A stretch of 64,000 nt of DNA. Source: Rubrivivax sp. GTDB taxonomy: Bacteria; Pseudomonadota; Gammaproteobacteria; Burkholderiales; Burkholderiaceae_C. The number at the start of each line of letters is the position of its first letter. Within the stretch, counting starts at the first letter, position 1. The translations under genes were made by a program, and so were the position numbers. The stretch covers positions 1 through 64,000 of the forward strand of contig SEFA01000030.1 of the NCBI GenBank assembly GCA_004210455.1, read 5' to 3'. The notes beneath the pieces are model-generated. The model searched no databases. It saw only the letters and a program-made list of their open reading frames with translations, and was not told where the DNA came from. Shown here piece after piece: positions 1 to 64,000 of the stretch.

Positions 1-1
1 G

Positions 2-619
2 GCACGCGGCTTCAGCACCGAGCTGCTGAAGCTGATGGCGGCGGAAGCGGGTCTGCCGCTGCGCGTGCAGGTGCTGCCGTGGCAGCGGTCGGTGCAGGAA
101 GCGGCGCGGCGCGCGGACAGCGTGCTGTTCTCGCTGACACGCACCCCCGAGCGCGAGACACAGTACCGCTGGGTCGGGCCGATCAGTCCGCGGCGCATCC
201 TCGTCTACCGCCTGAACCACCGCACGGACGTGCGCCCCCAGAGCCTGAAGGAGCTGAAAGGCCTGCGCGTGGGCGTGACGCGCGATTCCGCCGCAGGGCG
301 GCAGTTGATCGCGGACGGCTTGCGGCCCGAGGTGGAGTTGGAACTCGCCACCGATGACGCGACCAACCTGCGCAAGCTGCTGGCCGGCCGCATGGACCTG
401 ATCGTGATGCTGGACTGGGCCGCGGCCTGGCATCTGCGCGAGCTGAAGCTGCCCTATGCGACCTTGACCCCGGTCCTGCCGATGGACGTCGACAAGTCCT
501 ACTGGTACGGCCTGCCAGCGGACAGCGATCCGGCGCTCGCGCGGCGGCTGCAGGCCGCGCTGGACCGCATCAGGCGGGATGGGCGCTACGAGCGGCTGCG
601 GCAGCACTACTTCGATTGA
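2..619 (+). CDS. Periplasmic amino-acid-type solute-binding protein, 5' truncated by the window edge
   Basis: The reading frame is open from base 2, so the gene begins outside the window and its signal peptide is not visible. The 205 or so visible residues look like the second half of a bacterial extracellular solute-binding protein family 3 domain. They include a lobe-crossing segment (LKELKGLRVGV), a region typical of these proteins around KLLAGRMDLIV, and a C-terminal helix ending in RYERLRQHYFD. By family it would bind a small polar solute in the periplasm. No transporter genes are adjacent, so the ligand is unknown and a sensory or orphan role is possible. Its last 50 bases overlap the end of the convergent epimerase gene. 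Confidence 0.75.
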   Translation, partial: ARGFSTELLKLMAAEAGLPLRVQVLPWQRSVQEAARRADSVLFSLTRTPERETQYRWVGPISPRRILVYRLNHRTDVRPQSLKELKGLRVGVTRDSAAGRQLIADGLRPEVELELATDDATNLRKLLAGRMDLIVMLDWAAAWHLRELKLPYATLTPVLPMDVDKSYWYGLPADSDPALARRLQAALDRIRRDGRYERLRQHYFD

Positions 620-1661
620 GCGTCGACGTCCCGGGCAGGCAACCCAGGGCCACCAGCGAGCGCTCGACCGCGACATCGAGCGGCGTGTGCGGGACCCCTC
701 CGACGTCGGCCAGTTCGGCGGCCAGGCGCGACTCCCCCAGGCGCAGCGGCTGGCGCCAGAGGTAGCGCATCTCCGCCAGTTCACGGAACAACGGCACCAC
801 CGGCTGCGCCAGACGCACGGCCCACCAGGGGAAGCGCGTGAGCCGCGCCTGCACGCCGGTGCGTTGCTGCACGACGCGGCGGATCGCCTCCACCATCTGA
901 CGACCGTCGGCATCCCAATGGCCGGCGAAGTGGAAACGCGCGAAGGCAGGCAGCGTTCCGCAGCGCTCGATCAGCGAGACCATCGCCGTCGCGACGTCGG
1001 GCAGATAGGCCCATTGATGACCGACGCCGTCCGTGCCGATCTGCTGGATCTTCGCCACCGGCTGGCCGGGCGTCACGAGGCCCTGCGAGAACCAGCTGTT
1101 CGCCGCGCCCGGTCCGAAGTAGTCCCCGGCGCGCAGCACGACGGCGCGGAAGTCGCCGCGCCCGGCGCCTGCCTGCAGGCGGCGTTCCATCTCTGCCCGG
1201 ATCGCGCCCTTGCGCGTCACGGGACGCTGCGGCGAGTCCTCCGCCGGGTGCGGCATCGCGTCAGGCCCGAAGTTGTAGACCGTCCCAGGCAGCACGATGG
1301 TCGCGCCCCGCGCCTTGGCGGCGGCGATCGTGTTTTCGAGCATCGGCAGCACCAGCTCGCTCCAGCGGCGGTAACCGGGTGGATTCACGGCATGGACGAT
1401 CACGCTGCAGCCCTGGGCGGCGCGCTGCACGTCCTCGGCGACGAGCGCATCGCCGCGCAGCCATTGCAGGCCGTCGCGGTGTTCGGATTCGCCGGCCAGC
1501 CCGCGCTTGAGCGCCCGCACCGTCCAGCCCGCATCGCGCAGGGCGCGCGCCACCGCGCCGCCGATGCCGCCGCTCGCACCGAGCACCAGCGCCGTCCGCC
1601 GCGCCACCGCCGTCATCGCGGCCAGCACACCGATCGCATCCATCGAAGTCATCGCATCCAT
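570..1661 (-). CDS. NAD(P)-dependent epimerase/dehydratase family protein
   Basis: The 363-residue protein has an N-terminal Rossmann nucleotide-binding motif (ALVLGASGGIGGAVARAL) about 20 residues in, an HAVNPPGYRRW segment and a YNFGPD motif, as in atypical/extended short-chain dehydrogenases and NAD-dependent epimerases. The start is set at the ATG at 1661 because AGGAG lies six bases before it; the longer upstream frame has no comparable site. It is divergent from the LysR gene, the usual layout for a regulator and its target, so the LysR protein probably controls it. The substrate cannot be named. The C-terminal tail is rich in Ala and Ser and overlaps the convergent solute-binding gene. 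Confidence 0.82.
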   Translation of the reverse strand: MDAMTSMDAIGVLAAMTAVARRTALVLGASGGIGGAVARALRDAGWTVRALKRGLAGESEHRDGLQWLRGDALVAEDVQRAAQGCSVIVHAVNPPGYRRWSELVLPMLENTIAAAKARGATIVLPGTVYNFGPDAMPHPAEDSPQRPVTRKGAIRAEMERRLQAGAGRGDFRAVVLRAGDYFGPGAANSWFSQGLVTPGQPVAKIQQIGTDGVGHQWAYLPDVATAMVSLIERCGTLPAFARFHFAGHWDADGRQMVEAIRRVVQQRTGVQARLTRFPWWAVRLAQPVVPLFRELAEMRYLWRQPLRLGESRLAAELADVGGVPHTPLDVAVERSLVALGCLPGTSTLNRSSAAAAARSAHPA

Positions 1662-1714
1662 CGTCAGCTCCTGTTGGACCGCCGGGGTCCTGTTGAAGGC
1701 ATGGGATGGATTCT

Positions 1715-1738
1715 GGAAAGAAGCGGCTTTCCTGGAAA
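1715..1738. promoter_or_regulatory. Overlapping dyad symmetries in the LysR/epimerase divergent promoter region
   Basis: GGAAAG at 1715-1720 is mirrored by CTTTCC at 1727-1732 with a six-base spacer. It overlaps TTTCC-T-GGAAA at 1728-1738. A third dyad, ATACA-N4-TGTAT at 1762-1775, runs into the LysR start codon. The position between divergent genes suggests operator sites for the LysR protein; this is inferred from symmetry only. Confidence 0.45.
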
Positions 1739-1773
1739 TTACCGAGCATGACCGAGCGGCTATACATTTCTGT

Positions 1774-2739
1774 ATGACCTCGAAGCGTGCTCCCGAATCC
1801 GCGGATAACGCCGCATCCAGTCCATCGTCGAGTGCGGGCATCGCCTGGGAGTGGTATCGCTCCTTCCTCGGCGTGCTGCGGGAAGGCTCGCTGTCAGGTG
1901 CCGCCCGGGCGCTGGACCTGACGCAACCGACGGTCGGCCGGCACGTGGCGGCCCTGGAAGCCCAGGTGGGGCAGTCGCTGTTCGTGCGGACGCCCGCCGG
2001 CCTGCTGCCCACGGAGGCAGCACTGGCGCTGCGCCCCTATGCGGAGGCCATGGACAGCATGGCGGCTGCGCTGGAGCGCACCGCGCGCAGCCACGGCGAT
2101 GGCGTACGCGGCATCGTGCGGGTGACGGCCAGCGAGGTCGTCGGCGTGGAAGTGCTGCCACCGATGCTCGCTGAATTGCGCGAGCGCCATCCGGCGTTGA
2201 TCGTCGAGCTGGTGCTGAGCAACCGCGTGCAGGATCTGCTTCGACGCGAGGCCGACATCGCGATCCGCATGACCCCGCCGAAGCAGGAGCAGCTGATCGC
2301 GCGACGCATCGGCGTGATCGAGGTCGGTCTGCATGCGCACGAGCACTACCTGGCGGCGCGCGGAGCGCCGGATTCGATGAACGCGCTGGTGGCCGACGGC
2401 CACACGCTGATCGGCTACGACCAGCCGGCGCCCTACGTCCGCGAGCTGGCGCGGCGCTATCCGGTGATGGTGCCGGAGCACTTCGCGCTGCGCACCGACA
2501 GCGACCTCGCCCATCTCGCGTTGATCCGCGCGGGCGCGGGACTGGGGCTGTGCCAGGTCGCGCTCGCGAAGCGCGATCCCGCGCTGCGTCGCGTGCTGGA
2601 GACGGAGCTCAGCATCCCGCTGGAGACCTGGGTCACGATGCACGAAGACCTGCGGGACAGTCCGCGGTGCCGGGCGGTGTTCGATGCGCTGGTCGCCGGC
2701 CTCGAACATCACGTCGAGGCCGGCGCCCGCTCCCGCTGA
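1774..2739 (+). CDS. LysR-family transcriptional regulator
   Basis: The 321-residue protein has the LysR plan: an N-terminal winged helix-turn-helix (WEWYRSFLGVLREGSLSGAARAL, then LTQPTVGRHVAALE) preceded by about 25 Ser/Ala-rich residues, and a C-terminal effector-binding domain of periplasmic-binding fold starting near residue 110. The ATG at 1774 is the first start that leaves the HTH intact. No good ribosome binding site precedes it, and a dyad covers the start codon, so translation or transcription may be tightly limited or leaderless. It is divergent from the epimerase gene and probably regulates it. The inducer is unknown. Confidence 0.88.
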   Translation: MTSKRAPESADNAASSPSSSAGIAWEWYRSFLGVLREGSLSGAARALDLTQPTVGRHVAALEAQVGQSLFVRTPAGLLPTEAALALRPYAEAMDSMAAALERTARSHGDGVRGIVRVTASEVVGVEVLPPMLAELRERHPALIVELVLSNRVQDLLRREADIAIRMTPPKQEQLIARRIGVIEVGLHAHEHYLAARGAPDSMNALVADGHTLIGYDQPAPYVRELARRYPVMVPEHFALRTDSDLAHLALIRAGAGLGLCQVALAKRDPALRRVLETELSIPLETWVTMHEDLRDSPRCRAVFDALVAGLEHHVEAGARSR

Positions 2740-2748
2740 ATCAGCGGC

Positions 2749-3699
2749 TCACGGCTTGATGCTGTAGTTCGCCGGCACCCAGCGATAGCCCTTGCCGTCC
2801 GCGGCGATGTGCCCGATGCCCGGGAAGGACACATGCGCGATCGCGACCCAGTAGCCGTTCTTCGCCGCATCGGCGTAGGCCTTCTGGCGCTGCGGCATCG
2901 CCTGCTTCGAATCGCTGTCGAAGTTGATCGTCACCGAGGGATCCGGGAACTGGACCGCCGCGACGTGCATCAGGTCGCCCCACACCGCCAGCTTCTGGCC
3001 CTGGCTCTCCACCATGTAGACCGTGTGCCCCGGCGTGTGTCCGTAGGCCGCGTGCGTGCGGATGCCCGGCACGAGTTCGGTCTCGCCGCTGAACGTCTTC
3101 AGGCGGCCCGCGTCCTGGTAAGGCTTCAACGCGGCAATGGCGGCGGGGAAGAAGTCCTTGTGCGCCGGATCCTTGGCCGCGTTGTCGGCGTTCAGCCAGA
3201 ACGCGGCCTCTTGCTGGTCCATGCGGACCACGGCGTTCGGGAACACCGTCTGTCCGTCCTTCGTCAGGCCGGCGGCATGGTCCGGATGCAGATGGGTGAT
3301 GTAGACCTCGTCGACCTGCTCCGGCTGGTAACCCGCCGCCTTGAGGTTCGCGAGCAGCTTGCCCGTCGTCGGCCCGAACGCGCCGTTGGCGCCCGTGTCG
3401 ATCAGCACCAGCTTGGTGCCGGTGTTGATCAGGTAGCCGTTGATCGAGGTCTCGACCGGCGGCTTGAGATAGTTCTTGCCGAGCGCCTTCACCACCGTGC
3501 CGGGCTTGGCCTTGTCCATCAGCTGGTCGACCGGCAGATCGACCGTGCCGTCGCTCAGCGCGGTGATCTCGAAGCCGCCCAGCATCAGCCGGTAGTAGCC
3601 CGGCGCCTGCGTCTTCACCTGCGGCGCGGCGGCCTGCACGCCGGCCGCGGCCAGTGCGATCGCGAGGCCGAGCGCGGCGAATTTTCCGGAACGGATCAT
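2749..3699 (-). CDS. Secreted metallo-beta-lactamase-fold hydrolase
   Basis: The 316-residue protein starts at an ATG preceded by AGGAGG with six-base spacing. Residues 1-23 form a signal peptide ending AGVQA-AAP, so it is probably periplasmic. The metal-binding motif of the family is present as THLHPDHAAG (HxHxDH), with a later GHTPGHT histidine and a WGDLMH segment. The nearest families are MBL-fold hydrolases such as quorum-quenching lactonase-like and arylsulfatase-like proteins. The substrate is not evident, and homology alone does not make it a beta-lactamase. It converges on the LysR gene with only nine bases between the stop codons. Confidence 0.85.
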   Translation of the reverse strand: MIRSGKFAALGLAIALAAAGVQAAAPQVKTQAPGYYRLMLGGFEITALSDGTVDLPVDQLMDKAKPGTVVKALGKNYLKPPVETSINGYLINTGTKLVLIDTGANGAFGPTTGKLLANLKAAGYQPEQVDEVYITHLHPDHAAGLTKDGQTVFPNAVVRMDQQEAAFWLNADNAAKDPAHKDFFPAAIAALKPYQDAGRLKTFSGETELVPGIRTHAAYGHTPGHTVYMVESQGQKLAVWGDLMHVAAVQFPDPSVTINFDSDSKQAMPQRQKAYADAAKNGYWVAIAHVSFPGIGHIAADGKGYRWVPANYSIKP

Positions 3700-4079
3700 G
3701 GGAAACCTCCTGTGCATGTCGTGCATGTGTTCGAGCAGGCGCGCAGCATAGCCACGCCGCACGCGGAGCACCCGACCCGATAGGAAGAGGCACCGTTCTC
3801 CCGCAGGAGATTCCGGTGACACGCGCTCGTCAAGACGGCGTTGTGGCATGTCCTGGCCCCCACAAAAAGGCACCCCGTCGGCCGCCTGCGTCAGCCTCGT
3901 GAAAGACAGGTGCGGCGTCATGTGGAACCCCCACGCCGCTGCGTCCACAGAGGCCCGAGGGTTAGCCCTTGCGCAATGCTGCGTAAAGGGTTTTACGCTG
4001 TCGAGGGGCCCCGCCAGGGACCCTATATTCCTGGCTCCACTACAGAGGCACCGGACCACCGGCGCCCACCCTTGCGCCG
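3700..4079. promoter_or_regulatory. 380-base divergent intergenic region upstream of the liv operon
   Basis: No convincing gene lies here. A perfect dyad, GCGTAAA-GGGT-TTTACGC, occupies 3981-3998, and a TATATT -10-like element lies at 4024-4029, about 50 bases before livG. The dyad is a plausible operator for the amino acid transporter operon. I cannot name the regulator. Confidence 0.5.
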
Positions 4080-4850
4080 ATGAGCAACCTCATCCTGGAG
4101 ACACGCAAACTGACCAAGGAGTTCAAGGGCTTCACCGCCGTGGACTCGGTCGACCTGCAAGTGCAGCGCGGGCATATCCACGCGCTGATCGGCCCCAACG
4201 GCGCCGGCAAGACCACCTGCTTCAACCTGCTCACCAAGTTCCTGACGCCGACCCGCGGAGAGATCTTTTTCAACGGTGTCGACATCACCGGCGAGAAGCC
4301 CGCGCAGATCGCGCGCCGCGGCGTGATCCGCTCGTTCCAGATCAGCGCCGTGTTCCCGCACCTGACGGTGCTGGAGAACGTCCGCATCGGACTGCAGCGC
4401 TTCACCGGCACGAGCTACCACTTCTGGAAGGGCCTGGGCGGTCTGTCGAAGCTTGATGGCCGCGCACTGGAACTGCTGGAACTCGTCGACCTGCGCGACA
4501 TGGCCGCGCTGCGCGCCGCCGACCTGCCCTATGGCCGCAAGCGCGCGCTGGAGATCGCCACGACGATGGCAATGGAACCCGAACTGATGCTGCTGGACGA
4601 GCCGACGCAGGGCATGGGCCACGAGGACGTGGACCGTGTCACCGCGCTGATCAAGCGCGTCGCCGAAGGACGCACCGTGCTGATGGTGGAGCACAACATG
4701 AAGGTGATCAGCAGCATCGCCGACCGCATCACCGTGCTGGCCCGGGGTGCCGTGCTGGCCGAGGGCGACTACGCCACGGTCTCCCGCCATCCGAAGGTGC
4801 TGGAGGCCTACATGGGCTCCGAGGCCACCGAACTCCAGGGAGCCCATTGA
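4080..4850 (+). CDS. livG: Branched-chain amino acid type ABC transporter, ATP-binding protein LivG
   Basis: This 256-residue ATPase has Walker A GPNGAGKT (residues 38-45), a Q-loop Gln at 87, Walker B LMLLDEP (169-175) and the H-loop histidine at 205. The signature motif reads LPYGRKRALEIA instead of LSGGQ-type, a variant I associate with this branched-chain/urea-like subfamily. It works on the inner face of the cytoplasmic membrane with LivF to power uptake through LivH and LivM. It is the first gene of a livG-livF-livK-livH-livM run and shares a TGATG overlap with livF, implying translational coupling. The exact amino acid or amide imported is not determined by sequence. Confidence 0.93.
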   Translation: MSNLILETRKLTKEFKGFTAVDSVDLQVQRGHIHALIGPNGAGKTTCFNLLTKFLTPTRGEIFFNGVDITGEKPAQIARRGVIRSFQISAVFPHLTVLENVRIGLQRFTGTSYHFWKGLGGLSKLDGRALELLELVDLRDMAALRAADLPYGRKRALEIATTMAMEPELMLLDEPTQGMGHEDVDRVTALIKRVAEGRTVLMVEHNMKVISSIADRITVLARGAVLAEGDYATVSRHPKVLEAYMGSEATELQGAH

Positions 4851-5560
4851 TGGCCTACGCGCTGGAGATCAAAGGCCTTCAAGCCTGGTACGGCGAGAGC
4901 CACATCCTGCACGGCATCGATCTGGCGATCCCGCAGGGTCAGGTGTTGACGCTGCTGGGCCGCAACGGCGCCGGCCGCACGACGACGCTGCGCGCCATCA
5001 TGGGCCTGACCGACCGCCGCAGCGGATCGATCAAGGTCCACGGCCAGGAGAGCGTCACGCTGCCGACACATCGCATCGCGCGGCTCGGCCTGGGCTACTG
5101 CCCGGAGGAGCGCGGCATCTTCGCCTCGCTCAGCACGGAAGAGAACCTGCGCCTGCCGCCGGTGTTCAAGAGCGGCCGCGGCAAGGTCATGTCCGAGGAC
5201 GAGATCTACGCGATGTTCCCCAACCTCGCCGAGCGCCGCCACAGCCCGGGCACGCGGCTGTCCGGCGGCGAGCAGCAGATGCTGGCCGTGGCCCGCATCC
5301 TGCGCACCGGCGCGGACATCCTGCTGCTGGACGAAATCTCCGAGGGCCTGGCCCCGGTCATCGTCCAGGCGCTGGCCCGCATGATCACCGCGCTGAAGGC
5401 GCAGGGCTTCACCATCGTGATGGTGGAACAGAACTTCCGGTTCGCCGCGCCGCTGGCGGATCACTTCGTCGTCATGGAGCACGGCCAGGTGGTCGAATCT
5501 TTCAGCGCCGCGCAGCTCGACAGCAAGCGCGCGCTGCTCGACGAGCTGCTGAGCGTGTGA
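4850..5560 (+). CDS. livF: Branched-chain amino acid type ABC transporter, ATP-binding protein LivF with Walker A Lys-to-Arg
   Basis: This 236-residue ATPase starts at the ATG that overlaps the livG stop codon (TGATG); AGGGAG lies just upstream. The signature LSGGEQ (about 137-142) and Walker B DILLLDE (156-162) are normal. The Walker A motif reads GRNGAGRT at 37-44, so the phosphate-contacting lysine is arginine at residue 43. Such a change usually weakens ATP hydrolysis, so the heterodimer with LivG may be asymmetric, with one main catalytic site. A 131-base gap then precedes the binding protein gene. Confidence 0.92.
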   Translation: MAYALEIKGLQAWYGESHILHGIDLAIPQGQVLTLLGRNGAGRTTTLRAIMGLTDRRSGSIKVHGQESVTLPTHRIARLGLGYCPEERGIFASLSTEENLRLPPVFKSGRGKVMSEDEIYAMFPNLAERRHSPGTRLSGGEQQMLAVARILRTGADILLLDEISEGLAPVIVQALARMITALKAQGFTIVMVEQNFRFAAPLADHFVVMEHGQVVESFSAAQLDSKRALLDELLSV

Positions 5561-5691
5561 CGGACGCGCAACGCCGCCGCACACGATTCCGAGAACCTAT
5601 CTTTCGATACCGACGAACGACATCCATTTCCGAGCTTCGAGTCTGAAACCCGCATGGGCCCGATGAGGCCGTTAGAACAAGGAGACAAGCG

Positions 5692-6900
5692 ATGAAGACG
5701 ACCCTCAAAACCGTTGCCCTGGCCTCGGTGCTGGCCTGCGGCAGTCTTGGCGCGCAGGCGCAGATTTCCGGCGACACCATCAAGATCGGCATCATCACGG
5801 ACATGTCGAGCGTCTACGCCGACATCGACGGCGCCGGCGGCGTCGAGGCGATCCGCATGGCCATCGCCGACGCGAAGGGCATGGCCGCCGGCAAGAAGAT
5901 CGAGCTGGTCTTCGCCGACCACCAGAACAAGGCCGACGTCGCCGCCTCCAAGGCGCGCGAGTGGTTCGACACGCAAGGCCTGGACCTGCTGATCGGCGGC
6001 ACCAACTCCGGCACGAGCCTGGCGATGGCCAAGGTCGCGGCGGAGAAGAAGAAGCCCTTCATCTCGATCGGCGCCGGCACCTCGCGCCTGACCAACGAGG
6101 AATGCACGCCCTACACCATCCACTACGCCTACGACACGGTGGCCCTGGCCAACGGCACGGGCGCGGCGGTGACCAAGTCGGGCGGCAAGACCTGGTACTT
6201 CCTGACGGCGGACTACGCCTTCGGCACTTCGCTGCAGGCCGACACCTCGGCGGTGGTGGCCAAGTCCGGCGGCCAGGTGCTGGGCGCGGTGAAGCATCCG
6301 CTGAACGCGAGCGACTTCTCCTCCTTCCTGCTGCAGGCGCAGAGCTCCAAGGCGCAGATCCTGGGCCTGGCCAACGCGGGCGGCGACACCATCAACGCGG
6401 TGAAGGCAGCCAACGAGTTCGGCATCACCAAGACGATGAAGCTGGCCGGCCTGCTGATGTTCATCAACGACGTGCACTCGCTGGGCCTGAAGACCACCGA
6501 GGGCATGTACCTGACCGACAGCTGGTACTGGAACCAGAGCCCCGAGGCGCGCGCCTGGTCGCGCCGCTTCTTCGAGAAGATGAAGCGCATGCCGTCGTCG
6601 CTGCAGGCGGCGGACTACTCGGCGGTGTCGCATTACCTGAAGGCGGTCGAGGCGACCAAGTCCGACGACGGCGACAAGTTGATGGCGCAGATGAAGGCCA
6701 CGCCGGTCAACGACTTCTACACGAAGGCCACGATCCGCAAGGAGGACGGCCGCGCCGTCCACGACATGTTCCTGCTGCAGGTGAAGACGCCGAAGGAGTC
6801 CGCCGAGCCGTGGGACTACTTCAAGGTCGTGACCCGCATCTCGGGCGACGACGCGTTCACCAAGCTGGCCGACTCGAAGTGCCCGCTGGTCAAGAAGTGA
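5692..6900 (+). CDS. ABC transporter substrate-binding protein, branched-chain amino acid (LivK-like) type
   Basis: The 402-residue protein begins after AAGGAG and has a signal peptide of about 23 residues ending GAQA-QI. The mature part is a type I periplasmic-binding fold: DTIKIGIITDMSSVY at the start, GGTNSGTSLAMAKVA near residue 102, and YAFGTSLQ near 180. It would collect the ligand in the periplasm and deliver it to LivH/LivM. Its placement inside the operon supports that role. Relatives bind branched-chain amino acids, amides, urea or aromatic compounds, so the ligand is left open. Confidence 0.9.
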   Translation: MKTTLKTVALASVLACGSLGAQAQISGDTIKIGIITDMSSVYADIDGAGGVEAIRMAIADAKGMAAGKKIELVFADHQNKADVAASKAREWFDTQGLDLLIGGTNSGTSLAMAKVAAEKKKPFISIGAGTSRLTNEECTPYTIHYAYDTVALANGTGAAVTKSGGKTWYFLTADYAFGTSLQADTSAVVAKSGGQVLGAVKHPLNASDFSSFLLQAQSSKAQILGLANAGGDTINAVKAANEFGITKTMKLAGLLMFINDVHSLGLKTTEGMYLTDSWYWNQSPEARAWSRRFFEKMKRMPSSLQAADYSAVSHYLKAVEATKSDDGDKLMAQMKATPVNDFYTKATIRKEDGRAVHDMFLLQVKTPKESAEPWDYFKVVTRISGDDAFTKLADSKCPLVKK

Positions 6901-6920
6901 GCTGAGGCCGGAGACACCGC

Positions 6921-7808
6921 ATGACCGATTTCTTTGGCGTCCCGTTGCCGGCGCTGCTCGGCCAGCTCCTGCTGGGGCTGGTGAACGGCTCGTTCTACGC
7001 GATGCTGTCGCTGGGGCTTGCGGTGATCTTCGGCATGCTGAACATCATCAACTTCGCCCACGGCGCGCTCTACATGATGGGCGCGTTCCTGGCGTGGATG
7101 GGGTTGGAGTACTTCGGCATCAACTACTGGGCGATGCTGCTGATCGCGCCGCTGATCGTGGGCGTGTTCGGCCTGGTGATCGAACGGCTGCTGCTGCAGT
7201 GGCTCTACAAGCTGGACCACCTCTACGGGCTGCTGCTGACCTTCGGGCTGACGCTGGTGATCGAGGGGGTGTTCCGCTCCTTCTTCGGCGTTGGCGGGCA
7301 GCCGTACTCGGCGCCGGAGGCGCTGTCGGGCGCGACCAACCTGGGCTTCATGATCCTGCCGAACTACCGGGCCTGGGTGGTGGTGGCCTCGCTGGTGGTG
7401 TGCCTGGGCGTGTGGGTGCTGATCGAGAAGACCTCGCTGGGCGCGACGCTGCGCGCGGGCACCGAGAACCCGAAGCTGGTGCAGGCCTTCGGCGTCAACG
7501 TGCCGCGGCTGGTGACGCTGACCTACGCCGGCGGCGTGGCGCTGGCGGGCTTCGCCGGCGTGCTGGCCGCGCCCATCCTGCAGGTGAATGCGCTGATGGG
7601 CTCCAACCTGATCATCGTCGTCTTCGCGGTGGTGGTGATCGGGGGCATGGGCTCCATCCTGGGCTCCATCCTGACCGGCCTCGGGCTGGGCGTCGTCGAG
7701 GGCCTGACCAAGGTCTTCTATCCGGAGGCGTCCAACACGGTGGTGTTCGTCGTCATGGCCCTGGTCCTGCTGGTGCGTCCCGCCGGCCTGTTCGGCAAAG
7801 AGAAATGA
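6921..7808 (+). CDS. livH: Branched-chain amino acid type ABC transporter permease LivH
   Basis: This 295-residue integral membrane protein has about eight hydrophobic segments and the family hallmark GLAVIFGMLNIINFAHGALYMMGAF near residues 30-57. GGAG lies upstream of the ATG. It forms half of the inner-membrane channel. Its stop codon overlaps the livM start (ATGA), so the two permease subunits are likely translated in equal amounts. Confidence 0.93.
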   Translation: MTDFFGVPLPALLGQLLLGLVNGSFYAMLSLGLAVIFGMLNIINFAHGALYMMGAFLAWMGLEYFGINYWAMLLIAPLIVGVFGLVIERLLLQWLYKLDHLYGLLLTFGLTLVIEGVFRSFFGVGGQPYSAPEALSGATNLGFMILPNYRAWVVVASLVVCLGVWVLIEKTSLGATLRAGTENPKLVQAFGVNVPRLVTLTYAGGVALAGFAGVLAAPILQVNALMGSNLIIVVFAVVVIGGMGSILGSILTGLGLGVVEGLTKVFYPEASNTVVFVVMALVLLVRPAGLFGKEK

Positions 7809-8779
7809 ACAAGAAACCGCTGGGCTACGGCGCCCTGTTCATCGCCATCGCGCTGCTGCCCTTCCTGGGCGTGTATCCGATCTTCGCGATGAAGGTGATG
7901 TGCTACGCGCTGTTCGCGTGCGCCTTCAACCTGCTGATCGGCTTCACCGGGCTGCTGAGCTTCGGCCATGCGGCCTTCCTCGGCGCCGCGGCCTATGCCG
8001 CGGGGCACGCGATGAAGGTCTGGGGCTTCCCGCCGCTGGTGGGCATCGCGTTCGGCACGCTGATGGCGGCGGTTGCGGGGCTGGTGTTCGGGCTGCTGGC
8101 GATCCGGCGTTCGGGGATCTACTTCTCGATGATCACGCTGGCGCTGGCGCAGATGCTGTTCTTCTACTTCCTCCAGGCGCCGTTCACCGGCGGCGAGGAC
8201 GGCCTGCAGTCGGTGCCGCGCGGCAGCCTGCTGGGCATCAACCTGGAGAGCGACAGCGCGCTGTACTACCTGGTGCTGGCGATCTTCATCTTCGGCTTCT
8301 GGCTGATCTACCGGACGGTGCACTCACCCTTCGGGCAGGTGCTGACGTCCATCCGCGAGAACGAAGCGCGGGCCACCTCGCTGGGCTACGACGCGGCGCG
8401 GTTCAAGCTGATGGCCTTCGTCCTGTCGGCGGCGCTGGCAGGGCTGGCCGGCGCGACAAAGACGCTGGTGCTGGGCTTCGCGACCTTGACCGACGCGATC
8501 TGGACCACGTCCGGCCTCGTGATCCTGATGACGCTGGTGGGCGGCATGGGCACGATGGTCGGACCCATCGTCGGGGCGCTGGTGATCATCGCCCTGGAGA
8601 ACAAGATCGGCGACTTCGGGCAGTGGCTGGCCAACCTGACCGGCATCCAGTGGTTCACCGGGCTCGGCGAATCGGTCAGCCTGGTCACCGGGCTGATCTT
8701 CATCCTCTGCGTGCTGGCGTTCCGGCGCGGGCTGGTGGGCGAGGCGGGCGCGCTGTGGGAGCGGCTCAGGAAGACTTGA
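7805..8779 (+). CDS. livM: Branched-chain amino acid type ABC transporter permease LivM
   Basis: The 324-residue membrane protein starts inside the livH stop (ATGA). It carries the LivM signature ([26 protein letters not shown]) at about residues 40-65 and the cytoplasmic coupling-loop segment [15 protein letters not shown] near 190-205. About eight to ten membrane helices are visible. It pairs with LivH as the second permease half. It is the last gene of the transporter; ubiA follows after 16 bases on the same strand and could receive read-through. Confidence 0.92.
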
Positions 8780-8795
8780 ACGTCACGGCGCGACA

Positions 8796-9722
8796 ATGGC
8801 GGCCATGACCTCCGCAGCCCCCGCTCCCGCCGCGCCGTCGCGTCTATCGCTGTACCTGAACCTGATCCGCTGGGACCGCCCGGCCGGCACCTACCTGCTG
8901 CTGTGGCCGACGCTGGCCGCGCTGTGGATGGCCGCCGACGGCTGGCCGGGCTGGCATCTGCTGCTGGTCTTCACGATCGGCACCTTCCTGATGCGAAGCG
9001 CGGGCTGCGCCGTCAACGACGTCGCCGACCGGGATTTCGACAAGCACGTGAAGCGCACCGCGCAGCGGCCGGTGACCTCGGGACTGATCTCCGTGAAGCA
9101 GGCGCTCGTGCTCGGCGCCGCGCTGGCGCTGATCGCCTTCGCGCTCGTGCTGACGACCAATCCGCCGACCATCCTGCTGTCGTTCGCCGCCCTGGCGGTG
9201 ACCATCCTCTACCCGTTCACCAAGCGCTGGGTCTCGATGCCTCAGGCGGTGCTGGGCGTGGCCTTCTCCTTCGGGATCCCGATGGCGTTCTCCGCGGCGC
9301 TCGGCGGCCGCGAGTGGAGCCTGCAGGCGATCTCCGCCTCGGTCCCGCTGGCCGCCTGGGGGCTGCTGGTCGCCAACCTGTTCTGGGTGCTGGCCTACGA
9401 CACCGAGTACGCCATGGTCGACCGCGACGACGACATCCGCATCGGCATCAAGACCTCGGCGCTCACGCTCGGCCGCTTCGACGTCATCGGCGTGATGGCG
9501 TTCTACGTCGCCTTCCTCGCGCTGTGGGCCACGCTGGGACTGCGGCTGGGCATGGGCCACTGGTTCCTGGCCGGCCTCGCGGTCGCGGCGGCACAGGTGG
9601 TCTGGCACTACACGCTGATCAAGGACCGCAGCCGCGACGGCTGCTTCAAGGCCTTCCGCGAGAACCATTGGGTCGGCTTCGCGATCTTCGCGGGGACGGT
9701 GGCGGATCTGGCGTTGCGTTGA
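8796..9722 (+). CDS. ubiA: 4-hydroxybenzoate polyprenyltransferase UbiA
   Basis: The 308-residue membrane enzyme joins the polyprenyl side chain to 4-hydroxybenzoate in ubiquinone synthesis. Both Asp-rich metal/diphosphate motifs are present: [20 protein letters not shown] near residues 73-92 and [13 protein letters not shown] near 201-213. Seven to nine hydrophobic helices surround them. The start could be the ATG at 8796 or the one at 8805; neither has a strong ribosome binding site. The partner enzyme UbiC, which makes 4-hydroxybenzoate, is encoded 0.9 kb downstream on the other strand. Confidence 0.93.
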
Positions 9723-9732
9723 ACGGTCCGCC

Positions 9733-10347
9733 TCAGGACAGCCACTGCACGACCGCGTCCGGATGCAGCGGCCATCCGGCCAAACCCGCCACGCCCATCA
9801 GCACGCCGAACACCGTCGGCACCATCGCCGCCGCGTACAGCCACCACAGCTGCGTCAGCGCGGTCACCGCCAGCATCGCGATCGAGATCGCCAGGAGCGC
9901 GTCCGACAGATCGAACTGGTCGTCCCGGTAGTTGAGCGCGTCGTAGCGCTGCTGGTCGGCTTCGGCCTGTTTGCGGAGTTCGTCCTTCTTCGCGGCCTGG
10001 TCTGCGGCGAGCGCCTCGTAGTGCGCGATGGCTTCGCGGTAGCCGTCGGCGGCCGACGCCGGCGCCCCGATCGCCTGCAGCTTCAGCTGCGTCAGCGCGG
10101 CCTTGGCGACTTCCTCCCGCGCGTTGCGCGCCTGGTAGAAGGACCAGTGGTCGATCTTGTCCGCCTGCGCCTGCTGCATGCCCTGGCCGATGTTGTCGTC
10201 CTTGATCTTGCAGATGCCCATGAAGGTCGCCAGCAGCGCGACCGTCAGCGCGACCGCCACGTTCAGGCGTGATTGCGACGGCGAGGCTTCTGCGCGCTCG
10301 TTGGCCTGGCGGGCGGTCTCAATCAGTTCGTCGGGGTCGATGTCCAT
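9733..10347 (-). CDS. DUF4337 family membrane protein
   Basis: The protein (204 residues from the ATG at 10347) has one hydrophobic helix near the N-terminus (LNVAVALTVALLATFMGICKI), a long charged helical stretch rich in Ala, Glu and Lys, and two hydrophobic segments near the C-terminus. This is the DUF4337 layout; its function is unknown. An in-frame TTG at 10368 would add seven residues (MSEHAPP). I prefer the ATG because neither has a clear Shine-Dalgarno sequence. The gene converges on ubiA with ten bases between stops. Confidence 0.8.
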   Translation of the reverse strand: MDIDPDELIETARQANERAEASPSQSRLNVAVALTVALLATFMGICKIKDDNIGQGMQQAQADKIDHWSFYQARNAREEVAKAALTQLKLQAIGAPASAADGYREAIAHYEALAADQAAKKDELRKQAEADQQRYDALNYRDDQFDLSDALLAISIAMLAVTALTQLWWLYAAAMVPTVFGVLMGVAGLAGWPLHPDAVVQWLS

Positions 10348-10415
10348 CGGCGGCGCGTGTTCAGACAAGGGCCGCTGCAGGATAGCGAGCGAAGCTGAGC
10401 GGGACCTGTACGCCC

Positions 10416-10437
10416 GCTTAGCCGATGCTTAGCCGAT
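10416..10437. repeat. Two tandem copies of an 11-base repeat
   Basis: GCTTAGCCGAT occurs twice head to tail and is followed by a partial third copy (GCTCGG). It sits in the 114 bases between the DUF4337 gene and the HPP remnant. It may be a slippage product or part of the DUF4337 promoter region. Confidence 0.6.
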
Positions 10438-10461
10438 GCTCGGCCTGCGCTTGCCCGACGC

Positions 10462-10608
10462 TCAGAGCCGGTCCACCCGCGCCAGCGCCGCCACCAGATC
10501 CGACGGCTTGAGGATGCCGCCCACCGCGCGCACACGCTCGCGTGGGTCGACGCGAATCGGTGCCGGGCGGAACGCCTGCAGCCAGAGCCAGAGGCGGAAT
10601 CTCTCCAT
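10462..10608 (-). pseudogene. Internally deleted remnant of an HPP/CBS-domain membrane protein
   Basis: The 48-codon frame begins with an ATG overlapping the ubiC stop by one base (TGATG). Residues 1-31 (MERFRLWLWLQAFRPAPIRV, then DPRERVRAVGG) resemble the N-terminus of HPP-family membrane proteins, which run on into transmembrane helices. Residues 32-48 (ILKPSDLVAALARVDRL) resemble the end of the CBS-domain tail of the same family. The roughly 300 residues normally between them are absent, so this looks like a single in-frame internal deletion. The family match is from memory of these sequences. It could also be a genuine small protein translated with UbiC. Confidence 0.45.
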
Positions 10609-11168
10609 CACCGTCGCGCCTTCGACTTTCGTCTCAGCGGTCCGGGATCGCGCAGCGCGACCTCGGGCACGAACATCTCCATCACCCGCAGCTGCCGGCC
10701 GTGCCGGGTGAAGACCGAGTTGCGCGACCACTGCATCAGTGCCGGCGCCTCGGTCCCGGTGGCCGCGAGCCATTGGCGCTGCATCTGGCGGTGCGTCGCC
10801 CCGTGCCGCGTGACACGACGCGGCTGCAGTTCGCTGCGATGGATGCGGGGGTCGTCGTAGAGCAGATGCCCCAGCGGCCGGCTGCCCAGCCCCTTCAGCG
10901 CCTTCCACGGACCGGCCACCGCGTGGCCGTGCACCGCCGATCGCGCCCACACCAGGGGCCGTCCGTCGACGCGCAGCAGCACTTCGCGCACGAGCGTCAG
11001 ACCACGCTTGGGCAGACCGAGCGCGGCGCGCTCCTGCGGCCGCAGCGGCGCGGTCGTCTGACGCAGCACCTGAACCTCATAACGACGGCCGGTCGCGGCC
11101 AGCCGCTTGCTCAACGAGCCTGGCGCGCGCAGCCACGCGCGCAGCCCCCAGCGATCAGCGATCCCCAT
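10608..11168 (-). CDS. ubiC: Chorismate lyase UbiC
   Basis: The 186-residue cytoplasmic enzyme converts chorismate to 4-hydroxybenzoate plus pyruvate, the first committed step of ubiquinone ring synthesis. Family features include LRAWLRAPGSLSKRL at the N-terminus, VLRQTTAPLRPQERAALGL, then VREVLLRVDGRPLVWARSAV, and RPLGHLLYDDPRIHRSELQPR near residues 95-117. The C-terminal half, with RNSVFTRHGRQLRVMEMFVPEV, matches the family end. It lies seven bases downstream of proC and probably shares its transcript. Confidence 0.9.
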   Translation of the reverse strand: MGIADRWGLRAWLRAPGSLSKRLAATGRRYEVQVLRQTTAPLRPQERAALGLPKRGLTLVREVLLRVDGRPLVWARSAVHGHAVAGPWKALKGLGSRPLGHLLYDDPRIHRSELQPRRVTRHGATHRQMQRQWLAATGTEAPALMQWSRNSVFTRHGRQLRVMEMFVPEVALRDPGPLRRKSKARR

Positions 11169-11175
11169 GGATGGA

Positions 11176-11991
11176 TCAAGCGCGGCCGAATTCGTCGCCC
11201 AGTTCGCCGGCGCGCCGGTGCGCGGCCTTCACGGCGCGCTCGACCGCCTCCCCGACCCCGTCGGCCTGCAGGCTCGTGATCGCCGCGTGCGTGGTGCCGC
11301 CTTTGGAGGTCACCTTCTCACGCAGGGTCGTCGGCGAGTCGTCGGACTGCAGCGCCAGCGCCGCGGCGCCGCCGCAGGTGGCCAGCGCGAGTTCGCGGGC
11401 CTTGGCCTCGTCCAGGCCCAGCGCGCGCGCGGCGGCGACCATGTGCTCGACGAGGAAGAAGAAGTAGGCCGGCCCCGAGCCCGACAGCGCGGTGACCGTG
11501 TCGAGGTCGCCCTCGCTGTCGACCCACACCGAACGGCCGGTCGGCCGCAGGAGTTGCTCGACCAGCACACGGTCGTCGGCCGTGACGGCGGCGCTCGCAT
11601 GGAGGCCGGTGATGCCCTGCCCGATCAGCGCCGGCGTGTTGGGCATGCCGCGCACGACGCGCGCGGCGCCGGTGGCGCGCGCGATCGCATCGCTGCGCAG
11701 GCCCGCCATCACCGACAGCTGCAGCGCACCGCCCACATGCGGCGCCACCGGTCCGGCGGCTTCCTGGAACATCTGCGGCTTCACCGCCCAGACCACCGCG
11801 CGCGCGCGCAACAGCGACGCGTCTGCCGCTGCCAGCGGCCGGATCCCGAAGTCGGCGGCGAGGCGCTCCCGTTGGGCCTCGAAAGGCTCGACCACCAGCA
11901 GGTCCTCGGCCGGAACACCGGCGCGGCGCAGGCCGCCCACGATGGCGCTGGCTATGTTGCCTCCGCCGATGAATGCGATGCAGGAATTCAT
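11176..11991 (-). CDS. proC: Pyrroline-5-carboxylate reductase ProC
   Basis: The 271-residue enzyme reduces 1-pyrroline-5-carboxylate to proline with NAD(P)H. The N-terminal Rossmann motif is IAFIGGGNIASAIVGGL. The C-terminal dimerisation and substrate domain has LSGSGPAYFFFLVEHM and ATCGGAAALA, and the region around SPTTLREKVTSKGGTTHAA (about 228-246) is the ProC signature. It is the first gene of a proC-ubiC pair. The proline-degrading putA lies 2 kb away on the same strand, so synthesis and breakdown genes are close but separately promoted. Confidence 0.95.
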   Translation of the reverse strand: MNSCIAFIGGGNIASAIVGGLRRAGVPAEDLLVVEPFEAQRERLAADFGIRPLAAADASLLRARAVVWAVKPQMFQEAAGPVAPHVGGALQLSVMAGLRSDAIARATGAARVVRGMPNTPALIGQGITGLHASAAVTADDRVLVEQLLRPTGRSVWVDSEGDLDTVTALSGSGPAYFFFLVEHMVAAARALGLDEAKARELALATCGGAAALALQSDDSPTTLREKVTSKGGTTHAAITSLQADGVGEAVERAVKAAHRRAGELGDEFGRA

Positions 11992-12086
11992 GGGCGGCAG
12001 TTTAGTCCCGCCCCAGGCGCGGCACGTCGCCGTTGCGGGCGTTCAATGTGCCTTCAGCGCACGCTCGGCGCGCGCTCCCCACGCTC

Positions 12087-13526
12087 TCAGCGCGCTCTCA
12101 ACATCGACGCGCAGAGCTCGCCCAGCGTCGCGATCGCACGCCGTTGCGCCTCGTCCATCGGATTGCCGGCGTTGATGCGGATGAAGTTGTCGAAGCGCTC
12201 GGAGTTCGAGTACATCAGGCCCGGTCCCAGCCGGATGCCCTTCTCCAGCGCGGCGTCGAACAGCGTGAGCGACGAGAGTCCTTCGGGCAACTCGACCCAC
12301 AGGCTGGGTCCGCCCGCCGGCAGGCTGAGCCGCGTGCCCGCCGGCAGTTCGTCGGAGAGCGCCGCCACCATCTGCTCGCGCTGCGTCGCGAGCTTCGCCC
12401 GGAGCGCGCGCAGGTGGCGATCGATCTGTCCGCCGGCCAGGAACTCCGCCAGGATGGCCTGGCCGAGCATCTCGTTGGGCCGGCTCTGCGCATACTTGAG
12501 GATCTCCACGCGCGACTGCCAGCGCCCCGCCGAGATCCAGCCCACGCGCATGCCGGGCGCCAGCGTCTTGTGCATCGACGAGCAGAAGATCACCCGCCCC
12601 GTCGTGTCCCAGGACTTGATGGCGCGCTGCGGCGTCTCGCACAGCAGCGCGTAGGTGTCGTCCTCGATGAGCGCCAGGTCGCGGGCCTCGCAGACCGCCA
12701 GCAGCGCCTGCTTCGCCTCATCCGGCATCACCGCGCCGAGCGGGTTCTGCAGGTTGGGCACGACCACCACCGCCTTGAGGCGCGGCTCGCGCGCCGCCGC
12801 CGCCTCGAAGGCCTCGACGGACAGGCCCGTGTGCGGACTGGTCGGGATCTCCAGCGCGCGCAGGCCCAGGCTCTCGAGCAGTTGCAGCAGCCCGTAGTAC
12901 GTCGGCGACTCGACCGCCACCGCGTCGCCCGGCGTCGTCACCGCGCGCAGCGCGATGCCGAGTGCTTCGGTGCAGCCGTGGGTGATGACGAGCTGCGACG
13001 GCTCGAGCTGGATCTGCGCGTTCAATGCCAGGCGCGACAGACCTTGGCGCAGCGCGAGCAGTCCTTGCGGATCGGGTTGGGTGCCGAGGATCTCCGGCCG
13101 GCGACGCAACAGCCGCTGACCATGCAGCGCCAGCGCGCGCGTGGGATACAGCGAGGCATGCGCGCAGGCGCCGGACAGGTTGACCTCGGGCTTCGCGGCG
13201 ATGCCGCGGGTGAGGATCTCGGAAATGCGCTCGTGCACGCCGACGAAACGCGCCGGATCGGCCTGCGTCTCGCGAGGCTCGGCCGCTCGTGCGAGACGAT
13301 TCGGTCGCGGCGGTCGCACGAAGTAGCCAGCGCGCTGACGGGCTTGAAGCAGCCCCTGGCTTTCGAGCAGCCGGCAGGCCTGCAGCGCGGTGCTCAGGCT
13401 CACGCGATGCAGGCCCATCAGCGTGCGGACCGATGGCATCCGGCTGCCCGGCGGCATCGTGCCGGCCGCGATGGCCTGGCGGTAATGCGCGGCGACCTGT
13501 GCGTACAAGGGATCCGAAGCGTCCAT
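12087..13526 (-). CDS. MocR-type transcriptional regulator (GntR helix-turn-helix fused to aminotransferase-like domain)
   Basis: The 479-residue protein joins a GntR winged helix-turn-helix (LYAQVAAHYRQAIAAGTMPPG, then SRMPSVRTLM) at residues 6-75 to a fold-type I aminotransferase domain. The PLP-binding lysine context is SSMHKTLAPGMRVGW. The family binds pyridoxal phosphate and an amine as a signal instead of, or as well as, doing transamination. The start at 13526 is chosen because it gives the usual GntR N-terminus; GGAG lies 15 bases upstream, rather far. It is divergent from the DUF2917 gene, which is a possible target. Confidence 0.9.
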   Translation of the reverse strand: MDASDPLYAQVAAHYRQAIAAGTMPPGSRMPSVRTLMGLHRVSLSTALQACRLLESQGLLQARQRAGYFVRPPRPNRLARAAEPRETQADPARFVGVHERISEILTRGIAAKPEVNLSGACAHASLYPTRALALHGQRLLRRRPEILGTQPDPQGLLALRQGLSRLALNAQIQLEPSQLVITHGCTEALGIALRAVTTPGDAVAVESPTYYGLLQLLESLGLRALEIPTSPHTGLSVEAFEAAAAREPRLKAVVVVPNLQNPLGAVMPDEAKQALLAVCEARDLALIEDDTYALLCETPQRAIKSWDTTGRVIFCSSMHKTLAPGMRVGWISAGRWQSRVEILKYAQSRPNEMLGQAILAEFLAGGQIDRHLRALRAKLATQREQMVAALSDELPAGTRLSLPAGGPSLWVELPEGLSSLTLFDAALEKGIRLGPGLMYSNSERFDNFIRINAGNPMDEAQRRAIATLGELCASMLRAR

Positions 13527-13709
13527 GCCGGCAATTCTGCGCTCCCGTGCGCGCGCGACACCGGAACAGCCGCCGCGCAGTCGATACGGAACAGATGTCC
13601 CGCCATCGCTGTTACGCAGAACAAAACGCGCCGCTGTGCCTGTCGGGCCGCGTCGTCGATAGGAACACTGGAGGTCCCTTCCAACGAGGCGCCTTCGGGC
13701 GAAGCCGTC

Positions 13710-14141
13710 ATGTTCCTCGCCGCCGTCCTGAGATCGCTGCCCATCCCCTGGCCGTGGCAGGCCGTGCCAGCGGACGCGACCCGAGCGCAGGGCGTCGCGC
13801 CGACGCAGGTCGCGCCCGCGATGGCCGCGCTCACCGGCGTACGGCAACCTTCGACGGCGCCGCAGGAACTCCGGCTGGCCGCGGGCCAGTCGCTGATGCT
13901 GAAGCTCGCACGAGGCACCGTGATGCACGTGCAGGCCGGCGTCCTCGATGTCGAGGATGCACCCGCGCTGTGGGCGGACCAGTGCTGGCCCCGGGCGCGC
14001 CGCTTCAGGAGCGGCGAGGTCTGGGTCGTGCCGCGTACCGGCTGGTGGCGGCTCGAAGGCCGGGTCTCGCGCGACCCGGCCTGCCGGATCAGTGCACGCC
14101 CGCCAGCAGCGCGGCGTTCCCGCCTGCGGCCGCCGTATTGA
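13710..14141 (+). CDS. DUF2917 domain protein
   Basis: The 143-residue product contains a small cupin-like stretch (ELRLAAGQSLMLKLARGTVM followed by HVQAGVLDVEDAP, then SGEVWVVPRTGWWRLEG) that matches DUF2917. The function is not known. The N-terminal 45 residues are hydrophobic then Ala/Thr-rich and variable. The C-terminal basic tail overlaps the end of putA by 53 bases, which suggests the last 20 residues are poorly constrained. It is divergent from the MocR gene with 183 bases between. Confidence 0.65.
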   Translation: MFLAAVLRSLPIPWPWQAVPADATRAQGVAPTQVAPAMAALTGVRQPSTAPQELRLAAGQSLMLKLARGTVMHVQAGVLDVEDAPALWADQCWPRARRFRSGEVWVVPRTGWWRLEGRVSRDPACRISARPPAARRSRLRPPY

Positions 14142-17100
14142 TCGTCAGCGTCTGCTCCGCGACCAGGCGGTAGAGCTGGCGCGCGTCGGCCAGCTCCACC
14201 ATGGGCACGACCGGCAGGATCGCGGCGTCGCGGCCCGCCAGTTCGCGCTGCACCGGCACCTGCAGCGACGCCGGTGCGATCACGCCCGCCAGGCGCGTCG
14301 CGCGGAGCACCGCGCCGAGCTGGTCTGCCGGCAGCAGCTGCATCGCCGCCGCCGTCACGCCGCCGCGCATCAGCGCCGTGCGCAACTCCTGCGCCACATC
14401 GCCGCCGCCGACGATCGCGACGGCGTTCCCCGCCACCAGCGCCGCGCCCAGCGCACGCGCCAACTCCTCGGGCGACGCCCCCTGCGCCAGCACCGCGATC
14501 ACGCCGCGGCCGTGCAGGCGCAGCTCGTTGCTCTCGCCGGTCGGGCCGGGCAGCTTCACGTCGACCAGCGTGCGACGAGCACCGCTGGCGAGCGTGCGCC
14601 AGGCGCCGGCGACCACCGGGCCCTGGCCGGCCGCTGAACGCTCCAGCGCCGTCGCGCGTTCCTCGACCGTGCGTTCGGCCCAGCCTTCGTGCGCGGTGAA
14701 CAGCGGCGAGAGGTCGGCGCCCGCGCCGGTCGTCGACAGCGCCGGCGCGTCGGCCGACACCGCCACCTTCGGCTGGGCGACGAAGCGCAGCAGGTAGTGC
14801 GGACCGCCCGCCTTCGGGCCGGTGCCGGACATGCCTTCACCGCCGAACGGCTGCACGCCGACCACCGCGCCGATGATGTTGCGGTTCACGTAGACGTTGC
14901 CGATGCGCGCCTCCGAGGCGAGCCGCAGCGCGCGGCTGTCGATGCGGGTCTGGATGCCCAGCGTCAGGCCGTAACCCAGCGCGTTGATCTCGCGCACGAC
15001 GCCGTCGACGTCGCCGTTCCAGCGCACCACGTGCAGCACCGGGCCGAAGATTTCCTTCTTCAGCGAGGCGATGGTCGGCAGCTCGACCGCCACCGGCGCC
15101 AGCAGGCGCGGGCAACCGTCGGCCGGCACGGCCTCGGCGATCAGCGTGGCCTCGCGCTTGAGGCGCTGGACGTCCTTGGACACGCCCTCGAAGGCCTCGT
15201 CGTCGATCAGCGGACCGACGTCGGTCGCCAGGTCCGCCGTATCGCCGACCCTCAGTTCCTTCACGGCGCCGCGCAGCATCTCGATGACGCCGTCGGCGAC
15301 CGCCTCGTGCACCGCCAGCAGGCGCAACGCCGAGCAGCGCTGCCCCGCGCTGCGGAAGGCCGACTGCACGACCGCGTCGATGACCTGCTCCGGCAGCGCC
15401 GTCGAGTCCACGATCATCGCGTTGAGGCCGCCGGTCTCGGCGATCAGCGGCAGCGCCGCGGCGCTGGACTTGGCCGCCAGCTGGCGGTTGATGATCTGGG
15501 CGACCTGGGTGGAGCCGGTGAAGCACACGCCCGCGGTCTGCGGCGCGGCCACCAGGCGCGCGCCGACGGTCTCGCCGCGGCCGTGCACCAGTTGCACCGC
15601 GTCGACGGGCACGCCCGCCGCGTGCAGCAGCGCAACGCACTCGCGCGCGACGGCCGGCGTCTGCTCCGCGGGCTTGGCGGCGACGGCGTTGCCGGCGGCC
15701 AGCGCCGCGACCACCTGGCCGGCGAAGATCGCCAGCGGGAAGTTCCACGGCGAAATGCAGACGAACACGCCGCGTCCGTCCAGGGCGACGCCGTCGGCGG
15801 CCAGCCGCTCGGCTTCATCGGCGTAATAGCGCAGGAAGTCGATGGCTTCGCGCACTTCGCTGATCGCGTCGCCCAGGCTCTTGTAGGCCTCCTTGACCAG
15901 CAGCGCGCAATACTGCGGCAGTTGCGCCTGCAGCGCATCGGCGGCGCGGCGCAGGACGGTGGCGCGCTCGGCGACCGGCGTCGCGTTCCAGCCGGCGAAA
16001 CCGCCTTGCAGGCGCGTCATCACGGCGTCAACCTCTTCCGGCGTTGCTTCGACCATGGCCGGCACCGTGCCGGCGGCCAGCGCATCCAGCAAGACCTGGC
16101 GCTGCTCCGGCACGGCGAGGTCCAGGCCCGACGAGTTGTCGCGGCCGCGGCCCGACGCATCGCGGTACAGGGCGATCGGCAGCGGCAGTGAAGCCTCCTC
16201 GCGGATCTCCGTCATCGGCGAAGCGAGCAGCTCTTCCGGCGCGACGGTCGGATCGGCCAGCTGGTGCACGAACGACGAGTTGGCGCCGTTCTCCAGCAGA
16301 CGCCGGACAAGATAGGCGAGCAGGTCACGGTGCTCGCCGACCGGGGCGTAGACGCGGCAGGGGATGCTGCCGTCCTTCAGCACTTCGCGATAGACGCCCT
16401 CGCCCATGCCGTGCAGACGCTGCATCTCGAACTTGGCGCCCAGCGCGCGCGCCATCTGCAGGATGGCGGCGACCGTGCCGGCGTTGTGGGTCGCGAACTG
16501 CGGGTAGATGACGTCGTGGTGCCGCAGCAGCGCCTGCGCGCAGGCCAGGTAGGAGACGTCGGTGTGCGGCTTGTGCGTGTAGACCGGATAGAACGGCAGG
16601 CCCTGCTCCTGGGCGCGCTTGATCTCGCCGTCCCAGTAGGCGCCCTTCACGAGGCGCACCATGAATTTGAGCCCGTGCTTGCGCGCAATCGCGGCGACCG
16701 CCTCGACGACGTCGCGGGCGCGCGTCTGGTAGGCCTGCACCGCGAGCCCGAAACCGCGCCACTGCGGGAAGTGCGTCGCGATACGCGCCGCCAGCGTGTC
16801 CAGCAGCTCCAGCGAGAGCTCGAGCCGGTCGACTTCCTCGGCGTCTATCGTCAGGTTGATGTTGGCCTGCGCGGCCTTCTCGACAAGCTGCCACACGCGC
16901 GGCAGCAATTCGGCGTAGACGCGCTCGCGCTGCAGGACCTCGTAGCGGGAGAACAGCGCCGACAGCTTGATCGAGATGCCGTCGCTGCCTTCCGGCGATT
17001 CGGCCTTGCGGCCGGCAGCGATGGCGGCGATCGCGTTCAGGTAGGAGGCCTGGTAGCGCTCGGCATCGCGCTCGGTGCGGGCGCCCTCGCCCAGCATGTC

Positions 17101-17676
17101 GTAGGAGAAGCGCAATTGAGCCTGCACCTTGCGGGCGGTGTCGGCCTCCTTCATCGCTTCCTGGATGTTGCGCCCGAGGACGAACTGTCGACCCAGCAGC
17201 TGGATCGCTCGCACCGTGGCGGCGACCACCGTCTGCGCGCCCAGACGCTTCATCAGGCCCGAGTCGGCCTCGGCGTCGGGCAGGAATTTCTTGGACAACG
17301 AGATCGCGCTCGCCGCCAGGCCGGCCAGCATCTTGTGCGGTCCATCCGACGCGCCGTCGAAGTCGGCGCGACCCAGCTGGTCCGCGGTCAAGGCGATGGC
17401 GGTCTCGGCATCGGGCACGCGCAGCAGCGCTTCCGCCAAGCGCATCAGCGCCAGGCCCTCGGCACTGGTGATCGGGTACTCGCGCAGCAGCGATTCCATC
17501 GCCCAGAACGGCGCCGGATTCCCGCGCACCTGATGCACCCACGGGCGCGCCTGATCGACTACCGCCTGCCAGTTCAGCGCCTGCATCTCGGCGGCCAGCG
17601 CGCGCACCAGCGGGAGCTCCTCGCGGTACGGGTCCGGCAGACGGGAGGTTTCCGGCGGGAGGGGGAAGGCGGTCAT
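14089..17676 (-). CDS. putA: Bifunctional proline dehydrogenase / L-glutamate gamma-semialdehyde dehydrogenase PutA
   Basis: The 1195-residue enzyme oxidises proline to glutamate in two steps. The FAD-dependent proline dehydrogenase barrel covers roughly residues 150-480 (for example MVRLVKGAYWDGEIKRAQ). The NAD-dependent aldehyde dehydrogenase follows from about 520 to 1000, with a Glu in LPLIAETGGLNAMIV and the nucleophilic Cys in FRSAGQRCSALRLL. A C-terminal conserved domain completes it. It lacks the N-terminal ribbon-helix-helix DNA-binding domain of trifunctional PutA, so it cannot repress itself. The start has GAGGA at good spacing. The divergent Lrp gene is the likely regulator. Confidence 0.95.
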   Translation of the reverse strand: MTAFPLPPETSRLPDPYREELPLVRALAAEMQALNWQAVVDQARPWVHQVRGNPAPFWAMESLLREYPITSAEGLALMRLAEALLRVPDAETAIALTADQLGRADFDGASDGPHKMLAGLAASAISLSKKFLPDAEADSGLMKRLGAQTVVAATVRAIQLLGRQFVLGRNIQEAMKEADTARKVQAQLRFSYDMLGEGARTERDAERYQASYLNAIAAIAAGRKAESPEGSDGISIKLSALFSRYEVLQRERVYAELLPRVWQLVEKAAQANINLTIDAEEVDRLELSLELLDTLAARIATHFPQWRGFGLAVQAYQTRARDVVEAVAAIARKHGLKFMVRLVKGAYWDGEIKRAQEQGLPFYPVYTHKPHTDVSYLACAQALLRHHDVIYPQFATHNAGTVAAILQMARALGAKFEMQRLHGMGEGVYREVLKDGSIPCRVYAPVGEHRDLLAYLVRRLLENGANSSFVHQLADPTVAPEELLASPMTEIREEASLPLPIALYRDASGRGRDNSSGLDLAVPEQRQVLLDALAAGTVPAMVEATPEEVDAVMTRLQGGFAGWNATPVAERATVLRRAADALQAQLPQYCALLVKEAYKSLGDAISEVREAIDFLRYYADEAERLAADGVALDGRGVFVCISPWNFPLAIFAGQVVAALAAGNAVAAKPAEQTPAVARECVALLHAAGVPVDAVQLVHGRGETVGARLVAAPQTAGVCFTGSTQVAQIINRQLAAKSSAAALPLIAETGGLNAMIVDSTALPEQVIDAVVQSAFRSAGQRCSALRLLAVHEAVADGVIEMLRGAVKELRVGDTADLATDVGPLIDDEAFEGVSKDVQRLKREATLIAEAVPADGCPRLLAPVAVELPTIASLKKEIFGPVLHVVRWNGDVDGVVREINALGYGLTLGIQTRIDSRALRLASEARIGNVYVNRNIIGAVVGVQPFGGEGMSGTGPKAGGPHYLLRFVAQPKVAVSADAPALSTTGAGADLSPLFTAHEGWAERTVEERATALERSAAGQGPVVAGAWRTLASGARRTLVDVKLPGPTGESNELRLHGRGVIAVLAQGASPEELARALGAALVAGNAVAIVGGGDVAQELRTALMRGGVTAAAMQLLPADQLGAVLRATRLAGVIAPASLQVPVQRELAGRDAAILPVVPMVELADARQLYRLVAEQTLTINTAAAGGNAALLAGVH

Positions 17677-17790
17677 AAAATCCTCGGATGTTCGTGCGAG
17701 GGGCGCTCCCCTAGCGAATAGCGGGAGTTTAGGAAGTTACGCTCCGAATTACTCACCAATGTTTCTGACCTTCGCCGGATGGAATCCAGC

Positions 17791-18261
17791 ATGAACAGCC
17801 TCGAAGACCTGGACAAGATCGATCGCCGCATCCTGGGCCTGTTGCAGCAGGACGGCCGCATCAGCAACCTCAAGCTCGCCGAGGAGGTGCAGATGTCCGC
17901 CACGGCCGTGCTGGAGCGCGTGCGCCGCCTCACCCGGGACGGTTTCATCCTCGGCTACGAGGCGCGTCTGAACCCGGCCAAGCTGGGGGCCCAGATGCTG
18001 GTGTTCATCGAGATCCTGCTCGACCGCACGGTGCACGACGTCATGGACAACTTCCGCGCCGCGGTCCAGGCCCGGCCGGAGATCCTGGAATGCCACCTGG
18101 TGGCGGGCGGCTTCGACTATCTGCTCAAGACCCGGGTGTCCGACATGGCCGCCTACCGCGAGTTCATCGGCGCGGTGATCTGGACGCTGCCCGGCGTGCG
18201 CGAGACGCGCACCTATGCGGTGATGGAAGAAGTGAAGAACACGACCGCGCTGCCGCTTTGA
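17791..18261 (+). CDS. Lrp/AsnC-family transcriptional regulator, probable regulator of putA
   Basis: The 156-residue protein has an N-terminal helix-turn-helix (LDKIDRRILGLLQQDGRISN, then LAEEVQMSATAVLERVRRL) and a C-terminal RAM ligand-binding domain (LECHLVAGGFDYLLKTRV). The ATG at 17791 has GGA seven bases upstream; an ATG at 17779 would add four residues. It is divergent from putA across about 110 bases. Proline-responsive Lrp proteins activate putA in several proteobacteria, and the PutA here lacks its own DNA-binding domain, so regulation of putA is likely but inferred. Confidence 0.88.
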   Translation: MNSLEDLDKIDRRILGLLQQDGRISNLKLAEEVQMSATAVLERVRRLTRDGFILGYEARLNPAKLGAQMLVFIEILLDRTVHDVMDNFRAAVQARPEILECHLVAGGFDYLLKTRVSDMAAYREFIGAVIWTLPGVRETRTYAVMEEVKNTTALPL

Positions 18262-18295
18262 TTCCCACAGACCGCCGCCGGTTGCAAGCGGATTC

Positions 18296-18318
18296 AAGGG
18301 GGAGATGCCCTCCCCCTT
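18296..18318 (+). terminator. Strong hairpin downstream of the Lrp gene
   Basis: AAGGGGGAG pairs perfectly with CTCCCCCTT across a five-base loop (nine-base stem), 35 bases after the stop codon. No T-run follows, so it may be a pause or mRNA-stabilising hairpin instead of a true intrinsic terminator. Confidence 0.5.
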
Positions 18319-18365
18319 CAGCCCCTCCATCTGCGGGCTGACGGACGGGCCGCGACAGGATCACC

Positions 18366-18722
18366 ATGGAGTGCCTCTCCCGTGATCCTGAGGTCTCCGA
18401 GATGAAGTACCGGTCCTCCCTGACCCCGTCCCAGCTCCCGCGCGCCACGTCCCGGCCGTACCCGGGCGGCAACGGGCCTGACAGCGAGCTGCCCAGCCAC
18501 TACGGCGACAGCCACTTCAGCCATGGCCACAGCCGCTTCTCCGACAGCGGCAGCACCTTCGGCGACTCCGACTTCGGTGCCGCGCCGGCACCGCGACGAT
18601 CCCTCGCGGGCCCGGTGGAAAGCTGGCACGACTCCAGTTTCATCCTGCGCCGCGGGCTCGAAGTGCGCGAAGTCAGCGCCAAGGAATGGCGCGTGTGGGC
18701 AGACCCCAGTGCGGACTCGTGA
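18366..18722 (+). CDS. Small hypothetical protein, Ser/Gly/His-rich
   Basis: The 118-residue frame is preceded by AGGA with five-base spacing; an internal ATG at 18402 (MKYRSSLTPSQ) also has GAGG upstream. The middle (residues about 40-75) has repeated Ser-Gly-Asp-His-Phe segments such as YGDSHFSHGHSRFSDSG and looks disordered. The C-terminal 30 residues (SSFILRRGLEVREVSAKEWR) look ordered. I do not recognise the family. It converges on the GGDEF/EAL gene. Confidence 0.5.
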   Translation: MECLSRDPEVSEMKYRSSLTPSQLPRATSRPYPGGNGPDSELPSHYGDSHFSHGHSRFSDSGSTFGDSDFGAAPAPRRSLAGPVESWHDSSFILRRGLEVREVSAKEWRVWADPSADS

Positions 18723-18749
18723 TCGAACGCCGGGGGCGCGGTGGCGCCA

Positions 18750-21092
18750 TCAGGCCAGTTGCAGACGCTTGGGCGCGCGGCGCAGCGGCTCGGGCGGCGG
18801 CGTGACGACGAAGTCCTCCGGCGGCATCGGGCGGCCGTAGTACCAGCCCTGCGCCCAGTCGCAGCCTTCGCGGCGCAACCACTCCGCCTGCTCGATCGTC
18901 TCGACGCCTTCCGCGAGCACGTCCAGGTTCAGGCTCCGCGCCAGCACGATCACCGTGCGGGCGATCGCGGCGACGTTGGCGTCGCTGCTGAGTTCGTTGA
19001 CGAAGCTGCGATCGATCTTCAGCGTGCTCACCGGCATGCGCTTCAGGTAGGCCAGAGATGAATAGCCGGTCCCGAAGTCGTCGATCGCGATCCGCACGCC
19101 ACGGTTGGAGATGCGGGTCAGCAGGCTGATGGCCTGTTCGGCGTCCTCCAGCAGCAGGCTTTCGGTCACCTCGAGCTCCAGCGCGCTCGGCGGGCAGCCG
19201 GTCTCGCCGAGGATGAAATCCAGCGTCTCGATGAAGTCCGGCTGTCGCAGCTGGCGGGCCGACACGTTGACCGCGATCTGCTGCGGCTTGCCCTCCTGGC
19301 CTTGCCAGCGCGCCACCTGCGCGCAGGCCTGCTCCAGCACCCAGCGTCCGATCGGGATGATCAGCCCGGTTTCCTCGGCCAGCGGGATGAAGTCCGCCGG
19401 CGAGATCGGGCCGCGTGTCGGATGACGCCAGCGCAGCAGCGCCTCCGCGCCGATCAAGGCGCCGTCGCTCAAGCGCACCTGCGGTTGATATTCGAGTCGG
19501 AACTGCGCCGCCTCGTTGGCCTGCCGCAACGCATGGGTCAGCTCGAAACGCTGCTGCACCGCCTGCGTCAGCTCCGGCCGGTAGGCCTGCACCGAACCGC
19601 GCGCGTGCAGCTTGGCGCGCACCATCGCGACCTCGGCGTTGCGCAGCAGTTCGTCGACCTGCGTGCCGTCCGCCGGGAACAGCGCCAGGCCGATGCTGGC
19701 GCCGACGTTGAAGCGGTGATGGTCGATGAGGATGGGCTCGTCCATCGCCTGGATCAGACGGTCGCCGAGCCGCATCGCGGTTTCCTCGTCCACCAGGCCC
19801 GACAGCACCACCACGAATTCATCGGCGCCGACGCGGGCCACCGAGTCGCTCAGCCGCGTCACGTTGGCGAAGCGTGCCGCCGCCGTCAGCAGCACCTGGT
19901 CGCCCGCGGCATGGCCGGCGATGTCGTTGACGTCGCGGAAGCCGTCCAGGTCGATGTACAGCACGGCCACGCAGGTGTGCTCCCGCTGCGCGTTGCCGAC
20001 CTGGCGCGCGATGCGGTCGCGCAGGAGCGCCGCGTTGGGCAGGCCTGTCAGGCTGTCGTGCAGGGACTGGTGCAGCAGCTCCGCCTCGGTCTGCTTGATG
20101 CGGGAGATGTCGGTCAGCACGCTGAGGTACTGCACCTGCTCCGGATCGCCCGACGGCGCCGGCACCTTCACGAAGGTCGCCCACATCGGGATCGAATCGC
20201 CGTTCTTGTGGCGCTCGGTGACCTCGCCGCTCCACTTGCCGCGGGTCTCGATGTCGGCCCACAGGGCGCGCAGCTTCTCGGGGTCCTGTTCGGCCTCGCG
20301 CAGCAGCAGCGGACGCTTGCCCAGGAGCGTCTGCCGGTCGTGGCCGACCATCGCGACCATCGCCGGGTTGACGTCGACGATGCGCAGCTGGTGGTCGATC
20401 ACCATGATGCCTTCGCCGCAGTGCTCGTACACCGTGGCGGCGCGGCGGGCGGCGTCCGTGGCGTGCTGCAGCTGGGTGACGTCGCGCGCGATGGCGACCT
20501 GGCCCAGGTACTGGTCGTCGTCGAACACGCGCGCGCTGGAGACGTCCAGGCAGCGCGCGCCGCCGGCGGCGTCCGTGCCGTCCTCGCGCCAGGTCAGGAG
20601 ACGGCCATCGGACTGCGTATCGACCCAGCCCGGCGGATTCGGCAGATCGGCGTCGCGGCGCCCGATCAGTTCCTGCTCGGTGAGACCGACGGCGCGCTCG
20701 AAGGCCGGATTGCAGCCTTCATAGGCGCCGTTGGCGTCCTTGAAATACATCGGGTCGGGGATCGCGTTCAGCAGCGCGCTGAGGCGGGCGCGTTCGTGGC
20801 GCACGCGCTTGAGTTCTTCCCGGCGGCGGTGCAGGCGGCCGCGCTGCTGCAGGAACAGGCTGACCATCACGCCCAGCGTCAGCCCGCCGATGACGCAGCC
20901 GGCGCCCAGCCAGAACACGGTGGAGCCCGAATCGATCCAGGCCGGCAGTTGCGCGACCATCGCCCGGGCCGCGGAGGGCACCGACGCGGGGACGGACGCG
21001 GACGCGCCCGCCCCGGCCGGCGTGCTCAGGCACACAGGCAGCAGCGCGGACGCGGCAAGGCACCCCCAACGACGGTTCAGGCGAAGACGCAT
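18750..21092 (-). CDS. Membrane cyclic-di-GMP signalling protein (PAS-PAS-GGDEF-EAL)
   Basis: The 780-residue protein starts with a signal-like segment (1-29), a short external loop and a transmembrane helix (about 59-82). Two PAS domains (about 105-210 and 220-335), a GGDEF domain (about 340-500) and an EAL domain (about 530-765) follow. The GGDEF active-site loop reads GADEF (422-426), a degenerate form. The EAL motif is intact (E550-L552), as is [10 protein letters not shown] (671-680). By these residues it is more likely a c-di-GMP phosphodiesterase with a regulatory GGDEF domain than a cyclase. The PAS ligand is unknown. Confidence 0.92.
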
Positions 21093-21226
21093 GGCTCACC
21101 CAAGGAGCTTTTTTATGAATGGAGGGGCAACAGCTGGCCCCATGTCGGCGTCGTCCGCGTGTGGCAGACGTTCCCTCGTGCGCGACCGGCGGAGTATCGA
21201 CGCCCGTCGGAAAATGTTGCTAGGGG

Positions 21227-23320
<2,094 letters not shown>

Positions 23321-23457
23321 TTAGAGAGGTGGTACCAGGGAAGCGGGCTGCTCTGTGTCGGCGCTGATATCGAAGTTCACAAAGCTGGCAATCGGCCACA
23401 AGCCCCAGCAACACGGTCCGCGTTCAATCGCCGCATTCTCAATCGGAGTGTCGGACG

Positions 23458-24747
23458 ATGCGATTCAAGACCTGGGCCTGGGGCCTGAGCGTGGCCACCG
23501 CCGCGATGCTGGCCGCCTGCGGCGGCGGCGGCGACAGCAGCTCGGCGCAGATGCGCCTCCTCAACGCCAGCATCGGCTACGCCGCGCTGGACATGGCCGT
23601 GGACAGCACCACGGTGAACTCCGGCGTGGCCTACGCCGGCGTGGGCACCTATGCCGACGTGAAGACCGACGCCACCGGCACCGAGGTGCAGAGCAACAAC
23701 GTCGGCAGCACGCTGGCCTCGTCGACGCCGACGCTGGCCTCGGGCAGCCACTACACGATGATCGCCTACGGCTCGGCGGGCTCGGTGCGCACGACGCTGC
23801 TGCAGGAAGACCAGGACGCGGCGGCCTCCGGCAAGTCCAAGCTGCTGGTGCTGAACCTGGCGCCGGACGCCGGCGCGATGGATGTCTACGTCACCGGCGC
23901 GGACGAGTCGCTGGACACGGCTTCGAGCGTGGCGAGCAGCATCGCGACGGGCTCGGGCAGCGGCTACATCACGCTCAACAGCGGCACTTTCCGCGTGCGC
24001 GTCACCGCCGCGAGTTCCAAGACCGACCTGCGGCTGGACATCCCCAGCATCACGCTGGCGTCGACCGGCGTCTCGACGCTGATCCTGACCGGCAGCACCG
24101 GCGGCGTGCTGGTCAACGGCATCCAGCTGGTGCAGCAGGGCGCGACCAGCAACTTCCCCAACGCGACCGCCCGCGCCCGCCTGGTCGCCGCGGTGGGCAG
24201 CAGCGCGCTGGTGTCGGGCTCGATCGGCCAGACCTCGCTGATGCCGACTTCGGTGGCGCCGACGATCGGCGACTACACGACGATCGCGGCCGGCACGGCC
24301 GACCTGTCGGTCTACGTCAACGGTGCGCTCATGACGTTCGCCAAGCCGGCCCTGGCGGCGGGCAGCGACTACACGCTGATGGTGTGGGGCACGGCGGCGG
24401 AACCCAAGCTTGCCGTCCTGACCGACGACAACCGCCTGCCGACCAGCCCGACGACGACGGCCAAGATCCGCCTGGTCAACGGCGTGGCGAGCGCGACCAC
24501 CGGCCTGACGCTGAACGTCGATTACAGCGCGCTGGCCTCGAACGTGGTCGCCGGCACCTCGTCGACGCCGCAGGCGACGGCGGCCTCGACGTCCGCGCTG
24601 CTGACGGTGACCTCGCCGTCCTCGACGACGCCGGTCTACAGCCTGAGCGAACTCGGCATCCAGGCGGGCTACGTCTACACCGTGTTCGTGATGGGCGACA
24701 GCAATGCGATGGTCGGTTCGCTGCGCCGCGAGCGCTCGTCGAACTGA
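23458..24747 (+). CDS. DUF4397 domain lipoprotein
   Basis: The 429-residue protein follows GGAG. It begins with a lipoprotein signal: hydrophobic residues, then LAAC-GGGGDSSS, predicting cleavage and lipidation at Cys21. Two copies of a DUF4397-like module follow, each with a MRLLNAS or RLVNGVA start and an SHYTMIAYG or SDYTLMVWG strand. The sequence is rich in Ala, Ser and Thr, as in surface lipoproteins. The function is unknown. Two hairpins follow, the second a canonical terminator. Confidence 0.85.
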   Translation: MRFKTWAWGLSVATAAMLAACGGGGDSSSAQMRLLNASIGYAALDMAVDSTTVNSGVAYAGVGTYADVKTDATGTEVQSNNVGSTLASSTPTLASGSHYTMIAYGSAGSVRTTLLQEDQDAAASGKSKLLVLNLAPDAGAMDVYVTGADESLDTASSVASSIATGSGSGYITLNSGTFRVRVTAASSKTDLRLDIPSITLASTGVSTLILTGSTGGVLVNGIQLVQQGATSNFPNATARARLVAAVGSSALVSGSIGQTSLMPTSVAPTIGDYTTIAAGTADLSVYVNGALMTFAKPALAAGSDYTLMVWGTAAEPKLAVLTDDNRLPTSPTTTAKIRLVNGVASATTGLTLNVDYSALASNVVAGTSSTPQATAASTSALLTVTSPSSTTPVYSLSELGIQAGYVYTVFVMGDSNAMVGSLRRERSSN

Positions 24748-24753
24748 CTCTCC

Positions 24754-24772
24754 GACGCCCCGACGGGGCGTC
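24754..24772 (+). other. GC-rich hairpin after the DUF4397 gene
   Basis: GACGCCC pairs with GGGCGTC across the loop CGACG, seven bases after the stop codon. There is no T-run. It may protect the 3' end of the transcript ahead of the terminator 100 bases downstream. Confidence 0.5.
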
Positions 24773-24867
24773 ACCGGCCGGGAACAGACCCCGGCCCCGG
24801 GCCACTGAGCGCGCATCCCGGCGCGACAGTCTCCACGACCGCGGCCCGGTGCAACGTCCTCCCTGTT

Positions 24868-24901
24868 GGCCACGTCCTCTCACGAGGCGTGGCCTTTTTT
24901 T
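24868..24901 (+). terminator. Intrinsic terminator
   Basis: GGCCACG and CGTGGCC form the outer stem. Inside, CCTC and GAGG close a TCAC loop after a single bulged T. Seven T residues follow immediately. This is the best rho-independent terminator in the window and ends the DUF4397 transcript. Confidence 0.92.
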
Positions 24902-24964
24902 GTCCGTCGATCTTGTCCATCGCTCCTGACGCCCTTCGTCAGGCGACTGCGGCAACATCGCGTC

Positions 24965-25699
24965 ATGTCCCCGACGCCGCCCCGCCCGACCGTGTTCCAG
25001 GTCCGCCGCCTGCGCCAGCTGTGGCGCTCGGCCGGCTGGCCGTGCCAGGACATGCTGGAGGTGGAGCTGCTGGCGCTGGGCTGGCTCGAACGCCGGGTCG
25101 ATCTCCACGGCCGCGAAACCCTGCGACTGACCGGACCCGGCATCGAGGTGCTGCATCTCGGGCTTCAGAAGAACCGCACGGCCCGTGATCGTCACGAGGA
25201 CCTGGTCGCCCGCATGGCGGTCGAACTGCAGCGCGCCGGTCGCGTGGTCTGGCGAGGACTCTCGCTGCGCGCCGGCCTGCCGCGCGAGGACGAGCCCGAT
25301 CGGATGCGTTGGGTGAACGCGATGCCGGACGTCTATTCGGTGCGCAACACCACCGTCGAGGACTACCTCGAACCGGCGGTGCATGAAATCAAGGTCAGCC
25401 GCGCCGACCTGTTGTCGGAACTCCGGCGCCCCGCCAAGTCGCAGGCCTACCTCGCGCTCAGCGGCCAGTGCTGGTACGTGCTTCGCGCCGGCATCGCGGA
25501 GGTCGAGGAGATCCCGCCGGCCTTCGGCGTGCTGTTCGCGCATGACCTGATCGGCGGCGAGGGCTTCCGTTTCGAGCTCGGCCGGCCCGCGCCGCGCCGG
25601 CCGATGAAGCCGGACTTCGGCACCTGGATGACCCTCGCCAAGGCGGCACCGGAGCGGGTCCCCCTCGACGAGGGGCAGGATCATCTGGGCGAGGTCTGA
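24965..25699 (+). CDS. PD-(D/E)XK nuclease-like protein related to MmcB
   Basis: The 244-residue protein contains MPDVYSVRN (Pro121-Asp122) followed about 20 residues later by VHEIKVSRADLLSEL (Glu141, Lys143), the PD...(D/E)XK arrangement. The EIKVSRADLL wording is shared with the MmcB/DNA-repair-related family. A winged-helix-like region precedes it (VRRLRQLWRSAGWPCQDML, then GWLERRVDLHGRETLRLT). It may be a cytoplasmic nuclease or nuclease-derived DNA-binding protein, but activity cannot be claimed. The ATG at 24965 leaves a normal gap to the terminator, and the GFA gene follows 37 bases later. Confidence 0.7.
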   Translation: MSPTPPRPTVFQVRRLRQLWRSAGWPCQDMLEVELLALGWLERRVDLHGRETLRLTGPGIEVLHLGLQKNRTARDRHEDLVARMAVELQRAGRVVWRGLSLRAGLPREDEPDRMRWVNAMPDVYSVRNTTVEDYLEPAVHEIKVSRADLLSELRRPAKSQAYLALSGQCWYVLRAGIAEVEEIPPAFGVLFAHDLIGGEGFRFELGRPAPRRPMKPDFGTWMTLAKAAPERVPLDEGQDHLGEV

Positions 25700-25736
25700 A
25701 GTCGCTATCCTGCGCGCTCGCATCAGGAGGCTTTCC

Positions 25737-26246
25737 ATGACCGACAGCGCCCAGGACACCCAGGACACCTTCGAAGGCGGCTGCGACTGCCGCCAGGTCC
25801 GCTACCGGATGACCAGCCGCCCGCTGATCGTCCATTGCTGCCACTGCCGCTGGTGCCAGCGCGCGAGCGGCTCGGCCTTCGCGCTCAACGCGATGATCGA
25901 GGCCGACCGGGTCGAGCTGCTCGCCGGCGAGCCCGTTCCCTTCATGAATCCGAGCGAGAGCGGCAAGGGCCAGAAGATCTGGCGTTGCCCGAACTGCGCG
26001 ATCGCCGTCTGGAGCAACTACGCCGGCGGCGGCGACGCGGTGCGGTTCGTGCGCGTCGGCACGCTCGACGAGCCGGACCGCCTGCCGCCGGACATCCACA
26101 TCTTCACGGCGTCAAAGCAGCCCTGGGTCCAGTTGCCGCCGGAGGCGGTCGCGATGCCGGAGTACTACGACGTGCGCCAGCACTGGTCGCCAGAGAGCCT
26201 GGAACGCGGCGCGATCCTGCGCGCGAAGCGGTCTCCCGCCGCCTAG
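25737..26246 (+). CDS. GFA-family zinc protein (CENP-V/GFA domain)
   Basis: The 169-residue protein follows AGGAGG. It has the GFA metal-binding pattern: GGCDCRQVRY near residues 14-23, HCCHCRWCQRASGSAF near 37-52, and WRCPNCAIAVWSNY near 81-94, giving the paired cysteines that bind zinc. The family was named for glutathione-dependent formaldehyde-activating enzyme, but most members lack a proven reaction. Its stop codon overlaps that of the convergent gene in the sequence CTAG. Confidence 0.9.
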   Translation: MTDSAQDTQDTFEGGCDCRQVRYRMTSRPLIVHCCHCRWCQRASGSAFALNAMIEADRVELLAGEPVPFMNPSESGKGQKIWRCPNCAIAVWSNYAGGGDAVRFVRVGTLDEPDRLPPDIHIFTASKQPWVQLPPEAVAMPEYYDVRQHWSPESLERGAILRAKRSPAA

Positions 26247-27304
26247 CCGGGTGACCCGTCAAGGACTCGCCGGACAAAACCTTGCTCCCGAGGATCCTTT
26301 GGCGGAATACCGATCAACGCCCGCGCAAGCAACCAGCTGGCGAGGTCCTTCGCCGATGGCAGCGCATATGGTCCGCAGACGTCCATGTCGGCGATGCTGT
26401 CGAGCAGGCCGCGATCGTCGCGACCGCGCGGCGACGCCGCCGCTTCCAGGCGCTGAGCCACCGCGAGCCAGAGGGCGGGCACCTCATCGCGCGTTCGGTC
26501 CGCGCGCGATACGTTCTCTTCAATGCTCAACGCGGCCCACTCGGACGCCGTACCGGCAATATGGAGTTGCTCCCCGACCGACCCGGCCCGGGGGCCGTGG
26601 GTGGTGACTTCCCCCAGCGAAGAGGTCGACCCAGGTGCCGGATCCGGCATCCTCGTCGACGCCGGTACGGCAATGAAACGGACGTCTTTCAGCAACTTGC
26701 TGGCCGTGCGTGGCAGACGTGATCTGAATGCCAGCACCGCCTGGACCTCCTCACGGGTCACGATTGATGAGGGCGCGCCGATCGCGTCCCGAACGCCACC
26801 GGCAGCGCCCACGGGCGCGCGGCCAAAGTCACCCTCATACGACCCAGTTGCCGTGCGGTCGCCTTCCACGCCATGCCGTCGCTGGCAACTGAGGACATCT
26901 TCTTGGACATCGCTCAGCCAGGCCCGGATGGCCGCCAGACGATCCGGATCGTGCACCGCGATATCGGCCAGGTACTTCCGCTCCTCCTCGGCGCGCTGGG
27001 CGTGATGCGGCCATCGCGCCGCTTCCTCGGGACTCAAGGTCATCAGCATGACCGACCAGACGTGGCGGAGTAGCTCGACGGGTGAACATCGCGTGAAATC
27101 GATGCGCTCGATCTGCCGACGTTGGTCCGATGACGACATGATCGACGTGGTTGCGGCGGGTTCGGACTCCGACGTCGATGCAGCCCCTGAGGCGATCGCG
27201 GCAATGGGGTGGGAAGAGCCAGGGATCACGATGACTGGGGCGCTCGGTGCCCGAAAGCTGTGGATAGACCTTTTGTGACGCGCAAGGTTAGAAGCGTCCC
27301 GCAT
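26243..27304 (-). CDS. Hypothetical protein with atypical composition
   Basis: I do not recognise this 353-residue protein. The first 55 residues are rich in Ser, Ala, Pro and Thr and look disordered. From about residue 60 the sequence is helical and charged (VELLRHVWSVMLMTLSPEEA, then EEERKYLADIAVHDPDRLAA). A C-terminal helical part includes DLASWLLARALIGIPPKDPR. Third-codon GC is visibly lower than in neighbours, hinting at transfer. The ATG at 27304 has GGAA eight bases upstream; the ATG at 27139 would remove the disordered leader and has no such site. No signal peptide is evident. Confidence 0.55.
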   Translation of the reverse strand: MRDASNLARHKRSIHSFRAPSAPVIVIPGSSHPIAAIASGAASTSESEPAATTSIMSSSDQRRQIERIDFTRCSPVELLRHVWSVMLMTLSPEEAARWPHHAQRAEEERKYLADIAVHDPDRLAAIRAWLSDVQEDVLSCQRRHGVEGDRTATGSYEGDFGRAPVGAAGGVRDAIGAPSSIVTREEVQAVLAFRSRLPRTASKLLKDVRFIAVPASTRMPDPAPGSTSSLGEVTTHGPRAGSVGEQLHIAGTASEWAALSIEENVSRADRTRDEVPALWLAVAQRLEAAASPRGRDDRGLLDSIADMDVCGPYALPSAKDLASWLLARALIGIPPKDPREQGFVRRVLDGSPG

Positions 27305-27379
27305 ATCGGCATTTCCGGTACGGCGCCACAATGCCCGCTTCCTCGACATCGGCCGGCTCACGAGGCCGCGATCACCGCC

Positions 27380-28972
27380 ATGACTTTCCACACCGCGATG
27401 GCCCGTCGGCTCCGCTCGGCCGCCCGTCTGACCGCCCTCGCCGCGGCGCTGTCCACGATCGGCGCGCTGCCGGCCCTGATACCGGCGGCCGTGGCCGCCA
27501 GCGCCTCGGCCTCGGTGTCGTGGCAGGAAGCCTCCGGCGATGCCGACATCGAACGCGCCTTCACCCAGGCGCGCGGCGAGAAGAAGCCGGTGCTGCTGTA
27601 CTGGGGTGCCAAGTGGTGCCCGCCTTGCAACCAGCTCAAGGCGACGCTGTTCAACCGCGCCGACTTCATCGAGCAGTCGCGCGCCTTCGTCGCGGTCCAC
27701 ATCGACGGCGACAACCCCGGCGCCCAGCGCCTGGGTGCGCGGTTCAAGGTGCGCGGCTACCCGACGATGATCCTGTTCAGCAACGACGGCCAGGAACTCA
27801 CCCGCCTGCCCGGCGAGGTCGATGCGCCGCAGGTGCTGCGCGTGCTGCAGCTGGGCCTCGCGGGCGGGCGTCCGGTGAAGACCGTGCTGGCCGACGCGCA
27901 AGCCGGCAGGAAGCTGTCCGCCAACGAATGGAAGCTGCTCGGGTTCTACTCCTGGGAAACCGATGAACAGCAGCTGGTCCCGGCAGCGCAACGTCCGGCG
28001 CTGCTGGCCAGGCTCGCCGCCGCCAGCCAGGGCATCGACGACGAGACCACCACCCGCCTGTGGCTGAAGGCGCTGGCCGCGACCGAAGGCGGCGGCGCGC
28101 TGAAGGCTGACGCCACCCTGCGCGGTCGTGTCGAGCAGGTGCTGGCCGACCCCGCCGCCGCCCGCGCGCAGATGGACGTGATCAGCAACAGCGGCGACGA
28201 CATCGTGCGCGCGCTCGCCCCCGCGGCCGGCGCCGACCGCCAGGCGCTGGTCGCGAAGTTCGACGTGGCGCTGAAGCGCTTCGAGGCCGACGCCTCTCTG
28301 TCGCGCGCCGATCGGCTGCAGTCGCTGCTGGCGCGTGTCGAGCTGGCGCGTCTGGACCAGAAGAAGGACGACATCGCGCCCAAGCTGCCCGCCCCGCTGC
28401 TGGCCGAGGTCAAGGCGCACGCGGCCAGGGTGGACAAGGAAGTCACCGACGGCTATGAACGCCAGGCGGTGATCACGTCGGCGGCCTACCTGCTCGGACG
28501 CGCCGGCCTGTGGAGCGACAGCGACGCGCTGCTCAAGGCCAGCATCGCCAAGAGCCACAGCCCGTACTACCTGATGAGCTCGCTGGGCAGCAACGCCCGC
28601 AAGCAGGGCAAGAAGGAGGAGGCGCTGCGCTGGTATGAGGAGGCCTTCAACAGGAGCGAAGGCCCCGCCACCCGCCTGCAATGGGGCTCGAACTACCTGA
28701 GCGCGCTGGTCGAGCTGGCGCCCCAGGATTCGGCCCGCATCGAGAAGGCCGCGGCGCAGCTGCTGGCCGAGGCGGAGAAGGACAAGGGCGCGTTCTACGA
28801 ACGCAGCGCGCGTTCGCTGCAGAAGGTCGGCAGCCAGCTGGTTGCGTGGAACGCGGGCGGGCAGCATGACGCCGCCCTCGGTCGTCTGCGCACTCAGCTG
28901 GACGGCGTCTGCGCCAAGCAGGAAGCCGGCGACAAGGGCGCCTGCGAGTCGCTGCTCAAGAAGAAGGGCTGA
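27380..28972 (+). CDS. Secreted thioredoxin-fold protein with a long helical C-terminal region
   Basis: The 530-residue protein has a signal peptide of about 39 residues (ending PAAVAASA), so it is probably periplasmic. A thioredoxin domain follows with the active site WGAKWCPPCNQLK (Cys80 and Cys83) and the cis-proline segment VRGYPTMILF. From about residue 180 to the end the protein is helical with TPR-like pairs (for example YYLMSSLGSNARKQGKKEEA, then LRWYEEAFNRSEG). It probably acts as a disulfide reductase or isomerase on an unknown partner. A perfect hairpin covers the stop codon. Confidence 0.85.
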   Translation: MTFHTAMARRLRSAARLTALAAALSTIGALPALIPAAVAASASASVSWQEASGDADIERAFTQARGEKKPVLLYWGAKWCPPCNQLKATLFNRADFIEQSRAFVAVHIDGDNPGAQRLGARFKVRGYPTMILFSNDGQELTRLPGEVDAPQVLRVLQLGLAGGRPVKTVLADAQAGRKLSANEWKLLGFYSWETDEQQLVPAAQRPALLARLAAASQGIDDETTTRLWLKALAATEGGGALKADATLRGRVEQVLADPAAARAQMDVISNSGDDIVRALAPAAGADRQALVAKFDVALKRFEADASLSRADRLQSLLARVELARLDQKKDDIAPKLPAPLLAEVKAHAARVDKEVTDGYERQAVITSAAYLLGRAGLWSDSDALLKASIAKSHSPYYLMSSLGSNARKQGKKEEALRWYEEAFNRSEGPATRLQWGSNYLSALVELAPQDSARIEKAAAQLLAEAEKDKGAFYERSARSLQKVGSQLVAWNAGGQHDAALGRLRTQLDGVCAKQEAGDKGACESLLKKKG

Positions 28973-28983
28973 GGCCCTTCTTC
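28960..28983. terminator. Bidirectional hairpin between convergent genes
   Basis: GAAGAAGGGC pairs perfectly with GCCCTTCTTC across the loop TGAG, which contains part of the thioredoxin stop codon. The ten-base stem lies between two convergent stop codons, so it can serve both. Neither side has a long T-run. Confidence 0.6.
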
Positions 28984-28987
28984 CGCC

Positions 28988-29596
28988 TTACTTGACCAGG
29001 CCTTCGGCCTTCATCGCTTCCTGGACCGCCGGTCGCGCGGCGATCCGGCCGCGGTAGGCGACCAGCTCCGGGTAGGCGGACAGGTCGACGCCGACGTGCT
29101 GGCCCCAGTTCGACACGGTGAACAGGTAGGCGTCGGCCACCGAGAACTGGTCGCCCATCAGGAACTGCTTGCCGGCCAGTTGCCCGTCGACCCACTTGAA
29201 GCGTTCGTGCAGCTTGGTCCGGAAGACGCCCTTGGCGTCGTCGGAGATCGCCGGGTTGAACAGCGGGCTGAAAGTCTTGTGCAGCTCGGTGGTGATGAAG
29301 TTGAGCCACTCCTGCAAGCGGTAGCGCTCCATCGTGCCGTTGGCCGGCGCGAGCTGCTTGTCCGGCGCCTGGTCGGCGATGTACTGGATGATCGCCGGGC
29401 CTTCGCTCAGGCGCTGGCCGTCGTCGAGTTCCAGCAGCGGCACGTAGCCCTTCGGATTGATGCCGTAGTAGTCGGTGCCGTCCTGCAGCTTGTGGGTCTT
29501 GGTGCTGGCCAGGACCGGTTCGAAGGCCAGGCCGGCCTCGCGCAGGACGATGTGGGGCGACAGCGAGCAGGCGCCGGGGCTGTAGTAGAGCTTCAT
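28988..29596 (-). CDS. gstA: Glutathione S-transferase, beta-class-like
   Basis: The 202-residue cytoplasmic protein has the bacterial GST start MKLYYSPGACSLSPHIVLRE, with the Cys10-containing motif of beta-class enzymes. The thioredoxin-like half includes NPKGYVPLLELDDG and the GSH-binding SEGPAIIQYIAD. The C-terminal helical half has GDQFSVADAYLFTVSNW. GGAG precedes the ATG. It would conjugate or reduce electrophiles using glutathione; the substrate is unknown. The divergent neighbour is a MaoC protein. Confidence 0.93.
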   Translation of the reverse strand: MKLYYSPGACSLSPHIVLREAGLAFEPVLASTKTHKLQDGTDYYGINPKGYVPLLELDDGQRLSEGPAIIQYIADQAPDKQLAPANGTMERYRLQEWLNFITTELHKTFSPLFNPAISDDAKGVFRTKLHERFKWVDGQLAGKQFLMGDQFSVADAYLFTVSNWGQHVGVDLSAYPELVAYRGRIAARPAVQEAMKAEGLVK

Positions 29597-29670
29597 GGGG
29601 GGTCTCCTTCAGGGGCATCGATCGTACTCGTACAGTCGGCCGATCGACATCGCGTCCAAAGGTCCTCTCC

Positions 29671-30150
29671 ATGAGCACTGCTTCCCCCGCCAAGACCTAT
29701 GCGTTCGAGGATTTCACCGTCGGCCAGGTGCGAGAGTTCGGCTCGCGCCTGGTCGATCGCGAGGAAGGTCTCGCCTTCGCGGCCGCCTACGATCCGCAGC
29801 CGCTGCACCTCGACGAAGCCGCCGCCGAAGCCTCGGTTCTGGGCGGGCTGTCGATCAGCGGCTGGCAGACCTGCGCGCTGGTCATGCGCATGATGTGCGA
29901 CGCCTACCTGCTGGACTCCACCAGCCAGGGGTCGCCGGGCATCGACAACCTGCGCTGGCTCAAGCCCGTGCGTCCCGGCGACACGCTGCGCGTGCGCATG
30001 ACCGTGCAGGAGACCAAGGCCAGCCGCAGCCGTCCGACGATCGGCCTGGTGCGTTCGAGTTGGGAAGTCTTCAACCAGAAGGACGAACAGGTCATGACCA
30101 TGGCGGGTTGGGGGATGTTCGGTCGCAGGGAAAGCAGTTCCGGAAGCTGA
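29671..30150 (+). CDS. MaoC-family hot-dog-fold hydratase
   Basis: The 159-residue protein has the hot-dog fold plan of MaoC/(R)-specific enoyl-CoA hydratases: an FEDFTVGQVREFGSRLV start, the catalytic-region DPQPLHLDEAAAEAS near residues 41-55, and GIDNLRWLKPVRPGDTLRVR near 90-109. The usual D-x4-H motif is present as Asp41...His46. It would hydrate a CoA-linked enoyl substrate in the cytoplasm. No fatty acid operon surrounds it, so the physiological substrate is open. Confidence 0.88.
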   Translation: MSTASPAKTYAFEDFTVGQVREFGSRLVDREEGLAFAAAYDPQPLHLDEAAAEASVLGGLSISGWQTCALVMRMMCDAYLLDSTSQGSPGIDNLRWLKPVRPGDTLRVRMTVQETKASRSRPTIGLVRSSWEVFNQKDEQVMTMAGWGMFGRRESSSGS

Positions 30151-30216
30151 CCGAAGGCACCCCGCCACGCGCCTCCCGCTCGCCATAATCGCCGGGCACG
30201 ATGGAGGAGCGAGTTG

Positions 30217-31788
30217 ATGACGATGCGTCCCGGGGCAAGCCCTGCCCCCCGAGCCCGGCCGTTCCGCGCCCGGCCCCCGATGGCGACGGTCGCCGCCTTC
30301 GCGGTGTTGGCCGTGACGGCCGCGTTCTCCGGCGGCGCCTGGGCCGCGACCGAGGTGTCCCCGCAGCCGCTGCAGCCGTGCCGCGTGGAGGGCGTCGCCA
30401 CCGAGGTGTTGTGCGGCAGCATCCAACGTCCACTGGATCCCGCCCGACCTGACGGCGTCCGCATCGACGTGCGCTACGTCGTGGTGCCCGCGCTGGCGCG
30501 CAACAAGCTTCCGGACCCGGTCCTGCTGCTTGCCGGCGGTCCCGGGCAGAGCGCCATCGCCCTGACGGCCAGCGTGATGCCGCGGCTGTCCCGCTTGAAC
30601 TATCGCCGCGACCTGGTGTTCATCGATCAGCGCGGCACGGGACGCTCGGCGCCGCTGGCCTGCCCGGACAACGACAGTCGCAGCCTCGACGAACTGCTCA
30701 AACCCGGCGCCAAGGTCCGGCTGCTGGAACAGTGTCGCGACGCGCTGAAGCAGTTGCCCTACGGCGACCTGCGCTTCTTCACGACGACGATCGCCATGCA
30801 GGACATGGACGCCGTCCGTGCTGCGCTCCGGGTCGAGCGCTGGAACCTCGTCGGCGCGTCCTACGGCACGCGCGCGGCGCTTGAATATCAGCGGCAGTTC
30901 CCCGATCGCGTGCGACGCAGCGTCATCGACGGCGTCGCGCCGCCCGACATGGTGCTGCCGGTGACGTTCTCTCAGGATTCGCAGCGTGCGCTGGACGCCG
31001 TGTTCGCCGCCTGTGCCGCCGATGCGGCCTGCGCCGCGCGTTTCCCGGGTCTCCAGTCCGAATGGCACGGCCTGCTCAAGAGCCTGCCGCGCAAGGTCTC
31101 GTTCACGCATCCGGTGACTGGACGTCCGGAAGAAGCCACGCTGACCCGGGAAGGCCTGCTCGGTCTGGTCCGACCTCCGCTGTATGCGCCCAGCGTGGCC
31201 GCAGCGCTGCCGGCCGCGCTGCACGAGGCGTCGTCGGGACGCTTCGACGCGCTGGCCGGTCTGGCCGGCCAGTTGGGCGGCGGCTCGCGCGCGATGCGGA
31301 TCTTCGAAGGCATGCACTTCTCCGTCGTCTGCGCCGAGGACGCGCCGCGCATCGCGGCGTCGACCGAGACGCCCTCGCCAGACTTCGGCACGCTGGACCG
31401 CGATCTCTACGCCCGTGTCTGCAGCGCCTGGCCGCGCGGCGAGGTGCAGCCGGCGTTCTACACGATGCCCCCGGCGAAGACCCCGGTCCTGCTCACCAGC
31501 GGCGGCAACGATCCCGCCACGCCGGAGCGGCACGGGCAGCGCGTCAAGGTCGCGCTGGGCGACCAGGCCCGTCACGTCGTGGTCGGTGCCGCCGGTCACG
31601 GCGTCGCGCTGACCCTACCCTGCCTGCGCGACGTGCTGTTCCGCTTCATCGACGCGCCGCGCGACGCCGATGCGCTCCAGGTGGACGCGAGTTGCGCCAA
31701 GGGCGTCCCCCGTCCGCCCGCATTCCTTCCCCCCACGCCGGCGGCCATGGCGGCCGCCGCCTCCGCCGCCCGGGAGTCCGCCCGATGA
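30217..31788 (+). CDS. Exported alpha/beta hydrolase of the TAP/proline-iminopeptidase type
   Basis: The 523-residue protein follows GGAGGAG and has an N-terminal hydrophobic export segment ending about residue 44 (FSGGAWAATEV). The alpha/beta hydrolase core shows the oxyanion loop LLAGGPGQSA, the nucleophile elbow VGASYGTRAA, the acid in TSGGNDPATP and the histidine in GAAGHGVAL. The C-terminal TAP-like domain is typical of tripeptidyl aminopeptidases. It probably hydrolyses peptides or esters in the periplasm. Its stop overlaps the ABC ATPase start (ATGA), so the three genes form an operon. Confidence 0.87.
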   Translation: MTMRPGASPAPRARPFRARPPMATVAAFAVLAVTAAFSGGAWAATEVSPQPLQPCRVEGVATEVLCGSIQRPLDPARPDGVRIDVRYVVVPALARNKLPDPVLLLAGGPGQSAIALTASVMPRLSRLNYRRDLVFIDQRGTGRSAPLACPDNDSRSLDELLKPGAKVRLLEQCRDALKQLPYGDLRFFTTTIAMQDMDAVRAALRVERWNLVGASYGTRAALEYQRQFPDRVRRSVIDGVAPPDMVLPVTFSQDSQRALDAVFAACAADAACAARFPGLQSEWHGLLKSLPRKVSFTHPVTGRPEEATLTREGLLGLVRPPLYAPSVAAALPAALHEASSGRFDALAGLAGQLGGGSRAMRIFEGMHFSVVCAEDAPRIAASTETPSPDFGTLDRDLYARVCSAWPRGEVQPAFYTMPPAKTPVLLTSGGNDPATPERHGQRVKVALGDQARHVVVGAAGHGVALTLPCLRDVLFRFIDAPRDADALQVDASCAKGVPRPPAFLPPTPAAMAAAASAARESAR

Positions 31789-32594
31789 TCCGCCTGCATG
31801 CGCTCCACAAGGCCTTCCAGACGCGCGGAGGCGGCTCGCTGAGTTCGCTGTTCGGCAAGAAGGGTCAGGCCCGCACGGTCGTCGCCGTCGAGCATCTGAG
31901 CCTCGACGCGCCCAACGGCCGCATCACCGGACTGCTCGGCCCCAACGGCGCGGGGAAGACCACCTCGCTGCGGATGCTCGCCGGCCTCTTCCCACCCGAC
32001 CAGGGCAGCATCGAGGTCGACGGCCTCGACGTGCTCAGGCAGCCCCGCGCGGCGCTGGCGCGCATGGGGATCCTCGGCGACGCGCATGGCCTCTACCCGC
32101 GGCTCACGGCGCGCGAGAACATCGTCTACTTCGCGCGACTGCAGGACATGCCGATGGATGAGGCGCAGGCGCGGGCGGAGTCGCTCGCCGAGCTGCTGGA
32201 CCTGCGGGCCGTCCTCGATCGCCGCGCCGAAGGCTTCAGCCAGGGAGAGCGGATGAAGACTGCGCTGGCCCGCGCGCTCGTCCACGACCCGGCCAACATC
32301 GTGCTGGACGAGCCCACCAACGGCCTGGATGTCGTCGCCACGCGCGCGCTGCGCGAGGTGCTGCGCCATCTGCGCTCCCCCGAAGGCGGCGGCAAGTGCA
32401 TCGTCTTCTCCAGCCACATCATGCAGGAGGTGGAACAGCTCTGCGACCAGGTTGTGGTCATGTCACACGGACGCTCGGTCGCGACGGGCACCGTCGACGG
32501 CCTGCTCGCGCAGACGGGTCGCCAGCGTTTCGAGGACGCCTTCGTCGACCTCGCCTTCCCTGAAGTCGCGCCCGCGCGCCTGGAGTCCGCATGA
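31785..32594 (+). CDS. natA: ABC transporter ATP-binding protein, NatA-like
   Basis: The 269-residue ATPase has Walker A GPNGAGKTT near residues 51-59, the signature FSQGERMK near 152-159 and Walker B NIVLDEPTNGLD near 172-183. An insert before the Walker A (GGGSLSSLFGKKGQARTVVA) is typical of NatA-type proteins. It powers the ABC-2 permease encoded next, with which it overlaps by four bases. Relatives export sodium ions, drugs or peptides; the cargo here is unknown. Confidence 0.88.
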   Translation: MIRLHALHKAFQTRGGGSLSSLFGKKGQARTVVAVEHLSLDAPNGRITGLLGPNGAGKTTSLRMLAGLFPPDQGSIEVDGLDVLRQPRAALARMGILGDAHGLYPRLTARENIVYFARLQDMPMDEAQARAESLAELLDLRAVLDRRAEGFSQGERMKTALARALVHDPANIVLDEPTNGLDVVATRALREVLRHLRSPEGGGKCIVFSSHIMQEVEQLCDQVVVMSHGRSVATGTVDGLLAQTGRQRFEDAFVDLAFPEVAPARLESA

Positions 32595-33769
32595 ACGGTC
32601 CGTTCTTCAAAGCCTTCCGCACGGTCTTCGCCAAGGAGATCGTCGACGCGCTCCGCGACCGCCGCACGCTGCTGCGCCTGCTCATCCCGTCGATCCTGAT
32701 GGGGCCGCTGATGCTGGTCCTCATGTCGGGCCTGGCAGCCTCGCTGCAGGAGCGCGCGGAGCAGCGCGAGGTGCTCGTGGCGGGCATCGAGCACGCGCCG
32801 ACCCTGCGCAACTACATCGAACGCCAGACCTACACGATCAAGGCCGCGCCCGCCGACTACGAGAAGCGGCTGCGCGACTCGAAACTTGCCGACCCGGTAC
32901 TGGTCGTGCCGGCGGACTTCGAGACGCTGCTGGCCGGGGGCGAACCGGCGACGGTCGAGATCGTCAGCGACAGCGCGAACCAGCGCGCCGAAGCCGGCGT
33001 CGGGGCGCTCGGCCGACTGCTGCAGGGCTTCAGCACCGAGCGCGCGACGCTGACGCTGGCGATGCGCGGCATCGGCGCGCAGCAGCTGCGTCCGATCGAC
33101 GTCCAGGAACGCGATCTGGCCAGCATGCAGGCGCGCTCGACGCGGCTCACGCAGATGCTGCCGATGTTCATCATGATGGCCGTGCTCTACGGCGCGCTGA
33201 CCGCTGCGCTCGACAGCACCGCCGGCGAGCGCGAGCGCGGTTCGCTCGAGCCCTTGCTGGTCAATCCGGCGCCGCATTCGGCCATCGTCGCGGGCAAGTG
33301 GGCTGCCGTCCTGATGGCGGGGCTGCTGGTGGCGGTGCTCTCCAACCTCAGCTTCCTGCCCGGCCAGTGGCTGATGCGCAGCGACGCGCTGGCGGCGATG
33401 TTCCAGTTCGGATGGGGCGAGGCGCTGCGCTTCCTGCTGCTGCAGATTCCGCTCGGCGCAGGGCTCTCCGCGGTGCTGATGGCGCTGGCGATCCGCACCA
33501 AGACCTTCAAGGAAGCGCAGGCCAGCACGACGCTCGTCATCACCGCGATCGCGCTGACGCCGATGGTGGCGATCGTCAATCCGGGCGGCGAGGCCTCCTG
33601 GCACCTGTGGGTGCCGGGGCTGGGTCAGAACCAGCTCATGATGCAGGTGCTCAAGGGCGAGCCGCTGACATTCGCCAAGGTGATGCCGACAGTGATCGTC
33701 GGCGCCGCGCTCACGTTCGGCGGGCTGGCGCTGGTGGCCCGCTCGATGCGCGCGGCGGTGGCGCGATGA
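32591..33769 (+). CDS. natB: ABC-2 type permease, NatB-like
   Basis: The 392-residue membrane protein has one N-terminal helix (LLRLLIPSILMGPLMLVLMSG), a large extracytoplasmic loop of about 150 residues, then five or six C-terminal helices starting at LPMFIMMAVLYGALTAAL. The segment STAGERERGSLEPLLVNP is characteristic of the NatB/ABC-2 family. It begins inside the ATPase stop (ATGA). The operon with an exported hydrolase suggests export of a compound or ion linked to that enzyme, which remains a guess. Confidence 0.88.
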   Translation: MNGPFFKAFRTVFAKEIVDALRDRRTLLRLLIPSILMGPLMLVLMSGLAASLQERAEQREVLVAGIEHAPTLRNYIERQTYTIKAAPADYEKRLRDSKLADPVLVVPADFETLLAGGEPATVEIVSDSANQRAEAGVGALGRLLQGFSTERATLTLAMRGIGAQQLRPIDVQERDLASMQARSTRLTQMLPMFIMMAVLYGALTAALDSTAGERERGSLEPLLVNPAPHSAIVAGKWAAVLMAGLLVAVLSNLSFLPGQWLMRSDALAAMFQFGWGEALRFLLLQIPLGAGLSAVLMALAIRTKTFKEAQASTTLVITAIALTPMVAIVNPGGEASWHLWVPGLGQNQLMMQVLKGEPLTFAKVMPTVIVGAALTFGGLALVARSMRAAVAR

Positions 33770-33799
33770 GCGGGCGATGGGGCCGCGGCGTTGACGGCT

Positions 33800-34045
33800 T
33801 CAGTGGCGCGTGGCGAGCGCCAGTTGGACCTGCTCCTGCCACGGCAGCATGTGCACGATGCCGTTGAGCTGGATGGCCGATTCGATCGGCGCGAGCACCT
33901 CGCCCTCGCAGTTCAGGAACTGCATGTTGGTCACGAGCGCCATCGGATCGACCATCGACACGAGACCGTAAGGCATGCGGACCCAGTCCCACGCCACGCC
34001 GGCCGCACCGAACTCGGATTCGCCGCTCCACAGGGTTTGCCCCAT
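33800..34045 (-). CDS. Small conserved-looking hypothetical protein
   Basis: The 81-residue frame starts at an ATG with GAGGA eleven bases upstream. The sequence is mixed and ordered-looking (TLWSGESEFGAAGVAWDWVR, then MPYGLVSMVDPMALVTNMQF) and has no signal peptide or membrane segment. I do not recognise a domain. The upstream in-frame extension to 34171 lacks a good ribosome site. It is divergent from the luxR locus. Confidence 0.55.
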   Translation of the reverse strand: MGQTLWSGESEFGAAGVAWDWVRMPYGLVSMVDPMALVTNMQFLNCEGEVLAPIESAIQLNGIVHMLPWQEQVQLALATRH

Positions 34046-34170
34046 GGCCGGGTGATCCTCGTCTCCCGTCACCAACACGCGCGTGCTCAAATGCGCGAAC
34101 TGTAAGCGGGGCAAACGCTGCACATCACACAATATTCGCGGCCACGCGTACACAATCCAAGCTGGTGTCA

Positions 34171-34199
34171 TTGTCAGAATTGTTTGGTTTGGCTATTGC
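34171..34199 (+). promoter_or_regulatory. Candidate sigma-70 promoter upstream of luxR
   Basis: TTGTCA at 34171-34176 and TATTGC at 34194-34199 are separated by 17 bases, in an AT-richer stretch than the surroundings. It lies about 205 bases before the luxR start, leaving a long leader that contains three dyads. Confidence 0.45.
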
Positions 34200-34225
34200 G
34201 GATCGGCGGTTGCTGCTTCTCCCCT

Positions 34226-34243
34226 TGACCAGAAGTGTGGTCA
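34226..34243. promoter_or_regulatory. Perfect 18-base dyad TGACCA-N6-TGGTCA in the luxR leader
   Basis: TGACCA at 34226-34231 is mirrored by TGGTCA at 34238-34243. It lies just downstream of the candidate luxR promoter, where a repressor could block transcription. Size and spacing suit a dimeric regulator. The binding protein is unknown. Confidence 0.5.
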
Positions 34244-34263
34244 CGAAGCGGTCGACTCGCCAG

Positions 34264-34279
34264 CTGTAAACCCTGTCAG
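34264..34279. promoter_or_regulatory. Lux-box-like half-conserved dyad and nearby palindrome upstream of luxR
   Basis: CTGT at 34264-34267 and TCAG at 34276-34279 flank eight bases. Twelve of 16 bases match the lux-box-like element found between luxR and the peptide gene. A perfect ten-base palindrome, GTCACGTGAC, follows at 34292-34301. Together they suggest autoregulation of luxR. Confidence 0.35.
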
Positions 34280-34403
34280 GGGCGTGAATGCGTCACGTGA
34301 CCTATGCGGCCCATGCGGGCGCGTGGCGGATCACAGACAGGCGAGCAGGTCCGCCTCAGCGACCGAAGAGGCCCACTAGGCCGGCCACGGGCCGGAGCGA
34401 TCA

Positions 34404-35117
34404 ATGCTGCAAGGCGGTTATCAATCAGTCCTGGAAGCGCGCTCACGCGATGAATTTCGCAGTGAGGTGATCCGCTTCGCGCAAAAGCTGGACTTCCAGA
34501 CGGTCTCGGCCATCACGGTCGTCGACCACACGCTGGCCGAGACCGAGTTCATCACCATCGACAACTGTCCCGACGGTTATGCGGAGGTGATGCACGCGCC
34601 GGAATTCGGCCGCCGCGATCCGGTGATGCAGCACTGCAAGCGCAACAGCATGCCGATCGTGTGGGACCGCCAGACCTACGCGCGCCACGGCGCGAGCGAC
34701 ATCTGGGAATCGCAGGCGCAATTCGGCTACAGCACCGGCATCTGCCTGGCGCTGCACTTGCCGGAGGGCCGGCATTTCGTGCTCGGCGTCGATCGCGACC
34801 AGCCGCTGCCGAGCGACTCGGGTCAACTGACGCGCATGGTCGCGGATCTGCAGCTGTTCGCCGTGCACGCGGTGGACACGGCGCTTCGCGTGCTGCTGCC
34901 CGAAGAGAAGGTCACCGAATCGCCGCGCCTCACGCCGCGCGAACTCGAATGCCTGCATTGGACGATGGAAGGCAAGACCGCCTGGGAAGTCGGCGCCATC
35001 CTCAGCATCACCGAACGTACCGCCGTCCTGCACATCAACAACGCGATGCACAAGCTGGCGTGTTCGAACAAGCACCAGGCGGTGCTCAAGGCCCTGCGGC
35101 TCGGCCTGATTCGCTGA
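34404..35117 (+). CDS. LuxR-family regulator with autoinducer-binding domain, without a LuxI partner
   Basis: The 237-residue protein starts after GGAG with six-base spacing. Residues about 15-165 form an autoinducer-binding domain; residues about 174-235 form the LuxR helix-turn-helix (LTPRELECLHWTMEGKTAWE, then GAILSITERTAVLHINNAMH). The Asp-Pro pair (72-73), the second tryptophan (Trp87) and Gly112 of the AHL pocket are kept. The positions equal to TraR Trp57 and Tyr61 appear as Tyr59 and Met63, so the ligand may not be a normal AHL. No AHL synthase is in the window. A lux-box-like site follows, then the secreted-peptide operon that it probably controls. Confidence 0.9.
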   Translation: MLQGGYQSVLEARSRDEFRSEVIRFAQKLDFQTVSAITVVDHTLAETEFITIDNCPDGYAEVMHAPEFGRRDPVMQHCKRNSMPIVWDRQTYARHGASDIWESQAQFGYSTGICLALHLPEGRHFVLGVDRDQPLPSDSGQLTRMVADLQLFAVHAVDTALRVLLPEEKVTESPRLTPRELECLHWTMEGKTAWEVGAILSITERTAVLHINNAMHKLACSNKHQAVLKALRLGLIR

Positions 35118-35144
35118 TGCTGCCTTCGGCGCCAGCTTGTAAAC

Positions 35145-35190
35145 ACTGTAAGAGCTGACAGTTATGCGGGCGTCTGCGCGCTGCTTCAAT
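35145..35190 (+). promoter_or_regulatory. Lux-box-like operator and -10 element of the peptide operon
   Basis: ACTGT at 35145-35149 and ACAGT at 35158-35162 form a dyad with eight bases between, the same CTGT-N8-ACAG geometry as the classic lux box. TTCAAT at 35185-35190 is a reasonable -10 element. A start site near 35197 would put the dyad centre near -43, the usual place for LuxR-activated promoters, and would leave a leader of about 46 bases before the peptide start. Confidence 0.6.
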
Positions 35191-35242
35191 CCGTTCCGTG
35201 CTCAACACTTTCCTGGGCACGTCACCGAATCTGGAGCCTCTC

Positions 35243-35428
35243 ATGCAAGCCCAACCGCAAAACGTCGCTGTCAACACGCAAGTCGAAGAAGGTCTGGTCG
35301 AGTTGGACCTGCAATCTCTCGTGCATGTCGGCGGCGGCGCTCCCAAGGGCACCTGGCTGGTGGGCCAATCGGTCCTCGTCGACGTGTCCGCCGCGGAAGT
35401 CGAACCCGCGCCGAAGGGCACCTGGTAA
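35243..35428 (+). CDS. Double-glycine precursor peptide with identical hexapeptide at both ends of the mature part
   Basis: The 61-residue peptide starts at an ATG with GGAG six bases upstream. The leader ends VELDLQSLVHVGGG; with cleavage after Gly32, hydrophobic residues fall at -12 (Leu21), -7 (Leu26) and -4 (Val29), as in substrates of C39 peptidase exporters. The mature 29 residues begin APKGTWLVGQSVLV and end EVEPAPKGTW, so APKGTW occupies residues 33-38 and 56-61. It has no cysteine, is short, and has net charge near -1, unlike most cationic bacteriocins. The adaptor and C39 exporter genes follow directly. A secreted signal or an unmodified bacteriocin are both possible. An in-frame GTG at 35198 is a less likely start. 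Confidence 0.75.
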   Translation: MQAQPQNVAVNTQVEEGLVELDLQSLVHVGGGAPKGTWLVGQSVLVDVSAAEVEPAPKGTW

Positions 35429-35441
35429 GCCGCTTCAACGC

Positions 35442-35461
35442 TGCGAACGGTCAGGTTCGCA
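35442..35461 (+). other. Intercistronic hairpin between the peptide and adaptor genes
   Basis: TGCGAAC pairs perfectly with GTTCGCA across the loop GGTCAG, 13 bases after the peptide stop. There is no T-run. Such hairpins often let the peptide be made in excess over its exporter by partial termination or 3'-end protection. Confidence 0.55.
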
Positions 35462-35478
35462 ACAAGGCGTAGCAAATC

Positions 35479-36726
35479 GTGGTGGCGCTGTTCCGCGCTG
35501 AGGCGCAAGCCTCGCAGCAGCAGGCCTGGCTGGGATCGGTGCAATTGCATCGGCCGACCACGTTGAAATGGCTGAGCATCCTGGCGCTGGGCGGCGTGAT
35601 CGCCGTCGGGACCTTCCTGTTCAGTACCGAATACACCCGCAAGGCCCGCGTGAACGGACTGCTGGTGCCGGAGCGGGGGGTCATGCGGCTGAGCGTGCCG
35701 CAGAGCGCCACGGTCATGGCACGACCCGTCCAGGATGGGCAGCAGGTGCGCGAAGGCGACGTGCTGTTCGTGTTGTCGCTCGACAGCGCCAACCCGACCG
35801 GCGACGGCCTGTCACGGACCTTGAAGGATCGCGAGTCATCGCTGGGCGCGGCGCAGGCACAGCAGCGGGAACTTGCGCAGAGCCAGGCGGCGTCGCTGAA
35901 AGCGCGGATCGCCACGCTCGCATCCACACTGCAGCAGGCTGATGCCGAGCTGCAGCTGCATGCCCAGCGCGAAGCGCTGGCGCAGCAGAGCCTGGGACGG
36001 CTCGAGTCGCTGGCGAAAGACCAGTTCGTCTCGAGCGCCCAGGTCCAGACCAAGCGGGAGGAGTTGCTTGGCTTGCAGGCCCAACGGCAGGCACTGGCGC
36101 GAGAGCGCGAGAACCTGCAGCGGGAGGCGTTGGGCTTGCAAGCTGAGCTTCAGGCGATCCCCTTGAAGGCGCAGGTCCGGCAGGGGGAACTCGCCCGGGA
36201 CATCGCCGCGCTGCAGGCGCAGGGCGTGGAGAACGAAGCGCGCCGCCGCCTCGTGCTGCGCGCCCCCAGCGACGGACAGATGAGCACGGTGCTCGCCGAG
36301 CCCGGACAGGTCGTGCAGGCCGGTACCCAGCTCGCCGCCCTGCTCCCCGCGCATACGCCGCTGCAGGCACATCTCTACGCCCCGTCCAGTGCCGTCGGTT
36401 TCCTGCGGCCGCATCAGGCGGTGCTGCTGCGCTATCAGGCGTTCCCGTACCAGAAATTCGGCCAGCAGCAGGGCGAGGTGCTGCAGGTCTCGCGCACACC
36501 GCTGCAGGCGGCCGAACTCGCGCAACTCGGTCTGCCCGCCGCGATGGCACAGGGCGAGCCGATGTATCGCATCACCGTGCAACTGCAGCGCCAATCGGTC
36601 GAGGCTTACGGCCAGGACCAGACGCTCAGCCCCGGTATGCTGCTCGAAGCCGACGTGCTGCTTGAGCGGCGCCGCCTGATCGAATGGATCTTCGAACCGC
36701 TGCTGAGCCTCGTACGCCGTGTCTGA
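35479..36726 (+). CDS. HlyD-type periplasmic adaptor of the peptide exporter
   Basis: The 415-residue protein must start at GTG (35479 or 35482), because an in-frame TAG lies six bases upstream. One membrane helix spans about residues 31-49 (WLSILALGGVIAVGTFLF). A lipoyl-like half (VMARPVQDGQQVREGDVLFV) and a long Gln/Ala/Leu-rich coiled coil (about 105-245) follow, then the second lipoyl half (RAPSDGQMSTVLAEPGQVVQ) and a beta-barrel domain. It would link the inner-membrane exporter to an outer-membrane channel such as TolC, which is not encoded here. It overlaps the exporter gene by eight bases. Confidence 0.9.
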   Translation: MVALFRAEAQASQQQAWLGSVQLHRPTTLKWLSILALGGVIAVGTFLFSTEYTRKARVNGLLVPERGVMRLSVPQSATVMARPVQDGQQVREGDVLFVLSLDSANPTGDGLSRTLKDRESSLGAAQAQQRELAQSQAASLKARIATLASTLQQADAELQLHAQREALAQQSLGRLESLAKDQFVSSAQVQTKREELLGLQAQRQALARERENLQREALGLQAELQAIPLKAQVRQGELARDIAALQAQGVENEARRRLVLRAPSDGQMSTVLAEPGQVVQAGTQLAALLPAHTPLQAHLYAPSSAVGFLRPHQAVLLRYQAFPYQKFGQQQGEVLQVSRTPLQAAELAQLGLPAAMAQGEPMYRITVQLQRQSVEAYGQDQTLSPGMLLEADVLLERRRLIEWIFEPLLSLVRRV

Positions 36727-38887
36727 CGCCCCTTCTTCCGGCGCTCCCGCCGTGAGCGCCCCGTCGGCCGGGGTGCTGTCCCGGTTGAACCTCGGCTGGC
36801 GTCGTCGCCGACCCGTCATCCTGCAGACGGAGGCCGCCGAATGCGGCCTTGCCTGCCTGGCCATGGTGGCAGGCGCCCATGGACAACGCTGGACGCTCGG
36901 CGAGCTGCGCGACCGGTTCGCGGTCTCGCTCAAGGGTCTGACGATGGCCGACCTGGTGCGCATGGGCGCGCAGCTCGGGCTCACCGCCCGCGCGCTGCGC
37001 GCCGAGCCGCATACGCTGCACAAGCTGCAGACGCCCTGCATCCTGCACTGGGACTTCAACCACTTCGTCGTGCTGGAGCGTGTCGACGGCGATCGGGCGT
37101 TAATCCTCGATCCCGCGCATGGCGAACGCCGGCTCGCGCTGGACGAGGTCTCCAAGCACTTCACCGGCGTCGCCCTCGAGCTGCGACCAGGGATGGACTT
37201 CGCCCGCAAGGCGCCCGCGCCAGCTCCGAAATGGCGTCAGCTGCTCGGACATGTGACGGGGCTGAAGCGCTCGATCGCGCAAGTCCTGGCCCTCGCGCTG
37301 GGGCTGGAACTGCTCGGGCTGCTGGCGCCATTCCTGCTGCAGTGGACCGTCGACGGCGTCATCGTCAGCGCCGACCGCGACCTGCTGGTGACGCTGGGCA
37401 TCGGCTTCGCGCTGCTGGTGCTGCTGCAGGTGGGCGTCGGTCTGCTGCGATCCTGGGCGGTGATGATCCTGTCCGCGTCGCTGAACCTGCAATGGCTCTC
37501 CAACGTCTTCTCACACCTGCTGCGGCTGCCGCTCGCATGGTTCGAGAAACGGCATCTCGGCGACATCTGGTCGCGCTTCTCCAGCGTGCAGGAGATCCAG
37601 AAGACGCTGACGGGCAGCTTCATCGAAGCCATCCTCGACGGCCTGATGGTGCTGCTGACGCTGGCGATGATGGTGCTCTACAGCGGCCGTCTGACGACGG
37701 TCGCGCTGGCCGCGGTGGCAGGCTATGCGCTGCTGCGCTGGGCCTGCTTCCGGCCGCTGCGCGACGCGCAGGAAGAGGCGTTGACCCACGAGGCGAGGCA
37801 GAACACCCACTTCCTGGAATCGCTGCGCGGCGCGCAGGCGATCAAGCTCTTCAACGCGCAGGCGGACCGCGGCGCGCGCTTCGCCAACCTCATCGTCGAG
37901 CAGATGAACGCGTCGCTGACGGGCCGCAAGCTCGAGCTGGGCATGACGCAGGGCAACAAGCTGCTGTTCGGCCTGGAGCGCGTGGTCATCGTCGCGATGG
38001 GCGCGATGCTGGTGCTGGACAACGCGCTGTCGGTCGGCATGCTGTTTGCGTTCCTCGCCTACAAGGACCAGTTCAGCCAACGCATCGCGGGGCTGATCGA
38101 CAAGGTGGTCGCGCTGAAGATGCTCCGCCTGCAGGGCGAGCGGCTGGCCGACATCGTCCTGACCGCGCCCGAGGCGGAGTTCGATGCCCCTGGCCGAGCG
38201 GTACCGCCAGACGCGGCGCTGGAGCTCGATGGCCTGCGTTTCCGCTATGCCGACGGCGAGCCCGAGGTCATCGCCGGCTGTTCGCTGCGCATCGAGCCGG
38301 GAGAGTCGGTCGCGATCGTCGGTCCCTCGGGCTGCGGCAAGACGACGTTGATGAAGCTGATGCTCGGCATCCATGCGCCGCAGCACGGGGAGATCCGCAT
38401 CGGCGGCGTCGCCCTGCCGCAACTGGGCGCCAACGCCTGGCGCGAGCGCATCGGCACGGTGATGCAGGACGACCAGCTCTTCGCCGGAAGCATCGCCGAC
38501 AACATCAGCTTCTTCGACCTGGACGTCGATCCTGACTGGGTCCGCGAGTGCGCACGCCTGGCCTGCGTGCTCGAGGACATCGAGGCCATGCCCATGCGCC
38601 TGCAGACGCTTATCGGCGACATGGGCTCCAGCCTCTCCGGCGGGCAACGCCAGCGCATCCTGCTGGCGCGCGCGCTGTACAAACGGCCGAGCTTCCTCTT
38701 CCTGGACGAGGCGACCAGCGCGCTCGACGTGGAGCGCGAACGGCTGGTCAATGCGAGCCTACGCCAGCTCCCGCTGACGAGGATCGTCATCGCGCACCGC
38801 CCGGAAACCATCGCGGCGGCGCAGCGCGTCGTCAGCCTGCAGGGCGGGCGCGTGGTGCAGGACCTGCGATCGGTCCAGCACCGTTGA
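36719..38887 (+). CDS. Peptidase-containing ABC exporter (C39 peptidase, membrane domain, ATPase)
   Basis: The 722-residue protein starts at a GTG inside the adaptor gene. The N-terminal C39 peptidase has the oxyanion Gln36 and a full triad: Cys42 in AAECGLACLAM, His115 in FNHFVVLE and Asp131 in ILDPAHGER. The membrane domain covers about 180-465. The ATPase has Walker A GPSGCGKT (535-542), LSGGQ (639-643) and Walker B FLFLDE (Asp663-Glu664). It should cut the leader after the double glycine and export the peptide. It is the last gene of the operon. Confidence 0.95.
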   Translation: MSDAPSSGAPAVSAPSAGVLSRLNLGWRRRRPVILQTEAAECGLACLAMVAGAHGQRWTLGELRDRFAVSLKGLTMADLVRMGAQLGLTARALRAEPHTLHKLQTPCILHWDFNHFVVLERVDGDRALILDPAHGERRLALDEVSKHFTGVALELRPGMDFARKAPAPAPKWRQLLGHVTGLKRSIAQVLALALGLELLGLLAPFLLQWTVDGVIVSADRDLLVTLGIGFALLVLLQVGVGLLRSWAVMILSASLNLQWLSNVFSHLLRLPLAWFEKRHLGDIWSRFSSVQEIQKTLTGSFIEAILDGLMVLLTLAMMVLYSGRLTTVALAAVAGYALLRWACFRPLRDAQEEALTHEARQNTHFLESLRGAQAIKLFNAQADRGARFANLIVEQMNASLTGRKLELGMTQGNKLLFGLERVVIVAMGAMLVLDNALSVGMLFAFLAYKDQFSQRIAGLIDKVVALKMLRLQGERLADIVLTAPEAEFDAPGRAVPPDAALELDGLRFRYADGEPEVIAGCSLRIEPGESVAIVGPSGCGKTTLMKLMLGIHAPQHGEIRIGGVALPQLGANAWRERIGTVMQDDQLFAGSIADNISFFDLDVDPDWVRECARLACVLEDIEAMPMRLQTLIGDMGSSLSGGQRQRILLARALYKRPSFLFLDEATSALDVERERLVNASLRQLPLTRIVIAHRPETIAAAQRVVSLQGGRVVQDLRSVQHR

Positions 38888-38924
38888 GGCCCCTTGGCGG
38901 GCCCTCCGCGCTCGCCCGGACGGA

Positions 38925-39929
38925 TCAATCAGGCTTGATCTTGGCGCGCGCCACGACCTGCTTCCAGCGCTGCTGCTCCTGCGCGATGAAGGCGGTGAAC
39001 TGCGCCGGCGTGTTACCCACGGCTTCGGCAGCGTCATGGCTCAAGCGTTCCCGGGCCGAGGCCGAGCGGATCGCCTTCACCGATTCGACGGCCAGCTTGT
39101 CCACATTGGCCGGGGCCAGGTTGGCCGGCGCGCACAGGCCGTACCACTGCGTCATCTCGAAGCCGGGATAGCCCTGCTCCGCGACGGTGGGCACGTCCGG
39201 CAGTTGCGGCAGGCGTTCCTTCGAGCCCGTCGCGATGCAGCGCAGCTTGCCGGCCTTGATGAACTGCATGATGGCCGGCGCGCCGACCGAGGCCGCCTCG
39301 AGGCGGCCCGCCAGCAGGTCCGTCAGCTGCGGACCGGTGCCGCGATACGGCACATGCAGGATGAAAAGGTCGGCGACCATCTTCAGGTATTCCATCGCCA
39401 GGTGCCCCGCGCTGCCGTTGCCCGCGGAGCCATAGCTGAACTTGCCAGGGTTCTTGCGCACGAGCGCCACCCACTCCTTGAGGTTGCGCGCCGGCACGTC
39501 GGGATGGACGACGTAGAGGCTGGGCACCTTCGCCAGCAAGGTGATGGGCTTGAAGTCGCGATTCGGGTCGTACGGCAGCTTGTCGTAGATGTACGGGTTC
39601 ACCGCCAGCGTCCCGATGTGGCCGAGGATCAGCGTGTGCTGGTCTTCCGCGCGGGCGACCTCGCCCATCGCGATGTTGCCGCCGCCGCCCGGCTTGTTGT
39701 CGACGTAGACCGACTGTCCCAGGGTTTTGCTGAGCTCGGCGGCGGTGGCGCGGGCCACGATCTCGCTGCTGCCCCCGGGCGCGAACGGCACGACGAAGCG
39801 CACGTTGCGCGACGGCCAGGTCGATTGCGCGAGCGCGGGGAGCGCCGTGCCGAAGGCGGCGGCACCCGCGGCGCCGAGCGCGGCGGACTGCAGGAGGAAG
39901 CGGCGGCGGTCCTCGTCGGTGGGCATCAT
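38925..39929 (-). CDS. Tripartite tricarboxylate transporter type substrate-binding protein (Bug family)
   Basis: The 334-residue protein follows GGAG. It has a twin-arginine-like export signal (DRRRFLLQSAALGAAGAAAF) and the Bug family start WPSRNVRFVVPFAPGGSSEI of the mature protein. YVDNKPGGGGNIAMGEVARA and SYGSAGNGSAGHLAMEYLK are typical. These periplasmic proteins bind carboxylates or other acids; Burkholderiales have many orphan copies like this one, with no TctAB membrane genes next to it. Confidence 0.92.
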   Translation of the reverse strand: MMPTDEDRRRFLLQSAALGAAGAAAFGTALPALAQSTWPSRNVRFVVPFAPGGSSEIVARATAAELSKTLGQSVYVDNKPGGGGNIAMGEVARAEDQHTLILGHIGTLAVNPYIYDKLPYDPNRDFKPITLLAKVPSLYVVHPDVPARNLKEWVALVRKNPGKFSYGSAGNGSAGHLAMEYLKMVADLFILHVPYRGTGPQLTDLLAGRLEAASVGAPAIMQFIKAGKLRCIATGSKERLPQLPDVPTVAEQGYPGFEMTQWYGLCAPANLAPANVDKLAVESVKAIRSASARERLSHDAAEAVGNTPAQFTAFIAQEQQRWKQVVARAKIKPD

Positions 39930-40002
39930 GCGGAGTCTCCGATCAGTTCTTCTGGAAACTCCGACTCTACGTGGGCCGCGCTGTCAATGCGCTGACGACG
40001 CC

Positions 40003-40305
40003 TCAGTTCGTGGGCGACTGGAAGACGCCATCGGAGCCGCCCGGATCGGACGTCGGCATCGTCTGCTCCTCCATCCAGCCGAGCCAGCGCATCGCCTGCT
40101 CTCGGGAGTCGCCGCACATGTCTTCCGACGGGGGCAACGAGCCGCACACGGTGGGCCGCTCCGGCTGACCGAAGATCTTGCAGCGCAGCGCGTCGTCGAG
40201 CTGGATGCAGCGCACGCCGGCCGGCTTGCCGTCTGGCATGCCGGGGATCGGGCTGCTGATCGACGGGGCGATGCAGCAGGCGGCGCAGGAGGGGCGGCAA
40301 TTCAT
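40003..40305 (-). CDS. YkgJ-family cysteine-cluster protein
   Basis: The 100-residue protein has the zinc/iron-chelating cysteine pattern of the YkgJ family: [20 protein letters not shown] at the start (CxxC-C), then [14 protein letters not shown] and [20 protein letters not shown]. The start at 40305 is chosen because relatives begin with this motif; there is no clear ribosome site. The function is unknown, with a suggested metal-cluster role. Confidence 0.85.
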
Positions 40306-40374
40306 GGGAAAGGGATTGTCGCCGCCCGCCGGCGGGCGACGCCAACAAGGTCCGTGGCGCATGCCCTTGACGCA

Positions 40375-40402
40375 GTGACTTATCCACAGGCCCGCGTAAA
40401 AT
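40375..40402 (+). promoter_or_regulatory. mnmG promoter region containing a perfect DnaA box
   Basis: TTATCCACA at 40380-40388 matches the DnaA box consensus exactly. It lies between a GTGACT -35-like element (40375-40380) and a TAAAAT -10 element (40397-40402) with a 16-base spacer. DnaA bound here would cover the promoter. The -10 call is reasonable; the -35 is weak. Confidence 0.55.
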
Positions 40403-40516
40403 CACGGCCTTCCCTCATCTGAACGCCAGCCGGCTCCCATCGCCCGATCCCGCGCCCTGCGCGCGTCGCGATGGTTTTGATCTCACCCGGTCGCCGACTC
40501 CGCTGGACGCCTTGCC

Positions 40517-42481
40517 ATGCTTTATCCCAAAGAGTTCGACGTGATCGTGGTCGGTGGCGGCCATGCCGGCACCGAAGCCGCACTGGCGGCCGCCCGCATG
40601 GGCGTCAGCACGCTGCTGCTGACCCACAACATCGAGACGCTCGGCCAGATGAGCTGCAACCCGTCGATCGGCGGCATCGGCAAGGGACACCTGGTCAAGG
40701 AGGTCGACGCGCTCGGCGGAGCGATGGCCGCGGCGACTGACGAGGGCGGCATCCAGTTCCGCATCCTCAACGGGTCCAAGGGTCCAGCCGTGCGCGCCAC
40801 CCGTGCGCAGGCTGACCGCATCCTCTACAAGGCCGCCATCCGCCAACGCCTGGAGAACCAGCCCAACCTGATGCTGTTCCAACAGGCGGTGGACGATCTG
40901 ATGGTGGAAGGCGATCGCGTTGTCGGCGCCGTCACCCAATCGGGATTGCGTTTCCGCGCCCGTGCCGTCGTGCTGACGGCCGGCACCTTCCTCGACGGCA
41001 AGATCCATATCGGCCTCGAGAACTACGCGGCCGGCCGCGCCGGCGATCCGCCGGCGGTCTCGCTGTCGGGCCGTCTCAAGGAACTCAAGCTGCCGCAGGG
41101 CCGCCTGAAGACCGGCACCCCGCCGCGCCTGGACGGTCGCACCATCGACTTCTCCCGATGCGCGGAACAGCCGGGCGACCTGGATCCGGTGCCCGTCTTC
41201 AGCTTCATGGGGAACGCCGCACAGCACCCGCGACAACTGCCCTGCTGGATCACCCACACCAACGAACGCACGCACGAGATCATCCGCTCCGGCTTCGACC
41301 GCAGCCCGATGTTCACCGGCGTCATCGAAGGCGTCGGCCCGCGCTATTGCCCGTCCATCGAAGACAAGGTCAACCGCTTCGCCGACAAGAACTCGCACCA
41401 GATCTTCCTGGAGCCCGAGGGTCTGACGACCCATGAGTTCTATCCGAACGGGATCTCGACCTCCCTGCCCTTCGACGTCCAGCTGGCCGCTGTCCGGTCG
41501 ATTCCCGGCCTGGAGAACGCGCACATCCTGCGCCCCGGCTATGCGATCGAGTACGACTACTTCGACCCTCGCGAGCTGAAGTCCAGCTTCGAGACGCGCG
41601 CCATCGGCGGCCTGTTCTTCGCGGGCCAGATCAACGGCACCACCGGCTATGAAGAGGCGGCGGCCCAAGGTCTGTTCGCCGGTCTGAATGCGGCGCTTCA
41701 GGTTCAGGGCAAGGACGTCTGGCTGCCGAGCCGCGACCAGGCATACCTGGGCGTGCTGGTCGACGACCTGATCACCAAGGGCGTGACCGAGCCCTATCGC
41801 ATGTTCACGAGCCGCGCCGAGTTCCGCCTGCAGCTTCGCGAGGACAACGCCGACATGCGACTGACCGAAGCAGGCCGCCAACTGGGTCTGGTGGACGATG
41901 CCCGTTGGGATGCTTTCAATCGGAAGCGCGACGCTGTTTCACGTGAAACAGAGAAGCTCAAGTCGACCTGGGTGAATCCGAACATCCTCCCAGCGGCCGA
42001 TGCAGAGCGCCTCGTGGGCAAAGCCCTTGAGCGCGAATACAACCTGATCGACCTGTTGCGCCGACCCGGCGTCACCTTCGACACCATCTCCGAAGTGGCG
42101 TCCATCGCCCGACCGGCGTCCGGAGTCACGCGCGCCGCCCTGAACGAATCGCTGGGCAGCGACCTCGCGGCCGCCGTCATCGAGCAGTTGGAAGTGGGCG
42201 TCAAGTACGCAGGCTACATCAGCAAGCAGCAGGAGGATGTGGCCCGCGCATCGAACTTCGAGCACCTGAAACTGCCCGAAGATCTCGACTACGGCCTGGT
42301 CACCGCCCTCTCCTTCGAGGCGCGCCAGAAGCTCGGCAAGCATCGTCCGGAGACGCTGGGGCAGGCGTCGCGGATCTCCGGCATCACGCCGGCGACCATC
42401 TCGCTGCTACTGATCCACCTGCGCAAAGGCCGCTTCAAGGGCTTCACCGATCAAGCCGCCGTCGACTCGACCGCCGCCTGA
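40517..42481 (+). CDS. mnmG: tRNA uridine-5-carboxymethylaminomethyl modification enzyme MnmG (GidA)
   Basis: The 654-residue FAD enzyme works with MnmE to modify the wobble uridine of certain tRNAs. The FAD-binding start is [20 protein letters not shown]. The family signatures [20 protein letters not shown] and [15 protein letters not shown] are present, and the C-terminal helical domain ends the protein at normal length. A perfect parS site lies inside the gene at 41935-41950. rsmG follows after 22 bases in what is probably one operon. Confidence 0.97.
41935..41950. other. parS: parS centromere site (perfect consensus) inside mnmG
   Basis: TGTTTCACGTGAAACA matches the widely conserved 16-base parS palindrome at every base. 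It is read in the mnmG frame as AVSRET. ParB, encoded 5 kb downstream, would load here and spread. Confidence 0.95.
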
Positions 42482-42503
42482 CTCCACCCTCTTCCGTTCT
42501 TCG

Positions 42504-43172
42504 ATGACCGATCTCGACCTCCGTCCCCGCCTCGCCGCTGCCGCCGACACGCTGGGGCTCGGCCTCACCGATGAACAGCTGGACCGGCTGATCGCCTACC
42601 TCGGGCTGCTGTCCAAGTGGAACAAGGTCTATAACCTGACGGCGGTCCGCGATCCCGAAGCGATGCTCACGCAACATCTGGTGGACAGCCTCAGTTTGAT
42701 TCCACCCCTGCGCCGCCATGCGGGCGGCCAGGCGATGCGGCTGATGGATGTCGGCAGCGGCGGAGGGTTGCCGGGTGTGGTCATCGCCATTTGTGACCCG
42801 ACCATCGACGTCACCTGCGTCGACACCGTCGGCAAGAAGGCGTTCTTCATCGCCCAGGTCGCTGCCGAGATCGGATTGCCCAACCTGCATGCAGAGCACT
42901 CGCGGGTCGAGCAGTTGAAGGCGCCGGCCTTCGACCTCGTCACCTCGCGCGCGTTCGCCTCGCTGGCGGACTTCACCCAGTGGACTCGGATGCACCTCAA
43001 GCCGGGCGCAGTCTGGGCCGCGATGAAGGGCCAACACCCGGTCGACGAGATCGCGGAACTCGCCAAACGCGCACCGGATCTGTCCGTGTTCCACGTGGAA
43101 CAGCTGCAAGTGCCGGGGTTGGATGCTCAGCGGTGCCTGCTCTGGATCCGGCCGACGGCCGCCATCGGTTAA
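42504..43172 (+). CDS. rsmG: 16S rRNA (guanine527-N7)-methyltransferase RsmG (GidB)
   Basis: The 222-residue SAM-dependent enzyme methylates 16S rRNA. It has KWNKVYNLTAVRDPEAMLTQ, then HLVDSLS near residues 39-65, the SAM-binding MDVGSGGGLPGVVIAI near 82-97, and a later LVTSRAFASLADF. Size matches the family. A second parS-like site lies near its end. It sits between mnmG and parA in the usual order. Confidence 0.96.
   Translation: MTDLDLRPRLAAAADTLGLGLTDEQLDRLIAYLGLLSKWNKVYNLTAVRDPEAMLTQHLVDSLSLIPPLRRHAGGQAMRLMDVGSGGGLPGVVIAICDPTIDVTCVDTVGKKAFFIAQVAAEIGLPNLHAEHSRVEQLKAPAFDLVTSRAFASLADFTQWTRMHLKPGAVWAAMKGQHPVDEIAELAKRAPDLSVFHVEQLQVPGLDAQRCLLWIRPTAAIG
43087..43102. other. parS: Second parS site (variant) inside rsmG
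   Basis: TGTTCCACGTGGAACA is a perfect palindrome with two symmetric changes from the consensus. Similar GTTCCACGTGGAAC forms are functional in other proteobacteria. It lies 1.15 kb from the first site and 109 bases before parA. Confidence 0.85.
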
Positions 43173-43210
43173 GCTCCGCCCCTCCGAGAGCCCCTGCTAC
43201 CCGACCCTTC

Positions 43211-43984
43211 ATGGCCAAGATCTTTTGCGTTGCGAACCAAAAAGGCGGCGTCGGCAAGACGACCACCACCGTGAATCTGGCTGCCGGACTGGCCAAGATC
43301 GGGCAGCGTGTGCTGGTGGTCGACCTTGATCCTCAGGGCAACGCCACAATGGGTTCAGGCATCGACAAGCGCGCCCTGCCGCTCACGGTTTATGACGTCC
43401 TGCTGGAGTCGACCACGATCGCCGAAGCGCGCCAGCGCAGCGAGAAGGCGGGCTACGACGTATTGGGCGCCAATCGTGAACTGGCCGGCGCCGAGGTCGA
43501 ACTGGTTGAACTGGAACGCCGGGAGCAACGCCTCAAGACGGCATTGGCTGACGCGGCACAGGATTACGACTTCATCCTGATCGACTGCCCGCCCTCACTG
43601 TCGATGCTGACGCTGAACGGCCTGTGCTCGGCCCACGGGGTGGTCGTCCCGATGCAGTGCGAGTACTTTGCGCTCGAAGGCTTGACCGACCTCGTCAACA
43701 CGATCAAGCAGATCCACGCGAACCTGAATCCCGACCTGCAGATCATCGGCCTGCTGCGCGTCATGTTTGATCCTCGCATCACCCTGCAGCAGCAGGTCAG
43801 CGAACAGCTGAAGGCGCACTTCGGCGAGAAGGTGTTCGACACCGTCATCCCGCGCAACGTCCGTCTGGCAGAAGCGCCCAGCTACGGTCTGCCCGGGGTC
43901 GTCTTCGACGGCAGCTCCAAGGGTGCTCACGCCTTCATTGATTTCGCCAAGGAAATGGTGAAGCGCGTCGGCGTCCTGCGTTGA
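43211..43984 (+). CDS. parA: Chromosome-partitioning ATPase ParA
   Basis: The 257-residue protein begins MAKIFCVANQKGGVGKTTTT, with the deviant Walker A motif including the signature lysine (KGGVGKT). DLDPQGNATMGSG and DYDFILIDCPPSLSMLT are the Walker A' and B motifs. The short N-terminus without a helix-turn-helix marks it as a chromosomal (Soj-type) ParA. It moves ParB-parS complexes apart. A GNAT gene follows after four bases; parB is not adjacent but 3 kb further. Confidence 0.95.
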   Translation: MAKIFCVANQKGGVGKTTTTVNLAAGLAKIGQRVLVVDLDPQGNATMGSGIDKRALPLTVYDVLLESTTIAEARQRSEKAGYDVLGANRELAGAEVELVELERREQRLKTALADAAQDYDFILIDCPPSLSMLTLNGLCSAHGVVVPMQCEYFALEGLTDLVNTIKQIHANLNPDLQIIGLLRVMFDPRITLQQQVSEQLKAHFGEKVFDTVIPRNVRLAEAPSYGLPGVVFDGSSKGAHAFIDFAKEMVKRVGVLR

Positions 43985-43988
43985 GCGA

Positions 43989-44804
43989 TTGGACGTGTCG
44001 GCCGAGTTGGACGCCCTCGCCCGCCGTGCCGAACTGGCCGGCCTGAACGCCGCGTCCGCCCCACGTGAAGCACAGGTCGAAGGCTGGTTGCTTCGACTGT
44101 CACCCGGCAAAGCCAAACGCTCGCGATGCGTCAATGCACTCGCCGGCGGCACCCTCGCACTCGACGACATCCTTCGTCGCTGCCGCGGCAGTTTCGAGCA
44201 GGCCGGACTGCCGCTGATCCTCCGCCTCACCCCCTTCAGCCAGCCGGCCGACCTGGACGATCAGCTCGCCGCCAGGGGTTGGGCTCGCTTCGATCCGGCC
44301 GATGTGATGGTGCTGCCTTCGCTGGCGTCCTTCAACGACACCGACGGCATCGAGCCGCTGTCGCCGTCGGCCTACGCGCGATTGATCGGCCAGCTTCGCG
44401 GATCGAGTGTCGACGAGATCGAGGGCCACGCGCGGAGGCTCGAACAGGCCAGCGTCCCGCATCAGGCGTTCCAGATGACCCGCAACGGCGTGCTGCTCGC
44501 CTGCGGCCAGGTGGCCATCGATCCGGATCCGGGCGGTGGATCCGCGGGTGAACATGTCGGCGCCCCGGCCGGGGGGATGGCGGGACTCTTCGACATCTTC
44601 ACGCCGCAGGATCAGCGAGGTCGGGGGCACGGCTTCAAGCTGTGCGCCGCGCTGCTGGCCGAGGCGCGTCGCCAGGGAGCGCGCAGTGCCTATCTGCAGG
44701 TGGGAGCGGACAACGCCGCCGCGCAGCGTCTGTACGCCCGCCTGGGCTTCCTGCAAGCCTATCGCTACCACTACCGCAGCGACGACCCGCGCGCCTGGGC
44801 TTGA
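43989..44804 (+). CDS. GNAT-family N-acetyltransferase
   Basis: The 271-residue protein probably starts at TTG (43989) or GTG (43995), just after parA. The GNAT acetyl-CoA-binding motif is near the C-terminus: GLFDIFTPQDQRGRGHGFKL, then AALLAEARRQGARSAYLQVG and NAAAQRLYARLGF. The N-terminal 130 residues form a separate half with a related fold. Close spacing suggests cotranscription with parA. The substrate is unknown. Confidence 0.88.
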   Translation: MDVSAELDALARRAELAGLNAASAPREAQVEGWLLRLSPGKAKRSRCVNALAGGTLALDDILRRCRGSFEQAGLPLILRLTPFSQPADLDDQLAARGWARFDPADVMVLPSLASFNDTDGIEPLSPSAYARLIGQLRGSSVDEIEGHARRLEQASVPHQAFQMTRNGVLLACGQVAIDPDPGGGSAGEHVGAPAGGMAGLFDIFTPQDQRGRGHGFKLCAALLAEARRQGARSAYLQVGADNAAAQRLYARLGFLQAYRYHYRSDDPRAWA

Positions 44805-44829
44805 CACCCCCGAGCGCCGGAGACACAGG

Positions 44830-45279
44830 CTAGTCCCGCGCCTGCCAGACCTTCAGGAGCGTGTGGCGGGTGAAGCCCGGCACGAAGTCGTGCACATGGC
44901 TGATGCAGGCGTAGCCGAGGTGCTCGTAGAGCTCCGCGACATCGTCAAGCAGGGTCTCGATCAGCGCATCGACGCATCCGCGCTTGAGCGCCATCGCCTC
45001 GATCTGCCGCAGGCAATCGCCGCCGACGCCCTGCCCACGATGGTCCGCATCGACCCACAGGTAGTTGACGTAGAGACGCTGGAACTCGGTGCGCCCGGAG
45101 GCGCCGGCGATGAGTTCGCCGCCGTCGTACAGCGCCACGGCGATGTCCTCGGCGTCGCTGCCTTGCGTCTGCTGGCGTCCGTATCGGATGACGCCGTCGC
45201 GGAGGGCGTCCAGGTCGTGCAAGGGAACGGCGTCATCCCGACGCCATTCCCGGCTTCCGCCGCCCGTCGATGCCGACAT
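44830..45279 (-). CDS. GNAT-family N-acetyltransferase
   Basis: The 149-residue protein shows the acetyl-CoA loop in LWVDADHRGQGVGGDCLRQI, then EAMALKRGCVDALIETL, and an acceptor-side strand LYVNYLWV. It starts one base inside the argC stop (TGATG), so it is probably coupled to argC. By position it may act on an amino acid or metabolite, but this is inference. Confidence 0.87.
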   Translation of the reverse strand: MSASTGGGSREWRRDDAVPLHDLDALRDGVIRYGRQQTQGSDAEDIAVALYDGGELIAGASGRTEFQRLYVNYLWVDADHRGQGVGGDCLRQIEAMALKRGCVDALIETLLDDVAELYEHLGYACISHVHDFVPGFTRHTLLKVWQARD

Positions 45280-46244
45280 CAGATGCCGTTGACGTCCGGA
45301 CCGGTCAGACCCAGCGACTCATCCACGCCGAGGTGCACGTTCATGCTCTGCACCGCGGCGCCGCTCGCGCCCTTGCCCAGGTTGTCCAGGCGCGCCATCA
45401 AAAGGATCTGCTGCTCGCTGCCGAACACGAACAGGTCGACATTGTTCGTGTCGTTGCAGGCCTGCACGTCGAAGAAGCCGACGGCAAGCGTGTCCGCATC
45501 GCGCAGCGGTTTCACGTGGATGAAGCGCTCGCCTTCGTAATGCGCGGCCAGCGCGTCGCGAACCTGCTGCGGCGTGGTGCCGGCGCGCAGCTGGCTCAGG
45601 TGCAGCGGCACGGTGACGGCCAGGCCCTTGTAGAAGTTGGAGACGATGGGCATGAACACCGGCGCGGACGTCAGTCCGGTGTGAGCCATCATTTCCGGCA
45701 GATGTTTGTGGGCCAGACCCAGCGCATAAGGACGAGGCGCGATCAGCTTCGGATTCCCGCCCGCCTCGTACTCCGCGATCATCGACTTGCCGCCGCCCGA
45801 GTAGCCGGTGATGGACGTCGCCGTGACCAGCGCGTCGGCCGGCAGCAGCCCAGCATCGACCAGCGGACGCACCGCCAGGATGAAGGCGCTGGCGTGGCAT
45901 CCGGGGTTGGCGATGCGCTTCGAATCACGGATGGCGGCGCGCTGCCCCTTGGCCAGTTCGGGCAGGCCGAAGGCCCAACCCGGCGCCGTGCGATGCGCGG
46001 TGCTCGCATCGATCAGGCAGGTCTTGGGGTTGGTCACCATGGCCGCGGCCTCCTTCGAGGCGGCGTCGGGCAGGCACAGGAAGGCGACGTCGGCGGCGTT
46101 GAGCAGGCGGGCGCGCTCGGCGGCATCCTTGCGCTTGTCGGCATCGATGCGCAGCACCTCGATGTCGGCGCGCTGCGCCAGATATTCATTGATGCGCAGG
46201 CCGGTCGTGCCTTCCTGCCCGTCGACATACACCGCGTACTTCAT
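45279..46244 (-). CDS. argC: N-acetyl-gamma-glutamyl-phosphate reductase ArgC, short type
   Basis: The 321-residue enzyme carries out the third step of arginine synthesis. The start at 46244 has AGGAG six bases upstream. The N-terminus [20 protein letters not shown] is the NADP-binding start of the shorter ArgC type, and the catalytic Cys is in [28 protein letters not shown] and the later [11 protein letters not shown] fit. It is followed by a GNAT gene and lies, unusually, between parA and parB. Confidence 0.94.
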
Positions 46245-46312
46245 CGCCGCTCCTGCAAAATCCGCTGCCTCCGGGACCCTCCCGAAGAAAGCGCGAAGCA
46301 TAAGGCCAACCG

Positions 46313-46903
46313 ATGTCAACACACGCCATTCCGCCGAATGACCTGGACCTCTCCCCGATCACGCGACCGGTCTACCTGCTGCCGGGCTGGATGAATTCAG
46401 ACCCCGACCATTGGCAGAGCGAATGGCAGCGGCGTCACGGCGACAGCCGCGTCGAGCAGAACGACTGGGAATGGCCACGCCGCGGCGACTGGATGGCCCG
46501 CCTCGACGAGGTGCTGCAGCAAGACGGGCGCCTGCACGATCAGCCGGCCTTGCTGGTGGCCCACAGCCTCGGCTGTCAGCTGGTGGCCGCCTGGGCGGAG
46601 CATTCGTCCCACACGCGCCTGGTGGCCGCCGCGTTGCTGGTCGCGCCGCCCGACACCGAGCGCGAGGAGATGCCGCCCCAACTGCACAACTGGCGGCCCA
46701 TCCGGCGCCCTCGGCTGCCCTTCCCCGCCCTCGTGGTCGCCTCCAACGACGATCCCTTCTGCACCCCGGAACGCGCCGCCGGAATGGCGGCAGACTGGGA
46801 CGCGCAATTCGTCCTGGCAGGCCCGCTGGGGCACATCAATGCCGCCTCCGGCCTGGGCGCCTGGCCCGAGGGCCGGGCCATGCTGAAGCGCCTCGCCGGC
46901 TGA
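46313..46903 (+). CDS. RBBP9/YdeN-family serine hydrolase
   Basis: The 196-residue protein has the family start [20 protein letters not shown], the nucleophile elbow [15 protein letters not shown] (Ser near residue 85), the acid region [10 protein letters not shown] and a C-terminal histidine in [13 protein letters not shown]. It is a small alpha/beta hydrolase of unclear substrate. It is divergent from argC and lies 62 bases before parB. Confidence 0.9.
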
Positions 46904-46965
46904 TCCGGGCGACACCCGACATCGGGCTGACGGCCCTTCCCTGGAATCACGGAGAATCGCGCCCC

Positions 46966-47874
46966 ATGGCGACAAAGAAACCCAAGGGCCTGGGCATGGG
47001 CCTCGAGGCCCTGCTCGGACCCAAAGTGAGCGACGCACCCGCGGTGCGCGAAGGCGAACCCGGCGTGCTGCCGCTGGCGCAGATGCAGGCCGGCAAGTAC
47101 CAGCCGCGCACCCGCATGGACGAGGGCTCGCTCTACGAGCTGGCCGAGAGCATCAAGGCGCAGGGGATCATGCAACCGATCCTCGTGCGTCCGATCGCGC
47201 CCAACGGTGCGGTCCGCTACGAGATCATCGCGGGCGAACGGCGCTTCCGTGCCGCGAAGCTGGCCGGACTGGCCGAAGTGCCGGTGCTGGTGAAGCCGGT
47301 GCCCGACGAAGCCGCCGCCGCGATGGCGCTGATCGAAAACATCCAGCGCGAAGACCTCAACGCGCTGGAAGAGGCGCAGGGCCTGAAGCGGCTGGTCGAC
47401 GAATTCGGCCTGACGCACGACCAGGCGGCGCAGGCGGTGGGCCGCTCGCGCAGCGCGGCGTCCAACCTGCTGCGCCTCCTGAACCTGGCCGAGCCGGTGC
47501 AGAACATGCTGATGGCCGGCGACATCGACATGGGCCACGCCCGCGCGCTGCTGGCGCTGGACGGCGCCCACCAGATCACCAGCGCCACCGAGATCGCCGC
47601 GAAGAAGCTCAGCGTGCGAGAGGCCGAGAAACTCGTCCAGCGCCAGCAGGGCGGCGGGCGCCAGGCCCCGCTGCTGCGGGTGAAGGCCAACAAGAGCCGC
47701 GACGTGCTGAGACTGGAGGAACAACTCTCCGACCTGCTGACGGCGCAGGTGGAAATCCGCGTCAAGAAGAAGACCAAACGCGGCGAGCAGGGTGAAGTCG
47801 CGATCAGCTTCGGCTCTCTCGACGAACTGAACGGCTTGCTGCAAAAACTCCGCCCGCCCGGCGCGGACGAGTGA
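46966..47874 (+). CDS. parB: Chromosome-partitioning protein ParB
   Basis: The 302-residue protein has the conserved N-terminal PKGLGMGLEALLG, the CTP-binding ParB/Srx domain (YQPRTRMDEGSLYELAESIK, then GERRFRAAKLAGL and ENIQREDLNALEEA), a helix-turn-helix (THDQAAQAVGRSRSAASNLL) and a C-terminal dimerisation segment. It would bind the two parS sites 4-5 kb upstream and slide along DNA as a clamp. A GC hairpin follows the stop codon. Confidence 0.96.
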   Translation: MATKKPKGLGMGLEALLGPKVSDAPAVREGEPGVLPLAQMQAGKYQPRTRMDEGSLYELAESIKAQGIMQPILVRPIAPNGAVRYEIIAGERRFRAAKLAGLAEVPVLVKPVPDEAAAAMALIENIQREDLNALEEAQGLKRLVDEFGLTHDQAAQAVGRSRSAASNLLRLLNLAEPVQNMLMAGDIDMGHARALLALDGAHQITSATEIAAKKLSVREAEKLVQRQQGGGRQAPLLRVKANKSRDVLRLEEQLSDLLTAQVEIRVKKKTKRGEQGEVAISFGSLDELNGLLQKLRPPGADE

Positions 47875-48293
47875 TCCGCGGCCCCCGCCTTGGGGGGCTC
47901 GCCGATCGGCCAATCCACAAGAATGGCACGCGGGATGCGTGCTGTCTTCTTCGTACTTCCCACAGGTGCCCCACGTCGGGGGATCGTCAACTTTCGCGCT
48001 TCACAGGCGTTGAACATGGGAGTACAACGGGGTCATGTCTTGCTATCGCGCATCGTTGCCGATGGGGGTAGCATGGCCCAGAACACCGCACCGGCCTTGA
48101 GGCTGCCGAAGGGCACCCAGACACGATCGCGGACCTTGGACCAGCATGGGCTGGCCGTTTGCTGACTGCTTGCTGAGCTCGGAAAGCTCTGATGACGCCT
48201 TGAGTCATGGACGTCGCCAGAACTTCCTGGACGATGCGAGGTCCGTTGTCGCACGGACGCGCGTCGCCTCCCAATGCACCACTGGAGGTCAGC
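47875..48293. other. 419-base intergenic region between parB and prkA
   Basis: A GC hairpin (GCCCCC at 47881-47886 with GGGGGC at 47893-47898) follows parB without a T-run. Small frames here (for example 47890-48165) have no good start or recognisable domain. The last 100 bases should hold the prkA promoter, but I could not single out a convincing one. Confidence 0.5.
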
Positions 48294-50216
48294 ATGGACG
48301 TGATCAGCCATTTCGCGGCTCGCTACGAACGCAGCAAGGTCGAGGAACTCACCCTGGAGGAGTACCTCGACGAGTGCAAGCGCAATCCCCTCGCCTACGC
48401 CACCGCGGCCGAGCGCATGCTCAAAGCGATCGGCGAGCCGCAGATGCTCGACACGCGCAACGACTCGCGCCTGTCGCGGATCTTCCAGAACAAGGTCATC
48501 AAGATCTATCCCGCCTTCGCCGAGTTCTACGGCATGGAGGATGCGATCGAGCAGGTCGTCTCCTACTTCCGCCATGCGGCGCAGGGGCTGGAAGAGAAGA
48601 AGCAGATCCTGTATCTGCTGGGCCCGGTCGGCGGCGGCAAGAGCTCGATCGCCGAGCGCCTCAAGCAGCTGATGGAGCACGTGCCCTTCTACGCGCTCAA
48701 GGACAGTCCGGTGAACGAGAGTCCGCTCGGCCTGTTCGACGTCGTCGAGGACGGCCCGCTGCTGGAGCGCGAATACGGCATTCCGCGCCGCTACCTCAAC
48801 CGCATCCTCAGCCCGTGGGCGGTGAAGCGGCTCGACGAGTTCGGCGGCGACATCCGCAAGTTCAAGGTCGTCAAGCGGCTGCCCAGCGTGCTCAAGCAGA
48901 TCGGCGTCGCGAAGACCGAGCCGGGCGACGAGAACAACCAGGACATCAGCTCGCTCGTCGGCAAGGTCGACATCCGCAAGCTCGAGACCTACGCGCAGGA
49001 CGATCCCGACGCCTACAGCTACTCCGGCGGCCTGTGTCTGGCCAACCAGGGGCTGCTGGAATTCGTCGAGATGTTCAAGGCGCCGATCAAGGTGCTGCAC
49101 CCGCTGCTGACGGCGACCCAGGAAGGCAACTTCAAGGGCACCGAGGGCTTCGGCGCGATTCCCTTCGACGGCATCGTGCTGGCCCACAGCAACGAGAGCG
49201 AGTGGAAGACCTTCCGCAACAACAAGAACAACGAGGCCTTCCTCGACCGCATCTACATCGTCAAGGTGCCCTACTGCCTGCGCGTCAGCGAGGAGGTGAA
49301 GATCTACGAGAAGCTGATCCGCGGCTCCTCGCTGGCCGAGGCCAAGTGCGCGCCCGGCACGCTGAAGATGATGGCGCAGTTCGCCGTGCTGACGCGGCTG
49401 AAGGACCCGGAGAACTCCAGTGCCTTCAGCAAGATGCAGATCTATGACGGCGACAACCTGAAGGACACCGACCCCAAGGCCAAGTCGATCCAGGAGTACC
49501 GCGACTACGCCGGCGTCGACGAAGGCATGGCCGGCATCTCGACGCGCTTCGCGTACAAGATCCTGTCCAAGGTCTTCAACTTCGACTCGACCGAGGTCGC
49601 CGCCAATCCGGTCCACCTGATGTACGTGCTCGAACAGCAGATCGAGCGCGAGCAGTTCCCTCAGGAGGCCGAACAGAAGTTCGTCGGCTTCATCAAGGAA
49701 GTGCTGGCCCCGCGCTACGCCGAGTTCATCGGCAAGGAGATCCAGACCGCCTACCTGGAGAGCTACAGCGAGTACGGCCAGAACATCTTCGACCGCTACG
49801 TGACCTATGCGGACTACTGGATCCAGGACCAGGAGTACCGCGACACGGACACCGGCGAGGTCTTCGACCGGTCGGCGCTGAACGCGGAACTCGAGAAGAT
49901 CGAGAAGCCCGCGGGCATCAGCAACCCGAAGGATTTCCGCAACGAGATCGTCAACTTCGTGCTGCGCGCGCGCGCCAACAACGCGGGCAAGAACCCGCTG
50001 TGGACCAGCTACGAGAAGCTGCGGACGGTGATCGAGAAGAAGATGTTCTCCAACACGGAAGAGCTGCTGCCGGTGATCAGCTTCAACGCCAAGGCCAGTG
50101 CCGACGAGGCGAAGAAGCACGAGAACTTCGTCCAGCGGATGGTCGACAAGGGTTACACGCCGAAGCAGGTCCGGCTGCTCTGCGAGTGGTACCTGCGCGT
50201 GAGGAAGTCGAGCTGA
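48294..50216 (+). CDS. prkA: PrkA-family serine protein kinase (YeaG)
   Basis: The 640-residue protein starts at the ATG with GGAGG five bases upstream; an upstream in-frame start adds a low-quality leader. The AAA+ part has the P-loop LLGPVGGGKSSIAERL near residues 105-120 and a later QEGNFKGTEGFGAIPFDGIV. The C-terminal part has weak kinase similarity known for PrkA. In enterobacteria YeaG acts in nitrogen and stationary-phase stress. It heads a prkA-yeaH-spoVR operon. Confidence 0.95.
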   Translation: MDVISHFAARYERSKVEELTLEEYLDECKRNPLAYATAAERMLKAIGEPQMLDTRNDSRLSRIFQNKVIKIYPAFAEFYGMEDAIEQVVSYFRHAAQGLEEKKQILYLLGPVGGGKSSIAERLKQLMEHVPFYALKDSPVNESPLGLFDVVEDGPLLEREYGIPRRYLNRILSPWAVKRLDEFGGDIRKFKVVKRLPSVLKQIGVAKTEPGDENNQDISSLVGKVDIRKLETYAQDDPDAYSYSGGLCLANQGLLEFVEMFKAPIKVLHPLLTATQEGNFKGTEGFGAIPFDGIVLAHSNESEWKTFRNNKNNEAFLDRIYIVKVPYCLRVSEEVKIYEKLIRGSSLAEAKCAPGTLKMMAQFAVLTRLKDPENSSAFSKMQIYDGDNLKDTDPKAKSIQEYRDYAGVDEGMAGISTRFAYKILSKVFNFDSTEVAANPVHLMYVLEQQIEREQFPQEAEQKFVGFIKEVLAPRYAEFIGKEIQTAYLESYSEYGQNIFDRYVTYADYWIQDQEYRDTDTGEVFDRSALNAELEKIEKPAGISNPKDFRNEIVNFVLRARANNAGKNPLWTSYEKLRTVIEKKMFSNTEELLPVISFNAKASADEAKKHENFVQRMVDKGYTPKQVRLLCEWYLRVRKSS

Positions 50217-50247
50217 GGCCAACCAACGCCACCGGAAAGGTCCCTTC

Positions 50248-51537
50248 ATGACCGGGCTTCAACAGATCATCGACAGGCGGCTGTCGGGCAAGAACAAGTC
50301 GATCGGGAATCGGGAGCGCTTCCTGCGCCGCTACAAGGACCAGATCCGCGACGCGGTGCGGCGCGCGGTGGACAAGCGCGGCATCCGCGACATGGAGCGC
50401 GGCGAGGACGTGCAGATCCCCAAGCGCGACTTGAGCGAGCCCGTCTTCAGCCATGGCGACGGCGGGACGCGCGAGGTCGTTCGACCGGGCAACACCGAGC
50501 ACATCAAGGGCGACCGCATCGGCAAGCCGCAAGGCGGCCAGGGCGGGGGTGGCGGCTCGCAGGCCAGCGACTCCGGCGAGGGCGAGGACGACTTCGTCTT
50601 CCACCTCAGCAAGGAGGAGTTCATGCAGGTCTTCTTCGAGGACCTGGCGCTGCCCAATCTCGCCCGCACGACGCTGGCCGAGACGCCCGAGTACAAGACG
50701 GTGCGGGCCGGTTATGTCACCGACGGCACGCCGACCAACCTGCACGTGGTGCGCTCGATGCGCGGCGCGCTGGGGCGGCGGATCGCGCTGGGCATGGACA
50801 AGCGGCGAGAACTGCATGAGCTCGAGACGCGGCTGCTGACTCTCCAGCAGGAAGAGGACAAGCGTCGCCCCGAGATCCAGGCGCTGATCGCCGAGACCGA
50901 GGCGCGCATCGTGCTGCTGCGCCAGCGTCTGTCCAACATCCCCTTCCTGGATCCGATCGACCTGCGCTTCCGCAACCGCGTCAAGGTGCCGCAGCCGACC
51001 ACGCGCGCGGTGATGTTCTGCCTCATGGACGTGTCGGGCTCGATGGACGAGAGCCGCAAGGACCTGGCCAAGCGCTTCTTCATCCTGCTCTACCTGTTCC
51101 TGACGCGGCACTACGAGAAGATCGAGGTCGTCTTCATCCGTCACCACACCCAGGCGCAGGAAGTCGACGAGCAGAACTTCTTCCACGCCACGGAGACGGG
51201 CGGCACCGTGGTGTCGTCGGCGCTGGTCATGATGGAAGAGATCATCCGCGCGCGGTACCCGGCCGGCGACTGGAACATCTACGGCGCACAGGCCAGCGAC
51301 GGTGACAACTGGCACCATGACAGCGGCCGTTGCCGGGAACTGCTGGCCGACAAGATCCTCCCGCTGTGCCGCTACTACGCCTACGTGCAGGTGGCGGAGG
51401 CCGAGCAGAACCTGTGGGAGGAATACGCGAAGCTGGAAGACGAAGTGCACCACTTCGCCATGCGCAAGGCCGTCGAGGTGGCGCAGATCTATCCGGTGTT
51501 CCGCGACCTGTTCAAGAAGGAAGGGGCGACCGCGTGA
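50248..51537 (+). CDS. yeaH: YeaH/YhbH family protein (DUF444), von Willebrand A-like
   Basis: The 429-residue protein starts IIDRRLSGKNKSIGNRERFL, the family N-terminus. It has a Gly/Gln-rich disordered linker near residues 90-105 and a VWA-type metal site (MDVSGSMDESRKDLAKRFF) near 258-276. The C-terminal YYAYVQVAEAEQNLWEEYAK is also conserved. It is the usual partner of PrkA. Its gene is 31 bases after prkA and 23 bases before spoVR. Confidence 0.95.
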   Translation: MTGLQQIIDRRLSGKNKSIGNRERFLRRYKDQIRDAVRRAVDKRGIRDMERGEDVQIPKRDLSEPVFSHGDGGTREVVRPGNTEHIKGDRIGKPQGGQGGGGGSQASDSGEGEDDFVFHLSKEEFMQVFFEDLALPNLARTTLAETPEYKTVRAGYVTDGTPTNLHVVRSMRGALGRRIALGMDKRRELHELETRLLTLQQEEDKRRPEIQALIAETEARIVLLRQRLSNIPFLDPIDLRFRNRVKVPQPTTRAVMFCLMDVSGSMDESRKDLAKRFFILLYLFLTRHYEKIEVVFIRHHTQAQEVDEQNFFHATETGGTVVSSALVMMEEIIRARYPAGDWNIYGAQASDGDNWHHDSGRCRELLADKILPLCRYYAYVQVAEAEQNLWEEYAKLEDEVHHFAMRKAVEVAQIYPVFRDLFKKEGATA

Positions 51538-51560
51538 CGGCGGCCCCGGAGGACATCACC

Positions 51561-53159
51561 ATGAGCAGTCTGGAGAATCGCCGCCAGGTCGGCGTCGGCG
51601 TGGGTGCCAACGAATACGGCGGCCGTCGCGTCCGCGCGCCGCTGACCCAGATGCGGCCGCTGGAGAAGCGGCCCGAGCACCCGCTCCCGTCGCCGAGCGA
51701 CTGGACCTTCGAGCTCGTCGAGGAGTACCACAACGTCATCCGTCAGACGGCGGAGCGCTACGGACTCGACACCTATCCGAACCAGCTCGAGGTCATCACC
51801 GCCGAGCAGATGATGGATGCCTACGCGTCGGTCGGGATGCCGGTCAACTACCGGCACTGGAGCTACGGCAAGGAATTCATCGCCACCGAGCGCAACTACA
51901 AGCGCGGCCAGATGGGCCTGGCGTACGAGATCGTCATCAACTCCGACCCCTGCATCGCCTACCTGATGGAGGAGAACACGATGGCGATGCAGGCGCTGGT
52001 GATCGCGCACGCCTGCTACGGTCACAACAGCTTCTTCAAGAACAACTACCTGTTCCGGATGTGGACCGACGCGTCGTCCATCATCGATTACCTGGTCTAT
52101 GCGAAGAACTACGTCGCCGACTGCGAGCAGCGTTACGGCCTGGACGCCGTGGAGTCGACGCTGGACTCCTGCCATGCGCTGATGAATCACGGCGTCGACC
52201 GCTACCGCCGCCCGGCCAAGCTCTCCCTCGCGCAGGAACAGGCCATGCGCAAGGACCGCGAGTCCTATGCGCAGCTGCAGGTCAACGACATGTGGCGCAC
52301 TTTGCCGCGGCGCCTGGAGGACGAGGCCAAGGAGGAAGAGAAGCGCCGCTTCCCGAGCGAGCCGCAGGAGAACCTGCTGTACTTCATCGAGAAGAACGCG
52401 CCGCTGCTGGAACCGTGGCAACGAGAGATCGTGCGCATCGTCCGCAAGATCGCGCAGTACTTCTATCCACAGCGGCAGACGCAGGTCATGAACGAAGGCT
52501 GGGCGACCTTCTGGCATCACAAGCTGCTGAACACCATGTACGACGACGGCTACCTGTCCGACGGCATGATGATCGAATGGCTGAAGTCGCACACCAACGT
52601 GGTGGCGCAACCGGCGATGTCGCAGCTCAATCCGTATGCGCTGGGATTCGCGATGTACACGGACATCAAGCGCATCTGCGAAAAGCCGACCGACGAGGAC
52701 CGCGAGTGGTTCCCGGCGATCGCCGGCAGCGACTGGCTGCCGACGCTGGACCATGCGATGCGCAACTTCAAGGACGAGAGTTTCATCGCGCAGTACCTGA
52801 GCCCGAAGATCATGCGGGACTTTCGGCTGTTCTCCATCCTCGACGACGAGCACCAGGCGGAGTACGAGATCTCCGCGATCCACGACGAGCAGGGCTACCA
52901 GTACGTGAGGCAGGCCCTGTCGCGACAGTACGACCTGTCCACGCGCGAGCCCAACATCCAGGTCTGGAACGTCAACCTGCGCGGCGACCGGTCATTGACG
53001 CTGCGCCATCAGCAGCATCTGGACCGCCCGCTGCATGACGGCGCGCAGGAAGTGCTGAAGCACGTCGCCCGCCTGTGGGGCTTCGGCGTCCAGCTGGAAA
53101 GCGTGAACGCACGGGGCGACGTGTCCCGTCGCTGGAGCGTGCCGGCGCCGCAGCACTGA
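51561..53159 (+). CDS. spoVR: SpoVR family protein
   Basis: The 532-residue protein begins after GGAGG with eight-base spacing. Family features include DWTFELVEEYHNVIRQTAER, GYGLDTYPNQ-type wording near residue 70, HACYGHNSFFKNNYLF near 152-167, and VMNEGWATFWHHKLLN near 311-326. It completes the prkA-yeaH-spoVR set, a conserved stress-related operon in non-sporing proteobacteria. Its biochemical role is unknown. It converges on the FAD dehydrogenase gene with 13 bases between stops. Confidence 0.95.
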   Translation: MSSLENRRQVGVGVGANEYGGRRVRAPLTQMRPLEKRPEHPLPSPSDWTFELVEEYHNVIRQTAERYGLDTYPNQLEVITAEQMMDAYASVGMPVNYRHWSYGKEFIATERNYKRGQMGLAYEIVINSDPCIAYLMEENTMAMQALVIAHACYGHNSFFKNNYLFRMWTDASSIIDYLVYAKNYVADCEQRYGLDAVESTLDSCHALMNHGVDRYRRPAKLSLAQEQAMRKDRESYAQLQVNDMWRTLPRRLEDEAKEEEKRRFPSEPQENLLYFIEKNAPLLEPWQREIVRIVRKIAQYFYPQRQTQVMNEGWATFWHHKLLNTMYDDGYLSDGMMIEWLKSHTNVVAQPAMSQLNPYALGFAMYTDIKRICEKPTDEDREWFPAIAGSDWLPTLDHAMRNFKDESFIAQYLSPKIMRDFRLFSILDDEHQAEYEISAIHDEQGYQYVRQALSRQYDLSTREPNIQVWNVNLRGDRSLTLRHQQHLDRPLHDGAQEVLKHVARLWGFGVQLESVNARGDVSRRWSVPAPQH

Positions 53160-53172
53160 AATCCCTCGGCGT

Positions 53173-54606
53173 TCAGACGAAGATCTTCCCGGGATTCATG
53201 ATGTCGTTCGGATCGAGCGCTCGCTTGAGCGCTCGCATCTGATCGACCGCGCCCTCCCCCGCCTCCTGCAGCAGGAAGGCCTGCTTGTGCAGGCCGATGC
53301 CGTGCTCGCCGGTGCAGGTGCCCTCGAGCGCGATCGCCCGCGCGACCATCTGCGCGCTCAGCGTCTCGGCGGTTTCCCGCTCCGCAGGCACCGCCGGATC
53401 GATCAGATACCCCATGTGGAAGTTGCCGTCGCCCACGTGGCCGACGATGAAGTACGGCAGACCGCTGGCTTCGACTTCCTCGACAGAGACATTGATCGAC
53501 TCCGCCAGGCGCGAGATCGGCACGCAGGTGTCGGTCGTCACCGCGCGGCAGCCGGGCTTCATCTGCAGCGCCGACAGGTAGGCGTGGTGGCGCGCGGTCC
53601 ACAGCCGCGTGCGCTCCTCCGGTGTCGTCGCCCATTCGAACCCCGTGCCGCCATGGTCGGCGGCAATCTCCTGCACCGTCGCCGCCTGTTCCGCGACACC
53701 GGCCTCCGAGCCGTGGAACTCCATCAGCAGCATCGGCGCTTCGCGCAGCGTCAGCTTGTCGTGCCGGTTGACCGCCCGCACGGCATGCGCGTCGAGCAGC
53801 TCGCAGCGCGCGATCGGCACGCCCATCTGGATGATCGCGATCGTCGTCCGGACGGCCGCGTCGATCGATTCAAACGAGCACACCGCCGCCGACACCGCTT
53901 CGGGCAAGGGGAACAGCCGCAGCGTGATCTCGCAGATCGCGCCGAGCGTGCCCTCGCTGCCCACGTACAAGCGCGTGAGGTCGTAGCCGGCGCTGCTCTT
54001 GCGGGCCCGGGATCCGGTGCGGATCAGCCGCCCGTCCGGCGTCGCGACGGTCAGCCCCAGCACGTTCTCCTTCATCGTCCCGTAGCGCACGGCGTTCGTG
54101 CCGCTCGCGCGCGTCGCCGACATGCCGCCGATCGAGGCATCCGCGCCCGGGTCGATCGGAAAGAACAGCCCCTGATGCCGGATCTCGGCGTTCAGCTGGT
54201 TGCGCGTCACGCCGGCCTGTACCGTCACCGTCAGGTCCTCGGCGTTGATGCTCAGGATCCGTTTCATCCGCGACAGGTCCAGGCTGACGCCGCCTTGGAC
54301 TGCCAGCAAATGGCCTTCCAGCGAGGTGCCTGCGCCATACGGAATCACCGGCACGCCATGTGCGTTCGCCAGGGCCAGCACCGCTGTCACCTCCTCGTTG
54401 CTCTCCGCGAAGACGACGGCCTCCGGTGGTGGCACGTCGAACGGCGATTCATCGCGGCCATGCTGCTCGCGCAACGCCAGGGCCACGCTGCAACGATCCT
54501 CGAACCGGGCCTTCAACGCCGCCAGCATCTCCGCTGGCATCGTTCTCGGCGCAAGAGCCGGCTGATGGGACGTGGGAAGGTCGCCGAGTTCTCGAGGCGC
54601 ATTCAT
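53173..54606 (-). CDS. FAD-linked 2-hydroxyacid dehydrogenase (D-lactate/glycolate oxidase family)
   Basis: The 477-residue flavoprotein starts after AGGAG. The FAD-binding domain has the PCMH-type PYGAGTSLEGHLLAVQGGVS near residue 92 and DPGADASIGGMSATRASGTN. The C-terminal oxidase domain has VGHVGDGNFHMGYLIDP and the ending GTCTGEHGIGLHKQAFL ... DPNDIMNPGKIF. It probably oxidises D-lactate or a similar acid and passes electrons to quinone or cytochrome. It stands alone without glcEF-like partners. Confidence 0.9.
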   Translation of the reverse strand: MNAPRELGDLPTSHQPALAPRTMPAEMLAALKARFEDRCSVALALREQHGRDESPFDVPPPEAVVFAESNEEVTAVLALANAHGVPVIPYGAGTSLEGHLLAVQGGVSLDLSRMKRILSINAEDLTVTVQAGVTRNQLNAEIRHQGLFFPIDPGADASIGGMSATRASGTNAVRYGTMKENVLGLTVATPDGRLIRTGSRARKSSAGYDLTRLYVGSEGTLGAICEITLRLFPLPEAVSAAVCSFESIDAAVRTTIAIIQMGVPIARCELLDAHAVRAVNRHDKLTLREAPMLLMEFHGSEAGVAEQAATVQEIAADHGGTGFEWATTPEERTRLWTARHHAYLSALQMKPGCRAVTTDTCVPISRLAESINVSVEEVEASGLPYFIVGHVGDGNFHMGYLIDPAVPAERETAETLSAQMVARAIALEGTCTGEHGIGLHKQAFLLQEAGEGAVDQMRALKRALDPNDIMNPGKIFV

Positions 54607-54784
54607 CGCTGTCTCCTGGTGCCACGCGGTCCGAAGCGGAAGGAACTCCGCCGCCGGTGTTGTCCGGTCGATTCTAGGAAGAGCGGCCTTGACATCCGCT
54701 GGCATCGTCACGCTTGCGCCGCGAGCCGCACAGTGACAGCATGGACGGACCGCGCGTTTGCCCGCGCGACATGAGGAGTCCGCC

Positions 54785-55093
54785 ATGTCCCATCTGTGGT
54801 TATGGACGATCTGGGCCCTGCTGCTGGCGCTGCTGCTGGTCGCGACCCTGCGCATGGATTGGTTGAAGGTCTGGTGGATGGATCAGCTCCGTCACCTGCC
54901 CAACGACACCGCGCCCGGCGACATCGATCCCGGCGTCCCCGCCGAACGACCCGAACCGGGTACGCGCGCGCAAGCCCATCACGTCCCGAGACCGGTCGGC
55001 ATCCCGCGCCACACGGTCCATGACATCCACGGCCATGCCGCCGGGATGAGCCACCACCGTCCCGTGTTCCACCGCAGCGGCAGCCGCAACTGA
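54785..55093 (+). CDS. Small membrane-anchored hypothetical protein
   Basis: The 102-residue frame follows AGGAG with seven-base spacing. Residues 1-27 hold one Trp/Leu-rich membrane helix (LWLWTIWALLLALLLVATL). The rest is hydrophilic, Pro/His/Arg-rich (HTVHDIHGHAAGMSHHRPVF) and probably disordered. The His-rich tail could bind metal. I do not recognise a family. Confidence 0.6.
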   Translation: MSHLWLWTIWALLLALLLVATLRMDWLKVWWMDQLRHLPNDTAPGDIDPGVPAERPEPGTRAQAHHVPRPVGIPRHTVHDIHGHAAGMSHHRPVFHRSGSRN

Positions 55094-55167
55094 CGCGCCC
55101 ATCGGAGGGCGGGCGAGTTGCGGCAAGATGCCGGGTTTGCACTTCAGCAGCCCGCGCGGCGACCGCC

Positions 55168-55788
55168 ATGGCCAATCGACTCTCCCAGATCGCGACCCGC
55201 ACGGGCGACGACGGCACCACTGGCCTCGGGGACGGCACCCGCGTCCCCAAGGACCACCTGCGCGTGCAGGCGATGGGCGATGTGGATGAATTGAATTCCC
55301 AGATCGGCGTGCTGCTGGCCGAGCCGCTCCCGGACGACGTCCGAGACCTGCTGGTCACGATCCAGCATGAGCTGTTCAACCTCGGCGGCGAACTCTGCAT
55401 GCCCGGCTACAGCCTGCTGAAGGAGGCGGCCGTGCTGCACCTCGACCAGGCGCTGGCCGATCACAACGCCGCCCTGCCCCGCCTCGCGGAATTCATCCTG
55501 CCGGCCGGTACCCGCAGCGCCGCGATCGCCCATGTCTGCCGCACGATCGCCCGCCGCGCCGAACGCGCCGTCGTCACGCTGGCCGCCAGCGAGGCGATCA
55601 ACATGGCGCCGCGCCACTACCTGAACCGGTTGTCGGACCTGCTGTTCGTGCTGGCGCGTGTACTCAACCGGGCCAACCTCGACGGCAAGGGCGGGGACGA
55701 CGTCTACTGGAAGAGCGAACGCCTCGCCCGCCATGCGGCCGAGGATGCCGCGGAGCAAGGCCGGGAAGGCCCTCAGAACGCCGCCTGA
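55168..55788 (+). CDS. Cob(I)yrinic acid a,c-diamide / cob(I)alamin adenosyltransferase, PduO type
   Basis: The 206-residue protein has the PduO-type ATP-binding N-terminus (IATRTGDDGTTGLGDGTRVPK) and the later LPAGTRSAAIAHVCRTIARR, then AERAVVTL and NRLSDLLFVLARVLN motifs. It makes adenosylcobalamin from ATP and reduced cobalamin. No other B12 genes are nearby. About 20 extra C-terminal residues are Ala/Glu-rich. Confidence 0.93.
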   Translation: MANRLSQIATRTGDDGTTGLGDGTRVPKDHLRVQAMGDVDELNSQIGVLLAEPLPDDVRDLLVTIQHELFNLGGELCMPGYSLLKEAAVLHLDQALADHNAALPRLAEFILPAGTRSAAIAHVCRTIARRAERAVVTLAASEAINMAPRHYLNRLSDLLFVLARVLNRANLDGKGGDDVYWKSERLARHAAEDAAEQGREGPQNAA

Positions 55789-55840
55789 GCGCCTTTCATG
55801 GCGCTGGGCAGGCCCCAGGCGTTGTCGGGGTGTCGAAGGC

Positions 55841-56821
55841 TCATACGACGGCCTGGGCCGCGCTCGTGAGGCGCTTCACGTAAGCCTCGCGCAATGCGGG
55901 CGGCTCCACCACCTCGACCTGGCCGGCATGCCGCAGCAGGTCCATCAACAGTTCGGTGGCGTCCACGAACGGCAACTGGAGCCGCCAACGCCCGTCCGGC
56001 AGCCATTCGCTGCGCTGCGCCGGATGCCACTCCTCGCTGGAGACCCAGGCGGCGATCTGTTCGCTGAAGATCACCGTCGCCCACTGCGGATCACCACCGG
56101 CGAAGATGCCGTAGCCCTGGTCCAGTTCTCCTTCGAGCTCCTTCAGCGGCAGGCTGCGCGCCGCCTGGTCCTCGAGCACCACCGCGTCTTCCATCGCGTC
56201 GAGCGCGAAGCGTCTCAGTCCTTCGCTGGCATGGCACCACGCATCGAGGTACCAGGTGTTCCGGTAATGCACCAGACGCTGCGGGGACACCTCGCGCTCG
56301 CTCACCGATCCGCCGCCAGGTCCGCGCTTGCGGTAACGCAGCTTCAGCCGCCTGCGCTTCACGACCGCGCTCCCCACCGTCTCGAAATGCTCCGACGGCA
56401 CCCGCCGCCGGGCGGTCGAGATCAGCTTGATGCGCCGCGTCATCTCCTGCGCCTCGACCTCATCGCCACCCAGCATGCCAGTGAGCTTGTCCAGCATCGG
56501 CTGCAGGTGCCGGCTCAGCAGTCCGTTCTCATCGAGCCCGGCCATCATCTGATGCATGGTCAGCAGCGCGTGCAACTCCTTCTCGCTGAACCACACGCCA
56601 GGCAGTTCATGCCGCTGCCCGCGCCACTGCTGGCCGAAGCGATAGCCGTTCTCGGCGGCGTCGTACTCGATGGGCGCGTCCATCCGTTCGCGCAGGTACT
56701 GCAGATCCCGCTTGAGCGTCGCCGGCGACACCTCCAGCAGCTCGCGCATCTCCGCGAAGCTCACGCAGCCGCGGCTGCGGATCAGCATCTCGATCTTGTA
56801 GAAGCGTTCGGTGCGATCCAT
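55841..56821 (-). CDS. WYL-domain transcriptional regulator
   Basis: The 326-residue protein starts at the ATG preceded by AGGAG with eight-base spacing. An N-terminal winged helix-turn-helix (RFYKIEMLIRSRGCVSFAEM, then LLEVSPATLKRDLQYLRERM) covers residues 6-47. The WYL domain includes the name motif at 190-192 (RNTWYLDAWCHASEGLRRF), and a WCX-type C-terminal domain follows. WYL proteins often sense nucleic acid or nucleotides and control defence or DNA-damage genes. It is divergent from the HNH-like gene across a region with a perfect dyad. Confidence 0.9.
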   Translation of the reverse strand: MDRTERFYKIEMLIRSRGCVSFAEMRELLEVSPATLKRDLQYLRERMDAPIEYDAAENGYRFGQQWRGQRHELPGVWFSEKELHALLTMHQMMAGLDENGLLSRHLQPMLDKLTGMLGGDEVEAQEMTRRIKLISTARRRVPSEHFETVGSAVVKRRRLKLRYRKRGPGGGSVSEREVSPQRLVHYRNTWYLDAWCHASEGLRRFALDAMEDAVVLEDQAARSLPLKELEGELDQGYGIFAGGDPQWATVIFSEQIAAWVSSEEWHPAQRSEWLPDGRWRLQLPFVDATELLMDLLRHAGQVEVVEPPALREAYVKRLTSAAQAVV

Positions 56822-56885
56822 GCGGGGCTCTCCTGACAGATCTGGGCCAAGCTGCCACAACTTTCTGTCGACTCATGTTGGGGTG

Positions 56886-56900
56886 GCTCATTCTATGAGC
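56886..56900. promoter_or_regulatory. Perfect 15-base dyad in the WYL/HNH-like divergent region
   Basis: GCTCAT and ATGAGC flank the bases TCT, midway between the divergent starts (65 and 81 bases away). It is a good candidate operator for the WYL protein. No footprint is available. Confidence 0.5.
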
Positions 56901-56981
56901 GACCTCCCTTGAATACTTGATCCCAAGCCTGAAGCAGTTCCACCCCCGGGCCCCGGTTTCCAAGTCATCCAGGAGAACCCC

Positions 56982-58070
56982 ATGGTCGCCACCTTCCGCC
57001 GCACCGCCGACGACATTGCCATCCAGCAACTGCCCTTGCCGATGATCGCTGTCGAGGCCGTGGACGACACCCGCGACGAGCTCGGTGTCTCGAGCCACGA
57101 GCGCGTCGGTTTCGAACTGGGCTGGGACTATGCCCATCACGGGCTGACGCCGCCGGTCGAGCAACTGTTCCGGCAATCGCCGCTGCAGCAGGGCTGGCAA
57201 TTGGGCCGGTCGACCTTCGGCGCGCGGACGCTCAAGTCGCATCGCCACACGCAGCTCTGGCTCTCGCTGCGTCTGCACGCCTGGCAGCGCGGCCGCAGCT
57301 TCGAAACGCTGCTGGTCACCCCCAACTATCTGCAGCAGCTCGACACGACGCATTGCCCGGTCAGCCGGCTGGCGTTCAGCGACGAACAAGACCATCCCCA
57401 ACGCCGGTCGATCGACCGGGTGCGTGACGACGCCGGTTATGCGGCCGGCAACCTGGCCCTGATGAGCCACGCCGCCAACAGCGCCAAACTGGACCGCGGA
57501 TGGCAGCAATGCTGGGCGATGGCGCAGAGCCTGCGCCATGGGCCGATGACGATGGCGGGCGGTCTCAACGCCGACGCCTGGGAACGCATGGCCATCCTCA
57601 CGAGCTTCGTGACGCCGATGTCGCATGAACTGGCCGCGCAGTTGCCGATGCTGGTGCTGCCGCCGAACCGCCTGCGGATGTTCAACCCGGTACAGGCCTT
57701 GCAGGCCCTGGTCACGCGGCAACTGGCCACGCCGGGATGGAGCCAGCGACTGACGCGGCTCGAAGCGCTGATGGCGCCGCAACAGCGCGCCGATTTCTCG
57801 AAGTTCGTCCTGGCGCTGGTCCCGCGCGTGCTGCGTTGCCAGTCGCTCACCGATCCGATGGAGATCCGCTGGGCACTGGAAGATGCCTGGCTCGATCCGT
57901 TACTGCAGAAGCGGTGGACGCACTTCGCGCAACAACTGACCCCGGAGCAGGCGGAACAGCTGGTGCAACGCGCCGCCAACAAGCGGCTGAGCACCGTGCG
58001 CGTGCAGCGCCACGTCGCGCCCACGGAGGGCTGGGCACTCGATCGTCAGGGATTCCGCTCGGCGGCCTGA
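56982..58070 (+). CDS. Hypothetical protein with an HNH-nuclease-like core
   Basis: The 362-residue protein is preceded by AGGAG. Residues about 121-170 read DTTHCPVSRLAF ... RRSIDRVRDDAGYAAGNLAL ... ANSAK. This resembles the phage-type HNH pattern C-P-x-T/S-G, S-x-D-R, G-Y-x-x-G-N, N-x-x-K, though the second cysteine and first histidine are not obvious. The N-terminal part (GFELGWDYAHHGLTPPVEQL) and the helical C-terminal half are not recognised. It could be a nuclease or a relic that binds nucleic acid. Confidence 0.6.
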   Translation: MVATFRRTADDIAIQQLPLPMIAVEAVDDTRDELGVSSHERVGFELGWDYAHHGLTPPVEQLFRQSPLQQGWQLGRSTFGARTLKSHRHTQLWLSLRLHAWQRGRSFETLLVTPNYLQQLDTTHCPVSRLAFSDEQDHPQRRSIDRVRDDAGYAAGNLALMSHAANSAKLDRGWQQCWAMAQSLRHGPMTMAGGLNADAWERMAILTSFVTPMSHELAAQLPMLVLPPNRLRMFNPVQALQALVTRQLATPGWSQRLTRLEALMAPQQRADFSKFVLALVPRVLRCQSLTDPMEIRWALEDAWLDPLLQKRWTHFAQQLTPEQAEQLVQRAANKRLSTVRVQRHVAPTEGWALDRQGFRSAA

Positions 58071-58083
58071 ACGTCCACCAGCC

Positions 58084-58302
58084 TCAACCCGGGATGCCCA
58101 CGTGGAGCTTTTCGAGGCCACCGTTCTGGTCCTGCAGCGCCACGTGATAGCCCTGTTCCCTGAACCAGTCAGCCCATTGCCGGGCGTGGGTCTTCTCCGG
58201 GAGCCAGGGCCCGGTGCGATCCATGTGGACGCGATTGCCGCGGCGTTCGTAGAACACCACGCGCCACATGTTGGAGGGAATGCGGTCGTGAAAACTGGCC
58301 AT
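58084..58302 (-). CDS. Small hypothetical protein downstream of the PIN toxin
   Basis: The 72-residue frame (NMWRVVFYERRGNRVHMDRT, then LPEKTHARQWADWFREQGYH) looks ordered, with mixed strands and a helix rich in Trp and Arg. It lies 15 bases after the PIN stop on the same strand, so it may belong to the same operon. I do not recognise a family; the start is the only ATG and has no strong ribosome site. Confidence 0.5.
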   Translation of the reverse strand: MASFHDRIPSNMWRVVFYERRGNRVHMDRTGPWLPEKTHARQWADWFREQGYHVALQDQNGGLEKLHVGIPG

Positions 58303-58317
58303 GAGCGACCGCCGAAT

Positions 58318-58800
58318 TTAGCAAAGCAGCGAGTCGCGCTGGGAGGGGGGCAACACCTGGAACCAGTCGGACATCGCACGGACCGTGCAGAGTTGCCGGG
58401 CCACCTGGCTGCGACTGTTCGCACACCACGCCAACAGCACCGGGTCGTCGCAGATCAGCAGTGAAGCGCGCCCCTGCAACGCGAGTTCGACGAGCGCCTG
58501 CAGCGACTCGGACACTGCCGCAATCCGCGACCCGTGCACCGGCTTCACGACTTCGGCGTAAGGCAGGAAATCGGCGAGCAGTTCCTGCTGCTGCGCCACG
58601 GTCAACGCAAGCCTCGGATAGGCCAGAGCGCGCATCAGCGTGGCAGCGAGATCGGGACTCACCAGCGGTCGAATCAGACCTTGCTGCCATGCGCGACGCA
58701 GGCCCAGCGCTTCTCCGCCCGACAGCAGCAGCGCACGCAGGATCAATGCCGGATCGATGACAGCGAGTTCCGGCGCCGTCTTCCTCGATCGACGGGTCAT
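58318..58800 (-). CDS. PIN-domain putative toxin of a toxin-antitoxin pair
   Basis: The 160-residue protein has the acidic positions of PIN-like RNases: Asp16 in LAVIDPALILRAL, a Glu/Asp region in the middle (QQQELLADFLPYAEVV), and CDDP near residues 116-119. It matches the putative toxin component, PIN family. The ATG overlaps the antitoxin stop by four bases (ATGA), the typical antitoxin-toxin coupling. Confidence 0.78.
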   Translation of the reverse strand: MTRRSRKTAPELAVIDPALILRALLLSGGEALGLRRAWQQGLIRPLVSPDLAATLMRALAYPRLALTVAQQQELLADFLPYAEVVKPVHGSRIAAVSESLQALVELALQGRASLLICDDPVLLAWCANSRSQVARQLCTVRAMSDWFQVLPPSQRDSLLC

Positions 58801-59126
58801 GCGGACTTGCGCGTGGTTTTGCGGACGGCTGTCTTGCCAACCCTGCGTGACGGAGCGGAGGTCTTCACGGTCTTGTCGACCGCCTTGGGCTTGGCGGCCG
58901 GCTTCGCGGCCTTGGAAGCAAAAGCCATCGCCTGCGCGATGAGGCCATCATCCCCGTCGAGTTCCGCCAGCTTGGCCCGTACCGCATCGCCGCGCTGGAT
59001 GCGCACCGGCGTCAGCACGACCTGCCCGGCCTGCAGCAGCACTTCGAAGTACTGCACGGGCCCGAGCTTGTCGGTGACGCTTTTCGGCAGGGTCAGCTGG
59101 TTCTTGGACGTCAGCTTCGCCAGCAC
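58797..59126 (-). CDS. AbrB/MazE-type antitoxin with a long basic tail
   Basis: The 109-residue protein starts at GTG with VLAKLTSKNQLTLPKSVTDK, the swapped-hairpin AbrB DNA-binding fold. The region to about residue 65 is ordered. Residues 70-109 are a Lys/Ala/Pro/Thr-rich tail (SKAAKPAAKPKAVDK and VGKTAVRKTTRKSA) like the tails of histone H1-like bacterial proteins. It would neutralise the PIN toxin and repress the operon. It lies four bases after the GNAT stop. Confidence 0.78.
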   Translation of the reverse strand: MLAKLTSKNQLTLPKSVTDKLGPVQYFEVLLQAGQVVLTPVRIQRGDAVRAKLAELDGDDGLIAQAMAFASKAAKPAAKPKAVDKTVKTSAPSRRVGKTAVRKTTRKSA

Positions 59127-59130
59127 GCGA

Positions 59131-59649
59131 TCAGACCAGCGAGCGCTGCAGACGGAGCTGTTCCAGCGCGCGGCCCTCGACGTCGACGGCCTTGACGCTG
59201 TCGTTCTCGGCCTTGAAGCCGGCAATCTCGAAGAAGCGCATCGCGCGCTCGTTGTTCTTGTAGGTCCACAGCGTGACGCGGGTGCAGCCTTCTTCCTGAA
59301 GACCTTCCTGCGCCGCTTCGACCAGGGCCTGACCGACGCCCTTGTCCCAATGGGCAGGCGTGGCGTACATGGCCCAGATCTCACCGGTGGTGGAGGGCGT
59401 GCCCTTGTCACGGGAGCGGTCGAAGCCGACGAAACCCATCACCTCGTTGTCCAGGTGCGCGACCAGCACTTGCGGCTCGCACATGTTGATGGCTTCGCGC
59501 CAATAAGCCTGGCGCTGAGCGACGGACAACCCGTTGAGGGCGCTGTCGGGCCAGAACTCCTTGTACGCCTCTTGAGCGGAACTCACCTGGATCTGGGCGA
59601 CAGCCTTGGCATCACGCAGCGTGGCCGGGCGAATCTGAATACTCGACAT
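59131..59649 (-). CDS. GNAT-family N-acetyltransferase
   Basis: The 172-residue protein starts SSIQIRPATLRDAKAVAQIQ at the ATG at 59649. The acetyl-CoA motif is MYATPAHWDKGVGQALVEAA, then QEGLQEEGCTRVTLWTYKNN and ERAMRFFEIAGF, all typical of the family. It may be the first gene of an operon with the AbrB/PIN pair (four-base gap). The substrate is unknown. Confidence 0.9.
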   Translation of the reverse strand: MSSIQIRPATLRDAKAVAQIQVSSAQEAYKEFWPDSALNGLSVAQRQAYWREAINMCEPQVLVAHLDNEVMGFVGFDRSRDKGTPSTTGEIWAMYATPAHWDKGVGQALVEAAQEGLQEEGCTRVTLWTYKNNERAMRFFEIAGFKAENDSVKAVDVEGRALEQLRLQRSLV

Positions 59650-59802
59650 ACCTTGAGAACTATCGCAATTCGGGGAAAGGGCGGGATTGTCCCAGTCAAC
59701 GCGGCCAAACGGGCACCTTGACAGCAAATGTTTTACTGACCCTGATCGCTGGCCATCCCCGTCGACCCCCTGAGGCGACTCGAAGTTGACGACATGCGAA
59801 CT

Positions 59803-60465
59803 TCAGACCAGCGACACCTGGAGATGCCGACGGTAGTCTCGCGCGAATCCGATGGCGGCCTTGTGCCAGTGCGGACGCGCCACGGCTTGCAATCGCAGCA
59901 GCAGCTCGTGTTCGACGCTCAGTTCTCCGAGAAATTCAGCGAGTTCAACCCCGATGTCGCGCTGCATGCGCTGCACCAGCTGCGCGGTCGTCAATGCGTC
60001 CGCCAGCGCACGGTGGGCGCGTCCGTTGTCCGGCAGACGGTGGTGGCGGGCCAGCGTGCCGAGCTTGCAATTCGGTGATTCAGGATAGAGCCGGCGAGCC
60101 AGTTTCACGGTACATGCGAACTCCGGCGCGATACGCGGGGCCGCCTCGGCGCGCTCGAGCTCATGCAGCCAGAAGCCGCGATCGAAGCTCGAGTTGTGCG
60201 CGACGAAGCCGCAGCCTTCGGTGAACGCGGCCACCTCGCGCATGACCTGGGCGGCATCGGGCGCGTCCTCGACCATCTCGTTGCTGATGCCGGTGAGGCG
60301 CTCGATCATGGGCGGGATCCAGGCGCCCGTGTTCATGAGGCTCTGGTACTGGCCGACGATCTCGCCGTCCCGCAGCAGCACGGCGGCGATTTCGGTGGCG
60401 CGACCGCCGCCCTGCGGCGAATGGCCGGTGGTCTCGAAGTCGATGACGGCGATGGTGCGCTTCAT
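59803..60465 (-). CDS. 3'-5' exonuclease of the DnaQ (DEDDh) family
   Basis: The 220-residue protein begins IAVIDFETTGHSPQGGGRAT with the DxE exonuclease motif I. Motif II is in FVAHNSSFDRGFWLHEL and motif III (HxxxxD) in GRAHRALADALTTAQLV. It resembles the DNA polymerase III epsilon proofreading domain but is a free-standing exonuclease. It starts inside the stop of the upstream MazG-like gene (ATGA). Its exact DNA or RNA substrate is not known. Confidence 0.9.
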   Translation of the reverse strand: MKRTIAVIDFETTGHSPQGGGRATEIAAVLLRDGEIVGQYQSLMNTGAWIPPMIERLTGISNEMVEDAPDAAQVMREVAAFTEGCGFVAHNSSFDRGFWLHELERAEAAPRIAPEFACTVKLARRLYPESPNCKLGTLARHHRLPDNGRAHRALADALTTAQLVQRMQRDIGVELAEFLGELSVEHELLLRLQAVARPHWHKAAIGFARDYRRHLQVSLV

Positions 60466-60776
60466 GCGGTGGGGGCGGGGTACTTCCGCGCGTTCAGCTC
60501 GATCTTCCGGTCGACGGCGGCCGGCACGTCCACGCCGGCACGATCGGCGATCTGCAGCAGGTACATCAACACGTCGGCGATCTCCTCGCCCAGGTGCTGA
60601 TGGTCCTCGGGCGACAGCTGCTGCGATTCCTCGCCGGTCTTCCACTGGAAGATCTCGACGAGCTCGGCCGACTCCACGACCAGCGCCATCGCGAGGTTCT
60701 TCGGCGTGAGGTAAGGGTCCCAATCCCGGGCTGCGGCGAAGTCGCGCAGCCGTCGTTGCAGGTCGGCAATGTCCAT
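60462..60776 (-). CDS. MazG-like nucleotide pyrophosphohydrolase
   Basis: The 104-residue protein has the all-alpha NTP-PPase pattern with acidic metal ligands: VVESAELVEIFQWKTGEESQ and HLGEEIADVLMYLLQIAD (ExxE and ExxD). It would hydrolyse non-standard or excess nucleoside triphosphates such as dCTP, cleaning the nucleotide pool. It is coupled by a four-base overlap to the exonuclease gene, so both may serve DNA quality control. Confidence 0.9.
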   Translation of the reverse strand: MDIADLQRRLRDFAAARDWDPYLTPKNLAMALVVESAELVEIFQWKTGEESQQLSPEDHQHLGEEIADVLMYLLQIADRAGVDVPAAVDRKIELNARKYPAPTA

Positions 60777-61160
60777 GGGTTCGCAGTGTGCAAGCCCGGC
60801 GTGGGCGGCTCAAGCAGCGTGTGCGCTGCAAGCGCCACACAGCAACGTCGCAAAGAAATTTCCCGCCTCTGTTTTCAACATCAAGGTTTTATATAACTCC
60901 TTAGTCGTCTTAGTAGAGAGACGGGCTTTCTGTGGACAAGCCGAAAATTCCCTTCAAAACCAACGACTTGAGAGCATCAAAACCTTGTGTGTGGAGCGCC
61001 TGCTTGGCCTTGCATGGATCGTCAACAACCAGGACCGACCCCCGTCGGCCTGTGGAGAACCGGCCAGTTGCCAGAAAGTTTTCCACAGCGTTGTTGGCTA
61101 TGCAGCCAAGCCCGACTTGCGCTAGCGCTGCCAGGAATGGGGATAACTTCCCTGGCGGAC
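60777..61160. other. Intergenic segment with DnaA-box cluster and AT-rich element (copy A)
   Basis: No gene is visible. TTTATATAA at about 60888-60896 precedes CTCCTTAGTCGTCTTAGTAG (60897-60916). Then, after 14 bases, TGTGGACAA at 60931-60939 gives a DnaA box with one mismatch. Further one-mismatch boxes are TGTGGAGAA (61051-61059), TTTTCCACA (61079-61087) and TGGGGATAA (61138-61146). CAACGACTTG lies at 60961-60970. The same order recurs at 62.97-63.18 kb. A replication-origin-like role is inferred. Confidence 0.6.
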
Positions 61161-61808
61161 TCAGTCGATCCCGACCACCTTGTGCATCTGGATCGACAAC
61201 TTCCATTGCGGATGGGCCATGCAGTAAGCGACGGCGGCCTTGGTGTTCTGCTTCTGCAGCAGCGAGTCCATCGGCTGGAGGAAGAAGTGGTCGAAGGCCA
61301 GATCCGCGAAGCGCTCCGGCAAGGCCAAAGGCTGTGGATAAACCAGCTTCAACTCGTGGCCCTTCGTGAGCACGACCTCCGCATCGGCCTTCGGACTGAC
61401 GCAGATCCAGTCCAGGCCTTCGGGGGCGGGCTGGGTGCCGTTGGTCTCGACGGCGATCTCGAAGCCGTGCGCCTTCAGCGCGGTGATCAGCGGGCCGTCC
61501 AGCTGCAGCAGCGGTTCGCCGCCGGTACAGACCACGTACGGCGTGCCGGTCTTGCGGCCGTGCTCATCTTTCGGCCACTTGGCGTCGATCGCCTCGGCGA
61601 GCGCATCGGCCGAAGTGAACTTCCCCCCGCCCTGCCCGTCCGTGCCGACGAAATCGGTATCGCAGAAGGTGCAGACGGCCTTCTCGCGGTCCTGCTCGCG
61701 GCCGGTCCACAGGTTGCATCCGGCGAAGCGGCAGAACACGGCCGCGCGACCGGCCTGGGCGCCCTCGCCTTGCAGGGTGTAGAACATTTCCTTGACGGCG
61801 TAGGTCAT
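61161..61808 (-). CDS. queE: 7-carboxy-7-deazaguanine synthase QueE
   Basis: The 215-residue radical-SAM enzyme makes 7-carboxy-7-deazaguanine for queuosine tRNA modification. The cluster cysteines follow the CX14CX2C pattern (GCNLWTGREQ ... AVCTFCDTDF) reported for the Burkholderia type. VCTGGEPLLQLDG and ETNGTQP bind SAM and the product. Its start overlaps the stop of the queD-like gene (ATGA), matching the pathway order in which the QueD product is the QueE substrate. Confidence 0.94.
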   Translation of the reverse strand: MTYAVKEMFYTLQGEGAQAGRAAVFCRFAGCNLWTGREQDREKAVCTFCDTDFVGTDGQGGGKFTSADALAEAIDAKWPKDEHGRKTGTPYVVCTGGEPLLQLDGPLITALKAHGFEIAVETNGTQPAPEGLDWICVSPKADAEVVLTKGHELKLVYPQPLALPERFADLAFDHFFLQPMDSLLQKQNTKAAVAYCMAHPQWKLSIQMHKVVGID

Positions 61809-62926
61809 ACGGGGATCAGCTCCTCGAAAGGACCGTGGCTGACGATGACGCCGCTGCCGCGGGTCTCGTACAGGTCGACGCGCTCCAGCGGCGGCAACTG
61901 CGCCTTGGCCTGCTGCAGCACCCACGCGGCCAGGCTGGCCGTGTCGGCGTCGGCCAGTCCGGCGAGCTCATGCAACGGATGGTGGTCCATGGCCTTGAAG
62001 ATCGGATCGAACAGCAGCTTCACGTCGCTGAAGTCCATGGCCCAGCCGAAGACCTGGTCCAGCGCGGCGCTGAGGTGCAGACGCAGCGTGAAGGTGTGGC
62101 CGTGGATGCCGGCCAGCGGATGTCCGGTCGGTGCGCGGTTGAGCTTCACCGCGCTGTCGAGGGTGAACTCCTTCCAGATCCGGTAGCGCTCGCCGTCGAA
62201 ATTGGCACCGCTGGAGCCGGTCTCATAGACGGTGACCCAGCTCAGCTCCGGCAACTGCGGTTTCAGGCGCGCCCACAGCCAGGACGAGATCAGCTCGCTG
62301 GTCGGGTTGGACAAGCCTTCGATCTCGTTCAGGCACTGGTAGTTCAGCTGCGCATGGAACGGCGCCCAGAGTTCGTCGAGGTGGTCGTAGTCGATGCTCA
62401 GGTCTCGTCCGCCGAGGTCCTGGTTGGCGTGCAGGATCAACTCGAAGCCATGACCGTGCATGCGACCGCACTTGTGGCCCATCGGGACGTTGGGCAGTTG
62501 GTGGGCGGCCTGGAAGCGATATCGACGCCAGACATGCGCATGACCATTGGCGTCAAGGTCGACGCCCGAGTTCGCGGTGCTCTGGATCCCGACCTGCGTG
62601 ATGCCGGGGACCTTGAACTCGGTTTCGAGACGATGCCGGATCCAGCGGGCGATGTTCTCGTCGGTGGGCTGGGTGATGTGCTGGTTCAGCAGCGCATGGT
62701 CCAGCGGGGCGATGCAACGCTCAAGGCAGTCGCGCAGCGCGCTGACTTCGCCGCCGGGGAACGGCGCCCACTCGGACGGAAGTTCAGCGCGAACCGTGGC
62801 CAGATAGCTGTGACCGTGCAGACCGCGGGAGCGATGTCCTGGGGGGAGCGCGTCGATCTGACAAGCGGACTCGAAACCCGCGGAAGCGGTGAAAAGGGAA
62901 GCTGGAGAAGCAGGTAAAGCAGACAT
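61805..62926 (-). CDS. queD: Three-domain 6-carboxytetrahydropterin synthase (QueD/PTPS) fusion
   Basis: The 373-residue protein is three times the usual QueD length and holds three PTPS-like T-fold domains (about 10-130, 134-250, 251-373). Each keeps an HGH pair (37/39, 157/159, 275/277). Only the middle domain has the third zinc histidine (His142), the Cys of the active site (Cys153) and Glu235. It lacks the Asp-His pair, which reads Asn195-Tyr196. Domains 1 and 3 keep Asp-His (76-77 and 314-315), but the Cys position is Ser33 and Leu271. It is followed by queE in an operon. Confidence 0.9.
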   Translation of the reverse strand: MSALPASPASLFTASAGFESACQIDALPPGHRSRGLHGHSYLATVRAELPSEWAPFPGGEVSALRDCLERCIAPLDHALLNQHITQPTDENIARWIRHRLETEFKVPGITQVGIQSTANSGVDLDANGHAHVWRRYRFQAAHQLPNVPMGHKCGRMHGHGFELILHANQDLGGRDLSIDYDHLDELWAPFHAQLNYQCLNEIEGLSNPTSELISSWLWARLKPQLPELSWVTVYETGSSGANFDGERYRIWKEFTLDSAVKLNRAPTGHPLAGIHGHTFTLRLHLSAALDQVFGWAMDFSDVKLLFDPIFKAMDHHPLHELAGLADADTASLAAWVLQQAKAQLPPLERVDLYETRGSGVIVSHGPFEELIPV

Positions 62927-63245
62927 CCCGAGAGTGTGACACGCCCGCTTTTCTTATCTTCTCGTATTGAATATCTCCTTGGTCGTATTAGTAGGTGTTC
63001 GCGGGTTCGTGTGGACAACGCCCGAATGGCTTGTCAGAACAACGACTTGCGAACAGGGCAACGATGTGGGCGGAACCTGTGGAATGGCGGGACGGAAGGA
63101 CAACAAATTCCCGCGCGGCGGAACCGCTGTGGACAACCTGCCAGTTGTTCATCGCTCATCCCCAGGGTTGTGCACAGGCCCGCCATCAAGACCAAAAGCG
63201 CTGATTTGAGCTAGAGACAGGATTGAACTGCCCCACCAGACTATT
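62927..63245. other. Intergenic segment with DnaA-box cluster (copy B, related to copy A)
   Basis: An AT-rich stretch precedes CTCCTTGGTCGTATTAGTAG (62975-62994). TGTGGACAA at 63010-63018 follows after 15 bases, and CAACGACTTG at 63040-63049. More boxes are TGTGGAATG (63078-63086), TGTGGACAA (63128-63136), TCATCCCCA (63156-63164) and TTGTGCACA (63168-63176). Order and spacing match copy A at an offset of about 2.08 kb. No gene is visible. Confidence 0.6.
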
Positions 63246-63256
63246 GCACTAAGTGC
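63246..63256. promoter_or_regulatory. Dyad GCACT-A-AGTGC upstream of the HigB-like toxin
   Basis: This perfect 11-base palindrome ends 17 bases before the toxin start codon. Type II toxin-antitoxin operons are usually repressed by the antitoxin at such a site. Binding is inferred. Confidence 0.5.
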
Positions 63257-63273
63257 TACAGTTTGGAGTTCCC

Positions 63274-63660
63274 GTGAAGAGGGTTTTCAAGACGCGTGCG
63301 TTCGACCGATGGGCGAAAAAGTTGGTGCCCGATGGCCTCTTATGTCTTGCGGCGCGAGACATTGAGGCCGGCCGATTTGAAGCGGACCTCGGCCATGGGC
63401 TTTGTAAGAAGCGCATCGCTGTTGCGGGGCGTGGCAAACGGGGAGGTCTGCGGGCGTTGGTGGCGAAGCGCCACGCTGAAGCGATCTTTTTCGTCCTGGG
63501 ACGGGAAAAGAATGAACCTGGAACCGACTTTCCACTCGCCGTGCTTGAGGTGGCAAGGCAGACCGCCCTGGACCTGCAGGGCATGTCGTTGGGAGACATG
63601 TCCGAACCCATTCGTCGCGGTCAATTGATGGAGATTTGCAATGGCACGAAAGGATCCTGA
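63274..63660 (+). CDS. RelE/HigB-type toxin
   Basis: The 128-residue protein starts at GTG (63274) with GGAG five bases upstream; a GTG at 63253 would lengthen it by seven residues. The sequence (VFKTRAFDRWAKK ... GLCKKRIAVAGRGKRGGLRA, then FFVLGREKN) fits the RelE/ParE superfamily branch that relatives annotate as RelE/HigB. Such toxins cut mRNA at the ribosome. It overlaps the antitoxin gene by 20 bases; toxin-first order is typical of higBA. Confidence 0.83.
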   Translation: MKRVFKTRAFDRWAKKLVPDGLLCLAARDIEAGRFEADLGHGLCKKRIAVAGRGKRGGLRALVAKRHAEAIFFVLGREKNEPGTDFPLAVLEVARQTALDLQGMSLGDMSEPIRRGQLMEICNGTKGS

Positions 63661-63973
63661 GGAGGCTCGCATGTTGAGCGACCTGCTCGAATTCGCGGAA
63701 GACCTCAACTCGTACGGACTCATGTCGAAGTCGAGCATGGCAAAGATCCGGTCGCTCTGTGCGCCACCTCCGGCCTACACGAGCGAGCAGATCTCAGCCA
63801 TTCGCACGCGCGTGGCGAAGATGAGCCAATCGGTTTTCGCCGCGTTCCTGAATGTCAGCGTATCGACGGTTCAGAAGTGGGAATCTCCCAGAGCGAACAA
63901 GCAACCGACGGGCGCCGCTCTCCGGCTCCTGCAGCTCGTCGAGTCAAGGGGAGTCGAAGCCTTGATCGCCTGA
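63641..63973 (+). CDS. HigA-type antitoxin with helix-turn-helix
   Basis: The 110-residue protein starts inside the toxin gene, with GGAG eight bases upstream. The C-terminal helix-turn-helix (VAKMSQSVFAAFLNVSVSTV, then QKWESPRANKQPTGAALRLL) is the XRE/HigA type. The N-terminal 40 residues are helical and probably bind the toxin. It would neutralise HigB and repress the operon at the upstream dyad. The gene ends 27 bases before the window edge. Confidence 0.87.
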   Translation: MARKDPEEARMLSDLLEFAEDLNSYGLMSKSSMAKIRSLCAPPPAYTSEQISAIRTRVAKMSQSVFAAFLNVSVSTVQKWESPRANKQPTGAALRLLQLVESRGVEALIA

Positions 63974-64000
63974 GGCGCACGGCCCAGAAATGAAAGAGCC

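Follow-up and report, generated by a model that had tools for sequence, protein, structure and literature searches.

The locus considered here raises the question of what a LuxR-type regulator responds to when the gene that follows it encodes, not a LuxI-type synthase, but a small peptide with a double-glycine leader. The window is a stretch of 64,000 nucleotides from a contig of Rubrivivax sp., and the region of interest within it (34046–38887) starts 358 bp 5' of the luxR start. An original prediction for this region offered two models: (a) that the LuxR protein activates export of a peptide signal, possibly sensing it, or (b) that it drives a bacteriocin whose immunity gene is elsewhere. 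The features are the following, with the basis of each assignment in brackets where it applies.

34263–34280, + strand: second lux-box-like site, GCTGTAAACCCTGTCAGG, 5' of luxR (motif score)
34404–35117, + strand: luxR solo with autoinducer-binding domain and GerE DNA-binding domain, the proposed peptide receptor (Pfam domains, orthologues)
35145–35162, + strand: lux box, ACTGTAAGAGCTGACAGT, between luxR and the peptide gene (motif score)
35182–35190, + strand: extended -10 element, TGCTTCAAT, at a fixed distance from the lux box (alignment)
35243–35428, + strand: peptide precursor of 61 aa with double-glycine leader, mature part predicted to be 29–30 aa
35339–35356, + strand: core copy 1, APKGTW, immediately 3' of the glycine motif (sequence)
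35408–35425, + strand: core copy 2, APKGTW, C-terminal (sequence)
35479–36726, + strand: HlyD-type periplasmic adaptor (domain search)
36719–38887, + strand: peptidase C39-containing ABC exporter (domain search)

The operon and its promoter elements

The genes for LuxR, the 61-aa double-glycine peptide, HlyD and the C39 exporter form a single run on the plus strand, in which the hlyD and C39 reading frames share 8 bp, and the predicted four-gene, single-direction locus is confirmed by the coordinates and the domain matches. Between position 34046 and the luxR start nothing was identified except the second lux-box-like site. Upstream of the locus are ABC-2 type transporter genes, the nearest encoding an ABC-2 membrane protein, and a gene for a TAP-like alpha/beta hydrolase; downstream are a TctC-family gene on the opposite strand and then mnmG. 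Among relatives with room for these neighbours, the ABC-2 pair is found at 59 of 70 loci and mnmG at 51 of 67, and from this synteny follows that the locus belongs to the core chromosome. A mobile origin was rejected on the same ground, and the plasmids and viral contigs searched contain no match to the locus.

That neither a LuxI-type synthase nor an immunity gene had been seen is borne out in both parts. No gene lies between the four, and no immunity gene was identified in the operon or among the adjoining genes. LuxI (PF00765) has no match at E ≤ 1 across the 6.3-Mb genome that contains the window; in 7 of the 50 related genomes tested the search does detect LuxI, which shows that it is able to find it. 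In Pfam the LuxR protein matches Autoind_bind (PF03472, E = 4.3e-23) and GerE (PF00196, E = 6e-15), with no other domain found, and its AlphaFold2 model resembles SdiA, QscR, RhlR and LasR, the first three being the best fold matches.

The promoter architecture was computed over 80 related loci, mostly from Burkholderiales. The intergenic lux box is present with a score of at least 8 of 10 in 77 of the 80; among 1325 control windows 11 reach 8 and none reaches 9. The second lux-box-like site scores at least 12 of 16 in 78 of the 80 loci versus 1 of 628 control windows. When 75 loci are aligned on the lux box, the T, A, A and T of the -10 element are conserved at 0.99 or more, and the preceding TG at 0.95 and 0.97; a generic promoter scan, which requires a -35 hexamer, gave no sigma-70 match at this element. 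With up to three mismatches, the lux box occurs 34 times in the window genome versus 40 times in a reversed control, and candidates for a lux-box regulon were dropped there because they are no commoner than in that control. With at most one mismatch, 28 related genomes contain 38 sites versus 4 in the control, distributed over 26 of the 28 genomes. Some of these sites stand away from luxR, and in relatives boxes are seen before genes for an M9 collagenase, an M28 aminopeptidase and dinB.

The peptide core and its predicted export

The 61-aa product, which matches no Pfam or NCBIfam family, contains the hexapeptide APKGTW twice in identical form, a repeat on which the original prediction was silent. 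By inspection, a peptide with a PxxxW core lies directly 3' of luxR in all 79 of the 80 loci that have enough DNA downstream of luxR to be assessed, in one of them as the variant PxxxxW, and the number of core copies per peptide ranges from one to seven. In 75 of 80 loci luxR is followed by a reading frame that ends in PxxxW and a stop codon, versus 86 of 2962 control windows with such a frame, and the pairing is therefore beyond chance, four of the 75 matches (L053, L054, L061 and L063) being incidental frames at loci where the double-glycine peptide is present with 1–3 further residues after PxxxW. In relatives with several copies the cores, as parsed, are identical in 39 of 44; L038 carries two copies of TPKGTW, and L102 carries five of PRGG[GS]W. 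When 399 genomes of the family were sampled, a PxxxW peptide was found beside 69 of the 78 high-scoring LuxR genes examined, and a recognisable variant beside 5 of the remaining 9. A cyclophane RiPP (XyeA) was also considered for the peptide and rejected, since the match of one relative (E = 0.04) is below the family cut-off.

As parsed, 70 of the 79 peptides have a double-glycine leader, and for 24 of these 70 (L038 corrected by eye) the predicted mature peptides are 7–11 aa long, the shortest being 7–9 aa. The 29-residue product that had been predicted is not as a whole the conserved unit, which is instead the PxxxW hexapeptide, often repeated. The exporter has a C39 match (PF03412, E = 1.6e-35), and its peptidase region has Cys, His and Asp columns that are invariant in 52 of 52 aligned relatives. 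The 79 loci include 59 at which hlyD and the C39 gene are both local; of the 9 whose peptide, as parsed, has no double-glycine leader, 0 have the pair. Of the co-occurrence of all four genes that had been proposed for testing, the luxR–peptide part holds throughout the assessable loci, and the exporter pair is local in those 59; loss of the peptide from relatives that keep the exporter would have spoken against the prediction, but the peptide is present in 59 of 59.

The best explanation, to which we assign a probability of about 0.72, is that the peptide is the ligand of the adjoining LuxR, the two forming a peptide-pheromone system of LuxR type under positive feedback. LuxR would bind a short, ribosomally synthesised peptide with an x-P-x-x-x-W core, here APKGTW, in the pocket that AHLs occupy in other LuxR proteins. 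The precursor would be cleaved after the double glycine, and the C39-ABC/HlyD pair would carry the product out of the cell. The ligand, whether the core trimmed to size or some longer peptide that includes it, would then re-enter the cytoplasm and reach LuxR, which in its ligand-bound form would turn on the promoter of the peptide and exporter genes via the lux box. Such feedback, in which LuxR is taken to activate rather than repress and the response to depend on cell density, would resemble that of LuxI/LuxR, the signal being gene-encoded. Joint changes in core and pocket would then give distinct specificities across species.

The ligand could also act without leaving the cell. In a private intracellular loop, LuxR would bind precursor or peptide that is still inside the producer, export and cleavage would take the ligand away and so serve as a timer or off-switch, and there would be no intercellular signal. 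This accords with the core standing at the extreme C terminus in 71 of 79 precursors, with the lack of an importer gene at the locus, and with leaderless peptides of 18–20 aa with the same core in six genomes where no exporter was matched at E ≤ 1e-60 (the search at this threshold was negative in seven genomes whose peptides are leaderless). The loop is nevertheless unlikely, in that the exporter gene pair is so often co-encoded, cores right after the double glycine and tandem copies would fit processing and release best, and the variety of cores appears typical of intercellular signals.

Covariation of core and ligand pocket

Let x3 denote the residue that precedes Trp in the core x-P-x-x-x-W, and let position 69 of LuxR be the one that corresponds to LasR A70. 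A Thr at x3 is accompanied by Gly at position 69 in 29 of 29 cases, and with Gly at x3 the receptor has some other residue at 69 in 30 of 30. The core table was compiled by hand, with L084 (contig end) and L102 (longer core) omitted, and where two core copies differ the last was used (for L047 the first). The sizes of the residues at x3 and 69 are anticorrelated with rho = -0.85, and the next of 136 columns reaches -0.34; excluding Gly and Thr at x3, 11 pairs give rho = -0.57 (p = 0.07). On the tree, x3 changes 16 times and position 69 changes 18 times, and 11 of these changes share branch and direction, the next of 95 columns having 6. Independent pairs on well-supported branches number only 5–7, and the median of the sign test is 0.06 for x3 = Gly and 0.03 for both x3 = Thr and x1.

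In a new set of 34 pairs, Gly at x3 goes with a residue other than Gly at 69 in 22 of 22 cases, and the size anticorrelation (rho = -0.64) is at the top of 101 columns. In this set the residue at 69 is small (Ala, Ser or Cys) in 7 of the 22 receptors with Gly at x3, and it is Ser or Ala in 3 of 7 with Thr at x3. The link between x1 and position 59 is weaker in the new set, with Lys accompanied by Phe in 4, Tyr in 5 and another residue or a gap in 2.

LasR pocket positions account for 7 of the 12 top-covarying columns of the ligand domain (17 of 125 overall), and 0 of 148 tests in the DNA-binding domain have z > 4. Some HlyD and C39 columns also score high (maximum z of 9.2 and 6.9, versus 11.9 for LuxR at the same 52 loci), from which follows that shared ancestry inflates the covariation scores. 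AlphaFold2 models of read-through LuxR–peptide chains did not place the core (pLDDT block means 33–39).

In this group of beta-proteobacteria peptide and LuxR have changed together in evolution, and this suggests a form of peptide signalling not yet described for Gram-negative bacteria. Model (a) gains support, because the lux box and -10 element before the peptide gene are conserved and the core covaries with the pocket; activation itself is presumed. Probably, then, a Burkholderiales clade uses xPxxxW hexapeptide pheromones, read by LuxR proteins in which the lactone pocket has been made a peptide pocket, with the size match between x3 and 69 setting part of the specificity. If true, this is a new quorum-sensing class with dozens of pherotypes.

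Consider instead that the ligand of LuxR is an AHL or some other small molecule, that the peptide is an effector, and that the covariation comes from shared ancestry. The polar AHL contacts of LasR are given as Tyr56, Trp60, Asp73 and Ser129 (PMC9654057). Equivalents of Asp73, Trp88 and Tyr93 are kept in 79, 80 and 80 of the 80 LuxR proteins, so that a small-molecule ligand is still compatible with the sequence, and both the covariation of HlyD and C39 and the LuxI genes of the 7 related genomes are in line with this account. Yet equivalents of Tyr56 and Ser129 occur in 0 of 80, and that of Trp60 is kept in 5 and missing in 75 (the mapping is approximate for positions 36–52); moreover, the x3/69 link recurs on the tree, matches by size and largely holds in the new data, which makes this account very improbable. 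Model (b), in which LuxR drives a bacteriocin or microcin and immunity is encoded elsewhere, has in its favour a double-glycine leader with C39-ABC/HlyD, the common export route of class II microcins, but is left unsupported and highly doubtful by products down to 7–9 aa, hexapeptide repeats, leaderless forms, an operon without identified immunity gene, and covariation with the regulator's ligand pocket, which is unexpected for a killing peptide.

Comparison with known systems

With the LuxI/LuxR AHL systems (LasR, QscR, SdiA, TraR) the locus shares the Autoind_bind and GerE domains, the fold and a lux box before the signal gene. It differs from them in that the paired gene encodes a peptide, in that the window genome lacks a detectable LuxI, and in the loss of LasR Tyr56, Ser129 and mostly Trp60.

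HlyD adaptors are components of Gram-negative type I secretion, and class II microcins are usually exported by means of a double-glycine leader and a C39-ABC/HlyD pair. The leader and the peptidase-containing ABC exporter are common to the present locus and to examples such as the Rgg-regulated Rtg locus (PMC7018657) and the class II microcins (PMC9746304). Here, in contrast, the regulator is a LuxR protein and the peptide has a short, often repeated PxxxW unit, and, unlike in class II microcins, no immunity gene is identified.

In RRNPP systems, as at all assessable loci here, a short propeptide gene adjoins that of the receptor. RRNPP receptors carry TPR repeats, whereas the present receptor is a LuxR protein without TPR match in Pfam. 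RRNPP systems are described from Firmicutes (PMC10075063), and the present host is Gram-negative.

PipR and OryR are, like the present receptor, LuxR solos; they are plant-responsive and unaffected by AHLs (PMC4981722, PMC10134790). PipR also answers a peptide, in that its reporter, which requires an ABC transporter, responds to Ser-His-Ser from about 1 mM upwards (PMC4981722, PMC10134790). Its ligand is external and comes from the plant, the ethanolamine derivative HEHEAA (PMC10134790), and no cognate peptide gene is described for PipR in the available sections of these papers. PipR is flanked by an importer and peptidases, the LuxR gene here by a C39 exporter; the proline iminopeptidase and peptide importer typical of PipR/OryR neighbourhoods are absent from the flanks in the window.

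No description of a LuxR protein paired with a gene-encoded peptide was found in open PubMed Central, as far as titles and abstract openings tell, and a search there for the core strings as text gave one unrelated paper. The code between core and pocket is partly readable (Thr with Gly, Gly with non-Gly), and it can therefore be tested with cheap synthetic hexapeptides. Both research and engineered circuits would gain many natural signal–receptor pairs from such a system, and a set of LuxR solos now without cognate ligands would acquire them. In textbooks, small diffusible molecules are what LuxR proteins perceive, and peptide pheromones belong to Gram-positive signalling; the two schemes would meet in a LuxR protein that has a gene-encoded peptide of its own.

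The peptide gene and its exporter

The window locus holds four genes in one direction, a double-glycine (GG) peptide gene following luxR and the last two genes overlapping, as the original prediction described:

34404-35117, + strand: luxR, 237 aa, Pfam domains Autoind_bind and GerE
35243-35428, + strand: peptide gene, 61 aa
35479-36726, + strand: hlyD (periplasmic adaptor), overlapping the C39 gene
36719-38887, + strand: C39 peptidase-ABC exporter, overlapping hlyD

The leader of the peptide ends in ...LVHVGG, and the mature part is (G)APKGTW-linker-APKGTW, with one hexapeptide, APKGTW, at both termini. The predicted absence of a LuxI-like synthase extends to the whole 6.3-Mb genome, where no LuxI domain is found. 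The closest named LuxR proteins, in a list that possibly lacks the window genome's own records, come from Roseateles noduli and R. chitinivorans (99%); Roseateles is placed in Sphaerotilaceae. Upstream of luxR (30214-33769) lie a TAP-like alpha/beta hydrolase and an ABC-2 type transporter pair, present in 51/61 and 59/70 of the loci with room for them; a role in peptide processing is possible, and plain synteny equally so.

Nine aligned LuxR proteins, used as the query against the genome collection, gave 137 loci, of which the best 80 were kept. By record name they are mostly Burkholderiales (Roseateles, Mitsuaria, Paucibacter, Rubrivivax, Rhizobacter, Methylibium and others); a few are labelled no further than Pseudomonadota, Proteobacteria or beta proteobacterium, and the set includes one Vitreoscilla MAG. 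When L084, whose sequence stops 137 bp past luxR, is left out, the pairing of luxR with a peptide is found throughout: all 79 remaining loci have a small frame with an x-P-x-x-x-W core that ends no more than ~440 bp past luxR. The Trp that ends the core is the last residue in 71 peptides and is followed by 1-3 residues in seven (L053, L071, L095, L105, L054, L061, L063), while in L102 the core is longer by one residue. PxxxW-stop frames within 700 bp occur in 75/80 loci (four through an incidental frame) versus 86/2962 control windows.

Example peptides from the related loci
L099: GG-SPKGTWASPKGTW
L073: GG-ALPKFAW
L070: GG-TSLPAKTW
L063: GG-LPKGGWDRK, with residues beyond Trp
L083: GPNGGW, five units
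L068: GPRGTW, seven units, without GG leader

As parsed, 70 of the 79 peptides have a GG leader, 39 of the 44 multi-copy peptides have identical cores, and the mature part is at most 11 aa in 25 of the 70 (24 once L038 is corrected). In L191, L200, L252, L254 and L102 the core is a residue longer (LPRVGGW, LPRVGGL, PRGGSW) and departs from the PxxxW rule.

Both hlyD and a C39 gene stand beside the pair in 59/79 loci, and L067 has C39 without HlyD. The peptide is kept wherever the exporter is: all 60 loci with local exporter gene(s) have a GG-leader peptide. Nine GG-leader loci have no local exporter in the at least 4 kb examined, and in a tenth, L094, the sequence ends 642 bp past luxR; the genomes of all ten encode a related C39-ABC protein elsewhere (E <= 1e-60). 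None of the nine loci parsed as leaderless has a local exporter. At the same threshold the genomes of L056, L058, L059, L076, L100, L102 and L110 (completeness unstated) have no C39-ABC match, and those of L068 and L081 do. Very short leaderless peptides (~18-31 aa) with the same core at the end are seen in L056, L058, L059, L076, L100, L110, L209 and L219. A lone C39-like domain, a weak Pfam match, follows a four-copy peptide in L082 (9094-9519, E 1.6e-4) and L085 (9057-9527, E 7.1e-6), where a full exporter is not local.

Promoter and distribution of the pair

The spacer between luxR and the peptide gene contains a lux box of consensus CTGTAAGAGYTGACAGT, which scores at least 8 of 10 within 110 bp in 77/80 loci; a score of 8 is reached by 11 of 1325 control windows and a score of 9 by none. 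At a constant distance after the box follows an extended -10, TGnTnnAAT, in which T, A, A and T are each at least 0.99 over 75 box-aligned loci. The box centre lies ~42-44 bp from the expected start, which is the usual site of a LuxR-type activator. A second box-like site upstream of luxR is present in 78/80 loci versus 1/628 controls.

Additional lux boxes occur at corresponding places in the related genome pairs L172/L174, L168/L169 and L149/L150 (box at 1501 after turning). The genes downstream (Pfam, one genome per pair) encode an M9 peptidase of collagenase type, an M28 peptidase and a Y-family DNA polymerase of dinB type. These may be regulon members, the peptidases because secreted peptidases are classic quorum-sensing targets.

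A profile built from 56 LuxR proteins (E <= 1e-50) had matches in 102 of the 399 GTDB family genomes; the loci inspected were 28 from the profile search, L144 and 60 stretches chosen by place. LuxR genes that score 340 bits or more and have at least 400 bp downstream number 78 (G043, G171 and G789:C138 not included); a PxxxW peptide with 0-3 residues past Trp accompanies 69 of them, and a lux box 74. The nine exceptions to the former are L251 (core behind GG, long tail), L252 and L254 (GG-LPRVGGW), L191 and L200 (GG-LPRVGGL), L195 (neither box nor peptide) and L205, L207 and L210 (additional LuxR genes without box). Six further high-scoring matches (L002, L003, L005, L007, L010, L011) each have a GG-leader peptide with the core. 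The sampled genomes are often of the same species as the named set; of the 69 pairs used later, 34 are at least 5% different from it.

Among 24 lower-scoring LuxR genes (200-340 bits), box and GG-leader PxxxW peptide occur together in L263 alone; the PxxxW frames of L213 and L220 are of a chance-like kind. Two others of the 24, distant LuxR genes (237 bits), have PxxxW frames without a box, a GG-leader frame ending GPLPGW in L222 and DLPRGGWLC in L221, and are perhaps further pairs under different control. At the order level 3/399 genomes matched (one query, strict cut-off), and the one of 38% identity lacks the peptide. Runs of 3-5 LuxR paralogues are seen in L204 (G096), L205 (G197), L206 (G212), L207 (G790) and L208 (G066), with lux box and peptide at only one paralogue each; the remaining paralogues may serve for eavesdropping or as spare receptors.

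The LuxR pocket and its covariation with the peptide core

Among the polar contacts of LasR with acyl-homoserine lactone, Tyr56 is missing in 80/80 LuxR proteins. The Trp60 position has Trp in 5/80, otherwise Tyr or Phe, the Ser129 position has Gly in 79 and Ala in one, and Asp73 is retained in 79. An AlphaFold2 model of LuxR (mean pLDDT 87.9) best matches SdiA, QscR and RhlR; on read-through LuxR-peptide chains AlphaFold2 did not place the core. LuxI is present in 7 of the 50 related genomes tested out of 80, so that 43 LuxR proteins are without LuxI in the genome as assembled.

Covariation was calculated for 70 non-redundant pairs out of 80 (78 loci, L144 and the window), by asking which LuxR columns differ where core positions differ, with overall distance removed. 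The strongest links between core position and LuxR column are x3-69, x1-59, x0-114, x0-115, x1-68 and x0-63, where x3 is the residue before Trp. By alignment, columns 69, 59, 114 and 63 correspond to LasR A70, W60, T115 and Y64, named as ligand contacts in PMC9654057, and columns 115 and 68 adjoin contact positions. Thr at x3 goes with Gly69 in 29/29 pairs, and Gly at x3 with a non-Gly residue in 30/30 (Met 11, Trp 8, His 3, Tyr 3, Ala 2, Phe, Gln, Ile). In the other 11 pairs, Gly69 accompanies Asn, Val or Tyr at x3 (4 pairs), and residue 69 is Asn, Ser, Cys or Ala where x3 is Ser, Ala or Arg (7 pairs). The volumes of the side chains at x3 and 69 are anticorrelated (rho -0.85; runner-up of 136 columns -0.34), and for those 11 pairs by themselves rho is -0.57 (p 0.07).

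On a quick tree, built with the covarying columns excluded, x3 changes 16 times (Gly or not) and column 69 18 times; 11 changes share a branch, every one in the expected direction, and the next best among 95 columns shares 6. When only well-supported branches are used, there are 5, 6 and 7 independent pairs for x3 = Gly, x3 = Thr and x1, with sign-test p values of 0.06, 0.03 and 0.03.

The covariation has a background, yet LuxR exceeds it: over the same 52 loci, z>6 is found in 7/628 tests for LuxR (maximum 11.9), 2/1396 for HlyD (9.2) and 2/1876 for C39 (6.9). Inside LuxR, z>4 occurs in 17/500 tests in the ligand domain and 0/148 in the DNA domain, and pocket positions make up 7 of the 12 top ligand-domain columns (17/125 overall; hypergeometric 1.3e-4). 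In a second set of 34 additional pairs, with no more than 95% identity to the first set or one another, none of the 22 receptors paired with Gly at x3 has Gly69, each of the 4 Gly69 receptors is paired with Thr at x3, and column 69 once more ranks first of 101 (rho -0.64). Contrary to the trend, residue 69 is Ala, Ser or Cys in 7 of the 22 Gly-x3 receptors and Ser or Ala in 3 of the 7 Thr-x3 receptors, and the Lys-Phe59 link is less strong.

A putative peptide receptor and known systems

Because a lux box precedes the peptide gene in nearly all relatives and the pocket changes with one peptide residue, LuxR would most simply be the receptor for the neighbouring peptide; box and covariation speak for the earlier suggestion that it may sense a peptide signal. 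Action of the peptide between cells is favoured by the frequency of the exporter, and action in an intracellular loop is possible, given the leaderless forms and the absence of a local importer. The bacteriocin that had been offered as the alternative is spoken against by the short predicted forms, the repeated units and the lack of an immunity gene.

The nearest precedent for LuxR as peptide receptor is PipR, a LuxR solo whose reporter responds to Ser-His-Ser at ~1 mM and requires an ABC transporter (PMC4981722); its ligand is exogenous, and no peptide gene is described as its partner. The words Roseateles, Rubrivivax, HlyD and bacteriocin do not occur in a review on LuxR solos from 2023 (PMC10134790), and no published description of this system was found among open PubMed Central papers, which take in few preprints. 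With RRNPP systems the pair has its two-gene logic in common, but the receptor is different. Signal class, synthesis and release would all be unlike those of LuxI/LuxR systems, which would make the luxR-peptide system new in kind; a stricter view could make it a variant of LuxR signalling.
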